Shown: positions 1 to 55,228 of the stretch, in pieces
How the letters are laid out: the number at the start of each line of letters is the position of its first letter
Position numbering within the stretch: the stretch's first letter is position 1
Assembly: GCA_003211755.1 (NCBI GenBank)
Contig: QCRS01000002.1
Coordinates: 1 to 55,228, forward strand
DNA length: 55,228 nucleotides
Direction of reading: 5' to 3'
Source: Prochlorococcus sp. AG-463-F15
GTDB lineage: Bacteria > Cyanobacteriota > Cyanobacteriia > PCC-6307 > Cyanobiaceae
The notes under the pieces: model-generated
The model's database searches: none
The model's input: only the letters and a program-made list of their open reading frames with translations
What the model was told of the DNA's origin: nothing
Translations under genes and position numbers: made by a program

Positions 1-27
1 TGACTAAGTCTTTTGTGAAGATACAAA

Positions 28-906
28 TTAGTTCTTCAGATTTTTCTGAAAAGCAGATTTTGGAATTTGAAATTCAGGCCTCGAGGGGTCTCTTATGTCA
101 AGGATTGTACCTGTTTGCTTCAGAAAGTTTTCAGGTAAATTGTTGCTTAGCTTGTAAAGAGCACGTATTTGTTCTTTTATATAATTACTGGTGCTGCCAA
201 GGTAGATCATCTCAAAGTCTTTTGTTTTAAGAATGATTTCACCATTGGGACTAATAATAATTTTTTTCAGAGGACTACCAAGCTTTTCTTGATTTTTGAG
301 GATAATTGAAATCCAGCTTTGATGGCTTGGCATCCATCCTTCAACGTAAATATCTTTTGTAGGAGGGTTAGTTTTGGTCGCCATTCTTATAGGCATCCAG
401 TAACCGTTTTTATCAATCATTCCTTTCTCCTTGCCTTTTGGACCTCTTCTATCAGCAAAAGCGATTGGCTTCCTTTCTATAACTTCTATCTCAAGTCTGG
501 GAGGGATTAATCGTCGTCGAATAGAAACATTTTTCAGCGGAAGCTCTTCAATTAAACTCGCTTCAAGTTGTTTGGGGTTGATTGAAAAAAGTGGCTTAGG
601 GAAGTTCAGACCAGAGGCATCAACGATTGAGATTGACTTGATTGTGGAACTTCCATTTACGTGGATCTGAGCAACATTGATGGAACTCCAACCATTCTTT
701 ATTACTAGAAAACCAAGGCTATATGTGATTGAACTGAACAAAAGGGAACGCCAAAGGTTGGTTAACTGTTCATTGCGACGCTGTAAATGAAGTTCTCGCC
801 GTCTAGCCTCCCTTGGGTTTGTTCCAATGGGAGAAGATTTACGTTTATTGCTATTCAATCTGCTCACAGATCGCAGCGAGCTCTTCCCATTAGTTGACTC
901 ATCCAT
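28..906 (-). CDS. ftsQ: Cell division protein FtsQ
   Basis: A 292-residue inner-membrane divisome protein. It has a basic N-terminal cytoplasmic tail, one membrane segment at about residues 51-70, and a POTRA-like domain after it (IHVNGSSTI... to about residue 145), followed by a beta-rich periplasmic part. Identification rests on this architecture and on position downstream of ddl, where cyanobacteria usually carry ftsQ just before ftsZ; ftsZ would lie off the left edge. The frame stays open to 978, but the ATG at 906 gives the basic tail directly and cuts the overlap with the upstream gene to 43 bases, so I use it. The sequence is divergent, as is usual for FtsQ. FtsQ-type POTRA proteins link early and late division proteins; that role is family knowledge. 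Confidence 0.85.
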   Translation of the reverse strand: MDESTNGKSSLRSVSRLNSNKRKSSPIGTNPREARRRELHLQRRNEQLTNLWRSLLFSSITYSLGFLVIKNGWSSINVAQIHVNGSSTIKSISIVDASGLNFPKPLFSINPKQLEASLIEELPLKNVSIRRRLIPPRLEIEVIERKPIAFADRRGPKGKEKGMIDKNGYWMPIRMATKTNPPTKDIYVEGWMPSHQSWISIILKNQEKLGSPLKKIIISPNGEIILKTKDFEMIYLGSTSNYIKEQIRALYKLSNNLPENFLKQTGTILDIRDPSRPEFQIPKSAFQKNLKN

Positions 907-1274
907 TTTCGTGCTTGCTCTGCATCTGAAAAAGGCACATCCATTTCCTTTCCATTGCCAATAAGTCGTAATCGACAACGACCTTGGGATTCTGTTGTTA
1001 AGGGAGCTTCTCCAGAGGTGAGTGCCATCAACTCTAAAAGCTCTAATTTATTTATTTCAAAGGTATCTTGTTCCTTAAATTTCCCTGCTTCAAAGCTGCT
1101 CCAGCTAAATGTCCCATCCTTCAGGCGAGCAGCTCCTGATCCATCTAATTTAGAGAGCTCTGCGCCTTCTGCCCAGCCAAGAAAGAGGTTTTGTCTTCGC
1201 CGTTCAATCCAGCCAAGTGCAGTCAAAAGGACAAATGCCAGTAGGAGTGGGAACCAGAGCAGACCGTGAATCAT
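864..1274 (-). CDS. Conserved membrane-anchored hypothetical protein between ddl and ftsQ
   Basis: I do not recognise a named family. The 136-residue product starts with a strongly hydrophobic segment (residues 2-20) followed by a basic WIERRR stretch, which suggests one N-terminal membrane anchor with the rest in the cytoplasm. The remainder is soluble, with alternating hydrophobic and charged residues ending in a short helical tail (AEQARKWMSQLM). It lies in the same leftward run as ddl (46-base gap) and overlaps ftsQ by 43 bases, so it is probably co-translated with ftsQ. Context suggests an envelope or division role, but no catalytic motif is visible. Confidence 0.75.
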   Translation of the reverse strand: MIHGLLWFPLLLAFVLLTALGWIERRRQNLFLGWAEGAELSKLDGSGAARLKDGTFSWSSFEAGKFKEQDTFEINKLELLELMALTSGEAPLTTESQGRCRLRLIGNGKEMDVPFSDAEQARKWMSQLMGRARCDL

Positions 1275-1320
1275 TGGAATTCAAAGGGGGATGTCCTGAA
1301 CAGGCTTGAGAAAGCTGTAT

Positions 1321-2382
1321 TCATTCTCTAGCTGTTTCAACTAACTTTGCTACTAGTTGTTCGAGAGTTAAACCAACAGCTTCCCAAAGCATTGGATACA
1401 TACTCTGGGGAGTAAACCCAGGCAATGTGTTTATCTCATTTACCCATAATTCTTCAGTTTCTTCTTTATAAAAAAAATCCACTCTTGCCATGCCACTGGC
1501 GGCAATGGATTTACATGCTTCTAAAGTTAACTCCTGAACCCTGTCTCTTATTTTGTCTGGAATAGGAGCAGGAATAATTATCTGGCTCGAATTCTGAGAG
1601 TATTTGGTCTCGTAGTCATACCAATCTGAACTAAAGCGGACTTCACCTACAGCAGATGCTACTAATTCATGTGTTCCTATGACTGCACATTCAAGTTCTC
1701 TAGCAATTACTGCTTGTTCAACGACTATGCGTTGATCATGCCTTGCTGCTTTTTTTAACCCTACTAATAGCTCGGTTTGATTGCAGGCTTTACTGATCCC
1801 GACTGAAGAACCTAGATTGGCAGGCTTTATAAAACAGGGGTAGCCAATTTGGGCCTCTAATTTTCTTAAAAGTTCTAACTCTAAATTTATATTTAGTAAT
1901 TCATCAGCATCTGCAGAAGAGTAAGGAACTTGAGGCAATCGGGCTGAAGTGAAAGCTGCCTTCATTGCCAGTTTGTCCATTCCTACTGCAGACGCCAGGA
2001 CTCCTGATCCAACAAAGGGTGTGCCCATGAGTTTAAAAAGCCCTTGTATAGTTCCATCTTCTCCATTGGGACCATGAAGAACTGGGTACCAGATTTGTAC
2101 CTTTTCGCTCCCTTGAGGCAAACCCTTAAAGCCTGATCCGGCGAGTGAAACCGGTAACTCTGTTTCGTTAAGTCCAGAGGCCTTCCTTAATGCCTGTAAA
2201 GCTATATCAGCAGGCCACCAACGTCCTTGTTGATCAATGTATATAGGCGTTACCGTAAATCGAGATTCATTTTCCCCAGCTTGCAAAGCTCTGATAACAG
2301 TTGAGGCTGATTTAATCGAGACGTTATGTTCCCCAGAAGCGCCACCGAAAATCACTCCTACATAGGTGCTGGATGACGACAT
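1321..2382 (-). CDS. ddl: D-alanine--D-alanine ligase
   Basis: The 353-residue ATP-grasp ligase joins two D-alanines with ATP to make the dipeptide for the peptidoglycan pentapeptide. Visible family features in order: the N-terminal loop [11 protein letters not shown], the [10 protein letters not shown] segment at about residue 105, the ATP-grasp glycine loop [11 protein letters not shown], and the C-terminal metal and substrate loop [15 protein letters not shown]. The length is normal for Ddl. The ATG at 2382 gives the standard N-terminus YVGVIFGG. It sits 58 bases after miaB and 46 before the next gene, all leftward, which fits a wall and division operon ending in ftsQ-ftsZ. Confidence 0.97.
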
Positions 2383-2440
2383 CGACTTGCTTTAGCTCCT
2401 GGCTTATAGATCTCAAAGTTATCAGTGCTTCGGAGATAAT

Positions 2441-3841
2441 TCATCTCAATGGAATTCCGCTTAAAGAGAAAGACCTAACTTTCGTGATTCTTAGCTCAAC
2501 AAGTTCTCCAGGCTTATAAATAAAACCTTTGGGACCTTCCTTGGGGAAAAACGTAAGTCTGTTGGTCCGAGTACGTCCCATTAGTTGGTTTTGATCTTTC
2601 GGATTTATTCCTTCAGCCAGAACTTCTTCTACAACGCCTTGGTAACGTGTATTCATTCTCTTGGCTGTTCTTTCTACTAGGGAATTCAGCTCTTTGAGTC
2701 GTTCTGCTTTTATTGTCTCGGGAAGTTGATTGGGCCAGTTCGCTGCTGGAGTATTAGGACGAGGGGAGTAGGCAGCAGTATTGACTTGATCAAAACCAAC
2801 CTCTTCAATCAATGTGAGTGTTTTTTTGAATTGTTGTTCGTCTTCACCAGGGAATGCCACTATTACATCGGAGCTGATTGAGGCGTTTGGGATTAAGTCT
2901 CTTATTCGTTTAATAATTCCTCTATATCTTTCAATTGTGTATCCTCTACTCATTTTTTTGAGGATTTCATTATCTCCACTTTGAAATGGAATGTGAAAGT
3001 GTTCGCAAACTTTTGGAAGTTCAGAACAAGCTTGGATTAATCGATTTGTGAAATATCTAGGGTGACTTGTAGCAAAGCGAATGCGTTCAATACCTTCAAC
3101 ATCGTGAATGTAACGAAGTAGATCTGTCAATGTGTTTTTTCTTCGACCTTCTTGAGTAATGCCTGGTAAATCTCTTCCATAGGCATCAATGTTTTGCCCT
3201 AGGAGAGTGATCTCTTTGTATCCCAATAAAGCTAGGCCTTCTATCTCTGATCGAATTGCCTCTGGCGTTCTGGATTGCTCTATACCTCTGACTGAAGGGA
3301 CGACACAATATGTACATCGTTCATTGCAGCCATAAATCACATTTACCCAAGCGCAGGTTTTGCTCTCTCTACGCGCAATAGTTAGGTCTTCAAGAATATT
3401 GTGTTCTTCTGTCGCTACAACTTGTTGACCGTTGTCGACCTGGGCGAGCAAGGCCTCTAATCGATTGGCATGTTGCGGTCCCATTACAAGATCAATTTCA
3501 GGGACTCTTCTAAGCAGTGCTTCACCTTCCTGTTGTGCCACACATCCAGCAACTATCAATTTGAGGTGAGGTAAAACTTGCTTCCTTTGCGCCTGTCTTC
3601 CTAGATAGCTGTATACCTTTTGTTCGGCGTTGTCGCGAATTGTACAAGTGTTGTAAAGGACTAAATCTGCTTCTAGTTCAGCGCTTGCTTCGTGGTAACC
3701 CATCTTCTCCAGAATCCCTGCCATCCGCTCGGAATCGGCTTTGTTCATTTGGCAGCCGAAAGTTGTAACCCAATAACTGCCACGGTCGCCATTTGCGAGC
3801 AAAGACTTGGTCGAGAATGAAGTTGCGGTGGTTGTTATCAC
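2441..3841 (-). CDS. miaB: tRNA-2-methylthio-N6-dimethylallyladenosine synthase MiaB
   Basis: This is a radical-SAM methylthiotransferase (466 residues) that adds the 2-methylthio group to i6A37 of tRNAs reading UNN codons. The N-terminal UPF0004 domain has the three cluster cysteines in [24 protein letters not shown] and AGCVAQQEG. The radical-SAM core has CNERCTYC (CxxxCxxC), and a C-terminal TRAM domain follows (about residues 390-460). The start is GTG at 3841; the approximately 25 residues before the first conserved motif are typical of this family. It leads the leftward run with ddl and ftsQ. I chose MiaB over RimO because of the NKADSERM motif. Confidence 0.96.
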
Positions 3842-3958
3842 GGAGAGCGTTGATTTATAGGTTTTAAATTCATTCCATGAATCCCTTAAAGGGTCTAATT
3901 CTGAATCAAGTTTTGTTTTGAGAGAGACTTAGACCCTATAAGAGCATTTGTGTAGTAG

Positions 3959-4032
3959 GGCGAGCGAGGGGATTCGAACCCCCGAATAGCGGCGCCACAA
4001 GCCGCTGCCTTAACCACTTGGCGACGCCCGCC
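3959..4032 (-). tRNA. tRNA-His (GTG anticodon)
   Basis: A complete cloverleaf can be folded on the minus strand. The acceptor GCGGGCG pairs with CGCTCGC, the anticodon stem GCGGC/GCCGC encloses a loop holding GTG, and the T-arm carries GTTCGAATC. The extra 5' G (G-1) faces a C at the discriminator position, which is the tRNA-His identity feature, so I include G-1 at 4032. CCA is not encoded. Confidence 0.97.
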
Positions 4033-4235
4033 GCGTCAATATGAATTTACCAATTCGTCAGCTGATTAATCTGAAATCTGTTTCTGATCAATATTTAATG
4101 ACTTGATGAAGGTTGTCCATGAGAATGAATTTTGCATATTTTGCATTTAATTACTAGGTTTTGCTTTTACAAGCTTCAATCCTATTGGGGCCATCTTTTT
4201 GAACTGTCACAACTGTTAGACAAGTGGAGTCTTTA

Positions 4236-5483
4236 ATGAATGATGGAGAGAACAAATACCTTGAGGTCCTGATTCCAAGAGGGTTGATTGGAAGTGGAAA
4301 TGCCGTTTTTGGTACTCCCATAACTGTTGAAGGACTTTGCTCTTTACGCATTGGCTGGAGGGAAGGTCTAATTACATCTCTTGAAACTATCCCTAAAGAA
4401 TCCGCATCTTCTTTGAAGCTCCTTTTACCTAGGCTTGTAGAACCACATGCTCATCTTGATAAGGCATTCACTTGGAGAGAAGTGCCTAATTTGAAGGGTA
4501 GATATCAAGAGGCTTTTGAGGCGAACCTTCAAGAGCATAAAAATCGCACCCCCCACCTGGTTTATGAAAGGGCACAGCGTGCTTTAAAGCTTGCTTTGAA
4601 AAATGGAATTCGAGCAGTTCGCAGTCATGTTGATAGTTTTGGTACTAGTTCTGAACTGACTTGGGAGGCTTTGCTTACTCTTCAGGATGAATGGCATTCT
4701 TTAATTGAATTACAGCTTGTAGCTTTGGTCCCTTTGGAATTTTGGACTAGTAAACAAGGCCATTCGCTAGCTACTCGTCTGGCCAAGTCTGGAGGCCTTA
4801 TGGGAGGTGTACTTAACCCACCTATGGACAGAGAAGGTTCAAGGTCCTCACTAATGCATATGCTCAAATTGGCCAATGAGCTTGGTTGTGGAATTGACCT
4901 TCATATAGATGAGTCTGAAACTCAGCCGGCAGAAGGCTTGAATCTATTAATTGAAGTACTTGATCAAAGTGAGACCAATATTCCAATTACTTGCAGTCAT
5001 GCAAGCAGCATGGGACTACTTCCTTTGAATAAAATCAGACGTTTAGCTGATCGCTTGGCTCAACATAGTGTGAATGTAATTGCGCTACCTCTAACTAATT
5101 TTTGGCTGCTAGGTCGTGAAGCAAGAAGAACACCAGTCCAGCGGCCATTGGCTCCTATTTTTCATCTTCAGCGAGCAGGTGTCACAGTTGCAGTAGGTGG
5201 GGACAACGTTCAAGACCCTTGGTTCCCTGCAGGTGGCTTTGACCCTATATCGTTGATGGCATTATCGATGCCACTTGCTCAGTTGGCGCCATGGGACCGT
5301 TTAGGGCTAGCACCTTTTACTACTTCTGCTTCCGCGCTTATGGACTTGGAATGGGATGGCACTATTCAGATAGGTAGTCCTGTTGACTTTGTTTTGCTGG
5401 AAGCGAGTAGTTGGTCAGAGGCTCTCTCAACTCCACCCTTAAGGACAATCATTGCCAATGGTGAGTGGATCGATGAAAAATAA
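4236..5483 (+). CDS. Cytosine-deaminase-like metal-dependent amidohydrolase
   Basis: The 415-residue protein belongs to the amidohydrolase superfamily, closest by eye to the cytosine deaminase / N-isopropylammelide hydrolase group. Metal and substrate motifs are in order: EPHAHLDKAF (HxH), RSHVD, DLHIDESETQ, CSHASSMG and GGDNVQDPW. All conserved metal-ligand positions appear filled, so it should be active; the substrate is unknown. The frame opens with GTG at 4224, but GGAG lies 6 bases before the ATG at 4236, so I use the latter. An FAD oxidase starts 36 bases downstream on the same strand and may work with it. A pyrimidine, pterin or other amide hydrolase are all possible. Confidence 0.85.
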   Translation: MNDGENKYLEVLIPRGLIGSGNAVFGTPITVEGLCSLRIGWREGLITSLETIPKESASSLKLLLPRLVEPHAHLDKAFTWREVPNLKGRYQEAFEANLQEHKNRTPHLVYERAQRALKLALKNGIRAVRSHVDSFGTSSELTWEALLTLQDEWHSLIELQLVALVPLEFWTSKQGHSLATRLAKSGGLMGGVLNPPMDREGSRSSLMHMLKLANELGCGIDLHIDESETQPAEGLNLLIEVLDQSETNIPITCSHASSMGLLPLNKIRRLADRLAQHSVNVIALPLTNFWLLGREARRTPVQRPLAPIFHLQRAGVTVAVGGDNVQDPWFPAGGFDPISLMALSMPLAQLAPWDRLGLAPFTTSASALMDLEWDGTIQIGSPVDFVLLEASSWSEALSTPPLRTIIANGEWIDEK

Positions 5484-5519
5484 GGTGTCCATGCCTAATT
5501 CAATTGTGCATTTGCACTG

Positions 5520-6860
5520 ATGAAGAAAACTCTGCTGCCTTCTGATTTGGTCAGGGATCTGACCTCTGTCTCGGACTTACAGATTTTTGATCTTCCTACT
5601 GAGATACAACGATTCTCTCGAGATTTTTTTGATTATTCGCCAATACTAAAGAAGAAGCTTGAAGGTTGTTGTGCTGATCTTGTAGTACGTCCTAGTTCAG
5701 TTGAAGCAGTTATTTCAGTAGCGGGAATATGTAAGAGGTATGGAACCCCTTTGACTTTGAGGGGGTCTGGTACTGGAAATTATGGCCAGTGTGTTCCACT
5801 TTTCTCTGGCATTGTGATGCTTATGGGGGCATTACGTCAGATTCGAAGCCTCAATGCTTTTACTGGTGCCGTTACTGTTGAGTCAGGCTGTTTACTAGGA
5901 GATCTTGATAAGTATCTTGTTAGCAATAGTCGTCAATTGAGGTTGTTGCCAAGTACTTGGAGAAGTGCTTCCGTAGGTGGATTTGTGGCGGGTGGTTCTG
6001 GTGGAATTGGTTCAGTTAGATGGGGATTTTTGCGTGATCCAGGACACTTGTTAGGCCTTGAAGTTGTCACTTTAGAAGACAATCCTCAAAAGTTGCAGCT
6101 TGAAGCTAGTGATGCAGAGGCCTTGAATCATGCGTATGGAACAAATGGGATTATCACGGCCCTGACCTTGGCAACTGCACCTGCTGTTGCTTGGCAAGAA
6201 GTGGCAATTGATTGTGCAGATTGGTTGGGAGCCGTAAATCTCCTGCACCGTTGTGCGCGAGCCGCTGTTGACTTACATCTATGTAGTTTGCTTGAGCAAA
6301 AGATTGTTGAGCATATCCCTAATTGGTCAGGAGCCTTTATGGGAAAGCATCGATTGTTGATTTTGGTGGCGCCTGATGGAGTAAGCACACTTGAGCGTTT
6401 GGCAACTGCAGCTGGAGCTTCTTTTAACCTTTTAGGGCCAGAGAATACTAGAAGTGGTAGTGGCCTTCGTGAACTTACTTGGAATCACACCACACTTCAT
6501 ATGCGTTCAATAGATCCTGATTGGACTTATTTGCAAATGCTGTTGCCACGGCCTGAATTTGAAGCAATTGACTTCCTTAATAACCGTTGGGGTAATGACC
6601 TGCTTTGGCATTTGGAAGCAGTTTGTCAGCAGGGGGTCCAGCGTTTAGCAGCCTTGCCAATTGTTCGTTGGAGAGGACTTGACCACTTGGAAAAGCTAAT
6701 GGGTGATTGTCGAGAGATTGGAGCTGTCATGTTTAATCCTCACGTAATTACTGTTGAGGATGGAGGGCTTGGTGTTGTTGACGTCGACCAAGTAGAGGCA
6801 AAGCGACGCTTTGATCCCGATGGGATCCTGAACCCAGGCAAATTAAGGGGTTGGATGTAG
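5520..6860 (+). CDS. FAD-binding oxidase/dehydrogenase (GlcD-like)
   Basis: A 446-residue flavoprotein of the FAD/FMN-containing dehydrogenase family (FAD_binding_4 type). The N-terminal half has the FAD pyrophosphate-binding stretch LTLRGSGTGNYGQ at about residue 80 and the glycine-rich GGFVAGGSGGIGS stretch. The C-terminus ends with FDPDGILNPGK, a signature of GlcD and D-lactate-dehydrogenase-like enzymes. No iron-sulfur cysteine motif is seen, so it is a stand-alone subunit. In cyanobacteria such proteins are often annotated as a glycolate oxidase subunit or D-2-hydroxyacid dehydrogenase; the substrate cannot be read from sequence. It follows the amidohydrolase by 36 bases, suggesting one transcript. 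Confidence 0.85.
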   Translation: MKKTLLPSDLVRDLTSVSDLQIFDLPTEIQRFSRDFFDYSPILKKKLEGCCADLVVRPSSVEAVISVAGICKRYGTPLTLRGSGTGNYGQCVPLFSGIVMLMGALRQIRSLNAFTGAVTVESGCLLGDLDKYLVSNSRQLRLLPSTWRSASVGGFVAGGSGGIGSVRWGFLRDPGHLLGLEVVTLEDNPQKLQLEASDAEALNHAYGTNGIITALTLATAPAVAWQEVAIDCADWLGAVNLLHRCARAAVDLHLCSLLEQKIVEHIPNWSGAFMGKHRLLILVAPDGVSTLERLATAAGASFNLLGPENTRSGSGLRELTWNHTTLHMRSIDPDWTYLQMLLPRPEFEAIDFLNNRWGNDLLWHLEAVCQQGVQRLAALPIVRWRGLDHLEKLMGDCREIGAVMFNPHVITVEDGGLGVVDVDQVEAKRRFDPDGILNPGKLRGWM

Positions 6861-6913
6861 TCGAAGGAGGGGTCTGGAGCTTTATGGCTTTTTAAGTTAC
6901 CTCTTTCCTATTG

Positions 6914-8161
6914 TTAGCTTCTTTCATTGGTGACTACTTCTCTCGTTAGGAGATCTCCTATTAAATATAGAGAGCCTGCTATGACTGGAGGAGGAGTTGG
7001 CCATCTGCTCGTCATTAAAAGTGTTTTGAATACTTGTTCAACTTCATTTGCTTCGAGAAGTTGCTTATCCAACTCTGGACAAGACTTGGATAGTTGAAGC
7101 TTGGTCCAGCTTTTGTGACTGGGTACTGGAACTATCCATGCCATGTCGAGTGGCTGGATTAAATGTCGGAGCATTGATGGAGCTTCTTTGTTGCTCTGAA
7201 TCCCCAAAATCCATTGCACTCCCAACTTTTGATGGTCCCAGTTGTTGCGTTCTTTTGAAAGCTGTTTGGCTGCATGTGGATTATGGGCTCCATCCATCAA
7301 GAGCGGCAAACCTTGCCAATCAGTTCTTTGAAGTCTTCCAGGCCAATTCGCTAGGGCAAGTCCTTGTTGAATTGTTTGCTCACTCAGCTTCCAGCCAAGT
7401 CCTTCTAAAGCTTGAAGTGCACCTATAGCGACTGCTGCATTCTTTCTTTGAATTTCACCACTTATGCCAAGAGCCCATTCTTTAGGTGATGAAGAGACCC
7501 AATTGATTTCTGCCTTTTGTTCTTTTACAGTTTCTTCTAGGACTTGTGTGACGTCAGGATGCTGAGTGGCGCTAATCACTTGGCTTCCTGAGCAGATAAC
7601 AGCGGCTTTCTCTTTCGCAATGTCTTTTAGGTTTTTCCCTAAGTGTTCACAATGATCTAGTCCAATACTTGCCATGGCAATTACAGGCCGAAAAGCATGG
7701 GCTGTAGTTGCATCAAGACGACCACCAAGGCCTACTTCTAAAACTAATAGCTCTACGTGATTGTCAGCGAAATGATCAAACGCTGTTGCTATGACTAATT
7801 CAAAAGGAGTTAGTTGATGATCCTTTGCTAAGGCTTGCAGTGTGACGAGACGTTGTCGAAATTCTTTAGGTGAGATCATATCGCCATCAATTTGAATTCT
7901 TTCGCACCAACTCACAAGATGGGGAGAGGTTGTGACCCCAGCTTTTATCCCAGCAGATATCAAACCACTTTGAATAAAGCTTGCAATTGACCCCTTTCCA
8001 TTTGTCCCAACTATTTGAATAGCAGGCGTGCTCGCACAGGGCCTCCCCATTGCTTTTAATGCCATTTGCATGCGGTCTATCCCTAGATCCATCCCCCTTT
8101 GATCTAGTGGAAGGATTAGATCGTTTAGATCATTGCCTTTTGGAGAAGTTTTGTTTGCCAA
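6914..8161 (-). CDS. folC: Folylpolyglutamate synthase / dihydrofolate synthase
   Basis: A Mur-ligase-family ATP enzyme (415 residues) that adds glutamate to dihydropteroate and folates. It has the P-loop VGTNGKGSIAS at about residue 50, EVGLGGRLDATTA, a GLDHCEHLG segment, and the C-terminal-domain motif MDGAHNPHAAKQL. The start is TTG at 8161, directly after the TAA of argD with no intervening base, so expression probably depends on translational coupling to argD. A later in-frame ATG (codon 24) would remove part of the conserved RGMDLGIDRM helix, so I keep the TTG. Confidence 0.94.
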   Translation of the reverse strand: MANKTSPKGNDLNDLILPLDQRGMDLGIDRMQMALKAMGRPCASTPAIQIVGTNGKGSIASFIQSGLISAGIKAGVTTSPHLVSWCERIQIDGDMISPKEFRQRLVTLQALAKDHQLTPFELVIATAFDHFADNHVELLVLEVGLGGRLDATTAHAFRPVIAMASIGLDHCEHLGKNLKDIAKEKAAVICSGSQVISATQHPDVTQVLEETVKEQKAEINWVSSSPKEWALGISGEIQRKNAAVAIGALQALEGLGWKLSEQTIQQGLALANWPGRLQRTDWQGLPLLMDGAHNPHAAKQLSKERNNWDHQKLGVQWILGIQSNKEAPSMLRHLIQPLDMAWIVPVPSHKSWTKLQLSKSCPELDKQLLEANEVEQVFKTLLMTSRWPTPPPVIAGSLYLIGDLLTREVVTNERS

Positions 8162-9343
8162 TTATTCATAGTTTCTGAAGGTGACCTCAAGTCTTTTTAA
8201 GAGGTCGCGGACTTCATTCCTTTTGATCACTAGCGGTGGAACCATTCTTATTACTCTTGGTCCTGCGGCCACTACAAGAAGCTTTTGATCCAGTGCAGCT
8301 TTTACGAACAATTGTGCTGTTAATTTTGTATTTTCTTTTAGGACCAATCCTTGCATTAGGCCAAGTCCTCTTACTTCTTTTATTTGTTTCGGGAAAAGTT
8401 TCATAAGTGCAATTAGTCCTTCTTTTAACTGAGAACCTCGATGATTTACTTCCATGAGCAGATTTCTCCTCTCTATTTCAGTAGCAACGGTGATCCCGGC
8501 TTTGCAGGCAAAGGGATTGCCTCCGAAGGTGCTTGCATGATCACCAGCTTCGAAAACATCTGCATGCTGTTTAACCATCAAAGCCCCAATTGCATGTCCT
8601 CCTCCTAATCCTTTGGCAATCGTAAATGCATCTGGCTCTATTCCAAGATGCTCATATCCCCACCAGTTTCCAGTTCGTCCCATTCCTGTTTGTACTTCAT
8701 CGAAAATTAATAGAACCTTCTCCTTGAGGCATCTTTCCTTTAATCGTTGGAAGAACATCTCACTACCAATGTGTATGCCTCCTTCTCCTTGTACTGTCTC
8801 TATTAAGACGGCGGCAACACGTGGACCGTTGATGTCGACTTGCTCAAGCAATGTCTCGAAAGACGGGAAGTCGTTGTAATTAAAGAACTCAAAACCTTCA
8901 ACAATTGGTTCAAACCCTTTGTGGTATCTGGGTTGGCCTGTAGCACTTACTGTGGCAAGCGTGCGGCCATGAAAACTGGATGTTGCTGTGAGTATTACTG
9001 GACGATCAATTTTGCGCTTTTTATGAGCATATTTTCTGGCCAGTTTTATTGCGGCTTCATTTGCTTCTGCACCACTATTGCAGAAAAATACTTTGTCTGC
9101 GCAGCTGTGATTGACTAACCAATGGGCAAGTGCTTCTTGTTCAGGTATTTGATAAAGATTGGATACATGTTGAATCTGGTTGAGTTGCTTAATTAAAGAA
9201 CGCCGAACTGCGTTGTCACTATGTCCAAGAGTGCAAGTGGCAATGCCGGCGACGGCATCAAGGTATCGCTTGCCTTCTTGATCCCAAACCCAACAACCTT
9301 TTCCTCTGGTAATGCTTATAGGAAGACGATTATAAGTATCCAT
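8162..9343 (-). CDS. argD: Acetylornithine aminotransferase
   Basis: This is a class-III PLP aminotransferase (393 residues) of arginine synthesis, converting N-acetylglutamate semialdehyde to N-acetylornithine. It shows CNSGAEANEAAIKLAR, SFHGRTLA, the PLP aspartate in FDEVQTGMGRTG, and the Schiff-base lysine in TIAKGLGGG. The frame stays open upstream to 9460 but only by reading through tRNA-Leu; the ATG at 9343 gives the expected N-terminus (TYNRLP...). This leaves 8 bases between the tRNA 3' end and the start codon, with no Shine-Dalgarno. It is followed without a gap by folC. Confidence 0.96.
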   Translation of the reverse strand: MDTYNRLPISITRGKGCWVWDQEGKRYLDAVAGIATCTLGHSDNAVRRSLIKQLNQIQHVSNLYQIPEQEALAHWLVNHSCADKVFFCNSGAEANEAAIKLARKYAHKKRKIDRPVILTATSSFHGRTLATVSATGQPRYHKGFEPIVEGFEFFNYNDFPSFETLLEQVDINGPRVAAVLIETVQGEGGIHIGSEMFFQRLKERCLKEKVLLIFDEVQTGMGRTGNWWGYEHLGIEPDAFTIAKGLGGGHAIGALMVKQHADVFEAGDHASTFGGNPFACKAGITVATEIERRNLLMEVNHRGSQLKEGLIALMKLFPKQIKEVRGLGLMQGLVLKENTKLTAQLFVKAALDQKLLVVAAGPRVIRMVPPLVIKRNEVRDLLKRLEVTFRNYE

Positions 9344-9351
9344 TAAATAAG

Positions 9352-9433
9352 TGGGAGCGGTCGGACTCGAACCGACAAACCCGAAGGTGCCGCATTTTGA
9401 GTGCGGTGCGTCTACCAATTCCACCACGCTCCC
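9352..9433 (-). tRNA. tRNA-Leu (CAA anticodon)
   Basis: On the minus strand the acceptor GGGAGCG pairs with CGCTCCC. The D-arm, anticodon stem CCGCA/TGCGG with a loop CTCAAAA (anticodon CAA), the long variable arm of class II tRNAs and the T-arm GTCGG/CCGAC with TTCGAGT are all present. The discriminator is A and CCA is not encoded. The argD start codon follows after 8 bases, so the two are probably on one transcript. Confidence 0.97.
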
Positions 9434-9610
9434 AAGGGATCTCGGCGTCTTGTTTTCCAAGATCTTTTTAACATTAGGTCAAAATAACCCGTTTTGGTGC
9501 TCTTGTAGATGCATCTCATTGGGTTGTTTGGCGAATGCGATGGATAAGTTCATAACTTTGAAACCATTGCATGTTCGGACTCATCAATAGCTTTGCAATG
9601 GTTCAATGTT

Positions 9611-9721
9611 GTGTCGATTGATTTTGTCCAGCTGCTGCTATCACATTTCTTGGATGGTCCAGAGCTTCAACCTAAGGACAAAACGAAGGCCTTAAAGAAT
9701 GCCAGCAGTAAGAGAAATTGA
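9611..9721 (+). CDS. Possible 36-residue ORF (weak)
   Basis: A GTG-initiated frame encodes a peptide with an amphipathic start (SIDFVQLLLSHFLDG) and a lysine-rich tail. The composition looks more protein-like than the surrounding frames, and the frame stays open without an ATG for about 20 codons further upstream. There is no ribosome-binding site, and nothing is recognised. It ends 24 bases before the 19-bp inverted repeat. It could equally be a decayed gene end or chance. Confidence 0.2.
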   Translation: MSIDFVQLLLSHFLDGPELQPKDKTKALKNASSKRN

Positions 9722-9745
9722 ATCCCACTGATTCGTCAATTTTAT

Positions 9746-9797
9746 AAACTGTATATAGAGATGATTTTGTTCAACAATTCATCTCTATATACAGTTT
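9746..9797. repeat. Perfect 19-bp inverted repeat with 14-base loop
   Basis: The arms 9746-9764 and 9779-9797 (left arm AAACTGTATATAGAGATGA) are exact reverse complements around the loop 9765-9778. The arms are AT-rich and no T-run follows immediately on either strand, so it is not a classical intrinsic terminator. It lies downstream of murA on the minus strand. It could be a processing or stabilising hairpin, a protein-binding palindrome or a non-coding RNA element. Confidence 0.9.
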
Positions 9798-10036
9798 GAT
9801 TTGCTTCTTTCTCTTTGGATCTTTGTTTAATAAATTTTTATTTTTACCTCAACCAAATTGGTGTCATGATAGATATTTATTTTATTACTTTTGTGCTAAA
9901 CCAGATAATGGAACTTTCCCTTCCTAAAACTAAGTTCAGGTGCGCTTTAGATCAATTGTGTTTTACTTCGGTGCGGGATCAATTCCAACAAGGTTCTTTC
10001 CCTTGATGTTGGTAGGGGCAATATTTAGTTTTCTTC

Positions 10037-11329
10037 CTAATACCTCAAAATACGAGCTCCAGCCTGATTAAGCTTTTCTTCAAGTGCTGCATACCCTCTG
10101 TCAAGGTGAGTTAGCCCTTCCACCTTGCTTACTCCTTGTGCTGAGAGGCTTGCAAGGACCATTGCGGCAGTTGATCTTAAGTCACCTCCAGAAACTGGAG
10201 CAGCACTTAACTGGGGAACTCCTTCAATCACAGCGGTATTTCCTTGAAGGCGAATAGATGCCCCCATTCGCTGCAATTCAGGTACATGTTTCATTCGGTT
10301 CTCGTAAATTTTCTCAGTAATTACGCTTGTTCCTTTAGCTGTTGCCATTAGCGCCATGAAAGGGGCTTGCAAATCTGTTGGGAATCCTGGGAAAGGTTGA
10401 GTTGTTATATCAACTCCTTCAATTTCTCCAGGAGTAATTTCAATGCCATCTTCATTGATTTGGAGGTCGCAACCACAATCTCTTAATTTTTGGAGCACTG
10501 CATTTAGATGCTCTGGAATTACAGGTGCAACATTCAATTTAGAACGGGTAATAGCTGCAGCAATGAGAAATGTTCCTGCTTCGATCCGATCAGGCATTAC
10601 GGTGTAATTACAACCATGTAATTGTTTAACTCCCTTAATAGTGATTTTTGGACCACCAGCCCCTGAGATATTTGCTCCCATGCAGTTAAGTAATTTGGCC
10701 AGGTCTTGAATCTCAGGTTCTTGTGCTGCATTTTCGATGCTGCTTTGGCCTTCGGCTAGCACCGCTGCCATAAGGATAGTTTCAGTGGCTCCAACACTTG
10801 GGCAATCCAATACAACATCAGTTCCCTTTAAACGTTTTTGAGTACCAGGTACTGAGGCTGTAACTACACCATGTTCAACATTGATATATGCACCTAATGC
10901 CTTTAGCCCTTTGATGTGCTCTAAAACAGGACGCGCCCCAATTTCACATCCACCAGGTAATGGGATTTTGGCCCGTCCCAGTCTTGCCAGTAGTGGGCCG
11001 ATACAGAAGAAGCTTGCTCTGAGGCCATGCACGAGCTCATAAGGGAGTTCTACATGATGTAGGTCTGCAGCTTGGATATGTAACTCATCTTTCTCTTGCC
11101 TTAGATTCACACCCATTGTCAAGAGGATTTCGCTCATCCCCTCAATGTCAGTCAGTTGTGGAACATTTTCTAAAAGCAGCTTTTCTTCAGTTAGCAGTGA
11201 AGCTGCCATAAGTACTAACGCAGAGTTTTTCGCTCCGCTGACTTTTAATTCACCTGAGAGAGCGTAGTTGCCTTGTACCTCTAGATGCGGTTTGGAAATC
11301 CTTTTGGAGATTGTGGCCGCATTTGGCAT
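10037..11329 (-). CDS. murA: UDP-N-acetylglucosamine 1-carboxyvinyltransferase
   Basis: The 430-residue enzyme transfers enolpyruvate from PEP to UDP-GlcNAc, the first committed step of peptidoglycan synthesis. It shows the [10 protein letters not shown] segment with the essential Lys, and the catalytic-loop [12 protein letters not shown] with the active-site Cys (the fosfomycin target position). Also present are [15 protein letters not shown] and [12 protein letters not shown] with the catalytic Asp. The length is normal. It is leftward and stands alone, with tRNA-Leu(CAG) divergent upstream and the 600-base gap downstream. Confidence 0.97.
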
Positions 11330-11485
11330 GCTCTATAACTCTCCGAACTTATTGTCATCTTGACAAGTGCAGATGGCTCCGTCCAGACGGCCGTTATGAA
11401 AAGTGGATCGGTTTTGCTTGCTTTGGAGAGGAAGTGAGGCAATCGATGGCTTATGTTTTTAGCGTCGTTGTGGCGACTAAAGCAA

Positions 11486-11569
11486 GCGGATGTGGCGGAA
11501 TTGGTAGACGCGCTAGTTTCAGGTACTAGTGGCAGCAATGTCGTGGGAGTTCAAATCTCCCCATCCGCA
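11486..11569 (+). tRNA. tRNA-Leu (CAG anticodon)
   Basis: The acceptor GCGGATG pairs with CATCCGC, the anticodon stem CTAGT/ACTAG encloses TTCAGGT (anticodon CAG), and a long variable arm and a T-arm with GTTCAAATC follow. The discriminator is A and CCA is not encoded. It is class II, as expected for Leu. It lies 36 bases upstream of the next gene in the same direction. Confidence 0.96.
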
Positions 11570-11605
11570 TTATCTTGGGAAAGCTAAAATCGGACCTTTG
11601 GACTA

Positions 11606-11854
11606 ATGATTTTGTTAGAGATTACAAATGCTTCAGAGTTAATCGCAACTAAGTTAGGTGATTTTGTTGAACGATTGACTCCTGATTTTGTTGATGATTC
11701 TACAGTCGAGGATCTAGTTCTAAAAAGAATGATAGAAAACCTTTCTCAAGAAGGGATTAAAGGAGAAGTTTCATTATTCAAAGGTCTTCAGATTGAAGGT
11801 GAGAAAATGATATTGACTGAGGGATTCAAGGTGCGAAGTCAAAGAAAATTCTAA
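11606..11854 (+). CDS. Small conserved-type hypothetical protein
   Basis: The 82-residue acidic protein has helical segments (SELIATKLGDFVERL; EDLVLKRMIENLSQEG) followed by a short strand-rich end (GEVSLFKGLQIEGEKMIL). No signal peptide, membrane segment or cysteine is seen. I do not recognise a family. It begins with ATG 36 bases after tRNA-Leu and ends just before the conserved N-terminal codons of the SpoU methyltransferase, so it is probably in one unit with methyltransferase, lpd and trpC. The composition is protein-like. Confidence 0.7.
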   Translation: MILLEITNASELIATKLGDFVERLTPDFVDDSTVEDLVLKRMIENLSQEGIKGEVSLFKGLQIEGEKMILTEGFKVRSQRKF

Positions 11855-11963
11855 GGTATAAATCATTAGAGCAATTCCTTCTCCATTAATCTCCAGTCGT
11901 CGTAATCCATTAGTACGGCGATTAAAAGCGCTCTCCACTAGAGAAGGGCGCGAGAATTCTTCA

Positions 11964-12713
11964 TTGTTATTGCTTGAAGGAACACAATTGTTAAAAGAAG
12001 CATTGAGGACTTCTTCCTTCCCAAGTGAGATTTTTGCTACTAGTTCTTGGTTGGAAAATAACTTTCAACTTTTGGAATCTATGACTAAGAAGATTCCTAT
12101 TTATGAGGTGACATATTCTGTTCTTGAGGCGGCATTAACTACAAAGACCCCTGATGGTGTTGCGACTCTTTTTCCTTTGACAGCCTTGCCGAAGCCCGAT
12201 AATGAAGCTGATTTTGTGTTGGCGTTAGATAGATTGCAGGATCCAGGAAATCTTGGAACATTGTTTCGTACTGCCTTAGCTGCAGACGTGGAAGTGTTGT
12301 GGCTTGCATTAGGTGCTGACCCATTGAATCAAAAAGCACTTAGAGCATCTTCTGGTGCAGTCCTTCACCTGCCTTTTGAGAGATTCGGCAGTTCAGAGGA
12401 GGAGGCGATTCGAGGTCTTGTTGAAAAACTTCAGTTAGCAGTTCTTCGTGGATATCAAATCTTAGGAACTTTTGTTCCCAGAACTCCACTTAAAGAGTTG
12501 ATCGTGCCCTATTGGGAGGTTGATTGGACAAAACCAACTGTATTGGTGCTTGGTAATGAGGGTACTGGGATTCACCCGCGTATTAAGGCTTGTTGCACAC
12601 ATCGAATAACATTGCCGCACAACTCATTAGTTGACTCATTAAATGTGGCATCGTCAGCAGTTCCGCTGTTATTGGAGCGGCGACGAGCCAAAATGTTGTC
12701 TGAACATAGTTAG
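11964..12713 (+). CDS. SpoU/TrmH-family RNA 2'-O-methyltransferase
   Basis: A 249-residue (or longer) SAM-dependent RNA ribose methyltransferase with a trefoil-knot fold. Motif 1 is RLQDPGNLGTLFRTA at about residue 90, motif 2 is VLGNEGTGIHP, and motif 3 is LPHNSLVDSLNVASSAVPLLLE. The TTG at 11964 is the first standard start, but the same frame upstream encodes a good substrate-binding N-terminus (SSRRNPLVRRLKALSTREGRE) back to a stop at 11859, with no ATG, GTG or TTG. True initiation is probably at a rare codon such as ATT at 11865 or ATC at 11862, both 5-8 bases after AAGG. Whether the target is rRNA or tRNA cannot be told. Confidence 0.9.
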   Translation: MLLLEGTQLLKEALRTSSFPSEIFATSSWLENNFQLLESMTKKIPIYEVTYSVLEAALTTKTPDGVATLFPLTALPKPDNEADFVLALDRLQDPGNLGTLFRTALAADVEVLWLALGADPLNQKALRASSGAVLHLPFERFGSSEEEAIRGLVEKLQLAVLRGYQILGTFVPRTPLKELIVPYWEVDWTKPTVLVLGNEGTGIHPRIKACCTHRITLPHNSLVDSLNVASSAVPLLLERRRAKMLSEHS

Positions 12714-14177
12714 TTGCCGGTGAACGAAGCCAATTTCGACTTCGATTTAATTGTTGTGGGAGCAGGTTATGGTGGCTTTGATGCCGCCAAGCATGCTGCC
12801 GAGCATGGATTGAAAGTTGCGATTATCGAGTCGCGTGAAATGGGAGGCACCTGCGTTAACAGGGGTTGTGTTCCTTCAAAAGCCTTGTTGGCTGCAAGCG
12901 GAAGGGTTAGGGAGTTGGCTAATGCGGAACATTTATCTGGTTTCGGTATACATGCAGCTCCTGTTCGCTTTGAAAGGCAGAAAATTGCTGATCATGCAAA
13001 CAAATTGGTTGCCACTATTAGAAGCAATTTGACTAAGGCTTTAGAAAGAGCGGGGGTAACTATTATTAGAGGGGAGGGGCGATTAGAAGGTTCACAACGT
13101 GTCGGAGTAAGAGAGGCTAGTGGAATAGATAGGGTTTTGAGTTCCAAAGATGTGATTCTTGCAACTGGTTCTGACCCTTTTGTGCCACCTGGAATCGAAA
13201 CTGATGGAAGAACAGTTTTTACTAGTGATGAGGCTGTGAATCTGGAGTGGCTACCTCGTTGGATAGCAATTATTGGTAGTGGCTATATAGGACTTGAATT
13301 TGCAGATATTTATACCGCTCTTGGTTGTGAAGTCACAATGATTGAGGCTCTTGACCGGGTAATGCCTACTTTTGATCCAGACCTCACGAAATTGGCTGCA
13401 CGCCAATTAATTGATGGACGTGATATTGATGCTCGTGCTGGTTTGTTGGCGAGCAAGATAATTCCTGGTTGTCCTGTTCACATTCAATTGTCAGACGTGA
13501 ATACTCGTGAGTTGAAAGAAGAGTTAGAAGTTGATGCTGTGCTTGTTGCTACTGGCAGGGTCCCAACTAGTAAAAGATTGAATCTTGATTCTCTTGAAGT
13601 AGAGACTAATCGAGGCTTTGTCCCTATTGATGACAGCATGAGGGTTTTAGTGAAAGGACAACCTTTGCCTCATCTTTGGGCTGTAGGCGATGTTACTGGC
13701 AAGTTGATGTTGGCGCACACTGCAGCAGCTCAAGGAACTGTCGCTGTCGAGAATATTCTTGGCAATTACCGAACCATTGATTATCGAAGCATCCCAGCTG
13801 CTACTTTTACCCATCCAGAGATTAGTTCTGTTGGCCTTAGTGAGTTAGAGGCTAAGGAATTAGCTGCTAAAGAGGGTTTTTCTCTTGGAAGTGTGCGCAG
13901 CTATTTCAAAGCGAATTCAAAGGCTTTGGCAGAACTAGAGAGCGATGGCCTTATGAAGTTGCTTTTTCGCAAGGATACCGGTGAAGTACTAGGTGCTCAC
14001 ATTTATGGTTTGCATGCAGCGGACCTGATTCAGGAGGTCGCAAATGCGGTAGGAAGAAGACAAAGTGTTGTTGATTTGTCTTGCGAAGTGCATACTCACC
14101 CAACTCTTAGTGAAGTGGTTGAGGTGGCTTATAAACAAGCTGCGCAACAATTCAAGAAGGCTAAGTCCGTTAATTAG
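12714..14177 (+). CDS. lpd: Dihydrolipoamide dehydrogenase (E3)
   Basis: A flavoprotein disulfide reductase (487 residues) reoxidising lipoyl groups of the pyruvate dehydrogenase and glycine cleavage systems. It has the FAD Rossmann motif GAGYGGFDAA, the redox disulfide GGTCVNRGCVPSK, the NAD-binding GSGYIGLEFA, a second FAD motif AVGDVTG, and the C-terminal catalytic HTHPTLSEV with His and Glu. The start is TTG at 12714, directly after the TAG of the methyltransferase; GTG at 12720 is an alternative. pdhA (E1 alpha) is elsewhere in the window at 24.4 kb. trpC follows by 62 bases. Confidence 0.95.
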   Translation: MPVNEANFDFDLIVVGAGYGGFDAAKHAAEHGLKVAIIESREMGGTCVNRGCVPSKALLAASGRVRELANAEHLSGFGIHAAPVRFERQKIADHANKLVATIRSNLTKALERAGVTIIRGEGRLEGSQRVGVREASGIDRVLSSKDVILATGSDPFVPPGIETDGRTVFTSDEAVNLEWLPRWIAIIGSGYIGLEFADIYTALGCEVTMIEALDRVMPTFDPDLTKLAARQLIDGRDIDARAGLLASKIIPGCPVHIQLSDVNTRELKEELEVDAVLVATGRVPTSKRLNLDSLEVETNRGFVPIDDSMRVLVKGQPLPHLWAVGDVTGKLMLAHTAAAQGTVAVENILGNYRTIDYRSIPAATFTHPEISSVGLSELEAKELAAKEGFSLGSVRSYFKANSKALAELESDGLMKLLFRKDTGEVLGAHIYGLHAADLIQEVANAVGRRQSVVDLSCEVHTHPTLSEVVEVAYKQAAQQFKKAKSVN

Positions 14178-14239
14178 TAGTTCTTTTCTATTACGGTTAA
14201 TGCATATTTTTTTAGAAATATTCTTTGACTCCTAATCCT

Positions 14240-15124
14240 ATGGATATTCGTCGTCGGCCACCCAATCCAAGCGTCAAGGTTGCGAATCTGGAATATGCGA
14301 TTCCTCATTCAGAAGCTGAACCGCGGAATATCCTCGAAAAGATTGTTTGGGAGAAAGATCGTGAAGTAGAAATCGCTCGTCAAAGAATGCCGCTGGAAAA
14401 ATTAAAGTCTCAAATTGCTGCATTGAATAAACCAAAGGACTTTATTTCTGCTTTGCGAAGTGCTTCGGTACTCCCTGCAGTGATTGCCGAAGTTAAAAAA
14501 GCTAGTCCTAGCAGAGGAATAATCCGAGAAGAATTTAATCCCGTAGCTATAGCAAAAGATTATCAAGCAGGTGGTGCTAGTTGCTTATCGGTATTGACAG
14601 ATAAGACCTTCTTTAAAGGTGGCTTTGAGGTGCTTATTGAAATAAGGAAAATGGTTGATCTTCCTATCCTTTGTAAGGATTTTATCTTGATGCCATATCA
14701 GCTATATCAAGCTAGGGCGGCTGGAGCAGATGCCGTTCTTTTGATTGCAGCCATACTCCATGATCAAGACTTGCAGTATTTGCGCAAGGTCGCATCCACA
14801 CTTGGTTTAACTGTGCTTGTGGAGGTTCATGATTCTGAGGAGCTAGAGAGAGTCCTCAATATTGGATCATTCCCTTTGATTGGAATAAATAATCGAGATC
14901 TAAGGACATTTGAGACTGATCTCGCTACTACTGAAACCCTTTCCAAAAAACATGAAAAGCGATTAACCGAGCAAGGTGTTCTTGTGGTTAGTGAATCTGG
15001 ATTGTTTGACCGTTCTGACTTAAATAGAGTTTTTGCAGTAGGAGCTGAGGCTGTATTGGTTGGAGAATCTTTGATGCGAAAAGATGATATCCGTTCTGGC
15101 TTAAGGGATTTGATTGGGGGCTGA
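14240..15124 (+). CDS. trpC: Indole-3-glycerol-phosphate synthase
   Basis: The 294-residue TIM-barrel enzyme of tryptophan synthesis converts CdRP to indole-3-glycerol phosphate. Family motifs: [13 protein letters not shown] with the catalytic Lys, [46 protein letters not shown] and SESGL...GESLMRKDD. The frame opens at TTG 14225, but the ATG at 14240 starts the cyanobacterial N-terminus [10 protein letters not shown], so I use it. It carries the roughly 40-residue cyanobacterial N-terminal extension. It lies rightward after lpd. Confidence 0.96.
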
Positions 15125-15228
15125 TCAATTTAGATTTTAAGGAAAACGTTAATGAAAAAAATTCTGCTCTTAAATGTGGGTTTAATCTTTTCGCAATAAG
15201 GCAGAATCAACTTGGTGATTCTTTCTAA

Positions 15229-15897
15229 ATGCTGATCAGCATCATTACAGGTATTGCTGCAGGAGCCATCCATGTTGTTGGGGGGGTAGATCACTTAGTA
15301 GCAATGGCCCCTGTCGCGACGCGTCATCCTCGAACAGCCCTTCGAAATGGGTTGGCTTGGGGTTTGGGACACTCTGCTGGGGTCCTTTTGCTCTCGACAC
15401 TCGCAATATTGGTAAAGGATTTAGCCCATATTGAGCGCATGTCATCTTTTGCAGAATTTAGTGTTGGAATAGCCTTGTTAGTTGTAGGTGTCATAGCAAT
15501 TAGGACCTCTTTGGGACTCAATATTCATGTTCATGAGCACAACCATGGAAATGGTTGTGCTCATGAACATATTCACTTGCATTTCCGAGGCCGGCAAAAA
15601 CACAATCGACATCCTCATGCTTCGACTAGTTTGGGGGTATTACATGGATTAGCAGGTGCAAGCCATTTGTTGGCAGTAGTCCCTGCTTTGGCGTTGCCTC
15701 CAATTGGCGCATTTGGTTATATGGCTGCATATTTATTGGGGTCGATTGCAACTATGGGAGCGTTCTTAGTGGCGATATCTTTGGCGACGATGAGGGCTGG
15801 TCAAAGAGCCTTGCCGTTAATAGTTAGATTCGCAGGAGGGCTTTCAGTATTAACAGGGCTCTTCTGGCTTCACAATAGCTGGGAGTTTTTGGTATAA
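15229..15897 (+). CDS. NicO/UreH-type nickel or cobalt transporter
   Basis: The 222-residue integral membrane protein has about six hydrophobic segments. HVVGGVDHL in the first helix and GLGHSAG in the second match the metal-binding His motifs of the NicO/NiCoT-related and UreH family. A His-rich loop (about residues 98-135, with HVHEHNHGNG and HEHIHLH) follows helix three and ends at RHPH, typical of a metal-sensing or buffering loop. The second half repeats the pattern (GVLHGLAGASHLL). The likely substrate is Ni2+; Ni-SOD genes lie 2 kb downstream. A perfect 20-bp palindrome is embedded in the His-loop codons. Cobalt is the alternative. Confidence 0.85.
   Translation: MLISIITGIAAGAIHVVGGVDHLVAMAPVATRHPRTALRNGLAWGLGHSAGVLLLSTLAILVKDLAHIERMSSFAEFSVGIALLVVGVIAIRTSLGLNIHVHEHNHGNGCAHEHIHLHFRGRQKHNRHPHASTSLGVLHGLAGASHLLAVVPALALPPIGAFGYMAAYLLGSIATMGAFLVAISLATMRAGQRALPLIVRFAGGLSVLTGLFWLHNSWEFLV
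15527..15570. repeat. Perfect 20-bp hairpin inside the transporter His-loop
   Basis: The arms 15527-15546 and 15551-15570 are exact reverse complements separated by only GGAA. The left arm reads ATGTTCATGAGCACAACCAT. In frame it encodes a His/Asn-rich stretch. In mRNA it would be a very stable stem-loop with a GGAA loop, able to slow ribosomes or serve as a processing site. Part of the symmetry may come from CAT/ATG codon complementarity. Confidence 0.95.
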
Positions 15898-16348
15898 AAG
15901 ATTCCTTCCTTCCTTACTTGCAAAGAGTTAGTTTTATTTTTTGTGCTTGCTTCTGAAATGATTATTGGTCTTTTGTAAGTCACTATAAGTACAGCCTTAC
16001 TATCTTTCTCCTTGACTTGCTTGATAGTTAAGCCTGAAATCATCTGTTCATTTTAGAAAGAGAGAATATTTCTAGTTAAATAGACTTAGTTGTATATTGA
16101 ATGAGTAATCAGATTATTTTCCTCTGGGAATTATTCAATAAACTCTCTTTACCTTTCTTCTGAATTTAATATACTTTCTTTTGCTTTCACTGGATAGAGG
16201 GTAAATTCAATCTCCATTTATGGCAGGCAATTTAACCTTATATTTTTTCCACTTTCTTTGTTAATAGTAGCTAATCACCTTTTTATTCGTTGCTGCTTGG
16301 CTTGGGAAAAGAATACAAAATTGTAGAGTTCAAGTCTTAGAAAAATAT
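15898..16348. other. AT-rich gap, no gene seen
   Basis: About 450 bases between the convergent transporter (rightward) and a leftward small gene. All six frames are broken, and no tRNA, strong hairpin with T-run or repeat stands out. It lies at the start of the sparse segment before the Ni-SOD genes. Confidence 0.6.
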
Positions 16349-16666
16349 TCATAAAGATGATTGTTTGGATTGGTTTTTCTTGATTGTCTTATTGGATTCT
16401 TGCTTGGGTAGGTCAGGTCGCTTCCCTTCTAGAATGTCTGCCAATGTTCTAAAACTTTCAGCGTAATTCCAGAAATTATCCTTGCGTTGAAAACCGTTGA
16501 GAAAATGTCTGCTGAAGTTTTTTTGGACACCCCAGCGCCTCTCATATTCCTCGTACTCACTTTGATTCATATCTACCAGAAAAAGACTTGCATTTTCATG
16601 CCGAAGACAGTCCTCTTCGGAGTCGAATAGTTCCCCATCCTTAGCTTGCCAAATCTGCTTAGGCAT
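16349..16666 (-). CDS. Small hypothetical protein, 105 residues
   Basis: Not recognised. The product starts PKQIWQAKDGELFDSEEDC, has acidic and aromatic-rich stretches (YEEYERRW, FWNYAESFRTLADILEG) and a Lys/Ser-rich end. It looks soluble. The frame opens 24 bases earlier, but AGGAG lies 6 bases before the ATG at 16666, one of the clearest ribosome-binding sites in the window, so this is likely a real gene. It sits in the sparse stretch between the nickel transporter and Ni-SOD. Confidence 0.75.
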   Translation of the reverse strand: MPKQIWQAKDGELFDSEEDCLRHENASLFLVDMNQSEYEEYERRWGVQKNFSRHFLNGFQRKDNFWNYAESFRTLADILEGKRPDLPKQESNKTIKKNQSKQSSL

Positions 16667-16929
16667 TTCTTCTCCTGAACCTTCTTTCAATTATCAAACA
16701 CCAATACTAGGTTTTGGCATATAGCGCCTTGAAAGCCAAATAAAAACTATCAGATGCATAACAAGAGAATTAGAGAATCCTCTACATCGTTCTACATTTA
16801 TTTTGAGCAATCAAATCAAATCAAACAAAACGACTGCACGCTTGTTTTCGTGAGCAGAGGAGTATTTTGACTGTGTAGGAAATCTGGAGTATTGCCTAGT
16901 GACTTCAGAACTTGCTTCTCCTTAAGTCA

Positions 16930-17085
16930 CTAGCGAAAGAGCCAATAATCAAAAGATGCGGGGATGCAGTAATCCTGCCCATCTCGAGTTTTGAAGCACC
17001 TTTCAATACCCCACTCTCTTTCGACAATTCTGACTTCGGTGATGCCTTTAGGCATTGAGGCCATAAACTTCTGAGATTGATTCAT
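16930..17085 (-). CDS. Small ORF, 51 residues
   Basis: An ATG-started frame encodes 51 residues: MNQSQKFMASMPKGITEVRI followed by a charged and aromatic stretch with REWGIERC, RDGQDYC and FDYWLF. The two Cys (30 and 40) and the ordered composition suggest a folded small protein rather than chance. No strong ribosome-binding site is seen (a GGATGGGG run lies about 5 bases upstream). The stop codon lies in a 9-bp inverted repeat (16897-16905 with 16924-16932) that could help end the transcript. No family is recognised. Confidence 0.5.
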   Translation of the reverse strand: MNQSQKFMASMPKGITEVRIVEREWGIERCFKTRDGQDYCIPASFDYWLFR

Positions 17086-17306
17086 TGAAACCCCATCCAA
17101 AGAACTTCACTCTTGTAACTACTCCATAGACCTGAGCAATGAGCAAAAAGTGCAGTTGACACTCATATCTCACTAAGGGGCAGCCAATAGAGAGTGTTAA
17201 AAATTATATTGGCGTTCTCTTGTTTACATTTTCAGCAACAAGAGGCCTTTTTGATTGAGCCCTCAGAATATGTTGGAACTTTTGAGTTGAAATTAACTGC
17301 TTTCTC

Positions 17307-17693
17307 CTAATCTATTTTTGGAATAATTTGCTCTACTATCCCATGTAGATAGTTGTGACTCACTAGCCCAAACTGCCTGCTATCAATACTGTTCCTCACA
17401 TTGTCGCCTCGCAGTTCTAGGCCTAAAGGATTCTCATTATGCACTCTTTTTATTATTAGAGTTTTTGGCTCTTGAGGGTCCTTAACGACAACAATCCATC
17501 CTTTCTTCGGTGACAACTTGCTTGGATTAACTGGCCGATAAATAACAATATCTCCCTGTCGAAGGGTAGGCAGCATTGAGTCTCCGACGACGTGACAATG
17601 TCTTCGGAGACCAGTAATGATTAGGAATAGTGTGCGTAAACTTGCTCTCTGAAAGAGGTTGGTTTCAGCTCGCTGTGACCCAGGCGTCAGCAC
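17307..17693 (-). CDS. sodX: Ni-SOD maturation protease SodX (S26-type)
   Basis: The 128-residue protein is related to signal peptidase I (S26). The catalytic Ser lies in VGDSMLPTLRQGD at about residue 39 and the catalytic Lys in LIIKRVHN; GLELRGDN is the following S26 motif. It is thought to remove the propeptide of nickel superoxide dismutase so that His1 of the mature enzyme can bind Ni. The start is GTG at 17693, overlapping sodN by 29 bases, which suggests translational coupling. No clear membrane segment beyond a moderately hydrophobic LFLIITGL. Confidence 0.9.
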   Translation of the reverse strand: MLTPGSQRAETNLFQRASLRTLFLIITGLRRHCHVVGDSMLPTLRQGDIVIYRPVNPSKLSPKKGWIVVVKDPQEPKTLIIKRVHNENPLGLELRGDNVRNSIDSRQFGLVSHNYLHGIVEQIIPKID

Positions 17694-18138
17694 GTCCTTT
17701 TGACTTCCAAAACATGTGATGGATTTTTTCTACAGACTGCATTAATTCTTCAGCTTTTGCTTGATCAATGTTTACTTTGCAAGCACTACAAAGCTTTGCA
17801 GCCTTCCAAAAAGTGTCATGAAGATCTGGGTAACTTGCAAGATGCTCTGGCTTGAAATAATCGGTCCAAAGTATCAAGAGCTCCTTTTTGGTCTCTTTGG
17901 CTTGATCTTCCTTGATTGCTACGTAACGAGAAAAAGTATTGTTATAGACAGTCCAGGCCGCTGGATCATTGCCTTGAGGTGGCTCCATGGATAGAAGCTT
18001 TTTGGTCATAGAAAGCACTGCTTCAGCTGCTACTCGAGCAGAGGCAGGGTCATAAACACCACATGGTCCATCGCAATGAGCCTTGACCTTGTGGGCTGGC
18101 AGGTTGTTGAAGATTGCGGAAAGTGCCGAGCGCAACAT
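17665..18138 (-). CDS. sodN: Nickel superoxide dismutase
   Basis: A 157-residue Ni-SOD precursor. The Ni-hook motif HCDGPCGVYDPA begins at residue 21, so a 20-residue propeptide ending in HKVKA must be removed; mature His1, Cys2 and Cys6 bind Ni. The rest is the expected four-helix-bundle sequence. It dismutates superoxide in the cytoplasm and is the main SOD in many marine picocyanobacteria. It is followed by its protease gene sodX with a 29-base overlap; a nickel importer lies 2 kb upstream. Confidence 0.97.
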   Translation of the reverse strand: MLRSALSAIFNNLPAHKVKAHCDGPCGVYDPASARVAAEAVLSMTKKLLSMEPPQGNDPAAWTVYNNTFSRYVAIKEDQAKETKKELLILWTDYFKPEHLASYPDLHDTFWKAAKLCSACKVNIDQAKAEELMQSVEKIHHMFWKSKGRADAWVTAS

Positions 18139-18219
18139 CTGGCATTAAGTAAAAGCCTTCTCTAAGACTACTTGGCTACTTCCACAACTGTGAATAATTT
18201 TTATGCGATTAGGATTGTT

Positions 18220-18822
18220 TTATTTGACTTCGAGTAGTTCCACTTCAAAGATCAAAGTAGCGTTTGGAGGAATGACTCCACCTGCACCTCTATTTCCATA
18301 GCCAAGTTCTGGGGGAATTATTAATTTTCTTTTTCCACCTACTTTCATCCCTGCGACGCCTTCGTCCCAGCCTTTAATGACTTGACCGGCTCCTAGAGGG
18401 AAGCTGAAAGGTCCTCTTCCATAGCTGCTATCAAACTCTTTGCCATTCTCCAACATTCCTTTGTAGTTAACGGTAACCCTTTGGCCAGAAGTGGCTTCAG
18501 TCCCACTCCCTGCCTCAAGGTCGGTAATGCTTAGCCCACTAGCTGTAATTACGGGAGTTGCCAAATCTATTGAACCTCCTAGGACTGAATTTTGAGCGTT
18601 GGGTTGGTCTTTTGCCATTGCGAAGAGCGTCGGATTGGGATCTTCTGGATCAAGTTCAAAAATGTTTTTTGTTTCTTTGATTGCTTCTACCTCCCTGATA
18701 TCGGCGGAGATGGTCGAGTCAAAGTTCTGAGCCGCTACTGTTGAAGGGGAAATTACCTGGCTTGCAACGGCCACTATGACGCAGCTAAGAAAGATCGAGA
18801 AACTAATCAGGATTTCACGCAC
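18220..18822 (-). CDS. FKBP-type peptidyl-prolyl cis-trans isomerase
   Basis: The 200-residue precursor has an N-terminal hydrophobic signal (residues 4-24), a linker of about 65 residues, and a C-terminal FKBP domain (about 95-200). The domain shows [49 protein letters not shown] and [16 protein letters not shown], all typical of an active FKBP. It likely assists folding in the periplasm or thylakoid lumen. The start is GTG at 18822. It ends 81 bases upstream of sodN in the leftward direction of travel. Confidence 0.93.
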
Positions 18823-18949
18823 GGAGTATGAGGAACAAAGTCAGGAAATTATTCTTACAGGTTATTCCTCGTTCTTAAACATGTATCGATTCTTGTTTAT
18901 TTAAAGCTCCTTGAATTTTGGGAACCACTTGATTCCTTTCCATCAGATC

Positions 18950-20431
18950 ATGCGCAGTGAAAAATATCTTTCTTCCATCGCTGGTCTTTTTGGAGGGTTG
19001 CTAGCTGGTTTGAGTCTCTCCAATGGAGGGGTGATTTTTATGTGGCTAGCAATTGCCTTGTTGTGGGCAGCCAGTAGAAATATTTTTGCAGGCTTCCTTT
19101 GGGGTTTGGTTGCTTTATTAATAAGTCATAGCTGGCTTTTAGCTCTCCACCCACTTAGTTGGATAGGGATCCCTGATCCATTGAGTTTGCCTATAGCCAT
19201 CACAATTTGGTTGTTCTGTGGCTTATTGGCTGGATTACTTGTTGGTCTTTGGTCTTGGATTGGGAATTCCTACATCTTTCAAGGATTTAGAGATGGTGAT
19301 TTATCTAACAAGGTTTTGTCTGCTGTTGTTTTGTCTTGCCTATGGGGATTAGCTGAGGTCGTTTTAGCTCATTACCCATTGTTCTGGATAGGTATAGGAG
19401 GGAGTGTTTTGCCTAGTGACATCCTCCTAGCTGGATTGGCTAGATGGTTTGGTGCTGGTGGGTTGGCGACTGTTCAATTACTAATAGGCTTTTGTTTTTG
19501 GCACACGGCTTTTGCTTTTCGTCGGCGTATTCGATGGGGAAAATCATTATCTTTTGGAATTCTTTTTGTAGCTCTTGCTCACATCATTGGAGCTACCCTT
19601 CTTCCTAACTCAGCTACTTCTGACCCAATTCCTGTTGCGCTTTGGCAATCTGACATAAGAATACGTACAAAGTTTTCTAAAGATGAGCAAAGTCGTATCC
19701 CGGTCGCCATAAAAGAATCTTTGGATATTTCAAAGGATTTATCGGCTGCGTGGTTGGTTGCGCCTGAAGGAACATTAAATGCGAACCAAGAACTACTCTC
19801 ACCTGCTCCTATCCCTTTTCTTACAGGAGGATTTCGTTGGGTAAAAGGAAGTCAGAGAAGCTCCTTGTTGGTTTTTGAGAGTGGACAAAGTAAAGCCTCT
19901 ACTGCCATTGATAAGCATCGTTTAGTTCCCTTGGGGGAAAAGGTTCCAAGATTTTCTTGGTTTTCGTTGAAGAGTCTTTCAGCTGTTGGAGGCATTGAGC
20001 CTGGAAACTCTTCAAGACTATTGTCTTGGTCTGGTCCTCCTGCTGCTATAGCAATTTGCTATGAGCTAAGTGATGGGCATGCAATAGCGCAAGCAGTTGA
20101 TGATGGAGCTCAATGGATCCTTGCCTTAGCCAATCTCGATCCGTACCCTGTTTCATTGCAAAAGCAGTTTGTTGCGATCGCTCAGCTTAGAAGTATTGAA
20201 ACTGCAAGAGATTTAATTAGTGTTGCTAATACAGGGCCTTCGGCATTAGTGATGGCTTCGGGAGAAGTTCAGGAAAAAATCCCTCCATTTATTGAATCGA
20301 CTGAATTAGTAGGACTTCGATTGCATAGTGGTATTAACGGTTACATTCGCTGGCAGGAAGCGCCACTTATCGGATTATTTGTAATTGGATTATCTGGAAT
20401 TCTTTGTTTGCGTTTTTGGATTAATGAGTGA
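18950..20431 (+). CDS. lnt: Apolipoprotein N-acyltransferase
   Basis: The 493-residue membrane enzyme has about seven hydrophobic segments in the first 210 residues followed by a nitrilase-like domain. The catalytic triad is visible: Glu in VAPEGTLN, Lys in DKHRLVPLGEKVP and Cys in AICYELSDG. It N-acylates the lipoprotein N-terminal Cys at the periplasmic face of the membrane. The frame starts with TTG at 18911, but the ATG at 18950 begins directly before the first helix and is preferred. It converges with mnmA, with 10 bases between the ends. Confidence 0.93.
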   Translation: MRSEKYLSSIAGLFGGLLAGLSLSNGGVIFMWLAIALLWAASRNIFAGFLWGLVALLISHSWLLALHPLSWIGIPDPLSLPIAITIWLFCGLLAGLLVGLWSWIGNSYIFQGFRDGDLSNKVLSAVVLSCLWGLAEVVLAHYPLFWIGIGGSVLPSDILLAGLARWFGAGGLATVQLLIGFCFWHTAFAFRRRIRWGKSLSFGILFVALAHIIGATLLPNSATSDPIPVALWQSDIRIRTKFSKDEQSRIPVAIKESLDISKDLSAAWLVAPEGTLNANQELLSPAPIPFLTGGFRWVKGSQRSSLLVFESGQSKASTAIDKHRLVPLGEKVPRFSWFSLKSLSAVGGIEPGNSSRLLSWSGPPAAIAICYELSDGHAIAQAVDDGAQWILALANLDPYPVSLQKQFVAIAQLRSIETARDLISVANTGPSALVMASGEVQEKIPPFIESTELVGLRLHSGINGYIRWQEAPLIGLFVIGLSGILCLRFWINE

Positions 20432-20441
20432 TTTTGATTTT

Positions 20442-21665
20442 CTAATAAGGTTGAATTATTCCACCACCCAAAAGAATTTCTCCTAAATAGAAAACTGCTG
20501 CCTGTCCTGGTGCAATAGAGAATTGTTCTTCCTGGAAGCAAATTTGACAGCGATGGGGGCGTTGTTTCTCAATATCTGCATTTGTTGGATTAAGCGGTGT
20601 GAGCTGTGCAAAAACCGGGTGACTTCTATAGCGAACTTGAACTTCCACATTTATTTTTTCCATTGGGGGACTGATTGAAACCCAGTTGATTTCGCCAACA
20701 ATGCAGTCGGATATACCAGCTGCAGCGCGAGGTGCTACTACTACCTGATTCGATTCACTTTTTAGCTTTACTACGTGTAGTGGCTCTTTCCACGAGATTC
20801 CAAGGCCTTTTCTTTGCCCAATAGTGAAATGCTCAATTCCATCATGCTCTCCAAGCAGAGTGCCATCTTCGAGAATTATTTCACCTTTCCTTTGAGGAAG
20901 ATATTTATCTAAGAAAGCCCTCATGGAACCATGGTGTTCTGCGAGGCAAAGATCTTGACTCTCGGGCTTTTGCGCTGTACGAAGTCCTAACCTGTTCGCT
21001 TCCATTCTGGTATCAGCTTTAGTTAACTCCCCTAATGGGAATATGACTTTGCTTAGCACGTTCTGCGGAAGGTCATACAGGAAATAACTTTGATCCTTAT
21101 TTGTATCTAGGCCTCTTAAGAGGAGTGTCTTCTTATATGAATAGCTTTTTGTTAGATGCTCTTTTTTGCTTAATTCTTTTGAAAACCTTGTTCGCGCGTA
21201 ATGGCCAGTTGCGATTCGATTAATCTTAAAATTTTCATTAGCCCATTTCAGCATCGCAGCAAACTTCACAGAGCGGTTGCATCTTGAGCAAGGTAATGGA
21301 GTAATGCCTTCCTTATACCCCTCTATAAGCCCGTCGATAATTTCTTTTTGGAAAGTTGTCCTTGAATCCATTACATGATGGGGAATCCCAAGTTGTCCAC
21401 ATATGGCAGCTGCATCAACAAGCCCGTCTGAGCAGCAAGAGCCTTTCCCACTCATTAACCACAGAGTCAACCCCTCAACTTGCCAACCTGCTTCTATCAA
21501 AAGAGCTGCAGCCAATGAACTGTCCACGCCTCCTGAGAGCCCTACTGCAATTTGGTGCTCACCATGGATGTTTCGCAAGCGAATTAAAGCTTGTTCTCCA
21601 GCAGTTGTTGCTGGTTGACTTAGCTTAATTGCTTCAGAAGTTGAGATTTTGGGCGGCATAGGCAT
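20442..21665 (-). CDS. mnmA: tRNA-specific 2-thiouridylase MnmA
   Basis: The 407-residue enzyme thiolates U34 of Lys, Glu and Gln tRNAs. It shows the PP-loop [15 protein letters not shown] at about residue 43, [14 protein letters not shown] with the first catalytic Cys, [19 protein letters not shown] with the second Cys, and TIGQRKGLG. The C-terminal beta-barrel is present. It has about 35 residues before the PP-loop, longer than E. coli MnmA. Its start lies 44 bases from the divergent nnr gene. Confidence 0.95.
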
Positions 21666-21709
21666 TACCGCTGCGAAGTCTCCATAGTGGATCTATATGC
21701 GTAATTGTC

Positions 21710-23272
21710 GTGCACTGGCCAACAATAGATTCTGATCATGTGATGGTTACTGCTGCGGAGATGGCAGATTTTGAGGGTCGGATTCTTTCAAGTGGTTTTC
21801 CAGCGTCAGCTTTGATGGAGAAGGTTGGACAGGCTATGGCAGCTTGGTTTATCCAACATTCTTACTTAATAAAAGATGGAGTAGTTGTACTGGTTGGCCC
21901 AGGAAATAATGGTGGAGATGGATTGGTGGTAGCTAGAGAGCTTCACTTGGCTGGTTTCAAAGTAAAAATTTGGTGTCCAATAACTATTACTAAAACATTA
22001 ACTGTCAAACATCTTGCTCATGCCAATTGGCTTGGGATTCAACAATTGGAGACACCACCTGATGTGGCTGATGATTATTTGTGGATTGATGCTCTTTTTG
22101 GTCTAGGACAATCACGTCAACTACCCGAACAAATAGCGACTCTCTTAAGAGATAGACATTTAAACAGGCAAGGGCGCTTGGTCAGCTTGGATGTGCCTTC
22201 AGGCATTTGCAGTGATTCAGGAGTTCCATTTGTGGGGGGAGCTGCTTTTGCTTCTTTTACTTTGACAGTCGGGTTAATTAAGCAAGGACTCGTTCAAGAT
22301 TTTGGAATGCCACATGTCGGCCGCATTGTGCGAATTGACCTTGGTTTCCCCTCTCATGTTTTTGAGAAATTATCGATCCCACTGCGCCTAAGGGTTTTAA
22401 GCTCTGATTTGAGTACACTTAGATGGCCCAAATTGCCTTTAGTTGCTAATAAATATCAGCGTGGAAGACTGTTAGTAGTTGCTGGGAGTACTCAATATCG
22501 TGGAGCAGCATTATTGGCATTGCAAGGGGCGATGGCAAGTGGTGTTGGGAACATTCAATCTGTTGTTCCTAAGGAGGTTGCAGAGTCATTGTGGCAATTA
22601 GTTCCTGAAGTTGTTCAGGCAGGTGTTTTGGATGAAGCTTCTACTGAGTCCTCTATAAGTGGTTTTTTAGCGAACCAAGATCTTTCTAGGTTTGATTCAC
22701 TATTAATTGGTCCTGGATTAGGGGATATTGGAGAAAATTGGTTGCGTTTGTCAGAGCCACTTGAAGATTTTGGTGGTTTATTGGTTATAGATGCGGATGC
22801 TCTTAATCGATTGTCTGAATGTAATGAAGGGTGGAAGTGGATTAAGAGGCGGAAGGCTCCTACTTGGATTACTCCTCATCAGGCTGAGTTTCGCCGATTA
22901 TTTCCCACAATTAAAAAATCATCTCTTCTAGAGGCAGCGGTTGAGGCTGCTCAATTAAGTGGGGCGGGGGTTTTGTTGAAAGGAGCGCATAGTGTTATTT
23001 CTGAAAGGAATGGCAGGACTTGGCAGCTGGTAGATACTGATCCATGTGCTGCAAGAGCAGGGCTGGGAGATTTATTGGCTGGTTTTGTTGCAGGGGTTGG
23101 TGCCCTTTCAATAGTCTCTGAGGGAAGAGTCTCTTGTGAATTCCTTGCTGCATCTGCTTTCGTTCATGCTGAAGCTGCCAGAAAATGCAAAAAAGGCAGC
23201 TCTCCAAGCTTGATTTTTGAATCATTAGGAACACTTACAAGGCTTATTCAGTCAAGAGATATTGCTCAATGA
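21710..23272 (+). CDS. nnr: Bifunctional NAD(P)H-hydrate epimerase / dehydratase
   Basis: The 520-residue repair enzyme has two domains. The N-terminal YjeF_N epimerase (about 1-215) shows GPGNNGGDGLVVAR and the SLDVPSGI segment. The C-terminal ADP-dependent NAD(P)HX dehydratase (about 235-510, ribokinase-like) has VVAGSTQYRGAALLA, LIGPGLGDIG, VIDADALN, TPHQAEFRRLF and AGLGDLLAGF. Together they restore NAD(P)H from its hydrated forms. The start is GTG at 21710. It is divergent from mnmA and lies upstream of the sigma-factor gene. Confidence 0.95.
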   Translation: MHWPTIDSDHVMVTAAEMADFEGRILSSGFPASALMEKVGQAMAAWFIQHSYLIKDGVVVLVGPGNNGGDGLVVARELHLAGFKVKIWCPITITKTLTVKHLAHANWLGIQQLETPPDVADDYLWIDALFGLGQSRQLPEQIATLLRDRHLNRQGRLVSLDVPSGICSDSGVPFVGGAAFASFTLTVGLIKQGLVQDFGMPHVGRIVRIDLGFPSHVFEKLSIPLRLRVLSSDLSTLRWPKLPLVANKYQRGRLLVVAGSTQYRGAALLALQGAMASGVGNIQSVVPKEVAESLWQLVPEVVQAGVLDEASTESSISGFLANQDLSRFDSLLIGPGLGDIGENWLRLSEPLEDFGGLLVIDADALNRLSECNEGWKWIKRRKAPTWITPHQAEFRRLFPTIKKSSLLEAAVEAAQLSGAGVLLKGAHSVISERNGRTWQLVDTDPCAARAGLGDLLAGFVAGVGALSIVSEGRVSCEFLAASAFVHAEAARKCKKGSSPSLIFESLGTLTRLIQSRDIAQ

Positions 23273-23383
23273 TCATTTTTTGTCGAAATGACATTCTTTT
23301 ATTGTCAAATGTGTAGTTTTAGACACAAGAATCTGAAGGGTTCTTGAAACCCAGGGCAGTTTTGGAATATCCGTAGGAAAGTC

Positions 23384-23398
23384 CCCCATGCGATGGGG
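23384..23398 (+). promoter_or_regulatory. GC-rich hairpin overlapping the first ATG of the sigma-factor frame
   Basis: CCCCAT (23384-23389), loop GCG, ATGGGG (23393-23398) form a perfect 6-bp stem. It includes the first two bases of the ATG at 23388 and lies 10 bases before the preferred ATG at 23409. In AT-rich surroundings it may modulate translation initiation. No regulator is implied. Confidence 0.4.
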
Positions 23399-23408
23399 AT
23401 TAGAAAAG

Positions 23409-24350
23409 ATGGTTTCATCAGCTCAAAAGACAGCTGAATCACAAAAACGGCGGAATAGTGACCCAATAAGTTGGTATCTATCAACTATTGGAAGGATTCC
23501 TCTATTGACTCCAGCTGAGGAGATTGAGTTAGGCAATCAGGTGCAGGCGATGATGCGTCTAACTGAAGATTGTTTAATTAATAATGAGCAAAAGGAATTT
23601 ACTTCTCGTGAACGCCGTTTGATCCGTATAGGGCGACGCGCTAAAGAGCGAATGATGAAGGCAAACCTTCGACTTGTAGTCAGTGTTGCAAAAAAATATC
23701 AAGGGAAGGGTTTAGAGCTTTTAGACCTCGTTCAGGAAGGTTCGCTTGGGTTGGAAAGGGCGGTAGAGAAGTTTGACCCTACACGTGGTTATAAATTTTC
23801 TACTTATGCGTTCTGGTGGATTCGTCAAAGCATGACTCGTGCAATTGCTTGCCAGTCCAGAACTATTCGCTTGCCGGTTCATTTAAGTGAGAGGTTGACC
23901 ACTATTCGGAAAGTAAGCCTTGATCTTGCTCACAAATTAGGAGCAATGCCTAGTCGCGCTGAAATAGCTGAAGAGATGGAAATACCAGTTGAGGAACTTG
24001 ATTCTTTGTTAAGGCAGGCTCTAACAACAAGCAGTCTTGATGCACCAGTGAATGGTGATGAAGGACGTAGTTTCTTAGGTGACCTTATTGCAGATGCTTC
24101 TCATGAAGAGCCATTGGATAAGGTCGAGCAACGTATTCATCAAGAACAGCTTGGGAGATGGTTAACTCACCTAAGTGAGCAAGAGCAGCATGTTCTTAGA
24201 TTGCGTTTTGGTTTGGAAGGTAATGAAAGACATACACTTGCAGAGATTGGCCGACTTTTAGAAGTGTCACGGGAAAGAGTGAGACAAGTGGAATTAAAGG
24301 CATTAAGAAAGTTGAGGAACTTGACTAGAAAGCTTCCTAGTGGGATTTAA
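23409..24350 (+). CDS. Group-2 sigma-70 family RNA polymerase sigma factor
   Basis: The 313-residue sigma factor covers regions 1.2 to 4.2. Region 1.2 includes WYLSTIGRIPLLTPAEEIELG. Region 2 has NLRLVVSVAKKYQGKGLELLDLVQEG and FSTYAFWWIRQSMTRAI, region 3 has RLPVHLSERL, and region 4.2 is LAEIGRLLEVSRERVRQVELKALRKLR. It lacks the long acidic region 1.1 of primary sigma factors, hence group 2, the class used in cyanobacteria for stress and diel control. The frame opens at 23388, but homologue-like sequence begins at MVSSAQ (23409). An unusual hairpin lies at the upstream ATG. Confidence 0.93.
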   Translation: MVSSAQKTAESQKRRNSDPISWYLSTIGRIPLLTPAEEIELGNQVQAMMRLTEDCLINNEQKEFTSRERRLIRIGRRAKERMMKANLRLVVSVAKKYQGKGLELLDLVQEGSLGLERAVEKFDPTRGYKFSTYAFWWIRQSMTRAIACQSRTIRLPVHLSERLTTIRKVSLDLAHKLGAMPSRAEIAEEMEIPVEELDSLLRQALTTSSLDAPVNGDEGRSFLGDLIADASHEEPLDKVEQRIHQEQLGRWLTHLSEQEQHVLRLRFGLEGNERHTLAEIGRLLEVSRERVRQVELKALRKLRNLTRKLPSGI

Positions 24351-24402
24351 ATCAACTTTTGATTTATCCAACTGGTCTTAAATTCTTTTAATCTCGCTAG
24401 CT

Positions 24403-25497
24403 TTAATTTTTCTCGGCCCAAATATATTTTGTTAATTCGCTGGAATTAGGTTCTGGAGCATTTAAGGCAAAATCCACTGAATCTTTTACTTCTGAGTCAA
24501 TTTCTTTCTCTATAGCTCGAAGCTCATCTTTTGAGCACATATTCTTTTCCTCAAGATCCTTTTCTAATTTTTTAATGGGGTCTTTTTGCGCCCAAAATTC
24601 TTTCTCTGCTTCTTTACGAAGTTCATCTGGATCGGCTAGTGAATGCCCACGGAAACGATACGTAAGACATTCCAGAAGAGTTGGCCCCTCTCCAGCTCTT
24701 GCTCTCTCTAGTGCTCGTTGAGTAGCTCCTCTTACTGCTAGTACATCCATCCCATTAACTTCTTCTCCTTTCATTCCAAAGGCATCAGCTTTTCTCCATA
24801 TCTCAGGATCACTAGTAGCTCTGTCGTGAGCCATTCCAATAGCCCATTTGTTGTTCTCTACTACAAAAATTATTGGTAACTTCCATAGTTGAGCCATGTT
24901 TAGGCATTCAAAGAATTGACCGTTATTGCAGGTTCCATCACCAAAAAAAGCTGCTGTAACAGAATCGCTATCTTTCTCTCCAAGAGCATCTCGTTTGTAC
25001 CGACTAGTGAAGGATGCACCAAGTGCAATTGGGATACCTTCTCCAATGAATGCATAACCGCCCAAAAGATGATGCTCTTTTGAAAAAAGATGCATAGATC
25101 CACCTCTTCCTTTGCTGCAACCGGTCTCTTTCCCGAAGAGTTCACTCATCACTTCTCTTGCAGGTACTCCTGCACTTAAAGCGTGAACGTGATCTCGATA
25201 AGTACTACAAAACCAATCATGTTTTTTCTTCATGGCACCTATAACTCCTGTGCTAACTGCTTCTTGGCCGTTATATAGGTGGACGAAGCCAAACATCTTG
25301 CCTCGGTAGTACATCTCTGCGCATTTGTCCTCAAACCTCCTTCCAAGAGTCATATCCCTGAAGAGTCTTAAACCTGTTTCACGGTCTAAGTTGGCTGGCT
25401 GAGTATTTATTAAGTTCCTTAAGCGTTCTGCATGAGCCTCCTTCAAAAAAGGCTTGTTAATTGTTTGGTCTGGGGCTGTTTCTCTTGCTTGGCTCAT
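24403..25497 (-). CDS. pdhA: Pyruvate dehydrogenase E1 component, alpha subunit
   Basis: The 364-residue thiamine-diphosphate-dependent subunit forms the E1 heterotetramer with PdhB (not in the window) and decarboxylates pyruvate. It shows [26 protein letters not shown] (quoted in part: [13 protein letters not shown]), GRGGSMHLF, the ThDP motif [13 protein letters not shown]...[10 protein letters not shown], and the phosphorylation-loop-like [12 protein letters not shown]. The C-terminal end is Glu/Lys-rich. Its start is 104 bases from the divergent ftn2 gene. E3 (lpd) is at 12.7 kb. Confidence 0.96.
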
Positions 25498-25601
25498 GCC
25501 AAATGCTCATCATTATCTTTAAGACTGTAAGGGCCTGAGGAGAAAAAATGGGCAAAACCCCTTCTGATGCCTAGAGTTTGATGCCAATTGCTTAGCAGCG
25601 A

Positions 25602-27584
25602 GTGGAATTGCCAATTGATCATTTCCGCTTATTAGGAGTGAGTCCCTCTGCTCAAGCGGAGGCAGTACTTCGAGCCTTTCAGTTGCGCTTGGACCGAGCT
25701 CCCGATCAGGGCTTCACTCATGAAGTGTTGCTACAAAGGGCCGAGCTTCTGAGATCGTCAGCGGATCTCCTTACTGATGAGGCTCTTCGTCAAGACTATG
25801 AGACTGCTTTGTTAGGGGGGGCTTCAGGACTTGAGTTGTCTTCAAGCAGAGAAGTGGCAGGTTTGATTCTTCTTTGGGAGGCAGATGCCTCCGCAGAAGC
25901 CTTTGGCCTTGCTCGAAAGGCTTTGCAACCCCCTCAGACGCCTGCTCTTGGCAGTGGTAGAGAGGCAGATCTCACTTTGGTTGCAGCATTGTCTTGTCAA
26001 GCAGCTGCACTTCAAGAACAAGAACAAAGGCACTATCAGTCAGCAGCAGTGCTTTTGCAAGAAGGAATTCAGTTGTTGCAGAGGATGGGAAAACTCCAAG
26101 ATCAGCGGGAAATACTTGAAAAGGAATTGGAATCATTGCTCCCATATCGAATTTTGGATCTTGTAAGTCGAGATCTTAGTGATCAGGCCTATCACCAAGA
26201 AGGATTGCAATTGCTTGATAATTACGTTCGGCAAAGAGGTGGACTTGAAGGGAAAAACTCTAGTAAGTCCATTGGAGGACTCGAGCAATCTGACTTTGTT
26301 TTGTTTTTTCAGCAGATTCGTAAATTCCTTACTGTTCAGGAGCAACTTGATTTATTCATTAAATGGCAGAAGAGAGGGTCGGCAGAGGCTGGTTTCCTTG
26401 GTGTGATTGCTTTGGTGGCAGCAGGCTTCTCTCAAAGGAAGCCTGAAAGAATTCAGCAAGCTCGAAAGTATTTGAGAAGTCTTGATCTACCTGAATTAGA
26501 TAGATTCCCATTGCTTGGATGTATGGATCTTTTGCTTGCTGATGTAAAGCAATCTGAGGATAAATTTAGGAATAGTACTGATGAGGGGCTTGGAAACTGG
26601 TTAGAAAACTATCCAGGGGAAACATTGGAAGCTCTTTGTGATTATTGCCGAGATTGGTTGAGGCGCGATGTTCTACTTGGATATAGGGATATAGATCCCG
26701 AGCCAGTTGATCTTGAGGCTTGGTTCGCTGATCGTGATGTACAGGCATATGTAGAAAACCTTGAGAGCAAAGGTGCTCTAAGACTTGCTAAATCAAGCTT
26801 CTCTTTCTTGTCCTCTTTGTCTGGTGAAAAGGTACAAGAAGATACGACTGAACCTTTGGATGCAAATACAAATTTGCCGATACCAGGAGGAGTCCCTGAT
26901 GGGGCAAATGATTATGAAGATGAAGTAAGAGATATTTCAAGATCAAACTGGCAAGAATTTTTTCAGAGCCGATTAAAAAATCCATTTCAAAGGTTTTCCT
27001 CTGAATTAAGCCCTACTTTGTTAGGTACCTGTGGGGTGCTTCTTTTGGTAGCAGTAGGAGCATCTTTAAGCCTGTTTGATTTTCCAATTAATCCTTCTAA
27101 ATCAATTAGAACAAGCAAAGAAGCATTGGTAGAAGATCCAATTGTCTTGCAGCCAAAGTTGGACTCTCCAAATAAGATCTCACAGATAGGACCATTAACT
27201 GACGAAAAACCTAGTGAAGAGCAAGTTAAGGGACTTCTTAAAACATGGTTGGATGGTAAAGCGCAGGTCCTTCAAGGTGGAAATAGCAAAGAGTTACCTA
27301 TCGTCGCTAGACCCTCACTAGTAAAAAGAGTTAAATTGGAGAGGTCCAAAGATCTTGCTAATAAAGAGAAGCAGATAATTCAGGCATCTATTACTTCCTT
27401 TAAATTAGTTTCTCAAACATCTAAGCGAATTGAGGTAAAAGTTGAACTTGCTTATAGCGATCAAAGAATTAAATCTTCTGGTGAAATAGTTTCTGAAACC
27501 TCCATCCCATCCTTAAAAGTTACATATGTGTTAGGTCGTGAGAAAGATTTGTGGCAATTGGTTGCTTACATAAGTGGTAATTAG
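25602..27584 (+). CDS. ftn2: Cell division protein Ftn2/ZipN (ARC6 homologue)
   Basis: The 660-residue cyanobacterial divisome scaffold tethers FtsZ to the membrane. The N-terminal J-like domain starts IDHFRLLGVSPSAQAEAVLR but lacks the HPD tripeptide of true DnaJ. A long helical middle follows. One membrane segment sits at about residues 470-490 (LLGTCGVLLLVAVGASLSLF), and a C-terminal ARC6-like IMS domain occupies about 540-660 (VKGLLKTWLDGKAQVL, then YVLGREKDLWQLV). The start is GTG at 25602. A strong intrinsic terminator follows immediately, so it is probably transcribed alone. Confidence 0.92.
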   Translation: MELPIDHFRLLGVSPSAQAEAVLRAFQLRLDRAPDQGFTHEVLLQRAELLRSSADLLTDEALRQDYETALLGGASGLELSSSREVAGLILLWEADASAEAFGLARKALQPPQTPALGSGREADLTLVAALSCQAAALQEQEQRHYQSAAVLLQEGIQLLQRMGKLQDQREILEKELESLLPYRILDLVSRDLSDQAYHQEGLQLLDNYVRQRGGLEGKNSSKSIGGLEQSDFVLFFQQIRKFLTVQEQLDLFIKWQKRGSAEAGFLGVIALVAAGFSQRKPERIQQARKYLRSLDLPELDRFPLLGCMDLLLADVKQSEDKFRNSTDEGLGNWLENYPGETLEALCDYCRDWLRRDVLLGYRDIDPEPVDLEAWFADRDVQAYVENLESKGALRLAKSSFSFLSSLSGEKVQEDTTEPLDANTNLPIPGGVPDGANDYEDEVRDISRSNWQEFFQSRLKNPFQRFSSELSPTLLGTCGVLLLVAVGASLSLFDFPINPSKSIRTSKEALVEDPIVLQPKLDSPNKISQIGPLTDEKPSEEQVKGLLKTWLDGKAQVLQGGNSKELPIVARPSLVKRVKLERSKDLANKEKQIIQASITSFKLVSQTSKRIEVKVELAYSDQRIKSSGEIVSETSIPSLKVTYVLGREKDLWQLVAYISGN

Positions 27585-27586
27585 GT

Positions 27587-27617
27587 ATTTGCTTTTCAAA
27601 AAAGCAAATGTTTTTTT
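27587..27617 (+). terminator. Intrinsic terminator after ftn2
   Basis: ATTTGCTTTT (27587-27596), loop CAA, AAAAGCAAAT (27600-27609), then G and seven T (27611-27617). This is a 10-bp perfect stem followed by a T-run, 3 bases after the ftn2 stop. It is AT-rich in the stem but fits a rho-independent terminator in a low-GC genome. Confidence 0.75.
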
Positions 27618-27652
27618 ACTATTAATCCAATTCACTTTGACACCCTTTAATC

Positions 27653-29128
27653 ATGTTTGATGAGCTTTCAGCCCGCTTTGAAGATGCGGTTAAGGGGCTT
27701 AGAGGGGAAAATCAAATTAGTGAAAACAATGTAGATGAAGCTCTTAAGCAGGTACGTCGTGCCTTGCTGGATGCTGATGTGAGCTTGTCTGTAGTTAAAG
27801 AGTTTGTAGAGGAAGTAAGGGTAAAAGCTATAGGAGCTGAGGTCGTTCGGGGAGTAAACCCTGGACAGAAGTTCATACAAGTTGTGCATGAACAATTAGT
27901 TGAGGTTATGGGTGGAGCCAATGCTCCCTTGGCAAATGTTAACGATGAACCCACAGTTGTTCTTATGGCAGGTTTGCAGGGAGCAGGAAAGACAACGGCT
28001 ACGGCAAAACTTGGCTTACACCTTAAAGAAGAAGGTCGTAGAGCCTTAATGGTTGCTGCTGATGTATATAGACCAGCTGCAATTGAGCAATTAAATACGC
28101 TTGGGTCTCAAATTGGTGTAGAGGTTTTTAGCCTTGGTTCTGATGTGGATCCTGAGCAGATCGCTACTGCTGGCCTTGCGAAGGCTAGAGAAGAAGGGTT
28201 TGACACCTTGATCGTCGATACAGCTGGCAGGTTACAGATTGATACCCAGATGATGGATGAGATGGTTCGGATTCGCTCAGCAGTCGAACCAAATGAGGTG
28301 CTCTTAGTTGTTGATTCGATGATTGGGCAAGAAGCTGCTGATCTCACAAGAGCCTTTCACGACAAGGTAGGTATTACTGGAGCAGTGCTTACCAAGCTTG
28401 ATGGAGATTCAAGAGGGGGTGCTGCACTTTCTATTAGGAAAGTTAGTGGTCAACCAATCAAGTTCATAGGTACTGGAGAGAAGGTTGAAGCTTTGCAGCC
28501 TTTTCATCCCGAGCGTATGGCAAGTCGAATCTTGGGGATGGGAGATGTATTGACGCTGGTTGAGAAAGCTCAGAAAGAGGTCGAAATTGCTGATGCAGAG
28601 CTCATGCAGAAGAAGCTGCAAGAGGCCACTTTTGATTTCTCGGACTTTCTCAAGCAGATGAGGTTGATTAAGCGAATGGGGTCTTTAGGTGGCTTGATGA
28701 AGATGATCCCTGGAATGAATAAATTGGACGATGGAATGTTGAAGAGCGGTGAAGAGCAACTCAAAAAAGTTGAGGCAATGATTGGTTCAATGACTGTTGA
28801 TGAGCGCACTCAACCCGAACTATTAGCTGCCCAGCCTTCGCGTCGTCGTCGTTTGGCTATTGGAAGTGGTCACACTCCTGCTGAGGTTGACAAGGTATTG
28901 GCAGATTTTCAGAGAATGCGCGGAATGATGAAACAAATGTCTAATGGCAATATGCCAGGAATGGGAGGATTGCCAAACATGGCTTCAGGTATGGGGGGAG
29001 GTGGAGCAGCGATGCCTGGCATGGGGGGTGGCGGCAACCCTGGGCAAGTAAGAGGTGGACGTGGCAATGGCGTCACTCCTCGTCGTCATCGACCACTGAA
29101 GAAAAAGAAGGGTTTTGGAGACCTTTGA
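27653..29128 (+). CDS. ffh: Signal recognition particle protein Ffh
   Basis: The 491-residue SRP54 GTPase targets nascent membrane proteins. Order: N domain (1-90), G domain with GLQGAGKTTATAKL, DVYRPAAIEQL, DTAGRLQ, TKLDGDSRGGAA and IGTGEK, then the methionine-rich M domain with the RNA-binding part (about 325-430). It ends in a Gly/Met-rich tail and a basic PRRHRPLKKKKGFGDL. The length is near normal. It opens a rightward run with rpsP and phoH. Confidence 0.97.
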   Translation: MFDELSARFEDAVKGLRGENQISENNVDEALKQVRRALLDADVSLSVVKEFVEEVRVKAIGAEVVRGVNPGQKFIQVVHEQLVEVMGGANAPLANVNDEPTVVLMAGLQGAGKTTATAKLGLHLKEEGRRALMVAADVYRPAAIEQLNTLGSQIGVEVFSLGSDVDPEQIATAGLAKAREEGFDTLIVDTAGRLQIDTQMMDEMVRIRSAVEPNEVLLVVDSMIGQEAADLTRAFHDKVGITGAVLTKLDGDSRGGAALSIRKVSGQPIKFIGTGEKVEALQPFHPERMASRILGMGDVLTLVEKAQKEVEIADAELMQKKLQEATFDFSDFLKQMRLIKRMGSLGGLMKMIPGMNKLDDGMLKSGEEQLKKVEAMIGSMTVDERTQPELLAAQPSRRRRLAIGSGHTPAEVDKVLADFQRMRGMMKQMSNGNMPGMGGLPNMASGMGGGGAAMPGMGGGGNPGQVRGGRGNGVTPRRHRPLKKKKGFGDL

Positions 29129-29208
29129 CCCTTAGCAGGTTAATGTGGCAGTTCGGTGAGAATTAACTACTCACTAAATTCAAACAACTTTCATAAAGTC
29201 AAGCCAAG

Positions 29209-29574
29209 ATGATCAAGCTCCGCCTAAAGCGGTTCGGCAAAAAACGGGAAGCGAGTTTCCGTTTGGTGGTATGCAATAGCACCTCCCGCCGAGATGGACG
29301 CCCACTTCAAGAATTAGGTTTTTATAACCCTAGGACAAAAGAAACAAGGCTGGATACAGAGGCGCTGAGGTTACGACTCAGTCAAGGAGCACAACCTACT
29401 GATGCGGTGCGCTCCCTCCTGGAAAAAGGCGGTCTTTTAGAAAAAACAGTCCGTCAAGCTGAAGTTGTAGGCAAGGCTAAGCAAGAAGCCGCTAGAAAGT
29501 TGGCAGCTAAAAAAGCAACCAAAACTAAGAAGCAAGAGGCTGAGACACCTTCAGCAGAAACACCAGACGCCTGA
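29209..29574 (+). CDS. rpsP: 30S ribosomal protein S16
   Basis: The 121-residue protein begins [20 protein letters not shown], the universal S16 N-terminus, and contains [17 protein letters not shown]. The core is about 80 residues, and the rest is a Lys/Ala/Glu-rich tail ([20 protein letters not shown]) of the kind seen in cyanobacteria. It lies between ffh (80-base gap) and phoH (8-base gap). Confidence 0.97.
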
Positions 29575-29582
29575 ATAGAAAT

Positions 29583-30554
29583 ATGACCGAAGCCACCTCC
29601 GCTGGTCGCTTCGTAATTGATCTACCTGATTCCAATGCAGCCACTTCATTGTCTGGTTTGGGACAAAATACATTGCATCGTTTAGAGGCGCTTACTGGCG
29701 CATCATTAGTTGTCAGGGGCCTTCAACTTGAGATAAGTGGTCTTGCAAATCAAGTAGAAAGAGCAGCTGCTTTGGTTGAACTAATTCGTCCTTTATGGCA
29801 AACAGGTGAGGCTGTATCTCAAGTTGACTTGCAAGCTGCGATGACTTCTTTGAATACTGGTCGCAGTGCAGATCACGCTGAATTGGGTGATTTAGTGCTA
29901 GCCAAAAGTCAGAGAGGCAATCTTTTACGTCCAAGGACATTGCGTCAAAAGTCCTACGTAGAGGCAATGGAACGTCATGATTTGACGTTTGCTATAGGAC
30001 CGGCAGGAACTGGTAAAACTTTTCTTGCGACAGTTCTTGCTGTTCGAATGCTAACTGAGCGCAAAATAGAGAGACTTATCCTTACCAGGCCTGCAGTAGA
30101 GGCCGGAGAAAGTCTTGGATTCCTTCCAGGTGACCTCCAACAGAAGGTAGACCCTTACTTGCGCCCACTTTATGACGCTCTTCATTCCTTGCTTGGCCCT
30201 GAGAAGACCTCAACATTGCTTGAGAAAGGGGTAATCGAAGTAGCACCTCTTGCCTATATGAGAGGGAGAACCCTTGAAGAGGCTTTTGTGATTCTCGACG
30301 AAGCTCAAAATACAACTTCTGCGCAGATGCGGATGGTGCTTACTCGTTTGGGGGAACGATCGAGAATGGTTGTAACTGGCGATGTTACTCAGGTTGACTT
30401 GCCTTCAGGTCAGCCGAGTGGTTTGTTGGAGGCCTCAGAATTGCTTAAAACTGTAGAAGGGGTATCAGTTTGCTATTTAACTTCTGCAGATGTTGTAAGA
30501 CATCCCCTTGTTCAGCGAGTGGTTGATGCATATGCTCGAAGAGGAAGACGATAG
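29583..30554 (+). CDS. phoH: PhoH-like ATPase
   Basis: A 323-residue P-loop ATPase of the PhoH/PhoL family, linked to RNA metabolism and often phosphate-responsive, though the precise role is unsettled. An N-terminal domain of about 100 residues resembles a KH-like region. Walker A is GPAGTGKTFLATVLA at about residue 140, Walker B is AFVILDEAQNTT, and RMVVTGDVTQVDLP follows. It starts 8 bases after rpsP and is probably co-transcribed with it. Confidence 0.95.
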   Translation: MTEATSAGRFVIDLPDSNAATSLSGLGQNTLHRLEALTGASLVVRGLQLEISGLANQVERAAALVELIRPLWQTGEAVSQVDLQAAMTSLNTGRSADHAELGDLVLAKSQRGNLLRPRTLRQKSYVEAMERHDLTFAIGPAGTGKTFLATVLAVRMLTERKIERLILTRPAVEAGESLGFLPGDLQQKVDPYLRPLYDALHSLLGPEKTSTLLEKGVIEVAPLAYMRGRTLEEAFVILDEAQNTTSAQMRMVLTRLGERSRMVVTGDVTQVDLPSGQPSGLLEASELLKTVEGVSVCYLTSADVVRHPLVQRVVDAYARRGRR

Positions 30555-30629
30555 GGAGATCCGCCCAGTTAATTCTGACAATTTCTTTTTTTTTCTGGCA
30601 AAGTATGTATTGAAATGATCTGGTTAGTT

Positions 30630-31367
30630 ATGCCAGCAAGTAGTAATTTTCAACAGGCCATCCGTGAGGCTCAATCCAGTTCTCTGGTAGGTCCAAACGT
30701 AGTCAACAAGGCATTGCCTTATGTAGGGGGTGGAATGCTCCTCACTGCTGGTGGTGTTATTGGAGGCTTATCCCTTCAAGTAACAAATCCATCACTATTT
30801 CAGCCTCTATTTATAGGCGCTTTTATAGCTGAATTGATTTTGTTCTTTATGGCTTCTAGTGCGGCCAATAATGCAAATAACACTAAGGCACTCCCGTTAC
30901 TTACAGCTTTTAGTCTCCTAACTGGCTTTACTCTCAGTGGAATTGTTGGCCTTGCTATTGCTACGGCTGGCATGGGTTCGATCGGAACAGCTGTTTTTGC
31001 AACAGGAATTACTTTTGTGATTGCCTCGGTTGTAGGTAGTCGCATGAGCGACAGTGTCGGTCAGGCCCTCAGTGGTGTGGTCGGTTTGGGATTAGTTGGT
31101 CTGATCATAGCCATGTTGGTTCAAATTATTGGGGGCCTTTTTGTTCCAGGCATGTTTGGAGGAAGCAGCTTTGAACTAATGATTGCAGGCTTTGGGACAG
31201 TACTTTTTGTAGGGATGTCTTTTGTCGATTTTTATACGATGCCACGAAGATATAACGATGAACAGTATTTGGCTGGTGCACTTGGGATGTATTTAACTTA
31301 TATAAACCTCTTTATTTTTATATTGCGTTTGATTATTGCTCTACAAGGAGGTGGACGCAGAGATTAA
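30630..31367 (+). CDS. Bax inhibitor-1 family membrane protein
   Basis: The 245-residue polytopic protein has about seven hydrophobic helices and belongs to the BI-1/YccA-like family. Characteristic segments are LTGFTLSGIVG and the C-terminal LGMYLTYINLFIFILRLI with the preceding FVDFYTMPRRYND; the loop Asp residues are thought to gate a proton/Ca2+ leak in this family. The frame opens at 30615, but the ATG at 30630 (PASSNFQQAI) gives the better N-terminus. Function in cyanobacteria is unknown. Confidence 0.88.
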   Translation: MPASSNFQQAIREAQSSSLVGPNVVNKALPYVGGGMLLTAGGVIGGLSLQVTNPSLFQPLFIGAFIAELILFFMASSAANNANNTKALPLLTAFSLLTGFTLSGIVGLAIATAGMGSIGTAVFATGITFVIASVVGSRMSDSVGQALSGVVGLGLVGLIIAMLVQIIGGLFVPGMFGGSSFELMIAGFGTVLFVGMSFVDFYTMPRRYNDEQYLAGALGMYLTYINLFIFILRLIIALQGGGRRD

Positions 31368-31370
31368 AAC

Positions 31371-31949
31371 TCAAACTATTGAGTTATCCGCAAAATTTAG
31401 TTTTAAAGGGGTCAATATGGCCCCTTCTTTTATTTCTGCGACAGCATAAATATTGGAAGTTATAGCTAATTTTTGTTCTTTGTCATAACCCCATTTTTCC
31501 AGAAAGGCAACATCTTCTCCTTCTTCCTTATTTGTGGCTTTGAGAAGTATCTCCAATCTTTTCTTAACCTTGCTTGGCTCCATTAATCGCAATAGATCTA
31601 GAGATCTTGCCGTAACACGTTCTGAACCAGCTTGCTGCTCAATATTGCCTAGTCGTTCATGATGCAGCCCCATCGCGGTGCTCATTGCCAAATTGCGAAC
31701 AGTTAGATCTACAACAATTTCTCCAGCGGCTCTTAATTGCAGAACTAGGGGTTCAGGTAAGCGGTCCAGGAGAGGGCAATCACTTGCCAGGCTGATCACA
31801 AAAAAACCTCTTGCACCCTCTCTGCTAGCTAAAAGTTCAGAAACCCTGTCAGCAAGTACTTCATCGCTAAGTTCACCGCCTTCCCAAGCATTACACCAAA
31901 GTAAGGCGGCATTCATTGCTTGTTCAAATGTTGGTTCTTTTGTGTACAT
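31371..31949 (-). CDS. Conserved-type hypothetical protein, 192 residues
   Basis: Not recognised. It is soluble by composition, mostly helical, with LWCNAWEGGELSDEVLADRV at the N-terminus, a LASDCPLLDRLPEPLVLQLRAAG segment (quoted in part: LPEPLVLQLRA), and a final strand-rich region. It lacks signal peptide, metal site or P-loop. It is tail-to-tail with the BI-1 gene (3-base gap) and divergent from era (51 bases between starts), so a shared promoter region is likely. The reading frame is long and composition normal, so I consider it real. Confidence 0.75.
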   Translation of the reverse strand: MYTKEPTFEQAMNAALLWCNAWEGGELSDEVLADRVSELLASREGARGFFVISLASDCPLLDRLPEPLVLQLRAAGEIVVDLTVRNLAMSTAMGLHHERLGNIEQQAGSERVTARSLDLLRLMEPSKVKKRLEILLKATNKEEGEDVAFLEKWGYDKEQKLAITSNIYAVAEIKEGAILTPLKLNFADNSIV

Positions 31950-32000
31950 GGCTTTTAGGCGCTTTTGGCGCCAGGCTATGGAAATACTTCCCTCTAGAGA

Positions 32001-32945
32001 ATGTCTTTGATAGAGCAGATCCCAAAGGATTTTCGATCAGGATTTGTGGCTTTGATTGGTAGACCCAATGTTGGCAAGTCGACATTGGTTAATCAGCTAG
32101 TTGGGGAGAAAGTTGCAATTACTTCACCAGTAGCACAGACCACTCGTAACCGACTTAGGGCAATTCTGACAACTTCTTCTGCTCAATTAGTGATGGTGGA
32201 TACACCTGGCATTCATAAACCTCACCATCTACTAGGCGAAAGATTGGTGCAGAGCGCCAGGTTGGCTATTGGCGAGGTGGATATTGTGTTGCTTTTATTA
32301 GAAGCATGTTGTCCCCCTGGCAGAGGTGACTCTTTTATTATCAATTTGCTTGTCAAGCAAAAGGTACCTGTACTGGTTGCTTTGAATAAAGCTGATTTGG
32401 TTCAAGATGAGGACTATTTGGGAAGGGAAGAGGCATATAGATTGTTGGTGAAAGACTCTGGATGGCCGATCTATCGGTGTAGTGCTTCAACTGGGGAAGG
32501 TTGCGATGTCTTAATTAAAGCTTTGGAACACTCTTTACCAGTGGGGCCAAAGCTTTACCCATCTGACATGGTGTCAGATCAGCCTGAAAAAGTCCTTTTA
32601 GCAGAGTTAATTCGTGAACAAGTATTACTTCAAACACGTGAGGAGATTCCACATAGTGTGGCTGTCAAAATTGATCGGTTAGAAGAGATCTCTGCTAAGC
32701 AAAGCAAAAAAAAGAGTAAAAACTATACAGCTATCTTGGCCACCGTTCTTGTCGAACGGAAAAGTCAAAAAGGGATAGTTATTGGAAAAGGAGGGATGAT
32801 GTTGAAATCAATAGGTCAACGGGCGAGGTTGCAAATGCAGGCTTTGATTGATGGCCCTGTCTATCTAGAACTTTTTGTGAAGGTAGTACCTGATTGGCGA
32901 GGTAAGCCAGCGCTTTTGGCTGAATTGGGATACGAGGTGCACTGA
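32001..32945 (+). CDS. era: GTPase Era
   Basis: The 314-residue GTPase acts in 16S rRNA maturation and 30S assembly. G1 is GRPNVGKST, the switch region is SPVAQTTRNRLRAI, G3 is DTPGIHKP, G4 is NKAD and G5 is SASTGEG. The C-terminal KH domain carries GKGGMMLKSIGQRAR. A Lys-rich insert (KQSKKKSKN) precedes the KH domain. The TGA stop is followed directly by the ATG of the next gene with no base between, so they are probably coupled. Confidence 0.97.
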   Translation: MSLIEQIPKDFRSGFVALIGRPNVGKSTLVNQLVGEKVAITSPVAQTTRNRLRAILTTSSAQLVMVDTPGIHKPHHLLGERLVQSARLAIGEVDIVLLLLEACCPPGRGDSFIINLLVKQKVPVLVALNKADLVQDEDYLGREEAYRLLVKDSGWPIYRCSASTGEGCDVLIKALEHSLPVGPKLYPSDMVSDQPEKVLLAELIREQVLLQTREEIPHSVAVKIDRLEEISAKQSKKKSKNYTAILATVLVERKSQKGIVIGKGGMMLKSIGQRARLQMQALIDGPVYLELFVKVVPDWRGKPALLAELGYEVH

Positions 32946-34172
32946 ATGGCTCCACCTTTTCGCTTTGAAGTGGTCAGTTTGTTGCCAAAGTCTTTCGAAA
33001 CGCTAGATGACCTAGGAGTTGTTGGGAGAGCTTTCTCCTCGAAAATTGCTGAGTTGCGGGTTCATAATCCTCGTGATTTCACTAGTGACCGCTATCGAAA
33101 AGTTGACGATGAACCATATGGTGGGGGTGCAGGAATGGTTCTTAAGCCAGAGCCAGTATTTGCGGCTTTTCAATCAATCCCTCTAAATGGCAGAAGGAGG
33201 GTTTTGATGATGACTCCTCAGGGGAAGCCATTGGATCAGAAGGATTTGTACCGATGGTCAATAGAGCATGATCAGCTAATAATTCTTTGCGGTCATTATG
33301 AAGGGTTTGATGAAAGGATTAGGACACTTGCAGATGAAGAAGTCTCTATAGGAGATTTTGTGCTTACTGGAGGTGAACTCCCTGCAATGGTGGTGATCAA
33401 TGGTGTGGTGCGGTTGCTTCCAGGCACCGTAGGGGCTGAGGAATCTTTATTGGAAGAGAGTCATACCGACCTGCTACTTGAGCATCCCCACTACACCAGA
33501 CCATCTGATTTTCAGGGAATGGAGGTCCCGCTTGTTTTGAAGAGTGGAGATCATGGTGCTATTGCGACTTGGAGAGAGAAACAGCGTCAACTAAGAACTA
33601 AGAAACAACGCCCAGACCTTTACTCTCGATGGCTTCTTAAGCAACAATCATCACAATCGAAAATTAATCAATTTCTTGGTGATTCTGTGAAGATACGAAT
33701 TGGCAATGGTTATGACATCCATCAATTAGTGCCTAATAGAGCACTAATCCTTGGTGGTGTAAAGCTGGCGCATCCAGATGGCTTGGGTTTAGAAGGCCAT
33801 AGCGATGCAGATGTACTTGCACATGCCATTACAGATGCTTTGTTGGGAGCCCTTGCATTAGGTGATATTGGTAAATACTTTCCGCCAGAAGATCCGAAGT
33901 GGAAAGGAGCTGATAGCTTGTTTTTACTTGAAAAAGTTGTGGCCCTGATAGAGGAAAGCGGGTGGAAGGTTGTGAATGTCGATGCAGTTATCGTTGCAGA
34001 GCGTCCAAAGTTAAAGCCTCACATAGATCTAATGAGAAACAAATTGGCTGAACGATTAGGTGTTGAGGTGGAATCAGTTGGTATTAAGGCCACAACAAAT
34101 GAGAGGCTTGGTCCTGAAGGCCGTGAAGAGGGAATTAGTAGTCATGCGGTTGCTTTGTTAGCGCGATTATGA
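32946..34172 (+). CDS. trmD-ispF: TrmD-IspF single reading frame: tRNA m1G37 methyltransferase + MECDP synthase
   Basis: One uninterrupted 408-codon frame holds two complete enzymes. Residues 1-about 235 are Trm[42 protein letters not shown] and [15 protein letters not shown]. It methylates G37 of tRNAs to prevent frameshifting. Residues about 250-408 are Isp[11 protein letters not shown] (metal Asp and His), [30 protein letters not shown] and KATTNERLG. It cyclises CDP-ME 2-phosphate in the MEP isoprenoid pathway. The linker (about [15 protein letters not shown]) has no stop. A GTG at 33687 (codon 248) sits exactly where a separate IspF would start, so the products may be one fusion, or internal initiation may also occur. 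Confidence 0.93.
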
Positions 34173-34627
34173 AAATCGAATTATTCTCAAGGCCTCTAAG
34201 GCGACTTTCTCAATTACTGGCCTTATTACTTGGATCGTTAATTCTTGTTTTTGCAAATTTGCAAGAGGTACATTCAGCCCCCATGCCAATTAGTCAGAGT
34301 AATACAGATCAACCAATCATCGAACACTTACGTCTTCATGTAGATGATCAAAATAGGCAAGCTTGGTTGGATGCAGAGGAAGGCAGTTGGGAGCAATGGT
34401 TGGCCAATAAAAGAGGTTTTGTTGAACGAAAGCTTTTTTGGGACCCGTTGAGGGAGGAAGGGACTGTAATGATTACATGGGCTAGTTATTCACAATGGAA
34501 AGCCATCCCAAAAGGTGAAATAGTTGCTGTGCAAGAAAGGTTTGAGCAATTAGCTCGAGAAGGAACTGGAACAGACAGTGGGAATCCCTTCCCTTTGATA
34601 TTTGAAGGTGAATTATTACCTCAGTGA
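34169..34627 (+). CDS. TIGR03792-like secreted/anchored protein
   Basis: The 152-residue protein has a basic start and a hydrophobic signal (residues 14-30, [15 protein letters not shown]) with a likely cleavage near HSAPM. The mature part resembles the cyanobacterial TIGR03792 family, a small ferredoxin-like (ABM-type) domain: [43 protein letters not shown]. The function of the family is unknown. Its ATG overlaps the stop of trmD-ispF (ATGA), and its stop overlaps the start of larB (GTGA), so it is tightly coupled in an operon. Confidence 0.78.
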
Positions 34628-35286
34628 AAGAACCTCAATCAAGGTTGGACCTTCAGCGCAGGAATCGGTTGGGTATGGTCGAAGCCATTTGGGGTGAGCA
34701 CAAGACCACTGAACAGATTTTAGAAATTCTGAAGAAAATGCAAATTGCTGGAGAATTAGCTTTAGTAACAAGGGTTGGACCTGATAAGGCCACAAAATTG
34801 AAAGAAGCTTTCGATTTAGTTGAAATACATTCTTTGGCTCGTTGTGTAACTTTAGGAAAGTTCTCTGAATTAAAGCCATCTCTTGGGAAGGTAGTGATCT
34901 TAAGTGGTGGTACAAGTGATCTTGCAGTAGCAAAAGAAGCTGAACTGGCTTTGAGATGTCATGGAATTCAGGTCGAACTTTTGTTGGATGTAGGAATTGC
35001 TGGTCTTCATCGTCTGTTAAATAATTTGGAGAAATTGAGAAAAGCCAAAGTCTTGATTGCTTGTGCTGGAATGGAGGGAGCTTTACCTACAGTGCTTGCT
35101 GGTTTGGTCTCTCAACCAATAGTTGGAGTCCCAATTTCTGTGGGGTATGGCGTTAGCGTTGGAGGGAAAACTGCCCTTGAAGGCATGCTTGCTAGCTGCG
35201 CACCGGGCCTGATGGTGGTCAATATTGACAATGGATACGGAGCAGCAATGGCAGCATTAAGAATCCTTGGGAGTGAATTGCTTTGA
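34624..35286 (+). CDS. larB: LarB-like (CpmA) AIR-carboxylase-related protein
   Basis: The 220-residue protein belongs to the AIR-carboxylase-like LarB group, which in lactobacilli carboxylates nicotinate adenine dinucleotide to start synthesis of the nickel-pincer cofactor of lactate racemase. In cyanobacteria the homologue CpmA was described as a circadian phase modifier. Motifs: LVTRVGPDKA, VILSGGTSDLAVAKEA, VLIACAGMEGALPTVLAGL, PIVGVPISVGYG and NIDNGYGAAMAA. No larC, larE or larA partner is in the window. The start GTG overlaps the previous stop. Which role applies here is open. Confidence 0.9.
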   Translation: MKEPQSRLDLQRRNRLGMVEAIWGEHKTTEQILEILKKMQIAGELALVTRVGPDKATKLKEAFDLVEIHSLARCVTLGKFSELKPSLGKVVILSGGTSDLAVAKEAELALRCHGIQVELLLDVGIAGLHRLLNNLEKLRKAKVLIACAGMEGALPTVLAGLVSQPIVGVPISVGYGVSVGGKTALEGMLASCAPGLMVVNIDNGYGAAMAALRILGSELL

Positions 35287-35300
35287 GCGGTATCTAGTAA

Positions 35301-35468
35301 CTAAGAAGGATGGTTATTAGGTACAAGTCCTTTGTTCTCATTGGCCTTGATATCTAGTAGTTGTTCAACCCAAAGTTTCATAGGCCGAGGAAGTCGACCT
35401 TGTTCATATCTGATAAGTGCTTCAAATAGAACAGGACTATTTATCCAATGCAATGTTCTTCTGCTCAT
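35301..35468 (-). CDS. Small ORF, 55 residues
   Basis: An ATG-started frame encodes MSRRTLHWINSPVLFEALIR followed by YEQGRLPRPMKLWVEQLLDI and a polar tail. The Trp-, Pro- and Leu-patterned helical composition is clearly protein-like in a region otherwise devoid of long ORFs. A weak GAAG precedes the start. It is not a recognised family. It is leftward and tail-to-tail with larB (14 bases), just downstream of another small leftward ORF. Confidence 0.55.
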   Translation of the reverse strand: MSRRTLHWINSPVLFEALIRYEQGRLPRPMKLWVEQLLDIKANENKGLVPNNHPS

Positions 35469-35534
35469 TCACTTCTTTTGATTGAACTGAAGGTGGGTTA
35501 TCTAGCGTTTGAATGCAAGCCTTAAACCCAATAT

Positions 35535-35669
35535 TTACTCCTGTTCGTTGCATTTTGTACTAAGTCTTGAGAGCTCATCTCCATGGGTTGTTGCTTCTAC
35601 GTCCAGTAAACGACTTACTAGTTCTGAGAGGTCACGTTGTGCTAACTCTCCATTGTTTTCCCACTTCAT
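35535..35669 (-). CDS. Small ORF, 44 residues
   Basis: The frame MKWENNGELAQRDLSELVSR continues with LLDVEATTHGDELSRLSTK. It is a single charged amphipathic helix followed by a polar tail. AAGGA lies 8 bases before the ATG at 35669; a longer version from TTG at 35717 is possible. It is in tandem with the 55-residue ORF. There is no similarity I can name. The frame on the opposite strand is longer, but its composition is poor. Confidence 0.45.
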   Translation of the reverse strand: MKWENNGELAQRDLSELVSRLLDVEATTHGDELSRLSTKCNEQE

Positions 35670-35826
35670 AGCGCGTGGTCCTTGGCTTGATGAAGCAGAC
35701 ACTCTTAAAAGATCCAATTAATGCTTACGAATGTAATTGTGTTGAAGCCAAGATTTTGTTCTTATTGCACGTTTTTAGCGAAAGAAATTGTGAAGAATTT
35801 GGAATTCAGGGTTTTAGCAGAATTGA

Positions 35827-36798
35827 TTAAAGGTGTTTCAAGTTGGGATAAGCGGTAACTAGCTCCTCAGCGCTAAGGACATCGCCACTTCCTTCAGGTT
35901 GCCATATCACTTCCAAAGCTATTAGATCTGTTGAAGTCATAGAACCAATTATCCGCAGGCTTTCCAATAGCGATTCACCGTTAATCGATTCATTCAGTGC
36001 AAATGCTTTTTTGGAAGCAACTAATATTGTCACTGCAATGTATTCATTTGTTTTAGCAGCTTCGCCAGATTGAATGCCTGATGCTTTGTCTGAGAAAAGC
36101 TGACCGGAAAAGTTGGAAGTAATTTCAGCCTTAAGTTTGCTCCTTTCGGTTAGAGAAAGTCTGTTGAAAGTTGACTCTGCTGAGTTGAAAGGTACTTGAC
36201 CAGTTTCTAAATTTGCATAAGCCCATAGGTTTGGTTGCCTCATAAGAGACAGGGTGGTTTCTTGCAAAACTCTTTGCAAGCCAATGGAAGTATTTGTATC
36301 TGCTGAGGAGGCGAGCTCTCGAAGGTCTTTTTGAAGACCTTTGGCGCTTGCGAGTAGCCCAATTTGAAGTTGAACCATAGTTACAGGTCTCGTGGATGTC
36401 TCACTAAGACTTCTTTGCGAGTTCCCAGTTGAAGGGGAGCTCCCTCCTCTTATTGAGTTTGCAATTACTCCAGCTATGGACATAAGTATCAAGAATCCAA
36501 AAAGTCCACCACCACCAAATCCAAATATGGGAAGTATGAATGGAAATCCAATACCACCGCCTCTGTATCCTCTATACCCTCCTCCTCCATAGCCTCCTCT
36601 ATACCCTCCTCCTCCATAGCTGCCGCCTCTAGGTACAGAAGGTGAACGAAAGCTTCCTCCTCCGATTCGACCTCCACTTGCTGCATAGCTTTGAAGTGGA
36701 TATACCAGTATTAATGTCGCTGCGAGAAGAGGGATCATTAGGGCTAAGAGAAAGCGCCTAATAGAAAAATGGGAATGAGTGTTCGATGATTTGGCCAA
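35827..36798 (-). CDS. DUF1517 family membrane protein with Gly-rich segment
   Basis: A protein of about 323 residues of the cyanobacterial/plastid DUF1517 family. It has an N-terminal signal or first membrane segment (RRFLLALMIPLLAATLILV), then a Gly/Tyr/Arg-rich stretch with repeats of GYGGGGYRG, a second membrane segment (GGGLFGFLILMSIAGVIANSI), and a soluble domain (TMVQLQIGLLASAKGLQKDL onwards) ending in a LIALEVIWQPEGSGDVLSAEEL motif. The function is unknown. The frame is open to 36843; TTG at 36798 avoids overlap with thiS but is my choice and not proven. A 24-bp DNA direct repeat (36569-36592, 36596-36619) codes for the Gly repeats. Confidence 0.85.
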   Translation of the reverse strand: MAKSSNTHSHFSIRRFLLALMIPLLAATLILVYPLQSYAASGGRIGGGSFRSPSVPRGGSYGGGGYRGGYGGGGYRGYRGGGIGFPFILPIFGFGGGGLFGFLILMSIAGVIANSIRGGSSPSTGNSQRSLSETSTRPVTMVQLQIGLLASAKGLQKDLRELASSADTNTSIGLQRVLQETTLSLMRQPNLWAYANLETGQVPFNSAESTFNRLSLTERSKLKAEITSNFSGQLFSDKASGIQSGEAAKTNEYIAVTILVASKKAFALNESINGESLLESLRIIGSMTSTDLIALEVIWQPEGSGDVLSAEELVTAYPNLKHL

Positions 36799-36823
36799 TG
36801 AATAATTGGCGATTGCGACAACT

Positions 36824-37036
36824 TTAGGAACCTCCGCCAACAATCGTCACAATCTCAAGGGAATCACCATCCTGAACTATTTGTTTTTCCCAATGTTCTG
36901 GGGTCAATATGGTTCCATTGAATTCCACAACGATGAGGCGAGGGTGATGTCCGAGTTGGTGGATTAAGTTTGCAAGAGATAGCAGACTTTCATTCGTTTT
37001 TATTGTTTTGTCTTCACCATTGATTGTTAGCTTCAT
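36824..37036 (-). CDS. thiS: Sulfur carrier protein ThiS
   Basis: The 70-residue ubiquitin-like protein begins MKLTINGEDKTI and ends EIVTIVGGGS. ThiS normally ends in Gly-Gly, which is adenylated and thiocarboxylated to supply sulfur for the thiazole ring. Here a Ser follows three Gly, so either the tail is trimmed or the terminal residue is tolerated. Its ATG overlaps the thiE stop by 4 bases (ATGA), so the two are translated together. Confidence 0.92.
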   Translation of the reverse strand: MKLTINGEDKTIKTNESLLSLANLIHQLGHHPRLIVVEFNGTILTPEHWEKQIVQDGDSLEIVTIVGGGS

Positions 37037-38070
37037 GGGATCTTTTGGAGTAGTTCTAGACTTGCTTCAAGTGGGTCACTCGCATCCATAATTGCTCCTA
37101 CAACTGCAATCCTATTGGCTCCCGCCAAGATAACTTTATCTAGGTTTGAGTTGTTAATTCCACCAATGGCAAACCATGGGAGCTCTGATACTTCTGAGGC
37201 TTCTTTAACAAAGCCAATGCCACAGGTACTCTCTTCTGGCTTGGTCTTTGTTGGGTAAATAGGACCTACTCCTAGATAATCACAACCTTCACTCTCTGCA
37301 TCTTTTAGTTGCTTGAGACAATGAGTACTTCTACCAATTAACTTTTCACTTCCTAGAAGTTTGCGAGCTATATCAGTAGAAAAATCATCTTGCCCTAGGT
37401 GGACGCCATCAGCTTCTACAGCAAGAGCAAGATCCAATCTGTCATTAATAATAAAAAGCACTTCTTGTGATTTACAAATGGCAGCCAACTCTTTTGCTTG
37501 AATAAGCTTTTCACTATCAGTGCCATTCTTGCATCGGTATTGGATCATTCCTACGCCTGCTTTTATTGATTCTTCAATTGTTTTAGAAAGGTTTGCTTGA
37601 GATGAAGTTATTAGACATACTTTGCAGTTCTTAAGTTTTTGTCTGCGTTTCGTTTTTAATGTGAAATTAAGTACGCTTGATTCAAGATCATATAGACCAT
37701 ATCGAATACTTGATGCACTAGTTGCCAAATCTGGATCACATGAGCGAGTGAACTCTTCTAAGACCCTCAATGCTTCTTGTACGCGAGAGCAGTTCGCGGC
37801 AATGACCCTTTCTGGAGAATTCCTATTTTCTTGAGCTGGATGGCATAAGCCAATGCCTTGATCTTTGGAAGTATCCCTGGCTTGCTTATAAATATCGCGA
37901 TGATGAAGGCCAAGCTGTTGCCTCCAACCTTTGAGTGTTACAACAAGTTCTTTTTGATTGAGTCCGAACCTGCACCAATCTTCAACTACTCGTAAACCTT
38001 CACGAGCTCTATCAAGATTGGCATCTATAAGCTGAGCTACATTTGAATTTGTACTTGGATCTATTGACAT
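37033..38070 (-). CDS. thiE: Thiamine-phosphate synthase with N-terminal cyanobacterial domain
   Basis: A protein of about 345 residues. The N-terminal about 140 residues (AQLIDANLDRAREGLRVVED...) match the extension found in cyanobacterial ThiE proteins. The C-terminal TIM barrel couples HMP-PP and thiazole phosphate to thiamine phosphate: MIQYRCKNGT, INDRLDLALAVEADGVHLGQ, LIGRSTH, YLGVGPIYPTKTK and FAIGGINN. The frame opens at 38106, but the ATG at 38070 fits homologous N-termini better. It heads the thiE-thiS unit. Confidence 0.93.
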   Translation of the reverse strand: MSIDPSTNSNVAQLIDANLDRAREGLRVVEDWCRFGLNQKELVVTLKGWRQQLGLHHRDIYKQARDTSKDQGIGLCHPAQENRNSPERVIAANCSRVQEALRVLEEFTRSCDPDLATSASSIRYGLYDLESSVLNFTLKTKRRQKLKNCKVCLITSSQANLSKTIEESIKAGVGMIQYRCKNGTDSEKLIQAKELAAICKSQEVLFIINDRLDLALAVEADGVHLGQDDFSTDIARKLLGSEKLIGRSTHCLKQLKDAESEGCDYLGVGPIYPTKTKPEESTCGIGFVKEASEVSELPWFAIGGINNSNLDKVILAGANRIAVVGAIMDASDPLEASLELLQKIP

Positions 38071-38114
38071 CCTTTTCAAGTCAGTCTTGGCAGGATCGCA
38101 TGACACTAAGGTTT

Positions 38115-38234
38115 ATGGAGAAAGGTGGTTCTGATAGCACTATGAATGTGCTGATCTGGGGAGTTGTTCTCCTTGGAGGGATAGGTGTTTTCATAGTTTG
38201 GGGTCTTGCCAATGCTTACCCAGTCAGTCCATGA
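38115..38234 (+). CDS. Single-helix membrane peptide, 39 residues
   Basis: A small protein with a polar start (MEKGGSDST), one hydrophobic helix (NVLIWGVVLLGGIGVFIVWG) and a short end (LANAYPVSP). Size and layout resemble the tiny subunits of cyanobacterial photosynthetic or respiratory complexes, but I cannot assign it. Starts at 38100, 38115 and 38142 are all possible; AAGGTGG lies before the last. It is divergent from thiE and convergent with ribF (11-base gap). Confidence 0.65.
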   Translation: MEKGGSDSTMNVLIWGVVLLGGIGVFIVWGLANAYPVSP

Positions 38235-38245
38235 ATTCATTTGAT

Positions 38246-39163
38246 TCAAAGATGCTGCAGTATTGATCTTGCTAACTTGGCATCTAATCCAATCTGTGAG
38301 CTTAGTTCTTCAAGATTTGCGAATCGTTTTTGATTTCTAAGTTTTTGAACAGGCTCGACTAATAGTTCTTTCCCAATTAAGTCAATTTCTTGATCTAATA
38401 GATGTACTTCTACAGCCGAAGGAGAACTTGGATCAACAGTAGGTTGAGGCCCCAAATTCATTATTGCTGAAAAGGGCGCTCTATTTTTATCAGCCCATGC
38501 CCAAGCGGCATAAACTCCTTGGCAAGGAAGGAATTTTCGCCCGTCAATTTGTAAATTAGCTGTAGGCCAGCCAAGTCCTCGGCCAAGGCCCCGTCCAGAA
38601 ACCACATGTCCACGAAAGCTATATGCCCTACCCATAAGCTTCTTTGCTATTTGTAGATCCCCTCCCTTTAATGCTGAACGGATTCTGCTGCTGCTCATTC
38701 GACCTTCATTGTCTTCAAGTATTGGGACAATAGAAACCTCTATCCCTGAAGTTGCTGCTATCCGTTGCAAGGTAAATGCATCTCCTTCGCGATTTTTCCC
38801 AAATCGAAAGTTGGCTCCAACAGCAATTAGCTTGGCTTGCAGTATTTGTATAAGGATTTGATTGACAAACTGTTCTGGGGTTAGGGAGGCTAATGAATGA
38901 TCAAAAGGTATCAATACTAATTGCTCTATTCCAATAGGTTCCAGTAGAGAAGTTTTTTCTGAAGGTAAATCTAATCTTAGTCGTGTTTCTCCATAGAGGA
39001 CCTCACGTGGATGTGGCCAGAAACTCACGACAGTAGGAATGCCACTAGAGTTTTTTGTGACTATTTCAATCACTCGGCGATGGCCGGAATGAAGGCCGTC
39101 AAAACTTCCTAGTGCCAAGGCTGTGGGAAGACGTGCCTGCTTAGGAGAGCAGAGAGGTATCAA
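38246..39163 (-). CDS. ribF: Bifunctional riboflavin kinase / FAD synthetase
   Basis: A protein of about 305 residues making FMN and FAD. The N-terminal nucleotidyltransferase domain has LALGSFDGLHSGHRRVI (HxGH type) and VGANFRFGKNREGD. The C-terminal flavokinase domain has GRGLGWPTANLQ and MNLGPQPTVDP. No ATG start exists; the frame is open to TTG 39196, while TTG 39163 (IPLCSPKQ) begins nearer to the conserved region and is my choice. If 39196 is used, only 6 bases separate it from the divergent DUF3611 gene. Confidence 0.93.
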   Translation of the reverse strand: MIPLCSPKQARLPTALALGSFDGLHSGHRRVIEIVTKNSSGIPTVVSFWPHPREVLYGETRLRLDLPSEKTSLLEPIGIEQLVLIPFDHSLASLTPEQFVNQILIQILQAKLIAVGANFRFGKNREGDAFTLQRIAATSGIEVSIVPILEDNEGRMSSSRIRSALKGGDLQIAKKLMGRAYSFRGHVVSGRGLGRGLGWPTANLQIDGRKFLPCQGVYAAWAWADKNRAPFSAIMNLGPQPTVDPSSPSAVEVHLLDQEIDLIGKELLVEPVQKLRNQKRFANLEELSSQIGLDAKLARSILQHL

Positions 39164-39202
39164 GAGGGACGTGCAAATTGTGCATTTAGGTGGCAAGTTT
39201 GA

Positions 39203-39787
39203 ATGAGCGCCGAACTTATGCGGATGGCCGACAAACTTGACTTCCAGCTTCTTTCATTAGGGATGCGTCGCATCGGCTGGATTCGCTTTTGGATTCAAGC
39301 AGTTCTTGGAGTTGTAGTTGTAGGAGTTTTGTTATTCAACAATGTTGGAAGCAGTCTTGCACGGAACTCAGAGCGAGCATTGGGTTTAGGTCCAGGATTG
39401 TCTCTAACAACTCTTGCCTTCTTGATTTTGTTATTTGGGCTTTGGCATGGTTGGTTGATAGTGCGGGCTGGAAGAGCTCTTGATAGTGCTGCTAGACCTA
39501 GCAGGGGTGAAACAAGTCGTTTACTGAAGAGGGGTTTGATAGCAGATCTTTTGGGCTTGGTTTTTGCTTCAGTTGGATATCAAACTTTGGCAGGTGCACT
39601 TTTCGTTCAGGCATCTATGCAGGCTCCAGGAATATCTATAGGTGCTGGTATGAGATCCATGGAAAATTATCCAATAACATCCTTAGAGATGCTGTCAGTA
39701 TTAAGTAATACGCAAGTTTTATTTGCACATGTAATTGGGGTGATTTTTTCTCTCTGGTTAATTCAGCGTATTTACCGAACTTCTTGA
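39203..39787 (+). CDS. DUF3611 family membrane protein
   Basis: The 194-residue protein has four hydrophobic segments (about residues 27-47, 65-88, 113-135, 165-188) with a basic loop ([13 protein letters not shown]) between the second and third. It matches the layout of the cyanobacterial/plastid DUF3611 family, of unknown function. It starts with ATG and overlaps the 3' end of the convergent surE by 16 bases. Confidence 0.8.
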
Positions 39788-40581
39788 TTTTTGACTTTAA
39801 TCATAGGTAGATCTGAAATTTTCCCACGCCAAAAAAGATCTGGCTGAATAGGTGTTAAGGAGGGCGCAACACTGTCTATTTGAGCTACATCACTTGGCCA
39901 TTCGATTGGCCCATCTCCTGCGGCTTGGAGATCTTTAACTGCTTCACCCGCTAACCAGTAGTAAGTATTTCCTCGAGGATCGGATCTTCTACTGAATTGT
40001 TCTTCGTAGTGGCGAATGGACAACCTTGTCCAGCGAAGTGGCCCCATCATTGGCGCACTACATGGAGGAATATTGAGATTTAGCAAGAGGCTTTCAGGCC
40101 ATTTCTTTTTAAGGGTGCTTTCTGCAATATCCATTGCAAGCTCGCCCGCAAACTCAAAATCTCGCCATTGGAATGATGCAATACTTACCGCCATTGCAGG
40201 AATTCCTTCAAGTGTTCCCTCTAATGCTGCAGCTACCGTTCCAGAGCAAAATATGTCTGTTCCTAGATTTGGGCCATGATTTATTCCTGATAGCACTAGA
40301 TCAGGCTTTTTGTCTAGAAGCTCATACAAGGCAAGTTTGATGCAGTCTGCTGGAGTCCCATTGCAGCCCCAGGCCTTTACATCCTTTGCAAATAATTCGT
40401 CTGCCCTTTCTGCTCGTATGGGTGACTGGAGGGTAAGACCATGACCAGTTGCGGAACGTTCTTGATCAGGACAAACAACAGTGACTTTGTGGCCCCTACT
40501 GGAAGCCGCTGAAGCAAGGGTCCTGATCCCCTCAGCAAAAACTCCATCGTCATTGCTAATAAGGATGCTCAGAGGATGCAT
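39772..40581 (-). CDS. surE: 5'/3'-nucleotidase SurE
   Basis: The 269-residue metal-dependent phosphatase is active on nucleoside monophosphates. The N-terminal metal motif is [12 protein letters not shown] (two Asp), and [42 protein letters not shown] and LLNLNIP follow. The frame opens at 40602, but the ATG at 40581 starts 8 residues before the conserved strand and is preferred. Its last 16 bases overlap the end of the convergent DUF3611 gene. Confidence 0.94.
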
Positions 40582-40652
40582 TGCGAAGATCGCACTAATC
40601 AAGAACCTAATCCTGATAGGTGCCTAAAGTCTTTGTTGGATATGTTCAAACC

Positions 40653-41660
40653 GTGAGCTCTACTGTCTCTTTTGACCAGCTAAAAGTTGAGCTTGAGCTT
40701 TTGGAAGAAGAAGCTCAAAAAGAGATTTCAGCTGCTGCTGATTCAGATTCGCTTGAGAAGTTGAGGGTAGGTCTGCTCGGAAAAAAAGGGAGGCTTTCTC
40801 GTGTCCTTGGGAATATGGGCAAACTTCCAGCTTCTGATCGACCATTAGTCGGTCAATTTGCAAATTTACTCAAGACTCAATTACAGGAATCATTTTCGGA
40901 GCGTTTGCAGTTTTTAAAGGCGGAAGTTTTGACGGCATTAGTTGCTAGCGAAACGATTGATGTGACTTCACCGCCAATAGGCACTCCTTTAGGTAAACGA
41001 CATCCTTTAATTAAAACCACTGAAGAGATTGTTGACCTTTTTTGTGGCCTTGGATATGTGGTTGCTGAGGGCCCAGAGATTGAAAATGATCATTACAACT
41101 TCACGGCATTAAATATTCCTGAGAATCATCCAGCAAGAGATATGCAGGATACTTTTTATCTGGATGGAAATTTTCTTTTACGTACTCATACCTCTCCAGT
41201 TCAGATTCGCTATCTAGAGCAGCATTCTCCTCCTGTAAGAATCGTTGCACCTGGAAGGGTTTATCGACGTGATTCGGTTGATTCGACTCATTCTCCCGTC
41301 TTTCATCAGGTTGAGGTCTTGGCTATTGATCAAGACTTGGACTTCAGTCATCTTCGAGGCACCATAATGGCTTTTTTGAAAGCTTTCTTTGGTGATTTAC
41401 CTGTTCGTTTTCGCGCAAGTTATTTTCCTTTTACAGAACCTTCAGCAGAAGTTGATGTTCAGTGGCGTGGTCGTTGGCTTGAAGTAATGGGATGTGGAAT
41501 GGTTGATCCTGCTGTGCTGGAGGGGCTAGGACTTGACCCTGATAGATGGGGTGGTTTTGCTGCTGGTCTTGGGGTAGAACGTTTTTGTATGGTTCGACAT
41601 GAGATTGACGACATCAGGAGGCTTTATACAAGTGACTTGCGCTTCCTAGAGCAATTTTAA
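40653..41660 (+). CDS. pheS: Phenylalanyl-tRNA synthetase alpha subunit
   Basis: A protein of about 335 residues, the catalytic class-II subunit of (alpha-beta)2 PheRS. An N-terminal coiled coil (about 5-80) binds tRNA-Phe. Motif 2 is [39 protein letters not shown] (quoted in pieces), and motif 3 is [20 protein letters not shown]. The frame begins with GTG at 40620; GTG at 40653 gives the usual SSTVSFDQL start, so I use it. It is divergent from surE. pheT is not adjacent. Confidence 0.93.
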
Positions 41661-41770
41661 GCAAGGCTTCTAAGGTTTAAAAGTGGATGATTGATTTATA
41701 TCGATTACGTCTAACAAAAAAAAGGAAACCTTTCATTTAAACTTAGGGAGTACTTTGTCTAATTCGATCG

Positions 41771-42679
41771 GTGTCCCGTGTAGGACTGATCGTGAATGAT
41801 GGCAAGGAGCTTGCTTTAAATACTGCTCTTAAAATCCAGCAGAGTCTAGAAAAGGCTGGTCACAAGGTTGTCCGAGTTAGTAGCTCTGGCGGCATGGTTG
41901 GCTTTGCTAATCCTGATCAACATATGCGCATGTTGGGATACAACGCCTGTGTCCCAGAGGGTTTTGATTCTTCAATGGCTTTTGCGATTGTTCTTGGTGG
42001 AGATGGCACGGTTCTCTCCGCGGCCCGTCAGACGGCTCCATTGCAAATACCAATCCTGACTATCAATACAGGCCACATGGGGTTTTTAGCAGAAGCGTAC
42101 GTATCTGATTTAGACAGCGCGCTAGAGCAGCTTCTATCAATGCAATGGATGATTGAAGAACGAACCAGTTTGGTGGTGAGTGTCATGCGCGGCGAACAGC
42201 GTCGCTGGGAGGCTCTTTGCCTAAATGAAATGGCTTTGCACCGTGAGCCACTTACGAGCATGTGTCACTTTGAAGTATCTATTGGTCGTCATGCACCTGT
42301 AGATATATCTGCTGATGGAGTAATCCTTTCGACTCCGACCGGCTCAACCGCTTATTCATTGAGTGCTGGTGGCCCAGTTATTAGTCCAGATTGTCCAGTC
42401 TTGCAATTAACGCCTATTGCGCCTCACTCACTTGCATCGCGAGCACTAGTTTTCAGTGATGAGGAGCCTGTGACAGTTTTCCCTGCCACCCCAGAAAGGT
42501 TAATGATGGTAGTTGATGGAAGTGCTGGATGCTATGTCTGGCCTGAAGACAGGGTTCTTATACGTCGTAGCGATCATCCGGTGAAATTTGTGCGATTGGC
42601 AGATCATGAGTTTTTTCAGGTTCTACGAAATAAGTTGGGCTGGGGCCTCCCTCACGTGGCTAAACCAGACCGTCAGTAA
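41771..42679 (+). CDS. nadK: NAD kinase
   Basis: The 302-residue kinase phosphorylates NAD to NADP. It shows [16 protein letters not shown] (GGDGT), [21 protein letters not shown] and the substrate loop [20 protein letters not shown]. The start is GTG at 41771. The DUF192 gene begins at TTG one base after its stop. A second NAD kinase is common in cyanobacteria but is not in the window. Confidence 0.95.
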
Positions 42680-42680
42680 A

Positions 42681-43199
42681 TTGAATTTATTAATTTATTT
42701 TCTTTCTAGCAAGGCTCTTGTTATTTGCTTTGGTTTAGGACTAGTTAGCTTGGCTAAACCTTTGCTTTCAAGTTCTTACTTTGCTCAGCTAAAGCAACCA
42801 CAAAATTTACCATTAGAAGCCCAATGGTGTCTCCCTGTTGGAGAATGCTTACTGTTAGAAGTTGCAGATGAGATTAAAGAGAAGAAGCTTGGATTGATGT
42901 ATAGAAAAACTCTTGTTAGTGGGACTGGAATGTGGTTTAAATTCGCTCCCTCAAGAATCGTGAGCTTTTGGATGTATGAAACATTTATTCCTCTTGATAT
43001 GGTCTTCATTTCAAAGGGCTTAGTAATTGCTATTGAAACTAATCTGCAAGTTTGCTCTGCATCTCCATGCCCTATATATGGACCAATTCATGAAGTAGAT
43101 AGTGTTGTAGAGTTGGCAGCGGGAGAGGTGGAGAGACTGAAAATAGGTCTTGGTGATCCTGTTGATATTCAATATATGAATACATTAATCACTAAATAA
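42681..43199 (+). CDS. DUF192 family exported protein
   Basis: A protein of about 172 residues with a hydrophobic N-terminus (LLIYFLSSKALVICFGLGLV) followed by a DUF192 domain: EVADEIKEKKLGLMYRKTL, GTGMWFKFAP, FWMYETFIPLDMVFI and VVELAAGEVERLKIGLGD. DUF192 is a small beta-rich domain of unknown function. The open frame reaches back into nadK; TTG at 42681, just after the nadK stop (TAA-A-TTG), gives the signal-bearing form and is my choice. Confidence 0.8.
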   Translation: MNLLIYFLSSKALVICFGLGLVSLAKPLLSSSYFAQLKQPQNLPLEAQWCLPVGECLLLEVADEIKEKKLGLMYRKTLVSGTGMWFKFAPSRIVSFWMYETFIPLDMVFISKGLVIAIETNLQVCSASPCPIYGPIHEVDSVVELAAGEVERLKIGLGDPVDIQYMNTLITK

Positions 43200-43227
43200 A
43201 ATTAGCTTTAATTAAATAGACAACAAT

Positions 43228-44523
43228 CTATAAAAATATACCCTTAACAATAAAGACGGGATTCATTGGCGCTAGTCTGGTTCCGTATGGAAGAGGTACA
43301 CCCCGAGATACTTGGTGCTGGCTAACACTTAGCCTTGCACCTGATTTCTGAATGATTGTAATTAGTTCTGACACTGCTTCTAATGTCACTAGAGGGATTA
43401 CTACTATTCCTCTAGCTTTAAGTCTTTTTATTATCACTTTCAATAGTTTTTTGCGATGCAATCCACCTCCCCCTAGAATTACTCTGTCTGGAGAGTAAAT
43501 CTCCTCTTTCATATCCATTTCATTTAAAGCTGTTAGTGCTTCTGATTCAATAATTGTATGAGGCTCTACTAATAAGTTTTTTGCATTTTCTTCAATTAAT
43601 TGACCAGAACCTAGGCGTTTTTCTATAGCAAGTAGTTGAAGCTTTGGCCTTATTCTAAGTGCTTCAAGGCCTACGCTTCCAACCCCTGCACAGATATCCC
43701 AGATGACTCCTCTTTCTGGAAGTTCAAGGTCTGCGATTAATTGAATTCTAATTTCCCGTTTTGTCATAAGGCCAGGCCGGTCATCATGTTGTAAATAGAC
43801 TCCATCCTCAATTCCGAACAAAGGAAGATTTGTTGATATTGGTGCTTGAGCTTTCTTTGCAATAAGTATCACAAGGTGGAGTGGGTGCAGTTCATTCCCT
43901 AATTCATCTTCTGGCATTAGAAGTTCTATTCGTTCCTTTGGATGCCCTAATCGTTCGCATACCCAAAATTGATAACTTGCCTCTAATCCAGACGATCGAA
44001 GGTATTGCCTGACCTCTTTTGCCCCGCCTCTAGATGGATCCGTAAGTATTGCAATAGCTTTCGGCCTCTTTTGTAATTGCTTGGCTAGTGGAGAAGGATC
44101 TCTGCCATGAAGGCTTATCCAAGTTGCATCTTGCCAGGATCTACCTATGCGGGCGAATGCTAATTGAAGTGAGCTTGTAGATGGATGAAACATCAGTCGC
44201 TGGGCTGGTAATGATTCGATTAGGCACCTGCCAATACCAAACCAAAGGGGATCTCCACTCGCTAGCACAATGGTCTGACAGTTTTGATTGTTTAGCCATG
44301 CAATTAATTCTTTGGGTTTGTCACTAGCGAATAATTCAGGAAGTGGCTTCCCATGGCTTGAGTTTTGCCACCATTGAGGAATAGTTGCTAGGAGTCTTTT
44401 AGGTGCAGCTAATTTTTGTGTTGAGAGAATTAGCTCTTGCAGGAACAAAGGAATTCTTTCCAAGCCTGCTGCATTTGTCCCGATCACATGGATTGGATTA
44501 GGAATATTGTTGTTTGATTGCAT
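43228..44523 (-). CDS. cobL: Precorrin-6Y C5,15-methyltransferase (CbiE-CbiT)
   Basis: The 431-residue protein has two domains of the cobalamin pathway. The N-terminal part (about 10-205) is a tetrapyrrole methylase related to CbiE, with ASGDPLWFGIGR and ISLHGRDPSPLAKQLQ. The C-terminal part (about 235-431) is a CbiT-like SAM methyltransferase/decarboxylase with the SAM motif IWDICAGVGSVGLEAL and VILGGGGLHRK. It methylates C5 and C15 and decarboxylates the C12 acetate. It is leftward and isolated, and overlaps no neighbour. Confidence 0.93.
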   Translation of the reverse strand: MQSNNNIPNPIHVIGTNAAGLERIPLFLQELILSTQKLAAPKRLLATIPQWWQNSSHGKPLPELFASDKPKELIAWLNNQNCQTIVLASGDPLWFGIGRCLIESLPAQRLMFHPSTSSLQLAFARIGRSWQDATWISLHGRDPSPLAKQLQKRPKAIAILTDPSRGGAKEVRQYLRSSGLEASYQFWVCERLGHPKERIELLMPEDELGNELHPLHLVILIAKKAQAPISTNLPLFGIEDGVYLQHDDRPGLMTKREIRIQLIADLELPERGVIWDICAGVGSVGLEALRIRPKLQLLAIEKRLGSGQLIEENAKNLLVEPHTIIESEALTALNEMDMKEEIYSPDRVILGGGGLHRKKLLKVIIKRLKARGIVVIPLVTLEAVSELITIIQKSGARLSVSQHQVSRGVPLPYGTRLAPMNPVFIVKGIFL

Positions 44524-44597
44524 TTAAAATTTTCTTGAGCGTATTGAATGGTTTTTTGCTTGAAGAGACATAATTTCTTCAGTGATCGAAAGGAATA

Positions 44598-44888
44598 GTG
44601 GAAAAGTCAAACAATTGCTCAGGAAAAGATTCTGACAGGCGCCATCGTCTACATGAACTTGTGATTGCTTTAATTCACCAGCAAGATGAGTTGGAACTTA
44701 TCGATGCGGAAGCTCCAAACTTCTCAGGAAATAGCAGCATTTCTTCAACGGGAGAGGAACCTGCTCGTTGGCTTGAACGTAACAAGCGCATTATTCAGAA
44801 GTATCAGTCTTTGGTACGGTCAGCAATAACTTTGGATGCTCTACTGGACTCGGAGCAGAGTGAACTTGGCAGAAACTCTCAGCATTGA
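44598..44888 (+). CDS. Small hypothetical protein, 96 residues
   Basis: Not recognised. It is polar, with a helical N-terminal half (RRHRLHELVIALIHQQDELELID), a Ser-rich linker, and a second helical part (ARWLERNKRIIQKYQSLVR, then LDALLDSEQ). It may form helical hairpins. The start is GTG at 44598. It overlaps the start of the DUF3122 gene by about 29 bases, so the two are probably coupled, upstream of ribD. Confidence 0.7.
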   Translation: MEKSNNCSGKDSDRRHRLHELVIALIHQQDELELIDAEAPNFSGNSSISSTGEEPARWLERNKRIIQKYQSLVRSAITLDALLDSEQSELGRNSQH

Positions 44889-45393
44889 CAAGTTAAAGAG
44901 GACTTTTTTTACTCTTTTATTGGCAATAGTATTTTTATTGTTTACTCCATCGATAGCTCAATCCAAACTTCAATTTAGTGAAGGAGAAGATGGAATCTCA
45001 TTTATACGTAGCCTTGAAAGCCTGCGAGATCTTGATTATCAAACCTGGCAAGTAGTTGCTTACCCAAAGGATCTCTCGGGAGGACCTTTGGTTTTGCGAA
45101 TAGTTGGCTATCCAGGGACTTTGCGTTTGGATCATCCAATTTCACTTGAGGTGCATGCAGGTCTTAAAGATTGGCGTTTGCAAGATATAACCTTGTTAAA
45201 TTCCAAACTGGCCACTGATCCAAGAGAAGCAGCTGCAGAATTTGATTTATCTCCTTTGCTAAATGACTTAACTAATAATCGTCCTTTGCGCTTTACTTTG
45301 CCTGATGTATTTAATGATTTACCTATTCCACCTTATGTGGTAAGCGAGTGGCGTTCTTTGCCACAAAAGAGCATTTTGAATGACAAAGATTGA
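44860..45393 (+). CDS. DUF3122 family exported protein
   Basis: A protein of about 177 residues with a signal-like helix (FFTLLLAIVFLLFTPSIAQS) and a DUF3122-like domain: DYQTWQVVAYPKDLSGGPLVLRIVGYPG (shown here as YQTWQVVAYP and LVLRIVGYPG), then LRFTLPDVF and IPPYVVSEWRSL. The function is unknown. The frame opens with ATG at 44836, but GGAG lies 4 bases before GTG at 44860, so I prefer this start. Its end overlaps ribD by 14 bases. Confidence 0.78.
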   Translation: MNLAETLSIDKLKRTFFTLLLAIVFLLFTPSIAQSKLQFSEGEDGISFIRSLESLRDLDYQTWQVVAYPKDLSGGPLVLRIVGYPGTLRLDHPISLEVHAGLKDWRLQDITLLNSKLATDPREAAAEFDLSPLLNDLTNNRPLRFTLPDVFNDLPIPPYVVSEWRSLPQKSILNDKD

Positions 45394-46477
45394 TCCTTCT
45401 CTTGCCCTTTGGGCCCCTTGGATGAGGCGTGCCCTCCAGCTCGCTTCCCTAGCTGATGGGTGTACTAGCCCGAACCCATTAGTAGGTTCTGTTGTAATCG
45501 ATGGAACTGGAAAATTAGTCGGCGAAGGATTTCATTCTCGTGCAGGGCAACCTCATGCAGAGCCTCAGGCTTTAGAGCAGGCTGGTAGCAAAGCGAAGGG
45601 AGGAACTCTTGTAGTAACGCTTGAACCTTGTTGTCATCAGGGACGTACTCCCCCTTGTACAGAAGCAATTTTGAGATCTGGAATATCTAGAGTAGTTGTT
45701 GCTATGCAAGACCCAGATCCTCGTGTGGCTGGAGCAGGGATTTCAAGGCTAAGAGATGCTGGAATTCAAGTCCTGACAGGATTACTTGAGAGAGAAGCGG
45801 CTTACCAAAATAGAGCTTTTATTTTTAGAGTCCTTAATGGACGACCTTGGGGCATCCTCAAATGGGCAATGAGTTTGGATGGAAGAACCGGCTTGCCTAA
45901 TGGTGCAAGTAAGTGGATTAGTGGAGAAAAATCTCGTAGTTGGGTGCATGGTCTTCGTGCCAAGTGTGATGCAGTGATAATTGGAGGAGGCACACTTCGT
46001 TTTGATGATCCTTTGTTGACGTCTAGAGGAATATCTGATCCAGAGCCTTTGAGAGTCGTTCTTACAAGAAGTTTGAATTTGCCTGATAAAGCTCAGCTTT
46101 GGGATGCCAAAGAAGCTAAAACTCTTATTGCTTATGGACCTGGAGTATCAAAAGAACAACTTAAGAAATTACCCTCAGGACCAGATTACTTAGAACTTAA
46201 TTCAACAAATCCATCTGACCTTTTAAAAGCTTTAGCTAAGAGGGAATGCAATTGTGTCCTTTGGGAGTGCGGGGCTGAATTGGCTAGTGCCGCTGTTCAA
46301 GATGGTTGTGTGCAGGAAATAGCAATAGTGATGGCTTCAAAATTATTGGGAGGAGATTCTGCAATGACCCCTTTGGCACATTTAGGGTTTACCTCCATGA
46401 ATCAAGCCTTGCTAGCAAGTAATGGCTCTATCCAAAGACTTGGTAAAGATTGGCTTTTTGAGAACCTTATCTTGTAG
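45380..46477 (+). CDS. ribD: Riboflavin biosynthesis deaminase/reductase RibD
   Basis: The 365-residue bifunctional enzyme acts in riboflavin synthesis. The N-terminal zinc deaminase domain (about 1-150) has SRAGQPHAEPQAL (HAE) and LEPCCHQGRTPPCTEAI. The C-terminal reductase domain has LKWAMSLDGRTGLPNGASKWISG and VIIGGGTLRFDDPLLTSR. The ATG overlaps DUF3122 by 14 bases. ribF lies at 38.2-39.2 kb but in a separate unit. Confidence 0.96.
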   Translation: MTKIDPSLALWAPWMRRALQLASLADGCTSPNPLVGSVVIDGTGKLVGEGFHSRAGQPHAEPQALEQAGSKAKGGTLVVTLEPCCHQGRTPPCTEAILRSGISRVVVAMQDPDPRVAGAGISRLRDAGIQVLTGLLEREAAYQNRAFIFRVLNGRPWGILKWAMSLDGRTGLPNGASKWISGEKSRSWVHGLRAKCDAVIIGGGTLRFDDPLLTSRGISDPEPLRVVLTRSLNLPDKAQLWDAKEAKTLIAYGPGVSKEQLKKLPSGPDYLELNSTNPSDLLKALAKRECNCVLWECGAELASAAVQDGCVQEIAIVMASKLLGGDSAMTPLAHLGFTSMNQALLASNGSIQRLGKDWLFENLIL

Positions 46478-46581
46478 CAATAATTCTTGTTTTTACTGCC
46501 TACGTTCGGTTCTTACGCCAGAAGCATTAAACGCATTAAGTCGGTTGTGCTTAATTTGGTGTCTAGTAATTTTTTTCCACT

Positions 46582-48459
46582 ATGGCGATTCGTCAGGATG
46601 ACAATCAGCCGAATCGACGCTTCGGAATAATTAATTTTTTGTTGATCGGGTTTGGATCTCTACTGCTTATTAGCAGCTTTTTGCCTAATCCTAGTTTGCA
46701 GGTACCACGTGTTCCTTACTCGCTATTCATCGATCAAGTTAATGATGGTGAAGTTAAAAGGGCTTACATAACTCAAGAGCAAATTCGTTATGAGCTCTCT
46801 TCCCCTGAAGAAGGTGCTCCATCTGTATTGGCAACAACACCAATTTTTGATATGGATTTACCTCAGAGATTGGAAAATAAGGGAGTTGAATTTGCAGCGG
46901 CACCTCCAAAGAAACCGAATATATTTACTACAGTTCTTAGCTGGGTAGTCCCTCCGCTCATATTCATACTTGTTCTTCAGTTCTTTGCGAGAAGGAGCAT
47001 GGGGGGAGGAGGTGCTCAAGGTGCTTTGAGTTTTACCAAGAGCAAAGCAAAGGTATATGTTCCTGATGAAGAATCACGGGTAACCTTTGATGATGTAGCT
47101 GGAGTAGATGAGGCAAAGGATGAATTAACTGAGATTGTTGATTTTTTAAAAACTCCTGAGCGTTATACAGAAATTGGAGCACGGATACCAAAGGGTGTTC
47201 TTTTAGTAGGACCTCCAGGTACTGGTAAGACTTTGCTTTCCAAAGCGGTTGCTGGTGAAGCTGAGGTTCCTTTCTTTATTATCTCAGGATCAGAATTTGT
47301 TGAGTTGTTTGTTGGTGCGGGTGCTGCTCGAGTTAGAGATCTATTTGAACAGGCGAAAAAAAAGGCGCCTTGCATAATTTTTATTGATGAACTTGATGCA
47401 ATTGGTAAGAGCAGATCTGGCTCAATGGGAGTTGTTGGGGGAAATGATGAGCGAGAACAAACCCTTAATCAGTTGTTAACTGAGATGGATGGCTTTGCTT
47501 CTGCCGATAAGCCAGTAATTGTTTTAGCCGCAACAAACCAGCCAGAAGTTCTTGATGCTGCACTATTGCGACCAGGTCGTTTTGATAGGCAGGTTTTGGT
47601 TGATAGACCTGATCTATCTGGTCGTAAAACTATCTTGGAGATTTATGTGAAAAAGGTCAAACTTGCTGGAGAAGTAGATTTAGATCGAATTGCTCAAGCA
47701 ACTAGTGGCTTCGCAGGTGCAGACTTGGCAAATATGGTCAACGAAGCGGCTTTGTTAGCAGCTCGTGGTAAGAGAAAAAAAGTTGAACAGAAAGACCTAA
47801 ATGAAGCTATTGAAAGAGTAGTGGCTGGGCTTGAGAAGAAGAGTCGAGTGCTACAAGAAGATGAGAAAAAAGTTGTTGCCTATCATGAGGTTGGCCACGC
47901 CATTGTTGGTCATTTGATGCCTGGTGGAAGCAAGGTTGCAAAAATTTCCATAGTTCCAAGAGGTATGAGTGCACTTGGCTATACTTTGCAGCTCCCTACT
48001 GAGGAGAGATTCTTAAATTCGAAGGAAGATTTACAAGGACAGATAGCCACTTTGCTTGGAGGAAGGTCAGCTGAAGAAATAGTTTTTGGCAAAATCACAA
48101 CTGGAGCTTCTAATGATTTGCAGAGAGCTACAGATTTAGCAGAACAGATGGTTGGTACCTATGGAATGAGTGAGATTTTGGGGCCTCTTGCTTATGACAA
48201 GCAAGGTGGGGGTGCTTTCTTAGGTGGAAACAATAATCCGCGAAGAGTTGTCAGTGATGCAACTGCCCAAGCTATAGATAAGGAAGTAAGAAGTCTTGTG
48301 GACTTGGCACATGAAAATGCTTTGATGATTCTTAGACATAACTTACCTTTATTGGAAAATATCTCTCAGCAGATTCTTGAGAAAGAAGTGATTGAAGGAG
48401 ATCAGCTTAAGGAGATGCTTGATAAAAGTTCTATGCCTAAAGAAATCATTTCGGTATAA
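46582..48459 (+). CDS. ftsH: ATP-dependent zinc metalloprotease FtsH
   Basis: The 625-residue membrane AAA protease has two N-terminal membrane segments (about 15-35 and 115-135). The AAA domain has Walker [15 protein letters not shown], Walker [13 protein letters not shown] and the SRH arginine region [11 protein letters not shown]. The zinc protease motif HEVGH starts at residue 435. Cyanobacterial FtsH hexamers remove damaged photosystem II proteins. The gene has its own upstream gap (104 bases) after ribD, and argF follows by 54 bases. Confidence 0.97.
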
Positions 48460-48513
48460 AACACTTGACTAAATAGTAATTTTCTCCGATAACAATTATT
48501 TAAAGCTTTCTAA

Positions 48514-49470
48514 ATGGCTGCAATTCCCCATGGTGTGGCTGCCGTTCTCTCCCCCTTGAAAGGAAGGGACTTCCTTTCAAGTTCTGATTTCACATCTCAA
48601 CAGACCATCGCTTTACTTGAGTTGGCAACTCAACTCAAAAAAGGTGAGCGGCGTATTGATCTGGGTAATAGGGTATTGGGTTTGATTTTTACCAAAGCCT
48701 CTACACGAACCCGTGTGAGCTTTCAAGTAGCGATTGCAAGGTTAGGAGGGCAAACAGTTGACTTAAACCCCACAGTCACTCAATTAGGCCGTGGAGAACC
48801 TTTAGAAGACACCGCAAGAGTATTAAGTCGTTTTTGTGACTCTCTAGCTGTCAGAACTTTTGATCAAGAGGAGTTAGTTAACTATGCAAAATGGGCCTCT
48901 ATTCCAGTTATTAATGCCCTGACAGATTTAGAACATCCATGTCAGGCACTTGCTGATTTTCTGACTTTGCAGGAAGCTTTAGGAACCTTGGAAGGACATA
49001 CTCTTGCTTATGTAGGGGATGGGAATAATGTTGCTCATTCTTTGATGATTTGTGGTGCACTTTTAGGAGTTAATGTTCGTATTGGCTCTCCAGTTGGTTT
49101 TGAGCCATTGCCAGAAGTTGTTGCTAAAGCAAGGGAGCTTTCTGTAGCTGGAGCCAAGATTGAGTTGAGCAATGATCCATACGAGACAGTTCGTGGGGCA
49201 AATGCGGTTTATACCGATGTATGGGCTTCTATGGGGCAGGAAGAAGAGCAGGATGTGAGGCAAGAATCTTTCAAGCATTTTTGTCTCGACAAGAAATTGT
49301 TTACGGAAGCAAGTCCAAATGCCATAGTTCTCCATTGCTTGCCTGCGCATAGAGGAGAGGAAATTAGTGCTGAAGTTATGGAAAGTGCATCTAGTCGGAT
49401 TTTTGAGCAAGCTGAAAACCGATTACATGTTCAACAGGCTCTTCTTGCTGCATTGCTTGGAGGCTTGTGA
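48514..49470 (+). CDS. argF: Ornithine carbamoyltransferase
   Basis: The 318-residue enzyme makes citrulline from ornithine and carbamoyl phosphate. Carbamoyl phosphate is bound by KASTRTRVSF and DLEHPCQALADFLT; ornithine by the SMG-like segment VWASMGQEEE and HCLPAHRGEE. The length is normal. The first ATG (48514) leads directly into the sequence ending DFLSSSDFTS. lexA follows by a few bases. Confidence 0.96.
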   Translation: MAAIPHGVAAVLSPLKGRDFLSSSDFTSQQTIALLELATQLKKGERRIDLGNRVLGLIFTKASTRTRVSFQVAIARLGGQTVDLNPTVTQLGRGEPLEDTARVLSRFCDSLAVRTFDQEELVNYAKWASIPVINALTDLEHPCQALADFLTLQEALGTLEGHTLAYVGDGNNVAHSLMICGALLGVNVRIGSPVGFEPLPEVVAKARELSVAGAKIELSNDPYETVRGANAVYTDVWASMGQEEEQDVRQESFKHFCLDKKLFTEASPNAIVLHCLPAHRGEEISAEVMESASSRIFEQAENRLHVQQALLAALLGGL

Positions 49471-49527
49471 AACTTGCCAGACGCTCTGATGGTAGGTACA
49501 AATGTATTGTTAGACGCATGGATTGCT

Positions 49528-50145
49528 GTGGCTTCCTCTCCTGATAATTCGCTTACTTCTGCTCAGCAAGAACTTTATGACTGGCTGGCTGATTACATAA
49601 GAGTCAATCATCACAGCCCATCAATTAGGCAAATGATGAAGGCTATGGGTCTTCGTTCACCAGCTCCAATTCAAAGTCGTTTACGCCATCTGCAGGAAAA
49701 AGGTTGGATTGCTTGGCAAGAGGGTCAAGCAAGAACTCTGCAGCTTCTTAAGGATGCCTTTTCAGGGATCCCTGTTCTTGGAGCAGTCGCAGCAGGTGGT
49801 TTAGTAGAAACTTTTGATGATGTTCAAGAAGAGCTTGATTTTTCATCTGTTCTTCAAACAAGAGGTTTGTTTGCTTTGACAGTCAATGGAGACTCAATGA
49901 TTGATTCTTATATAGCTGATGGAGACACGGTTTTGATGGAACCAATTCAGGACTCTGCTTCCCTAAGGAATGGCATGATTGTTAGTGCAATGGTTCCTGG
50001 CTCTGGGACAACCTTGAAGCATTTTTTTCGGAAAGGCTCTCTAATTCGACTAGAGGCCGCAAACCCTGCTTATGATCCGATTGAGCTAGAGGCTGATCAG
50101 GTGCAAGTACAAGGAAAGCTTTTAGCTGTTTGGCGTCAGGCTTAA
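49528..50145 (+). CDS. lexA: LexA-family repressor
   Basis: A 205-residue protein from the chosen start. The N-terminal winged helix has LTSAQQELYDWL, HSPSIRQMMKAMGLRSPAPIQ and LRHLQEKGWI. The self-cleavage site is Ala89-Gly90 in GAVAAGGL, with catalytic Ser123 in NGDSMID and Lys164 in GTTLKHF. All catalytic residues are present, so autocleavage is expected. The frame opens at TTG 49474, but GTG 49528 gives the usual start shortly before the helix-turn-helix region. In cyanobacteria LexA can also control genes outside the SOS response. Confidence 0.93.
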   Translation: MASSPDNSLTSAQQELYDWLADYIRVNHHSPSIRQMMKAMGLRSPAPIQSRLRHLQEKGWIAWQEGQARTLQLLKDAFSGIPVLGAVAAGGLVETFDDVQEELDFSSVLQTRGLFALTVNGDSMIDSYIADGDTVLMEPIQDSASLRNGMIVSAMVPGSGTTLKHFFRKGSLIRLEAANPAYDPIELEADQVQVQGKLLAVWRQA

Positions 50146-50467
50146 TTAATTTAGAAAAATTCTAAGGAAAACCTTATTAACCCTTGGTGTTTGTTGGTTG
50201 ATTATACCTCCTGAAAGTTATTCAACGATGCTTCGTTGATTGGTAATTTGCTTCTTCTTTAGATGGTGATAGCTAGACATTTATCTCAACTTTCATCATC
50301 TTTAGTCTTTCAGTTGTGTTCTTCCATATGACCCTGTCTGTCTGCAAATGCTGTAGTAATCTTGGTTTGGTTTCTAATTCCTAGTAATAGGAGGGGGAAA
50401 CGGACTGACAGGTTTTCTTTCTTCCAAGTTTCTCTTGGGATCTTTAGTAACCTGAGTATTTCGAGTT

Positions 50468-50605
50468 CTATTTATTCCTCGACTGCAGAGAAGCTATCCC
50501 TCGATGTTCTCGAGTTTGGATAGTTTTGAGCATATCTTTGCCATCTCTCTGTAGAAGCCATGCTGCAAATAGCAACCTATGGCATGGATTGCTATTTGCA
50601 GCCAT
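50468..50605 (-). CDS. Possible 45-residue ORF (weak)
   Basis: An ATG-started frame: MAANSNPCHRLLFAAWLLQR then DGKDMLKTIQTREHRG and a polar end. The helix-like LLFAAWLLQ and a spread of charged residues look protein-like, but there is no ribosome-binding site and part of the sequence is constrained by a 13-bp inverted repeat. Not recognised. Confidence 0.3.
   Translation of the reverse strand: MAANSNPCHRLLFAAWLLQRDGKDMLKTIQTREHRGIASLQSRNK
50562..50602. repeat. 13-bp inverted repeat
   Basis: GCTGCAAATAGCA (50562-50574) and TGCTATTTGCAGC (50590-50602) are exact reverse complements around a 15-base loop. No T-run follows. It lies about 80 bases before tRNA-Ala. Confidence 0.85.
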
Positions 50606-50682
50606 TAACAAGCGGTTTAAGTGAGCTATTGAATTTTCTAATTCCTTTAAGATAGTTACTTTGACTGCACAAAAACACAAAT

Positions 50683-50755
50683 GGGGCCATAGCTCAGCTG
50701 GTAGAGCACCTGCATGGCATGCAGGGGGTCAGCGGTTCGAGTCCGCTTGGCTCCA
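50683..50755 (+). tRNA. tRNA-Ala (GGC anticodon)
   Basis: The acceptor GGGGCCA pairs with TGGCTCC, with the usual G3-U70 wobble pair that identifies tRNA-Ala. The anticodon stem CCTGC/GCAGG has loop ATGGCAT (GGC), and the T-arm has GGTTCGAGTCC. The discriminator is A and CCA is not encoded. It points toward the polysaccharide cluster, a frequent insertion-site arrangement. Confidence 0.97.
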
Positions 50756-51009
50756 TTCTTGAAAACAATTTATAAAGACTGACACGGTCTTCGCTGGCTC
50801 CAGATGTTTTTGAAATAATGAAAAGGATGATGTTTACAACTTCTAATAAGTTATAAGCAGCCAATCTTAAAGTCATCAAAGGAATGCTAGTTTATGTTTA
50901 TATATTTCTAATTACTATACAAGACTTGCTAGTATTTTTGTAGAATAAATGATCTGCGAATATGGATTAAAATTATTAAATAATTAGCAACTTAACTATT
51001 TAATTTCAT

Positions 51010-52155
51010 TTAATTTATATTATTCAATAGTTTATATAATGTGAAATAGTTTATCAAACTCTGAGCTGGCTTGTTTGCAAATCCCATCGTATCTCCGACA
51101 CTTGCAATTACATTTCTATTCACTTTTATGATATCCCCATCTGATAACTGAGGGTTATTAGCACCAGGTGAACTGTCAGTTAGATTCATTCCTATTCTAT
51201 TGTTTTTGATAGTGCCATTACTTCCTATTGTTACCAATACAGTGTTTTTACTATTTGCTCTAGTTGGCACTAACCCACCAGCAGCTAAAACGGCTTGATT
51301 TAATGTCACTCCTGAAGGTAAAGTTATAAGACCAGGCTTATAAACTTCACCAATTACTATGACACTAATAGTATTAGGAGATAGATTAGTCATAATTGAC
51401 TTATTATTTAGGGAGGAACCTTTTTCAGCAGCTTTTATATGTATTACGTCTCCATCAAATAAGTATGGGTTTTGATTTTGGTTGCCCTCAAGAATTAAAT
51501 CCAGCAAGTTTAGATTTGTTTTCTTGAATTTAATTCCTTCCAGATTCTCTGGCAGCCTTCTTCTTAGAACTATATTTGACATATCAGAATTCTTTGTTAT
51601 CCCGCCGGCTCTCTGTATCGCCGAAACAACAGTAGGTAATCCAATGTAATCGTTTAAATTATTTACGTTAGTGGCATTTCTTTTTGACATGTCAAAACTA
51701 TAAGTCCCTGGTATCTTTACCTCTCCAATCAAAGAAACGAGTACAGGCCTTGGTTTAAATAAGGATAATTGTACCTGAGGAGCGATCAGTTCTTTTGAAA
51801 ATATTTTAGTTAATTGTTCTTTTGCTTGATCTAAAGTTAAGCCATTAACATCAACACCTTCATTGAATGGCACGGAGATCTTCCCATCATTTAAAACAAC
51901 AAAATCACCAGAATACTCTTCAACATCCATCACAATCAAGTTTAATATATCTCCTGGCCCAATAATATAATAATCATCATTAATAGGGGGCATTTCTTTG
52001 CTATTAATTGTTGGCTCTAATTTATTATTAACTTCCTCAGAAGATATGGCTGGTGAAGAGACATTTAAAAATGTAGGGATCAATAACAGAAATAGTACCC
52101 CATTCTTCTTAAAAGATTGAAAAGGATTCAATTCCCCAGGTCTCTCTTTTTTCAT
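51010..52155 (-). CDS. Wza-like polysaccharide export protein (SLBB domains)
   Basis: The 381-residue exported protein has an N-terminal signal (VLFLLLIPTFLNVSSPA), the poly-export domain beginning YYIIGPGDILNLIV with DGKISVPF and two SLBB-type repeats (PVLVSLIGEVKIPGTYSF and ISVIVIGEVYKPGLITLPSG). No lipobox Cys is obvious. It probably forms the outer-membrane exit for surface polysaccharide. The frame opens at 52200, but the ATG at 52155 (MKKERPGEL) gives a standard signal start. It is divergent from the tyrosine kinase (101 bases between starts), so one regulatory region may serve both. Confidence 0.88.
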   Translation of the reverse strand: MKKERPGELNPFQSFKKNGVLFLLLIPTFLNVSSPAISSEEVNNKLEPTINSKEMPPINDDYYIIGPGDILNLIVMDVEEYSGDFVVLNDGKISVPFNEGVDVNGLTLDQAKEQLTKIFSKELIAPQVQLSLFKPRPVLVSLIGEVKIPGTYSFDMSKRNATNVNNLNDYIGLPTVVSAIQRAGGITKNSDMSNIVLRRRLPENLEGIKFKKTNLNLLDLILEGNQNQNPYLFDGDVIHIKAAEKGSSLNNKSIMTNLSPNTISVIVIGEVYKPGLITLPSGVTLNQAVLAAGGLVPTRANSKNTVLVTIGSNGTIKNNRIGMNLTDSSPGANNPQLSDGDIIKVNRNVIASVGDTMGFANKPAQSLINYFTLYKLLNNIN

Positions 52156-52256
52156 AAAACACTCTGGCTTTTGAAAGGCAAGAACGTATAATCCCCACAA
52201 GGATACCTTAAAGAGTTCTTATCTTTCCAAAACTTAATCGCCTTAAGGCCTCTTAG

Positions 52257-54656
52257 ATGAATAGTCAACAAGAAAACTCCAATATGAATAGGGAAGATTC
52301 AAGTAAAATCCTTCCTGAGAGCGCAGAAAGCTTTAAAGAAGATGAAATTGACTTCAAAGCTCTCTTAAGAGCTTTACTAAGAAGAAAAAAGCTTGTTCTA
52401 GTTACAGCCGCAACAATATTTACATTAAATGTTTTTTATATTGGCTATAAGCGTATTTTTCGACCAGTTTATGAAGGATCTTTCACAATACTGATTTCTG
52501 ATCCATTAACTAGTAGATCAGGCGGCCTTTCTGATGGGACCCCTGATAGAAGCTTAATATTTAAAGCATTTGCAAGTAATACTACAGATAATGATATCCC
52601 GACCCTAATAGAGCTTCTGAAAAGTCCATTAGTCTTAGACCCTATTGCTAAAGATTTCGATATTTCACCGATTGCTCTTAGTAAAAGGATTTTTGTAAGA
52701 ACAGGTGGAACAGGTACTAGGACAAGGGAAGCAAAGGGAGTTCTTAAAGTTCGGCTTAGGACTACAGATGTAGATAGAGGTAATAAGTTAATAAAGAAAT
52801 TGAGTAATTCTTATTTGCAAATTGCTATTACTCTACGCCAGAGAAAATTATCAGAAGGCCTTAATTTTCTTGAAAATCAAAAACCTGCTTTAGAGAAGAG
52901 AACAGAGGAAATACAAGTTAAATTAGCAAATTTTCGACGTGAAAATTCACTTTTAGAGCCATCACTTGAGGGAACTGCACTAAAAGAACAGGAGCTTGGG
53001 GTAAATAAAATGATATTCATGCTTGACTCTGTGGAGAAAAGGCTCTTAAAGGTCAGAGAACAAGTTAATTCAGGAACATTAAGCGCAATTGGTTTTAAAA
53101 ATGCTATAAATGCTGGCGAATCTTCAAGTAATGGTAATTTTACTTATAGAGGGGACAATGGACTAGCCTTTGTTGATTCCGATCAAAGCCTTCTTCAGCA
53201 ATTAATAGAAATTGAAGATAAGCTTGCAAATGCTCGCTCTAAATATAAAGAATCATCCTCAATGGTTCAAGGGCTGGAAGCTCGTTTAACAGAACTTAAA
53301 CCATTGCTAAAAGACAATCAACTGAAAGCAATAGATACTGCATTATTGTTAAATCAAGGCAGGATCCAGCAAGCTAAAGATCAGCAAAAAACACTCAAAG
53401 CCCTCTTCTCCAAACAACCTGAACTCATTAAAGAATATAATAAACTTAATGCAAAATTAGAAGTAGCCTTTTCAAACCTTAAGGCTTTAGTTGATGCACG
53501 TGAGCAGTTTCAATTAGAGATAGCCCAAAAGAGCGTTCCTTGGAGATTGTTGTCAGAACCTGTGATTTCTCCTGAGATAGTAAAACCTTCAATAACTATA
53601 GGAGTTCCAGTCGCATTCATTGTCGCATTAGTAGCTGGTTCAATTGCTGGGCTAGTAAGAGATAGATTTGATCATGTTTTTCATGATCCAGAAGATCTAA
53701 AAGAAGAACTTGGCCTCCCGATTTTGGGTACCATCCCTTACTTAGAGTCATTTGAAAATGTACGAGAAGAGAAGAGATTTTTACTTGATGAGTTTGATAC
53801 ATTTATGTCTAGTCCATCTAAAGGTGTTGACAGCAAAAAAGATCCTCAATACACGAGATTCCTTTTTCAAGAAGAACTCAGGAATTTATATACATCCTTG
53901 CGCTTTTTAAAGGCTGATAGTCAGTTAAGAACAGTCGTTATCACAAGTTCTATTCCAGCTGAGGGGAAATCATTAATAACTATTCTATTTGCAAAAACAC
54001 TCTCTGAGTTAGGGCAGAGAATTTTATTGATTGATGGTGATATGAGAAAGCCAACTTTGCATTATCGTTTAGGCCTGAATAATTTAAAAGGGCTGTCCAA
54101 TTTGTTAACTGAAGAAGATGTAACGTGGAAAGATGTGATAATTGACGTGCCAGATTATACAAACTGGAAAGTAATAACTGCTGGCATAACTCCTCCAGAC
54201 TCTATTCGTTTACTAACCTCACCTAAATTGACTAATATTAATAAACAATTGATTGATTCTGATGAGTTTGATTTGATCATTTATGACTCACCTCCAGCAC
54301 TTGGCTTGTCAGATGCAGAACTACTGTCTGAGCATACTGATGGCCTTATTCTTATAACTGCTCTTGGCAAAGTGGATAGGAAATTACCAGCAAAAGTTGT
54401 GAATAATGTAATTGAAAATAAAAATACAACAATCCTCGGAGTTGTAACTAATGCGATAAAAGAAAATTCTATGAAACAGGGAGCAAGCAGCAACTATTCC
54501 AATTTATATGAGTACTACACTAAAGATGAAAGAGATCAGAATGAAACTGAAGTGATCAAAATTGATTCTAAAAGCAGTATCATTGATAAATATGATTATC
54601 TTAAAACTATGCTTAAAGGTCAAATTGATAAGTTCTTCAATTGGGTAGACAACTAA
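52257..54656 (+). CDS. Wzc-like tyrosine autokinase / chain-length determinant
   Basis: The 799-residue protein has a Wzz domain with two membrane segments (about 45-63 and 443-460), long coiled coils between them, and a C-terminal BY-kinase domain. Walker A is SSIPAEGKSL with Lys571, Walker A' is LLIDGDMRKP (Asp593, Asp595) and Walker B is DLIIYDSPPALG. The C-terminal tail carries a tyrosine cluster (NYSNLYEYYTK and later KYDYL), the usual autophosphorylation site. It controls length and export of polysaccharide. It overlaps the phosphatase gene by one base (TAATG). Confidence 0.92.
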   Translation: MNSQQENSNMNREDSSKILPESAESFKEDEIDFKALLRALLRRKKLVLVTAATIFTLNVFYIGYKRIFRPVYEGSFTILISDPLTSRSGGLSDGTPDRSLIFKAFASNTTDNDIPTLIELLKSPLVLDPIAKDFDISPIALSKRIFVRTGGTGTRTREAKGVLKVRLRTTDVDRGNKLIKKLSNSYLQIAITLRQRKLSEGLNFLENQKPALEKRTEEIQVKLANFRRENSLLEPSLEGTALKEQELGVNKMIFMLDSVEKRLLKVREQVNSGTLSAIGFKNAINAGESSSNGNFTYRGDNGLAFVDSDQSLLQQLIEIEDKLANARSKYKESSSMVQGLEARLTELKPLLKDNQLKAIDTALLLNQGRIQQAKDQQKTLKALFSKQPELIKEYNKLNAKLEVAFSNLKALVDAREQFQLEIAQKSVPWRLLSEPVISPEIVKPSITIGVPVAFIVALVAGSIAGLVRDRFDHVFHDPEDLKEELGLPILGTIPYLESFENVREEKRFLLDEFDTFMSSPSKGVDSKKDPQYTRFLFQEELRNLYTSLRFLKADSQLRTVVITSSIPAEGKSLITILFAKTLSELGQRILLIDGDMRKPTLHYRLGLNNLKGLSNLLTEEDVTWKDVIIDVPDYTNWKVITAGITPPDSIRLLTSPKLTNINKQLIDSDEFDLIIYDSPPALGLSDAELLSEHTDGLILITALGKVDRKLPAKVVNNVIENKNTTILGVVTNAIKENSMKQGASSNYSNLYEYYTKDERDQNETEVIKIDSKSSIIDKYDYLKTMLKGQIDKFFNWVDN

Positions 54657-55126
54657 TGGAAAAAGGTCGTTACTTTAAACTTGACTGGGTGTTAATAGAT
54701 GAAATTGCTATTGGGAGAGCACCTAAGAAAACAAAGCATCTTCAGGTACTGAAAGAGGAAGGTATTAAATCAGTTTTTAGTCTTTGTAATGAAGAAGAAT
54801 TCAAAATGATGGATGAAGGCTTAGAGCTTTTTCATCACGCAAGATATCCACTTCCTGATCATCGCTCAGCACGGTTGCCAACACCAGAAGAAATAATAAA
54901 TGCAATTAAAATTGTAGAAGATCTGATTAAGGATGGTCCAGTTTTTATCCATTGTATTGCTGCAATGGAGAGATCTCCATTGGTTTGCTTGGCTTGGCTT
55001 GTAAATAAGAAGCAGCTTAATCCAACTGCAGCACTTGATTATTTAATGCAAGTACATCCAGGAACAAACCCTCTCCCAGGCCAATTAAATCTATTAAATC
55101 ATCCTTTGATTAAATTAGACTCCTAG
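54656..55126 (+). CDS. Dual-specificity-type protein phosphatase
   Basis: The 156-residue Cys-dependent phosphatase has the P-loop HCIAAMERS (Cys100, Arg106), which fits HCX5RS of PTP/DSP enzymes, though AA replaces the usual AG. A possible general acid Asp68 lies in YPLPDHRS. It is not the low-molecular-weight Wzb type nor the PHP CpsB type. Its ATG overlaps the kinase stop by one base, so it most likely acts on the kinase. The longer frame from TTG 54641 would overlap the kinase more. Confidence 0.88.
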   Translation: MEKGRYFKLDWVLIDEIAIGRAPKKTKHLQVLKEEGIKSVFSLCNEEEFKMMDEGLELFHHARYPLPDHRSARLPTPEEIINAIKIVEDLIKDGPVFIHCIAAMERSPLVCLAWLVNKKQLNPTAALDYLMQVHPGTNPLPGQLNLLNHPLIKLDS

Positions 55127-55127
55127 G

Positions 55128-55228
55128 ATGAACTTAAAAGAGTTTAAGGGGTTCCAAGAACTTTATCCCTTGTGGGAAAATTTAAGCTCTAAAAGGAAAA
55201 AACAATTAATTCTTTTTCAATTACTTAA
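55128..55228 (+). CDS. Probable ABC exporter, N-terminal fragment cut by window edge
   Basis: Only 33 codons are visible: MNLKEFKGFQELYPLWENLS then SKRKKQLILFQLL. This resembles the short N-terminus before the first membrane helix of MsbA/lipid-type ABC exporters. It starts one base after the phosphatase stop. Assignment rests on a short stretch and on context. Confidence 0.45.
   Translation, partial: MNLKEFKGFQELYPLWENLSSKRKKQLILFQLL

Follow-up and report, generated by a model that had tools for sequence, protein, structure and literature searches.

A DSP-class phosphatase gene accompanies a Wzc-type tyrosine autokinase in Prochlorococcus and related cyanobacteria: a candidate third kind of control over polysaccharide export

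In the Wza–Wzb–Wzc system of E. coli and Klebsiella, the exporter Wza is found with a PCP-2a autokinase that carries a tyrosine tail, and the gene for a small cytosolic cysteine phosphatase lies alongside. The kinase and the phosphatase that control the capsule are also encoded together in Streptococcus, as CpsB–CpsC–CpsD. According to excerpts of a 2025 review (PMC12220298), phosphorylation of the Wzc tail dissociates the octamer, and the reset is the work of a phosphatase, for which LMW-PTP or PHP enzymes are named. In the cyanobacterium Synechocystis PCC 6803, the LMW-PTP Wzb (Slr0328) dephosphorylates Wzc (Sll0923) in vitro; wzb deletion and truncation of the tyrosine tail had apparently contradictory outcomes, and one of the two explanations given by the authors is that Wzb is uninvolved in dephosphorylating that tail (PMC6562117, excerpted text). 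A survey of the phylum, likewise in excerpt, reports that of the export proteins Wzb correlates least with the rest (PMC4594306). A search of the open-licence PMC literature, by titles and the starts of abstracts, found no DSP-class partner of Wzc or of a BY-kinase.

The locus described here lies in Prochlorococcus sp. AG-463-F15. The window, that is, the whole stretch of DNA analysed, is an entire contig of 55,228 nucleotides from an assembly of 1.08 Mb that is 55% complete. A first-pass annotation had reported a tyrosine autokinase paired with a DSP-type phosphatase by a one-base overlap, and both open reading frames are present on the plus strand, towards the right-hand end of the contig, at 52257–54656 and 54656–55126, with the stop of the first and the start of the second overlapping by one base in TAATG (54654–54658). 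The phosphatase has 156 residues when read from the ATG at 54656, and an alternative in-frame TTG start lies at 54641. Divergent from the kinase, on the minus strand (51010–52200), is the gene for a Wza/OPX-type polysaccharide export protein, with scores of 55.2 bits for Pfam Poly_export (cut-off 28), 55.4 for SLBB_2 (27) and 48.1 for SLBB (27). A Wza homologue adjoins the DSP gene, the kinase gene or both in most relatives.

The kinase, 799 residues from an ATG start, is a Wzc-type (PCP-2a) membrane tyrosine autokinase, matching TIGR01007 ‘polysaccharide biosynthesis tyrosine autokinase' with 118.5 bits (cut-off 108.05) and Pfam Wzz with 33.0 bits (cut-off 25.5). It has the Walker A, A' and B motifs of the Wzc/BY-kinase class; the GK[ST] of Walker A, the first Asp of Walker A' and the Asp of Walker B are present in 58/58 kinases linked to a DSP gene. 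Its C-terminal tail contains six tyrosines, with a cluster NYSNLYEYY inside the Tyr-rich stretch SSNYSNLYEYY (residues 744–754; 54486–54518, plus strand). This cluster is presumed, from its sequence, to be both the autophosphorylation site and the substrate of the phosphatase, and Tyr-rich tails are common to most of the linked kinases inspected.

The interface motif of the Wzc/BY-kinase class is EX2RX2R. A complete copy was not found in the window kinase, which reads EELRNLY there, the last Arg being replaced, and for this reason we label it Wzc-type instead of Wzc. Since none of 105 aligned cyanobacterial kinases has Arg at that last column, the change is a lineage trait and not particular to this pair. 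Viewed from the 58 linked kinases, EX2RX2[Y/F] seemed attractive as the mark of a change of docking partner, LMW-PTP giving way to DSP; as a DSP-specific feature it was rejected because 40 unlinked cyanobacterial kinases and seven kinases of DSP-less genomes of the family also lack the Arg. A C-terminal W[LIV][DE] in the DSP-paired kinases, considered as a DSP docking motif, likewise proved not to be DSP-specific, as it also occurs in DSP-less genomes (loci L099 and L104).

The phosphatase is a member of the DSPc family (PF00782; 43.6 bits, cut-off 33.5), and this profile matches 33/33 members of our alignment A2 (E ≤ 0.001). At E ≤ 1 no Pfam match was found to LMWPc (PF01451, the LMW-PTP family of Wzb) or to CpsB_CapC (PF19567, the PHP type), and at profile level Y_phosphatase3, which stands for the IphP-type cyanobacterial DSPs, was absent too. 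LMW-PTPs have their P-loop close to the N-terminus; here, unlike in that class, it occupies residues 99–107 of 156. The DSP-type assignment, for which a structure prediction had been proposed as the check, was borne out by it. An AlphaFold (AF2) model, built from an alignment of the window phosphatase and six relatives, has a DSP fold (mean pLDDT 90.9, pTM 0.87), neither LMW-PTP nor PHP-type; its best PDB match by Foldseek is Tk-PTP (5z59; E 6.7e-9, TM 0.76/0.80), and VIA-align places human MKP-2 at the top (3ezz; Z 18.0, with an rmsd of 2.3 across 141 residues), level with many other DSPs.

The P-loop (54950–54976, plus strand) runs H99-C100-I-A-A-M-E-R106-S107. It is the HCX5RS motif (HCIAAMERS) that the first-pass annotation had pointed out, with Ala at a position that is Gly in most PTPs. 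Its C, E, R and S are identical in 78/78 aligned homologues. From this alignment C100 and R106 are predicted to be catalytic, and D68, kept in 76/78 homologues and aligned with the PIPD aspartate in the top PDB matches, is the candidate general acid; with these residues conserved, a pseudo-phosphatase is unlikely. One homologue (L076/G113) reads YC and has N for D68, possibly as a degenerate copy, and another (L045/G037) has E for D68. A phage origin of the DSP was also considered, and no match was found among 50,697 phage records.

Two features picked out in the first-pass annotation turned out to vary. At the Gly position the 78 homologues have G in 45, A in 24 and S in 9, so the AA-for-AG replacement is a lineage detail and is ruled out as a functional hallmark. 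The one-base overlap occurs in 5/19 same-strand pairs, other gene orders being common, and is ruled out as a hallmark as well; neither feature thus defines the system. The constant oddity is the Glu directly before the catalytic Arg (78/78), which gives the clade its signature ERS(P). Because eight more distant cyanobacterial homologues (L139–L145, L153) read GVGR, with Gly replacing Glu, this residue marks the clade and not the fold.

The suggested survey of cyanobacteria showed that the gene pair extends far beyond the window genome. Named genomes matched with the phosphatase query belong to Synechococcus, Prochlorococcus and Cyanobium, and the family of the window is therefore probably the one to which these picocyanobacteria belong. 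In the search of relatives, the fetched flanks of 23/23 DSP places of this family contain a kinase homologue, a Wza homologue or both (the window; that of G088, as L033; and 21 in L037–L051, L069–L072, L074 and L075). In a sample of 250 genomes of Prochlorococcus, Synechococcus and Cyanobium relatives (the family sample), 69/88 DSP places have a kinase match no more than 5 kb away; of the other 19, 6 share a contig with the kinase at a greater distance, and the contigs of the remaining 13 have no kinase match. Comparison of the place lists puts Wza within 5 kb in 16 of these 19, which brings to 85/88 the places with the kinase or Wza at that distance or less. The three places beyond that distance from both are in G529 (about 7 kb) and in G576 and G592, where the DSP gene sits at the end of its contig.

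Gene order varies. Among 77 loci, many of them picked after the linkage count, so that the tally illustrates how orders vary and gives no rate, we found 22 wza< kin> dsp>, 12 kin< wza> dsp>, 12 dsp> kin< wza>, 7 wza> dsp>, 5 kin< wza< dsp>, 3 wza< dsp>, 2 dsp> kin< wza<, 2 kin< dsp> wza< and 3 singletons, with the DSP gene alone in 9, all nine from outside the family. Linkage outside the family is weaker (10/19 in the same tally); among further loci of the same class with strong profile matches 3/9 are linked (L144, L145 and L146, not L139–L143 or L153), and among weak profile matches, five of the six from outside the class, 0/6. In the 19 same-strand pairs, the DSP start is offset from the kinase stop by −8 to +23, a tight spacing compatible with translational coupling, which we infer from the sequence. 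Coupling to the kinase gene would not be essential, because in other lineages the DSP gene follows wza or stands in convergent orientation with the kinase gene.

We then considered which component of the export system the phosphatase follows. The DSP is present in 85 and Wza in 179 of the 250 family genomes, and 97 have a kinase match (E ≤ 1e-20) in a search that scored only part of the first-look candidates. After removal of three genomes with Wzz-only matches (G418, G472, G536) and one with a fragment (G601), 93 genomes have a kinase domain and 84 have both kinase and DSP. When the comparison is confined to the 179 genomes with Wza, 84/93 of those with the kinase domain have the DSP, versus 1/86 of those lacking that domain (84/97 versus 1/82 with the unfiltered kinase set); the DSP is found in 0/71 genomes without Wza. 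The DSP therefore tracks the kinase, not export in general. The nine family genomes with a kinase and no DSP are G044, G054, G474, G489, G517, G563, G609, G610 and G611; a profile search did not find a DSP in G044 and G054 either, and the kinase of G610 is near a contig end. In genus g1, in which several assemblies are incomplete, both genes occur in G000 and G006 and neither in G001–G005 and G007.

Duplicated modules show the same correspondence. Three genomes (G055, G414 and G539) contain two modules each, and in all three the DSP type matches the kinase type: the DSP tree places the two DSPs at a distance from each other, the kinase tree does so for the two kinases, and the nearest relatives of each DSP come mostly from the same loci as those of its neighbouring kinase. 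Over 58 two-gene loci, DSP and kinase patristic distances correlate (Spearman 0.55; maximum 0.14 in 500 label shuffles), a correlation that common descent explains in part and that shared descent inflates, as it does the p-values; the samples, one genome per species, are not independent.

The phosphatase might belong to the export pathway and yet act on a non-protein phosphate, such as a phosphorylated glycan, a sugar phosphate or a lipid carrier, in the manner of the phosphoglucan phosphatases and PTPMT1. Proteins of the DSP fold include LSF2, which the phosphatase matches by phmmer (E 1.1e-4), and PTPMT1 (VIA-align Z 17.5 and 17.2 against the model). Moreover, 7/77 loci have the DSP gene after wza with the kinase absent from the fetched flank, and three genomes, G524 of the family and G100 and G119 of another family, carry a DSP without a BY-kinase above the TIGR01007 cut-off. 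Against these stand the comparison within Wza-bearing genomes, where the DSP goes with the kinase and hardly ever with the channel alone, and the pairing of paralogous DSPs with matching paralogous kinases. We regard a non-protein substrate as unlikely.

Another candidate for the Wzc phosphatase is Wzb itself, the DSP then being secondary or acting on another target of the kinase, for example a glycosyltransferase. Capsule kinases had been described at the outset as usually paired with LMW-PTPs or PHP-type phosphatases, and for LMW-PTPs this description has to be qualified in the present family. In the relatives sample (149 genomes for PHP-type CpsB, 91 of them, from the family, for the LMW-PTP/DSP comparison), LMW-PTP (PF01451) is present in 82/91 family genomes whatever their kinase status: 22/24 with the kinase versus 60/67 without it, a presence independent of the kinase (p 1.0). 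In the same 91 genomes the DSP is present in 22/24 versus 0/67. The wide occurrence of LMW-PTP and the in vitro action of Synechocystis Wzb on Wzc, as excerpted from PMC6562117, would suit Wzb as the true phosphatase; however, no LMW-PTP gene of the family was found near a kinase among the matches listed, and excerpts of the published work report the lowest correlation with export proteins for Wzb (PMC4594306) and phenotypes of wzb deletion and tail truncation that disagree (PMC6562117). This assignment to Wzb seems to us quite improbable. PHP-type CpsB occurs in 3/149 genomes, all from one genus outside the family.

The module is found shortly after a tRNA-Ala(GGC) gene (50682–50756), behind a conserved block that we take from the protein sequences to be ftsH-argF-lexA, and G+C drops from about 0.43 to 0.35 at the module stretch. 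In congeners argF and lexA are retained and are followed by AT-rich DNA, mostly with the same tRNA and with different contents; in G003 this stretch, as far as inspected, holds a diverged wza and neither the kinase nor the DSP gene. An AT-rich stretch of varying contents behind a tRNA suggests a genomic island, which may be why the distribution is patchy. That the DSP merely rides such an island, functionally unlinked to its neighbours, would suit this AT-rich, patchily present stretch, but is very hard to reconcile with a neighbourhood that persists through the different gene orders and recurs in other families of cyanobacteria, and with the conserved catalytic residues.

Our preferred reading is that Wza, the Wzc-type kinase and the DSP form a module for the control of polysaccharide export in which the DSP serves as tail phosphatase, and we consider this likely. 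Wza would be the outer-membrane export protein, Wzc the inner-membrane co-polymerase with its tyrosine autokinase domain and Tyr-rich tail, and the DSP a small cytosolic DSP-class cysteine phosphatase. In a cycle borrowed from the published Wzc/CpsCD model, the kinase would autophosphorylate its own tail and the octamer would come apart; the DSP would strip the tail phosphates through C100 and R106, with D68 as the acid, and dephosphorylated Wzc would re-assemble for a new round of chain extension and export. The DSP would thereby fill the role held elsewhere by the LMW-PTP Wzb or the PHP enzyme CpsB.

The fold, the class of the enzyme, the wide pairing and the tracking of the kinase together sustain, on comparative grounds, the proposal of the first-pass annotation that this is a candidate third kind of kinase–phosphatase control, with action on the kinase tail putative. 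The best reading of these data is a phosphatase of the DSP class that is dedicated to the tyrosine tail of Wzc, beside LMW-PTP and PHP, and they suggest BY-kinase/phosphatase control of polysaccharide export in a new form. We lean, with some reserve, towards a broader proposal: that cyanobacteria have a third family of dedicated Wzc phosphatases, DSP-class with the motif HCxA[AGS]xERS(P), and that in the Prochlorococcus/Synechococcus/Cyanobium family polysaccharide export has the DSP as its physiological brake-release, in place of the LMW-PTP that bears the Wzb annotation. If this is true, a DSP partner that accompanies the kinase across a whole cyanobacterial family would be a third solution to Wzc cycling, and it would bear on the reason for the weakest correlation with export proteins, that of Wzb, in the excerpted phylum survey (PMC4594306). 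The DSP also offers a concrete gene for studies of polysaccharide output by abundant aquatic cyanobacteria.

Compared with described systems, Tk-PTP (5z59, the best Foldseek match) and other small prokaryotic DSPs have the same fold, at 21% identity, and to our knowledge no kinase pairing. Streptococcus CpsB–CpsC–CpsD resembles the locus in having kinase and phosphatase genes together and differs in that CpsB is a metal-dependent PHP enzyme, whereas the window kinase is unsplit and there is no PF19567 match. The Wzc/Wzb pair of Synechocystis PCC 6803 is, as here, a cyanobacterial BY-kinase with a cysteine phosphatase, but Slr0328 is an LMW-PTP and, in the excerpted description, belongs to a four-gene operon, slr0326–slr0329, without a kinase gene (PMC6562117). 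With Wza–Wzb–Wzc of E. coli and Klebsiella, from which it departs in gene order and in having a phosphatase of DSP fold instead of an LMW-PTP, the locus shares an exporter, a Tyr-tail autokinase and an adjacent cysteine phosphatase gene.

The export module lies at the end of the window (50682-55228), where a tRNA-Ala(GGC) gene is followed by the Wza, tyrosine kinase and phosphatase genes, and where G+C content falls from about 0.43 to 0.35. The congeners share the argF-lexA block, and beyond it they carry AT-rich DNA of other content. The tRNA gene, the drop in G+C and the export module together point to a likely tRNA-associated genomic island at 50682-55228. Two bases past the stop codon of the phosphatase gene, a further ORF begins that is broken off by the contig end (55128-55228); the operon may continue with this gene.

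Three genomes of the family sample (G418, G472 and G536) gave a match to a Wzz-type co-polymerase without a kinase domain, and the phosphatase was found in none of the three. At another locus, a homologue of the DSP-class phosphatase (L076:9305-9916) has HC replaced by YC and an N at the general-acid position, with no kinase or Wza gene within the fetched flank; this homologue may be degenerate.

In the window's clade, the C-tail of the kinases extends beyond the tyrosine cluster and tends to end in W[LIV][DE]; the kinase of the window ends in NWVDN (54620-54653, forward strand). The W[LIV][DE] end was found too in kinases from genomes lacking the phosphatase. The region of the EX2RX2R interface motif corresponds to kinase residues 539-545 (53871-53891, forward strand). 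Half of the 40 cyanobacterial BY-kinases not linked to this phosphatase lack the first Arg of this motif as well as the last, which is present in 0 of 105 aligned cyanobacterial BY-kinases, the position being occupied as a rule by Tyr or Phe.
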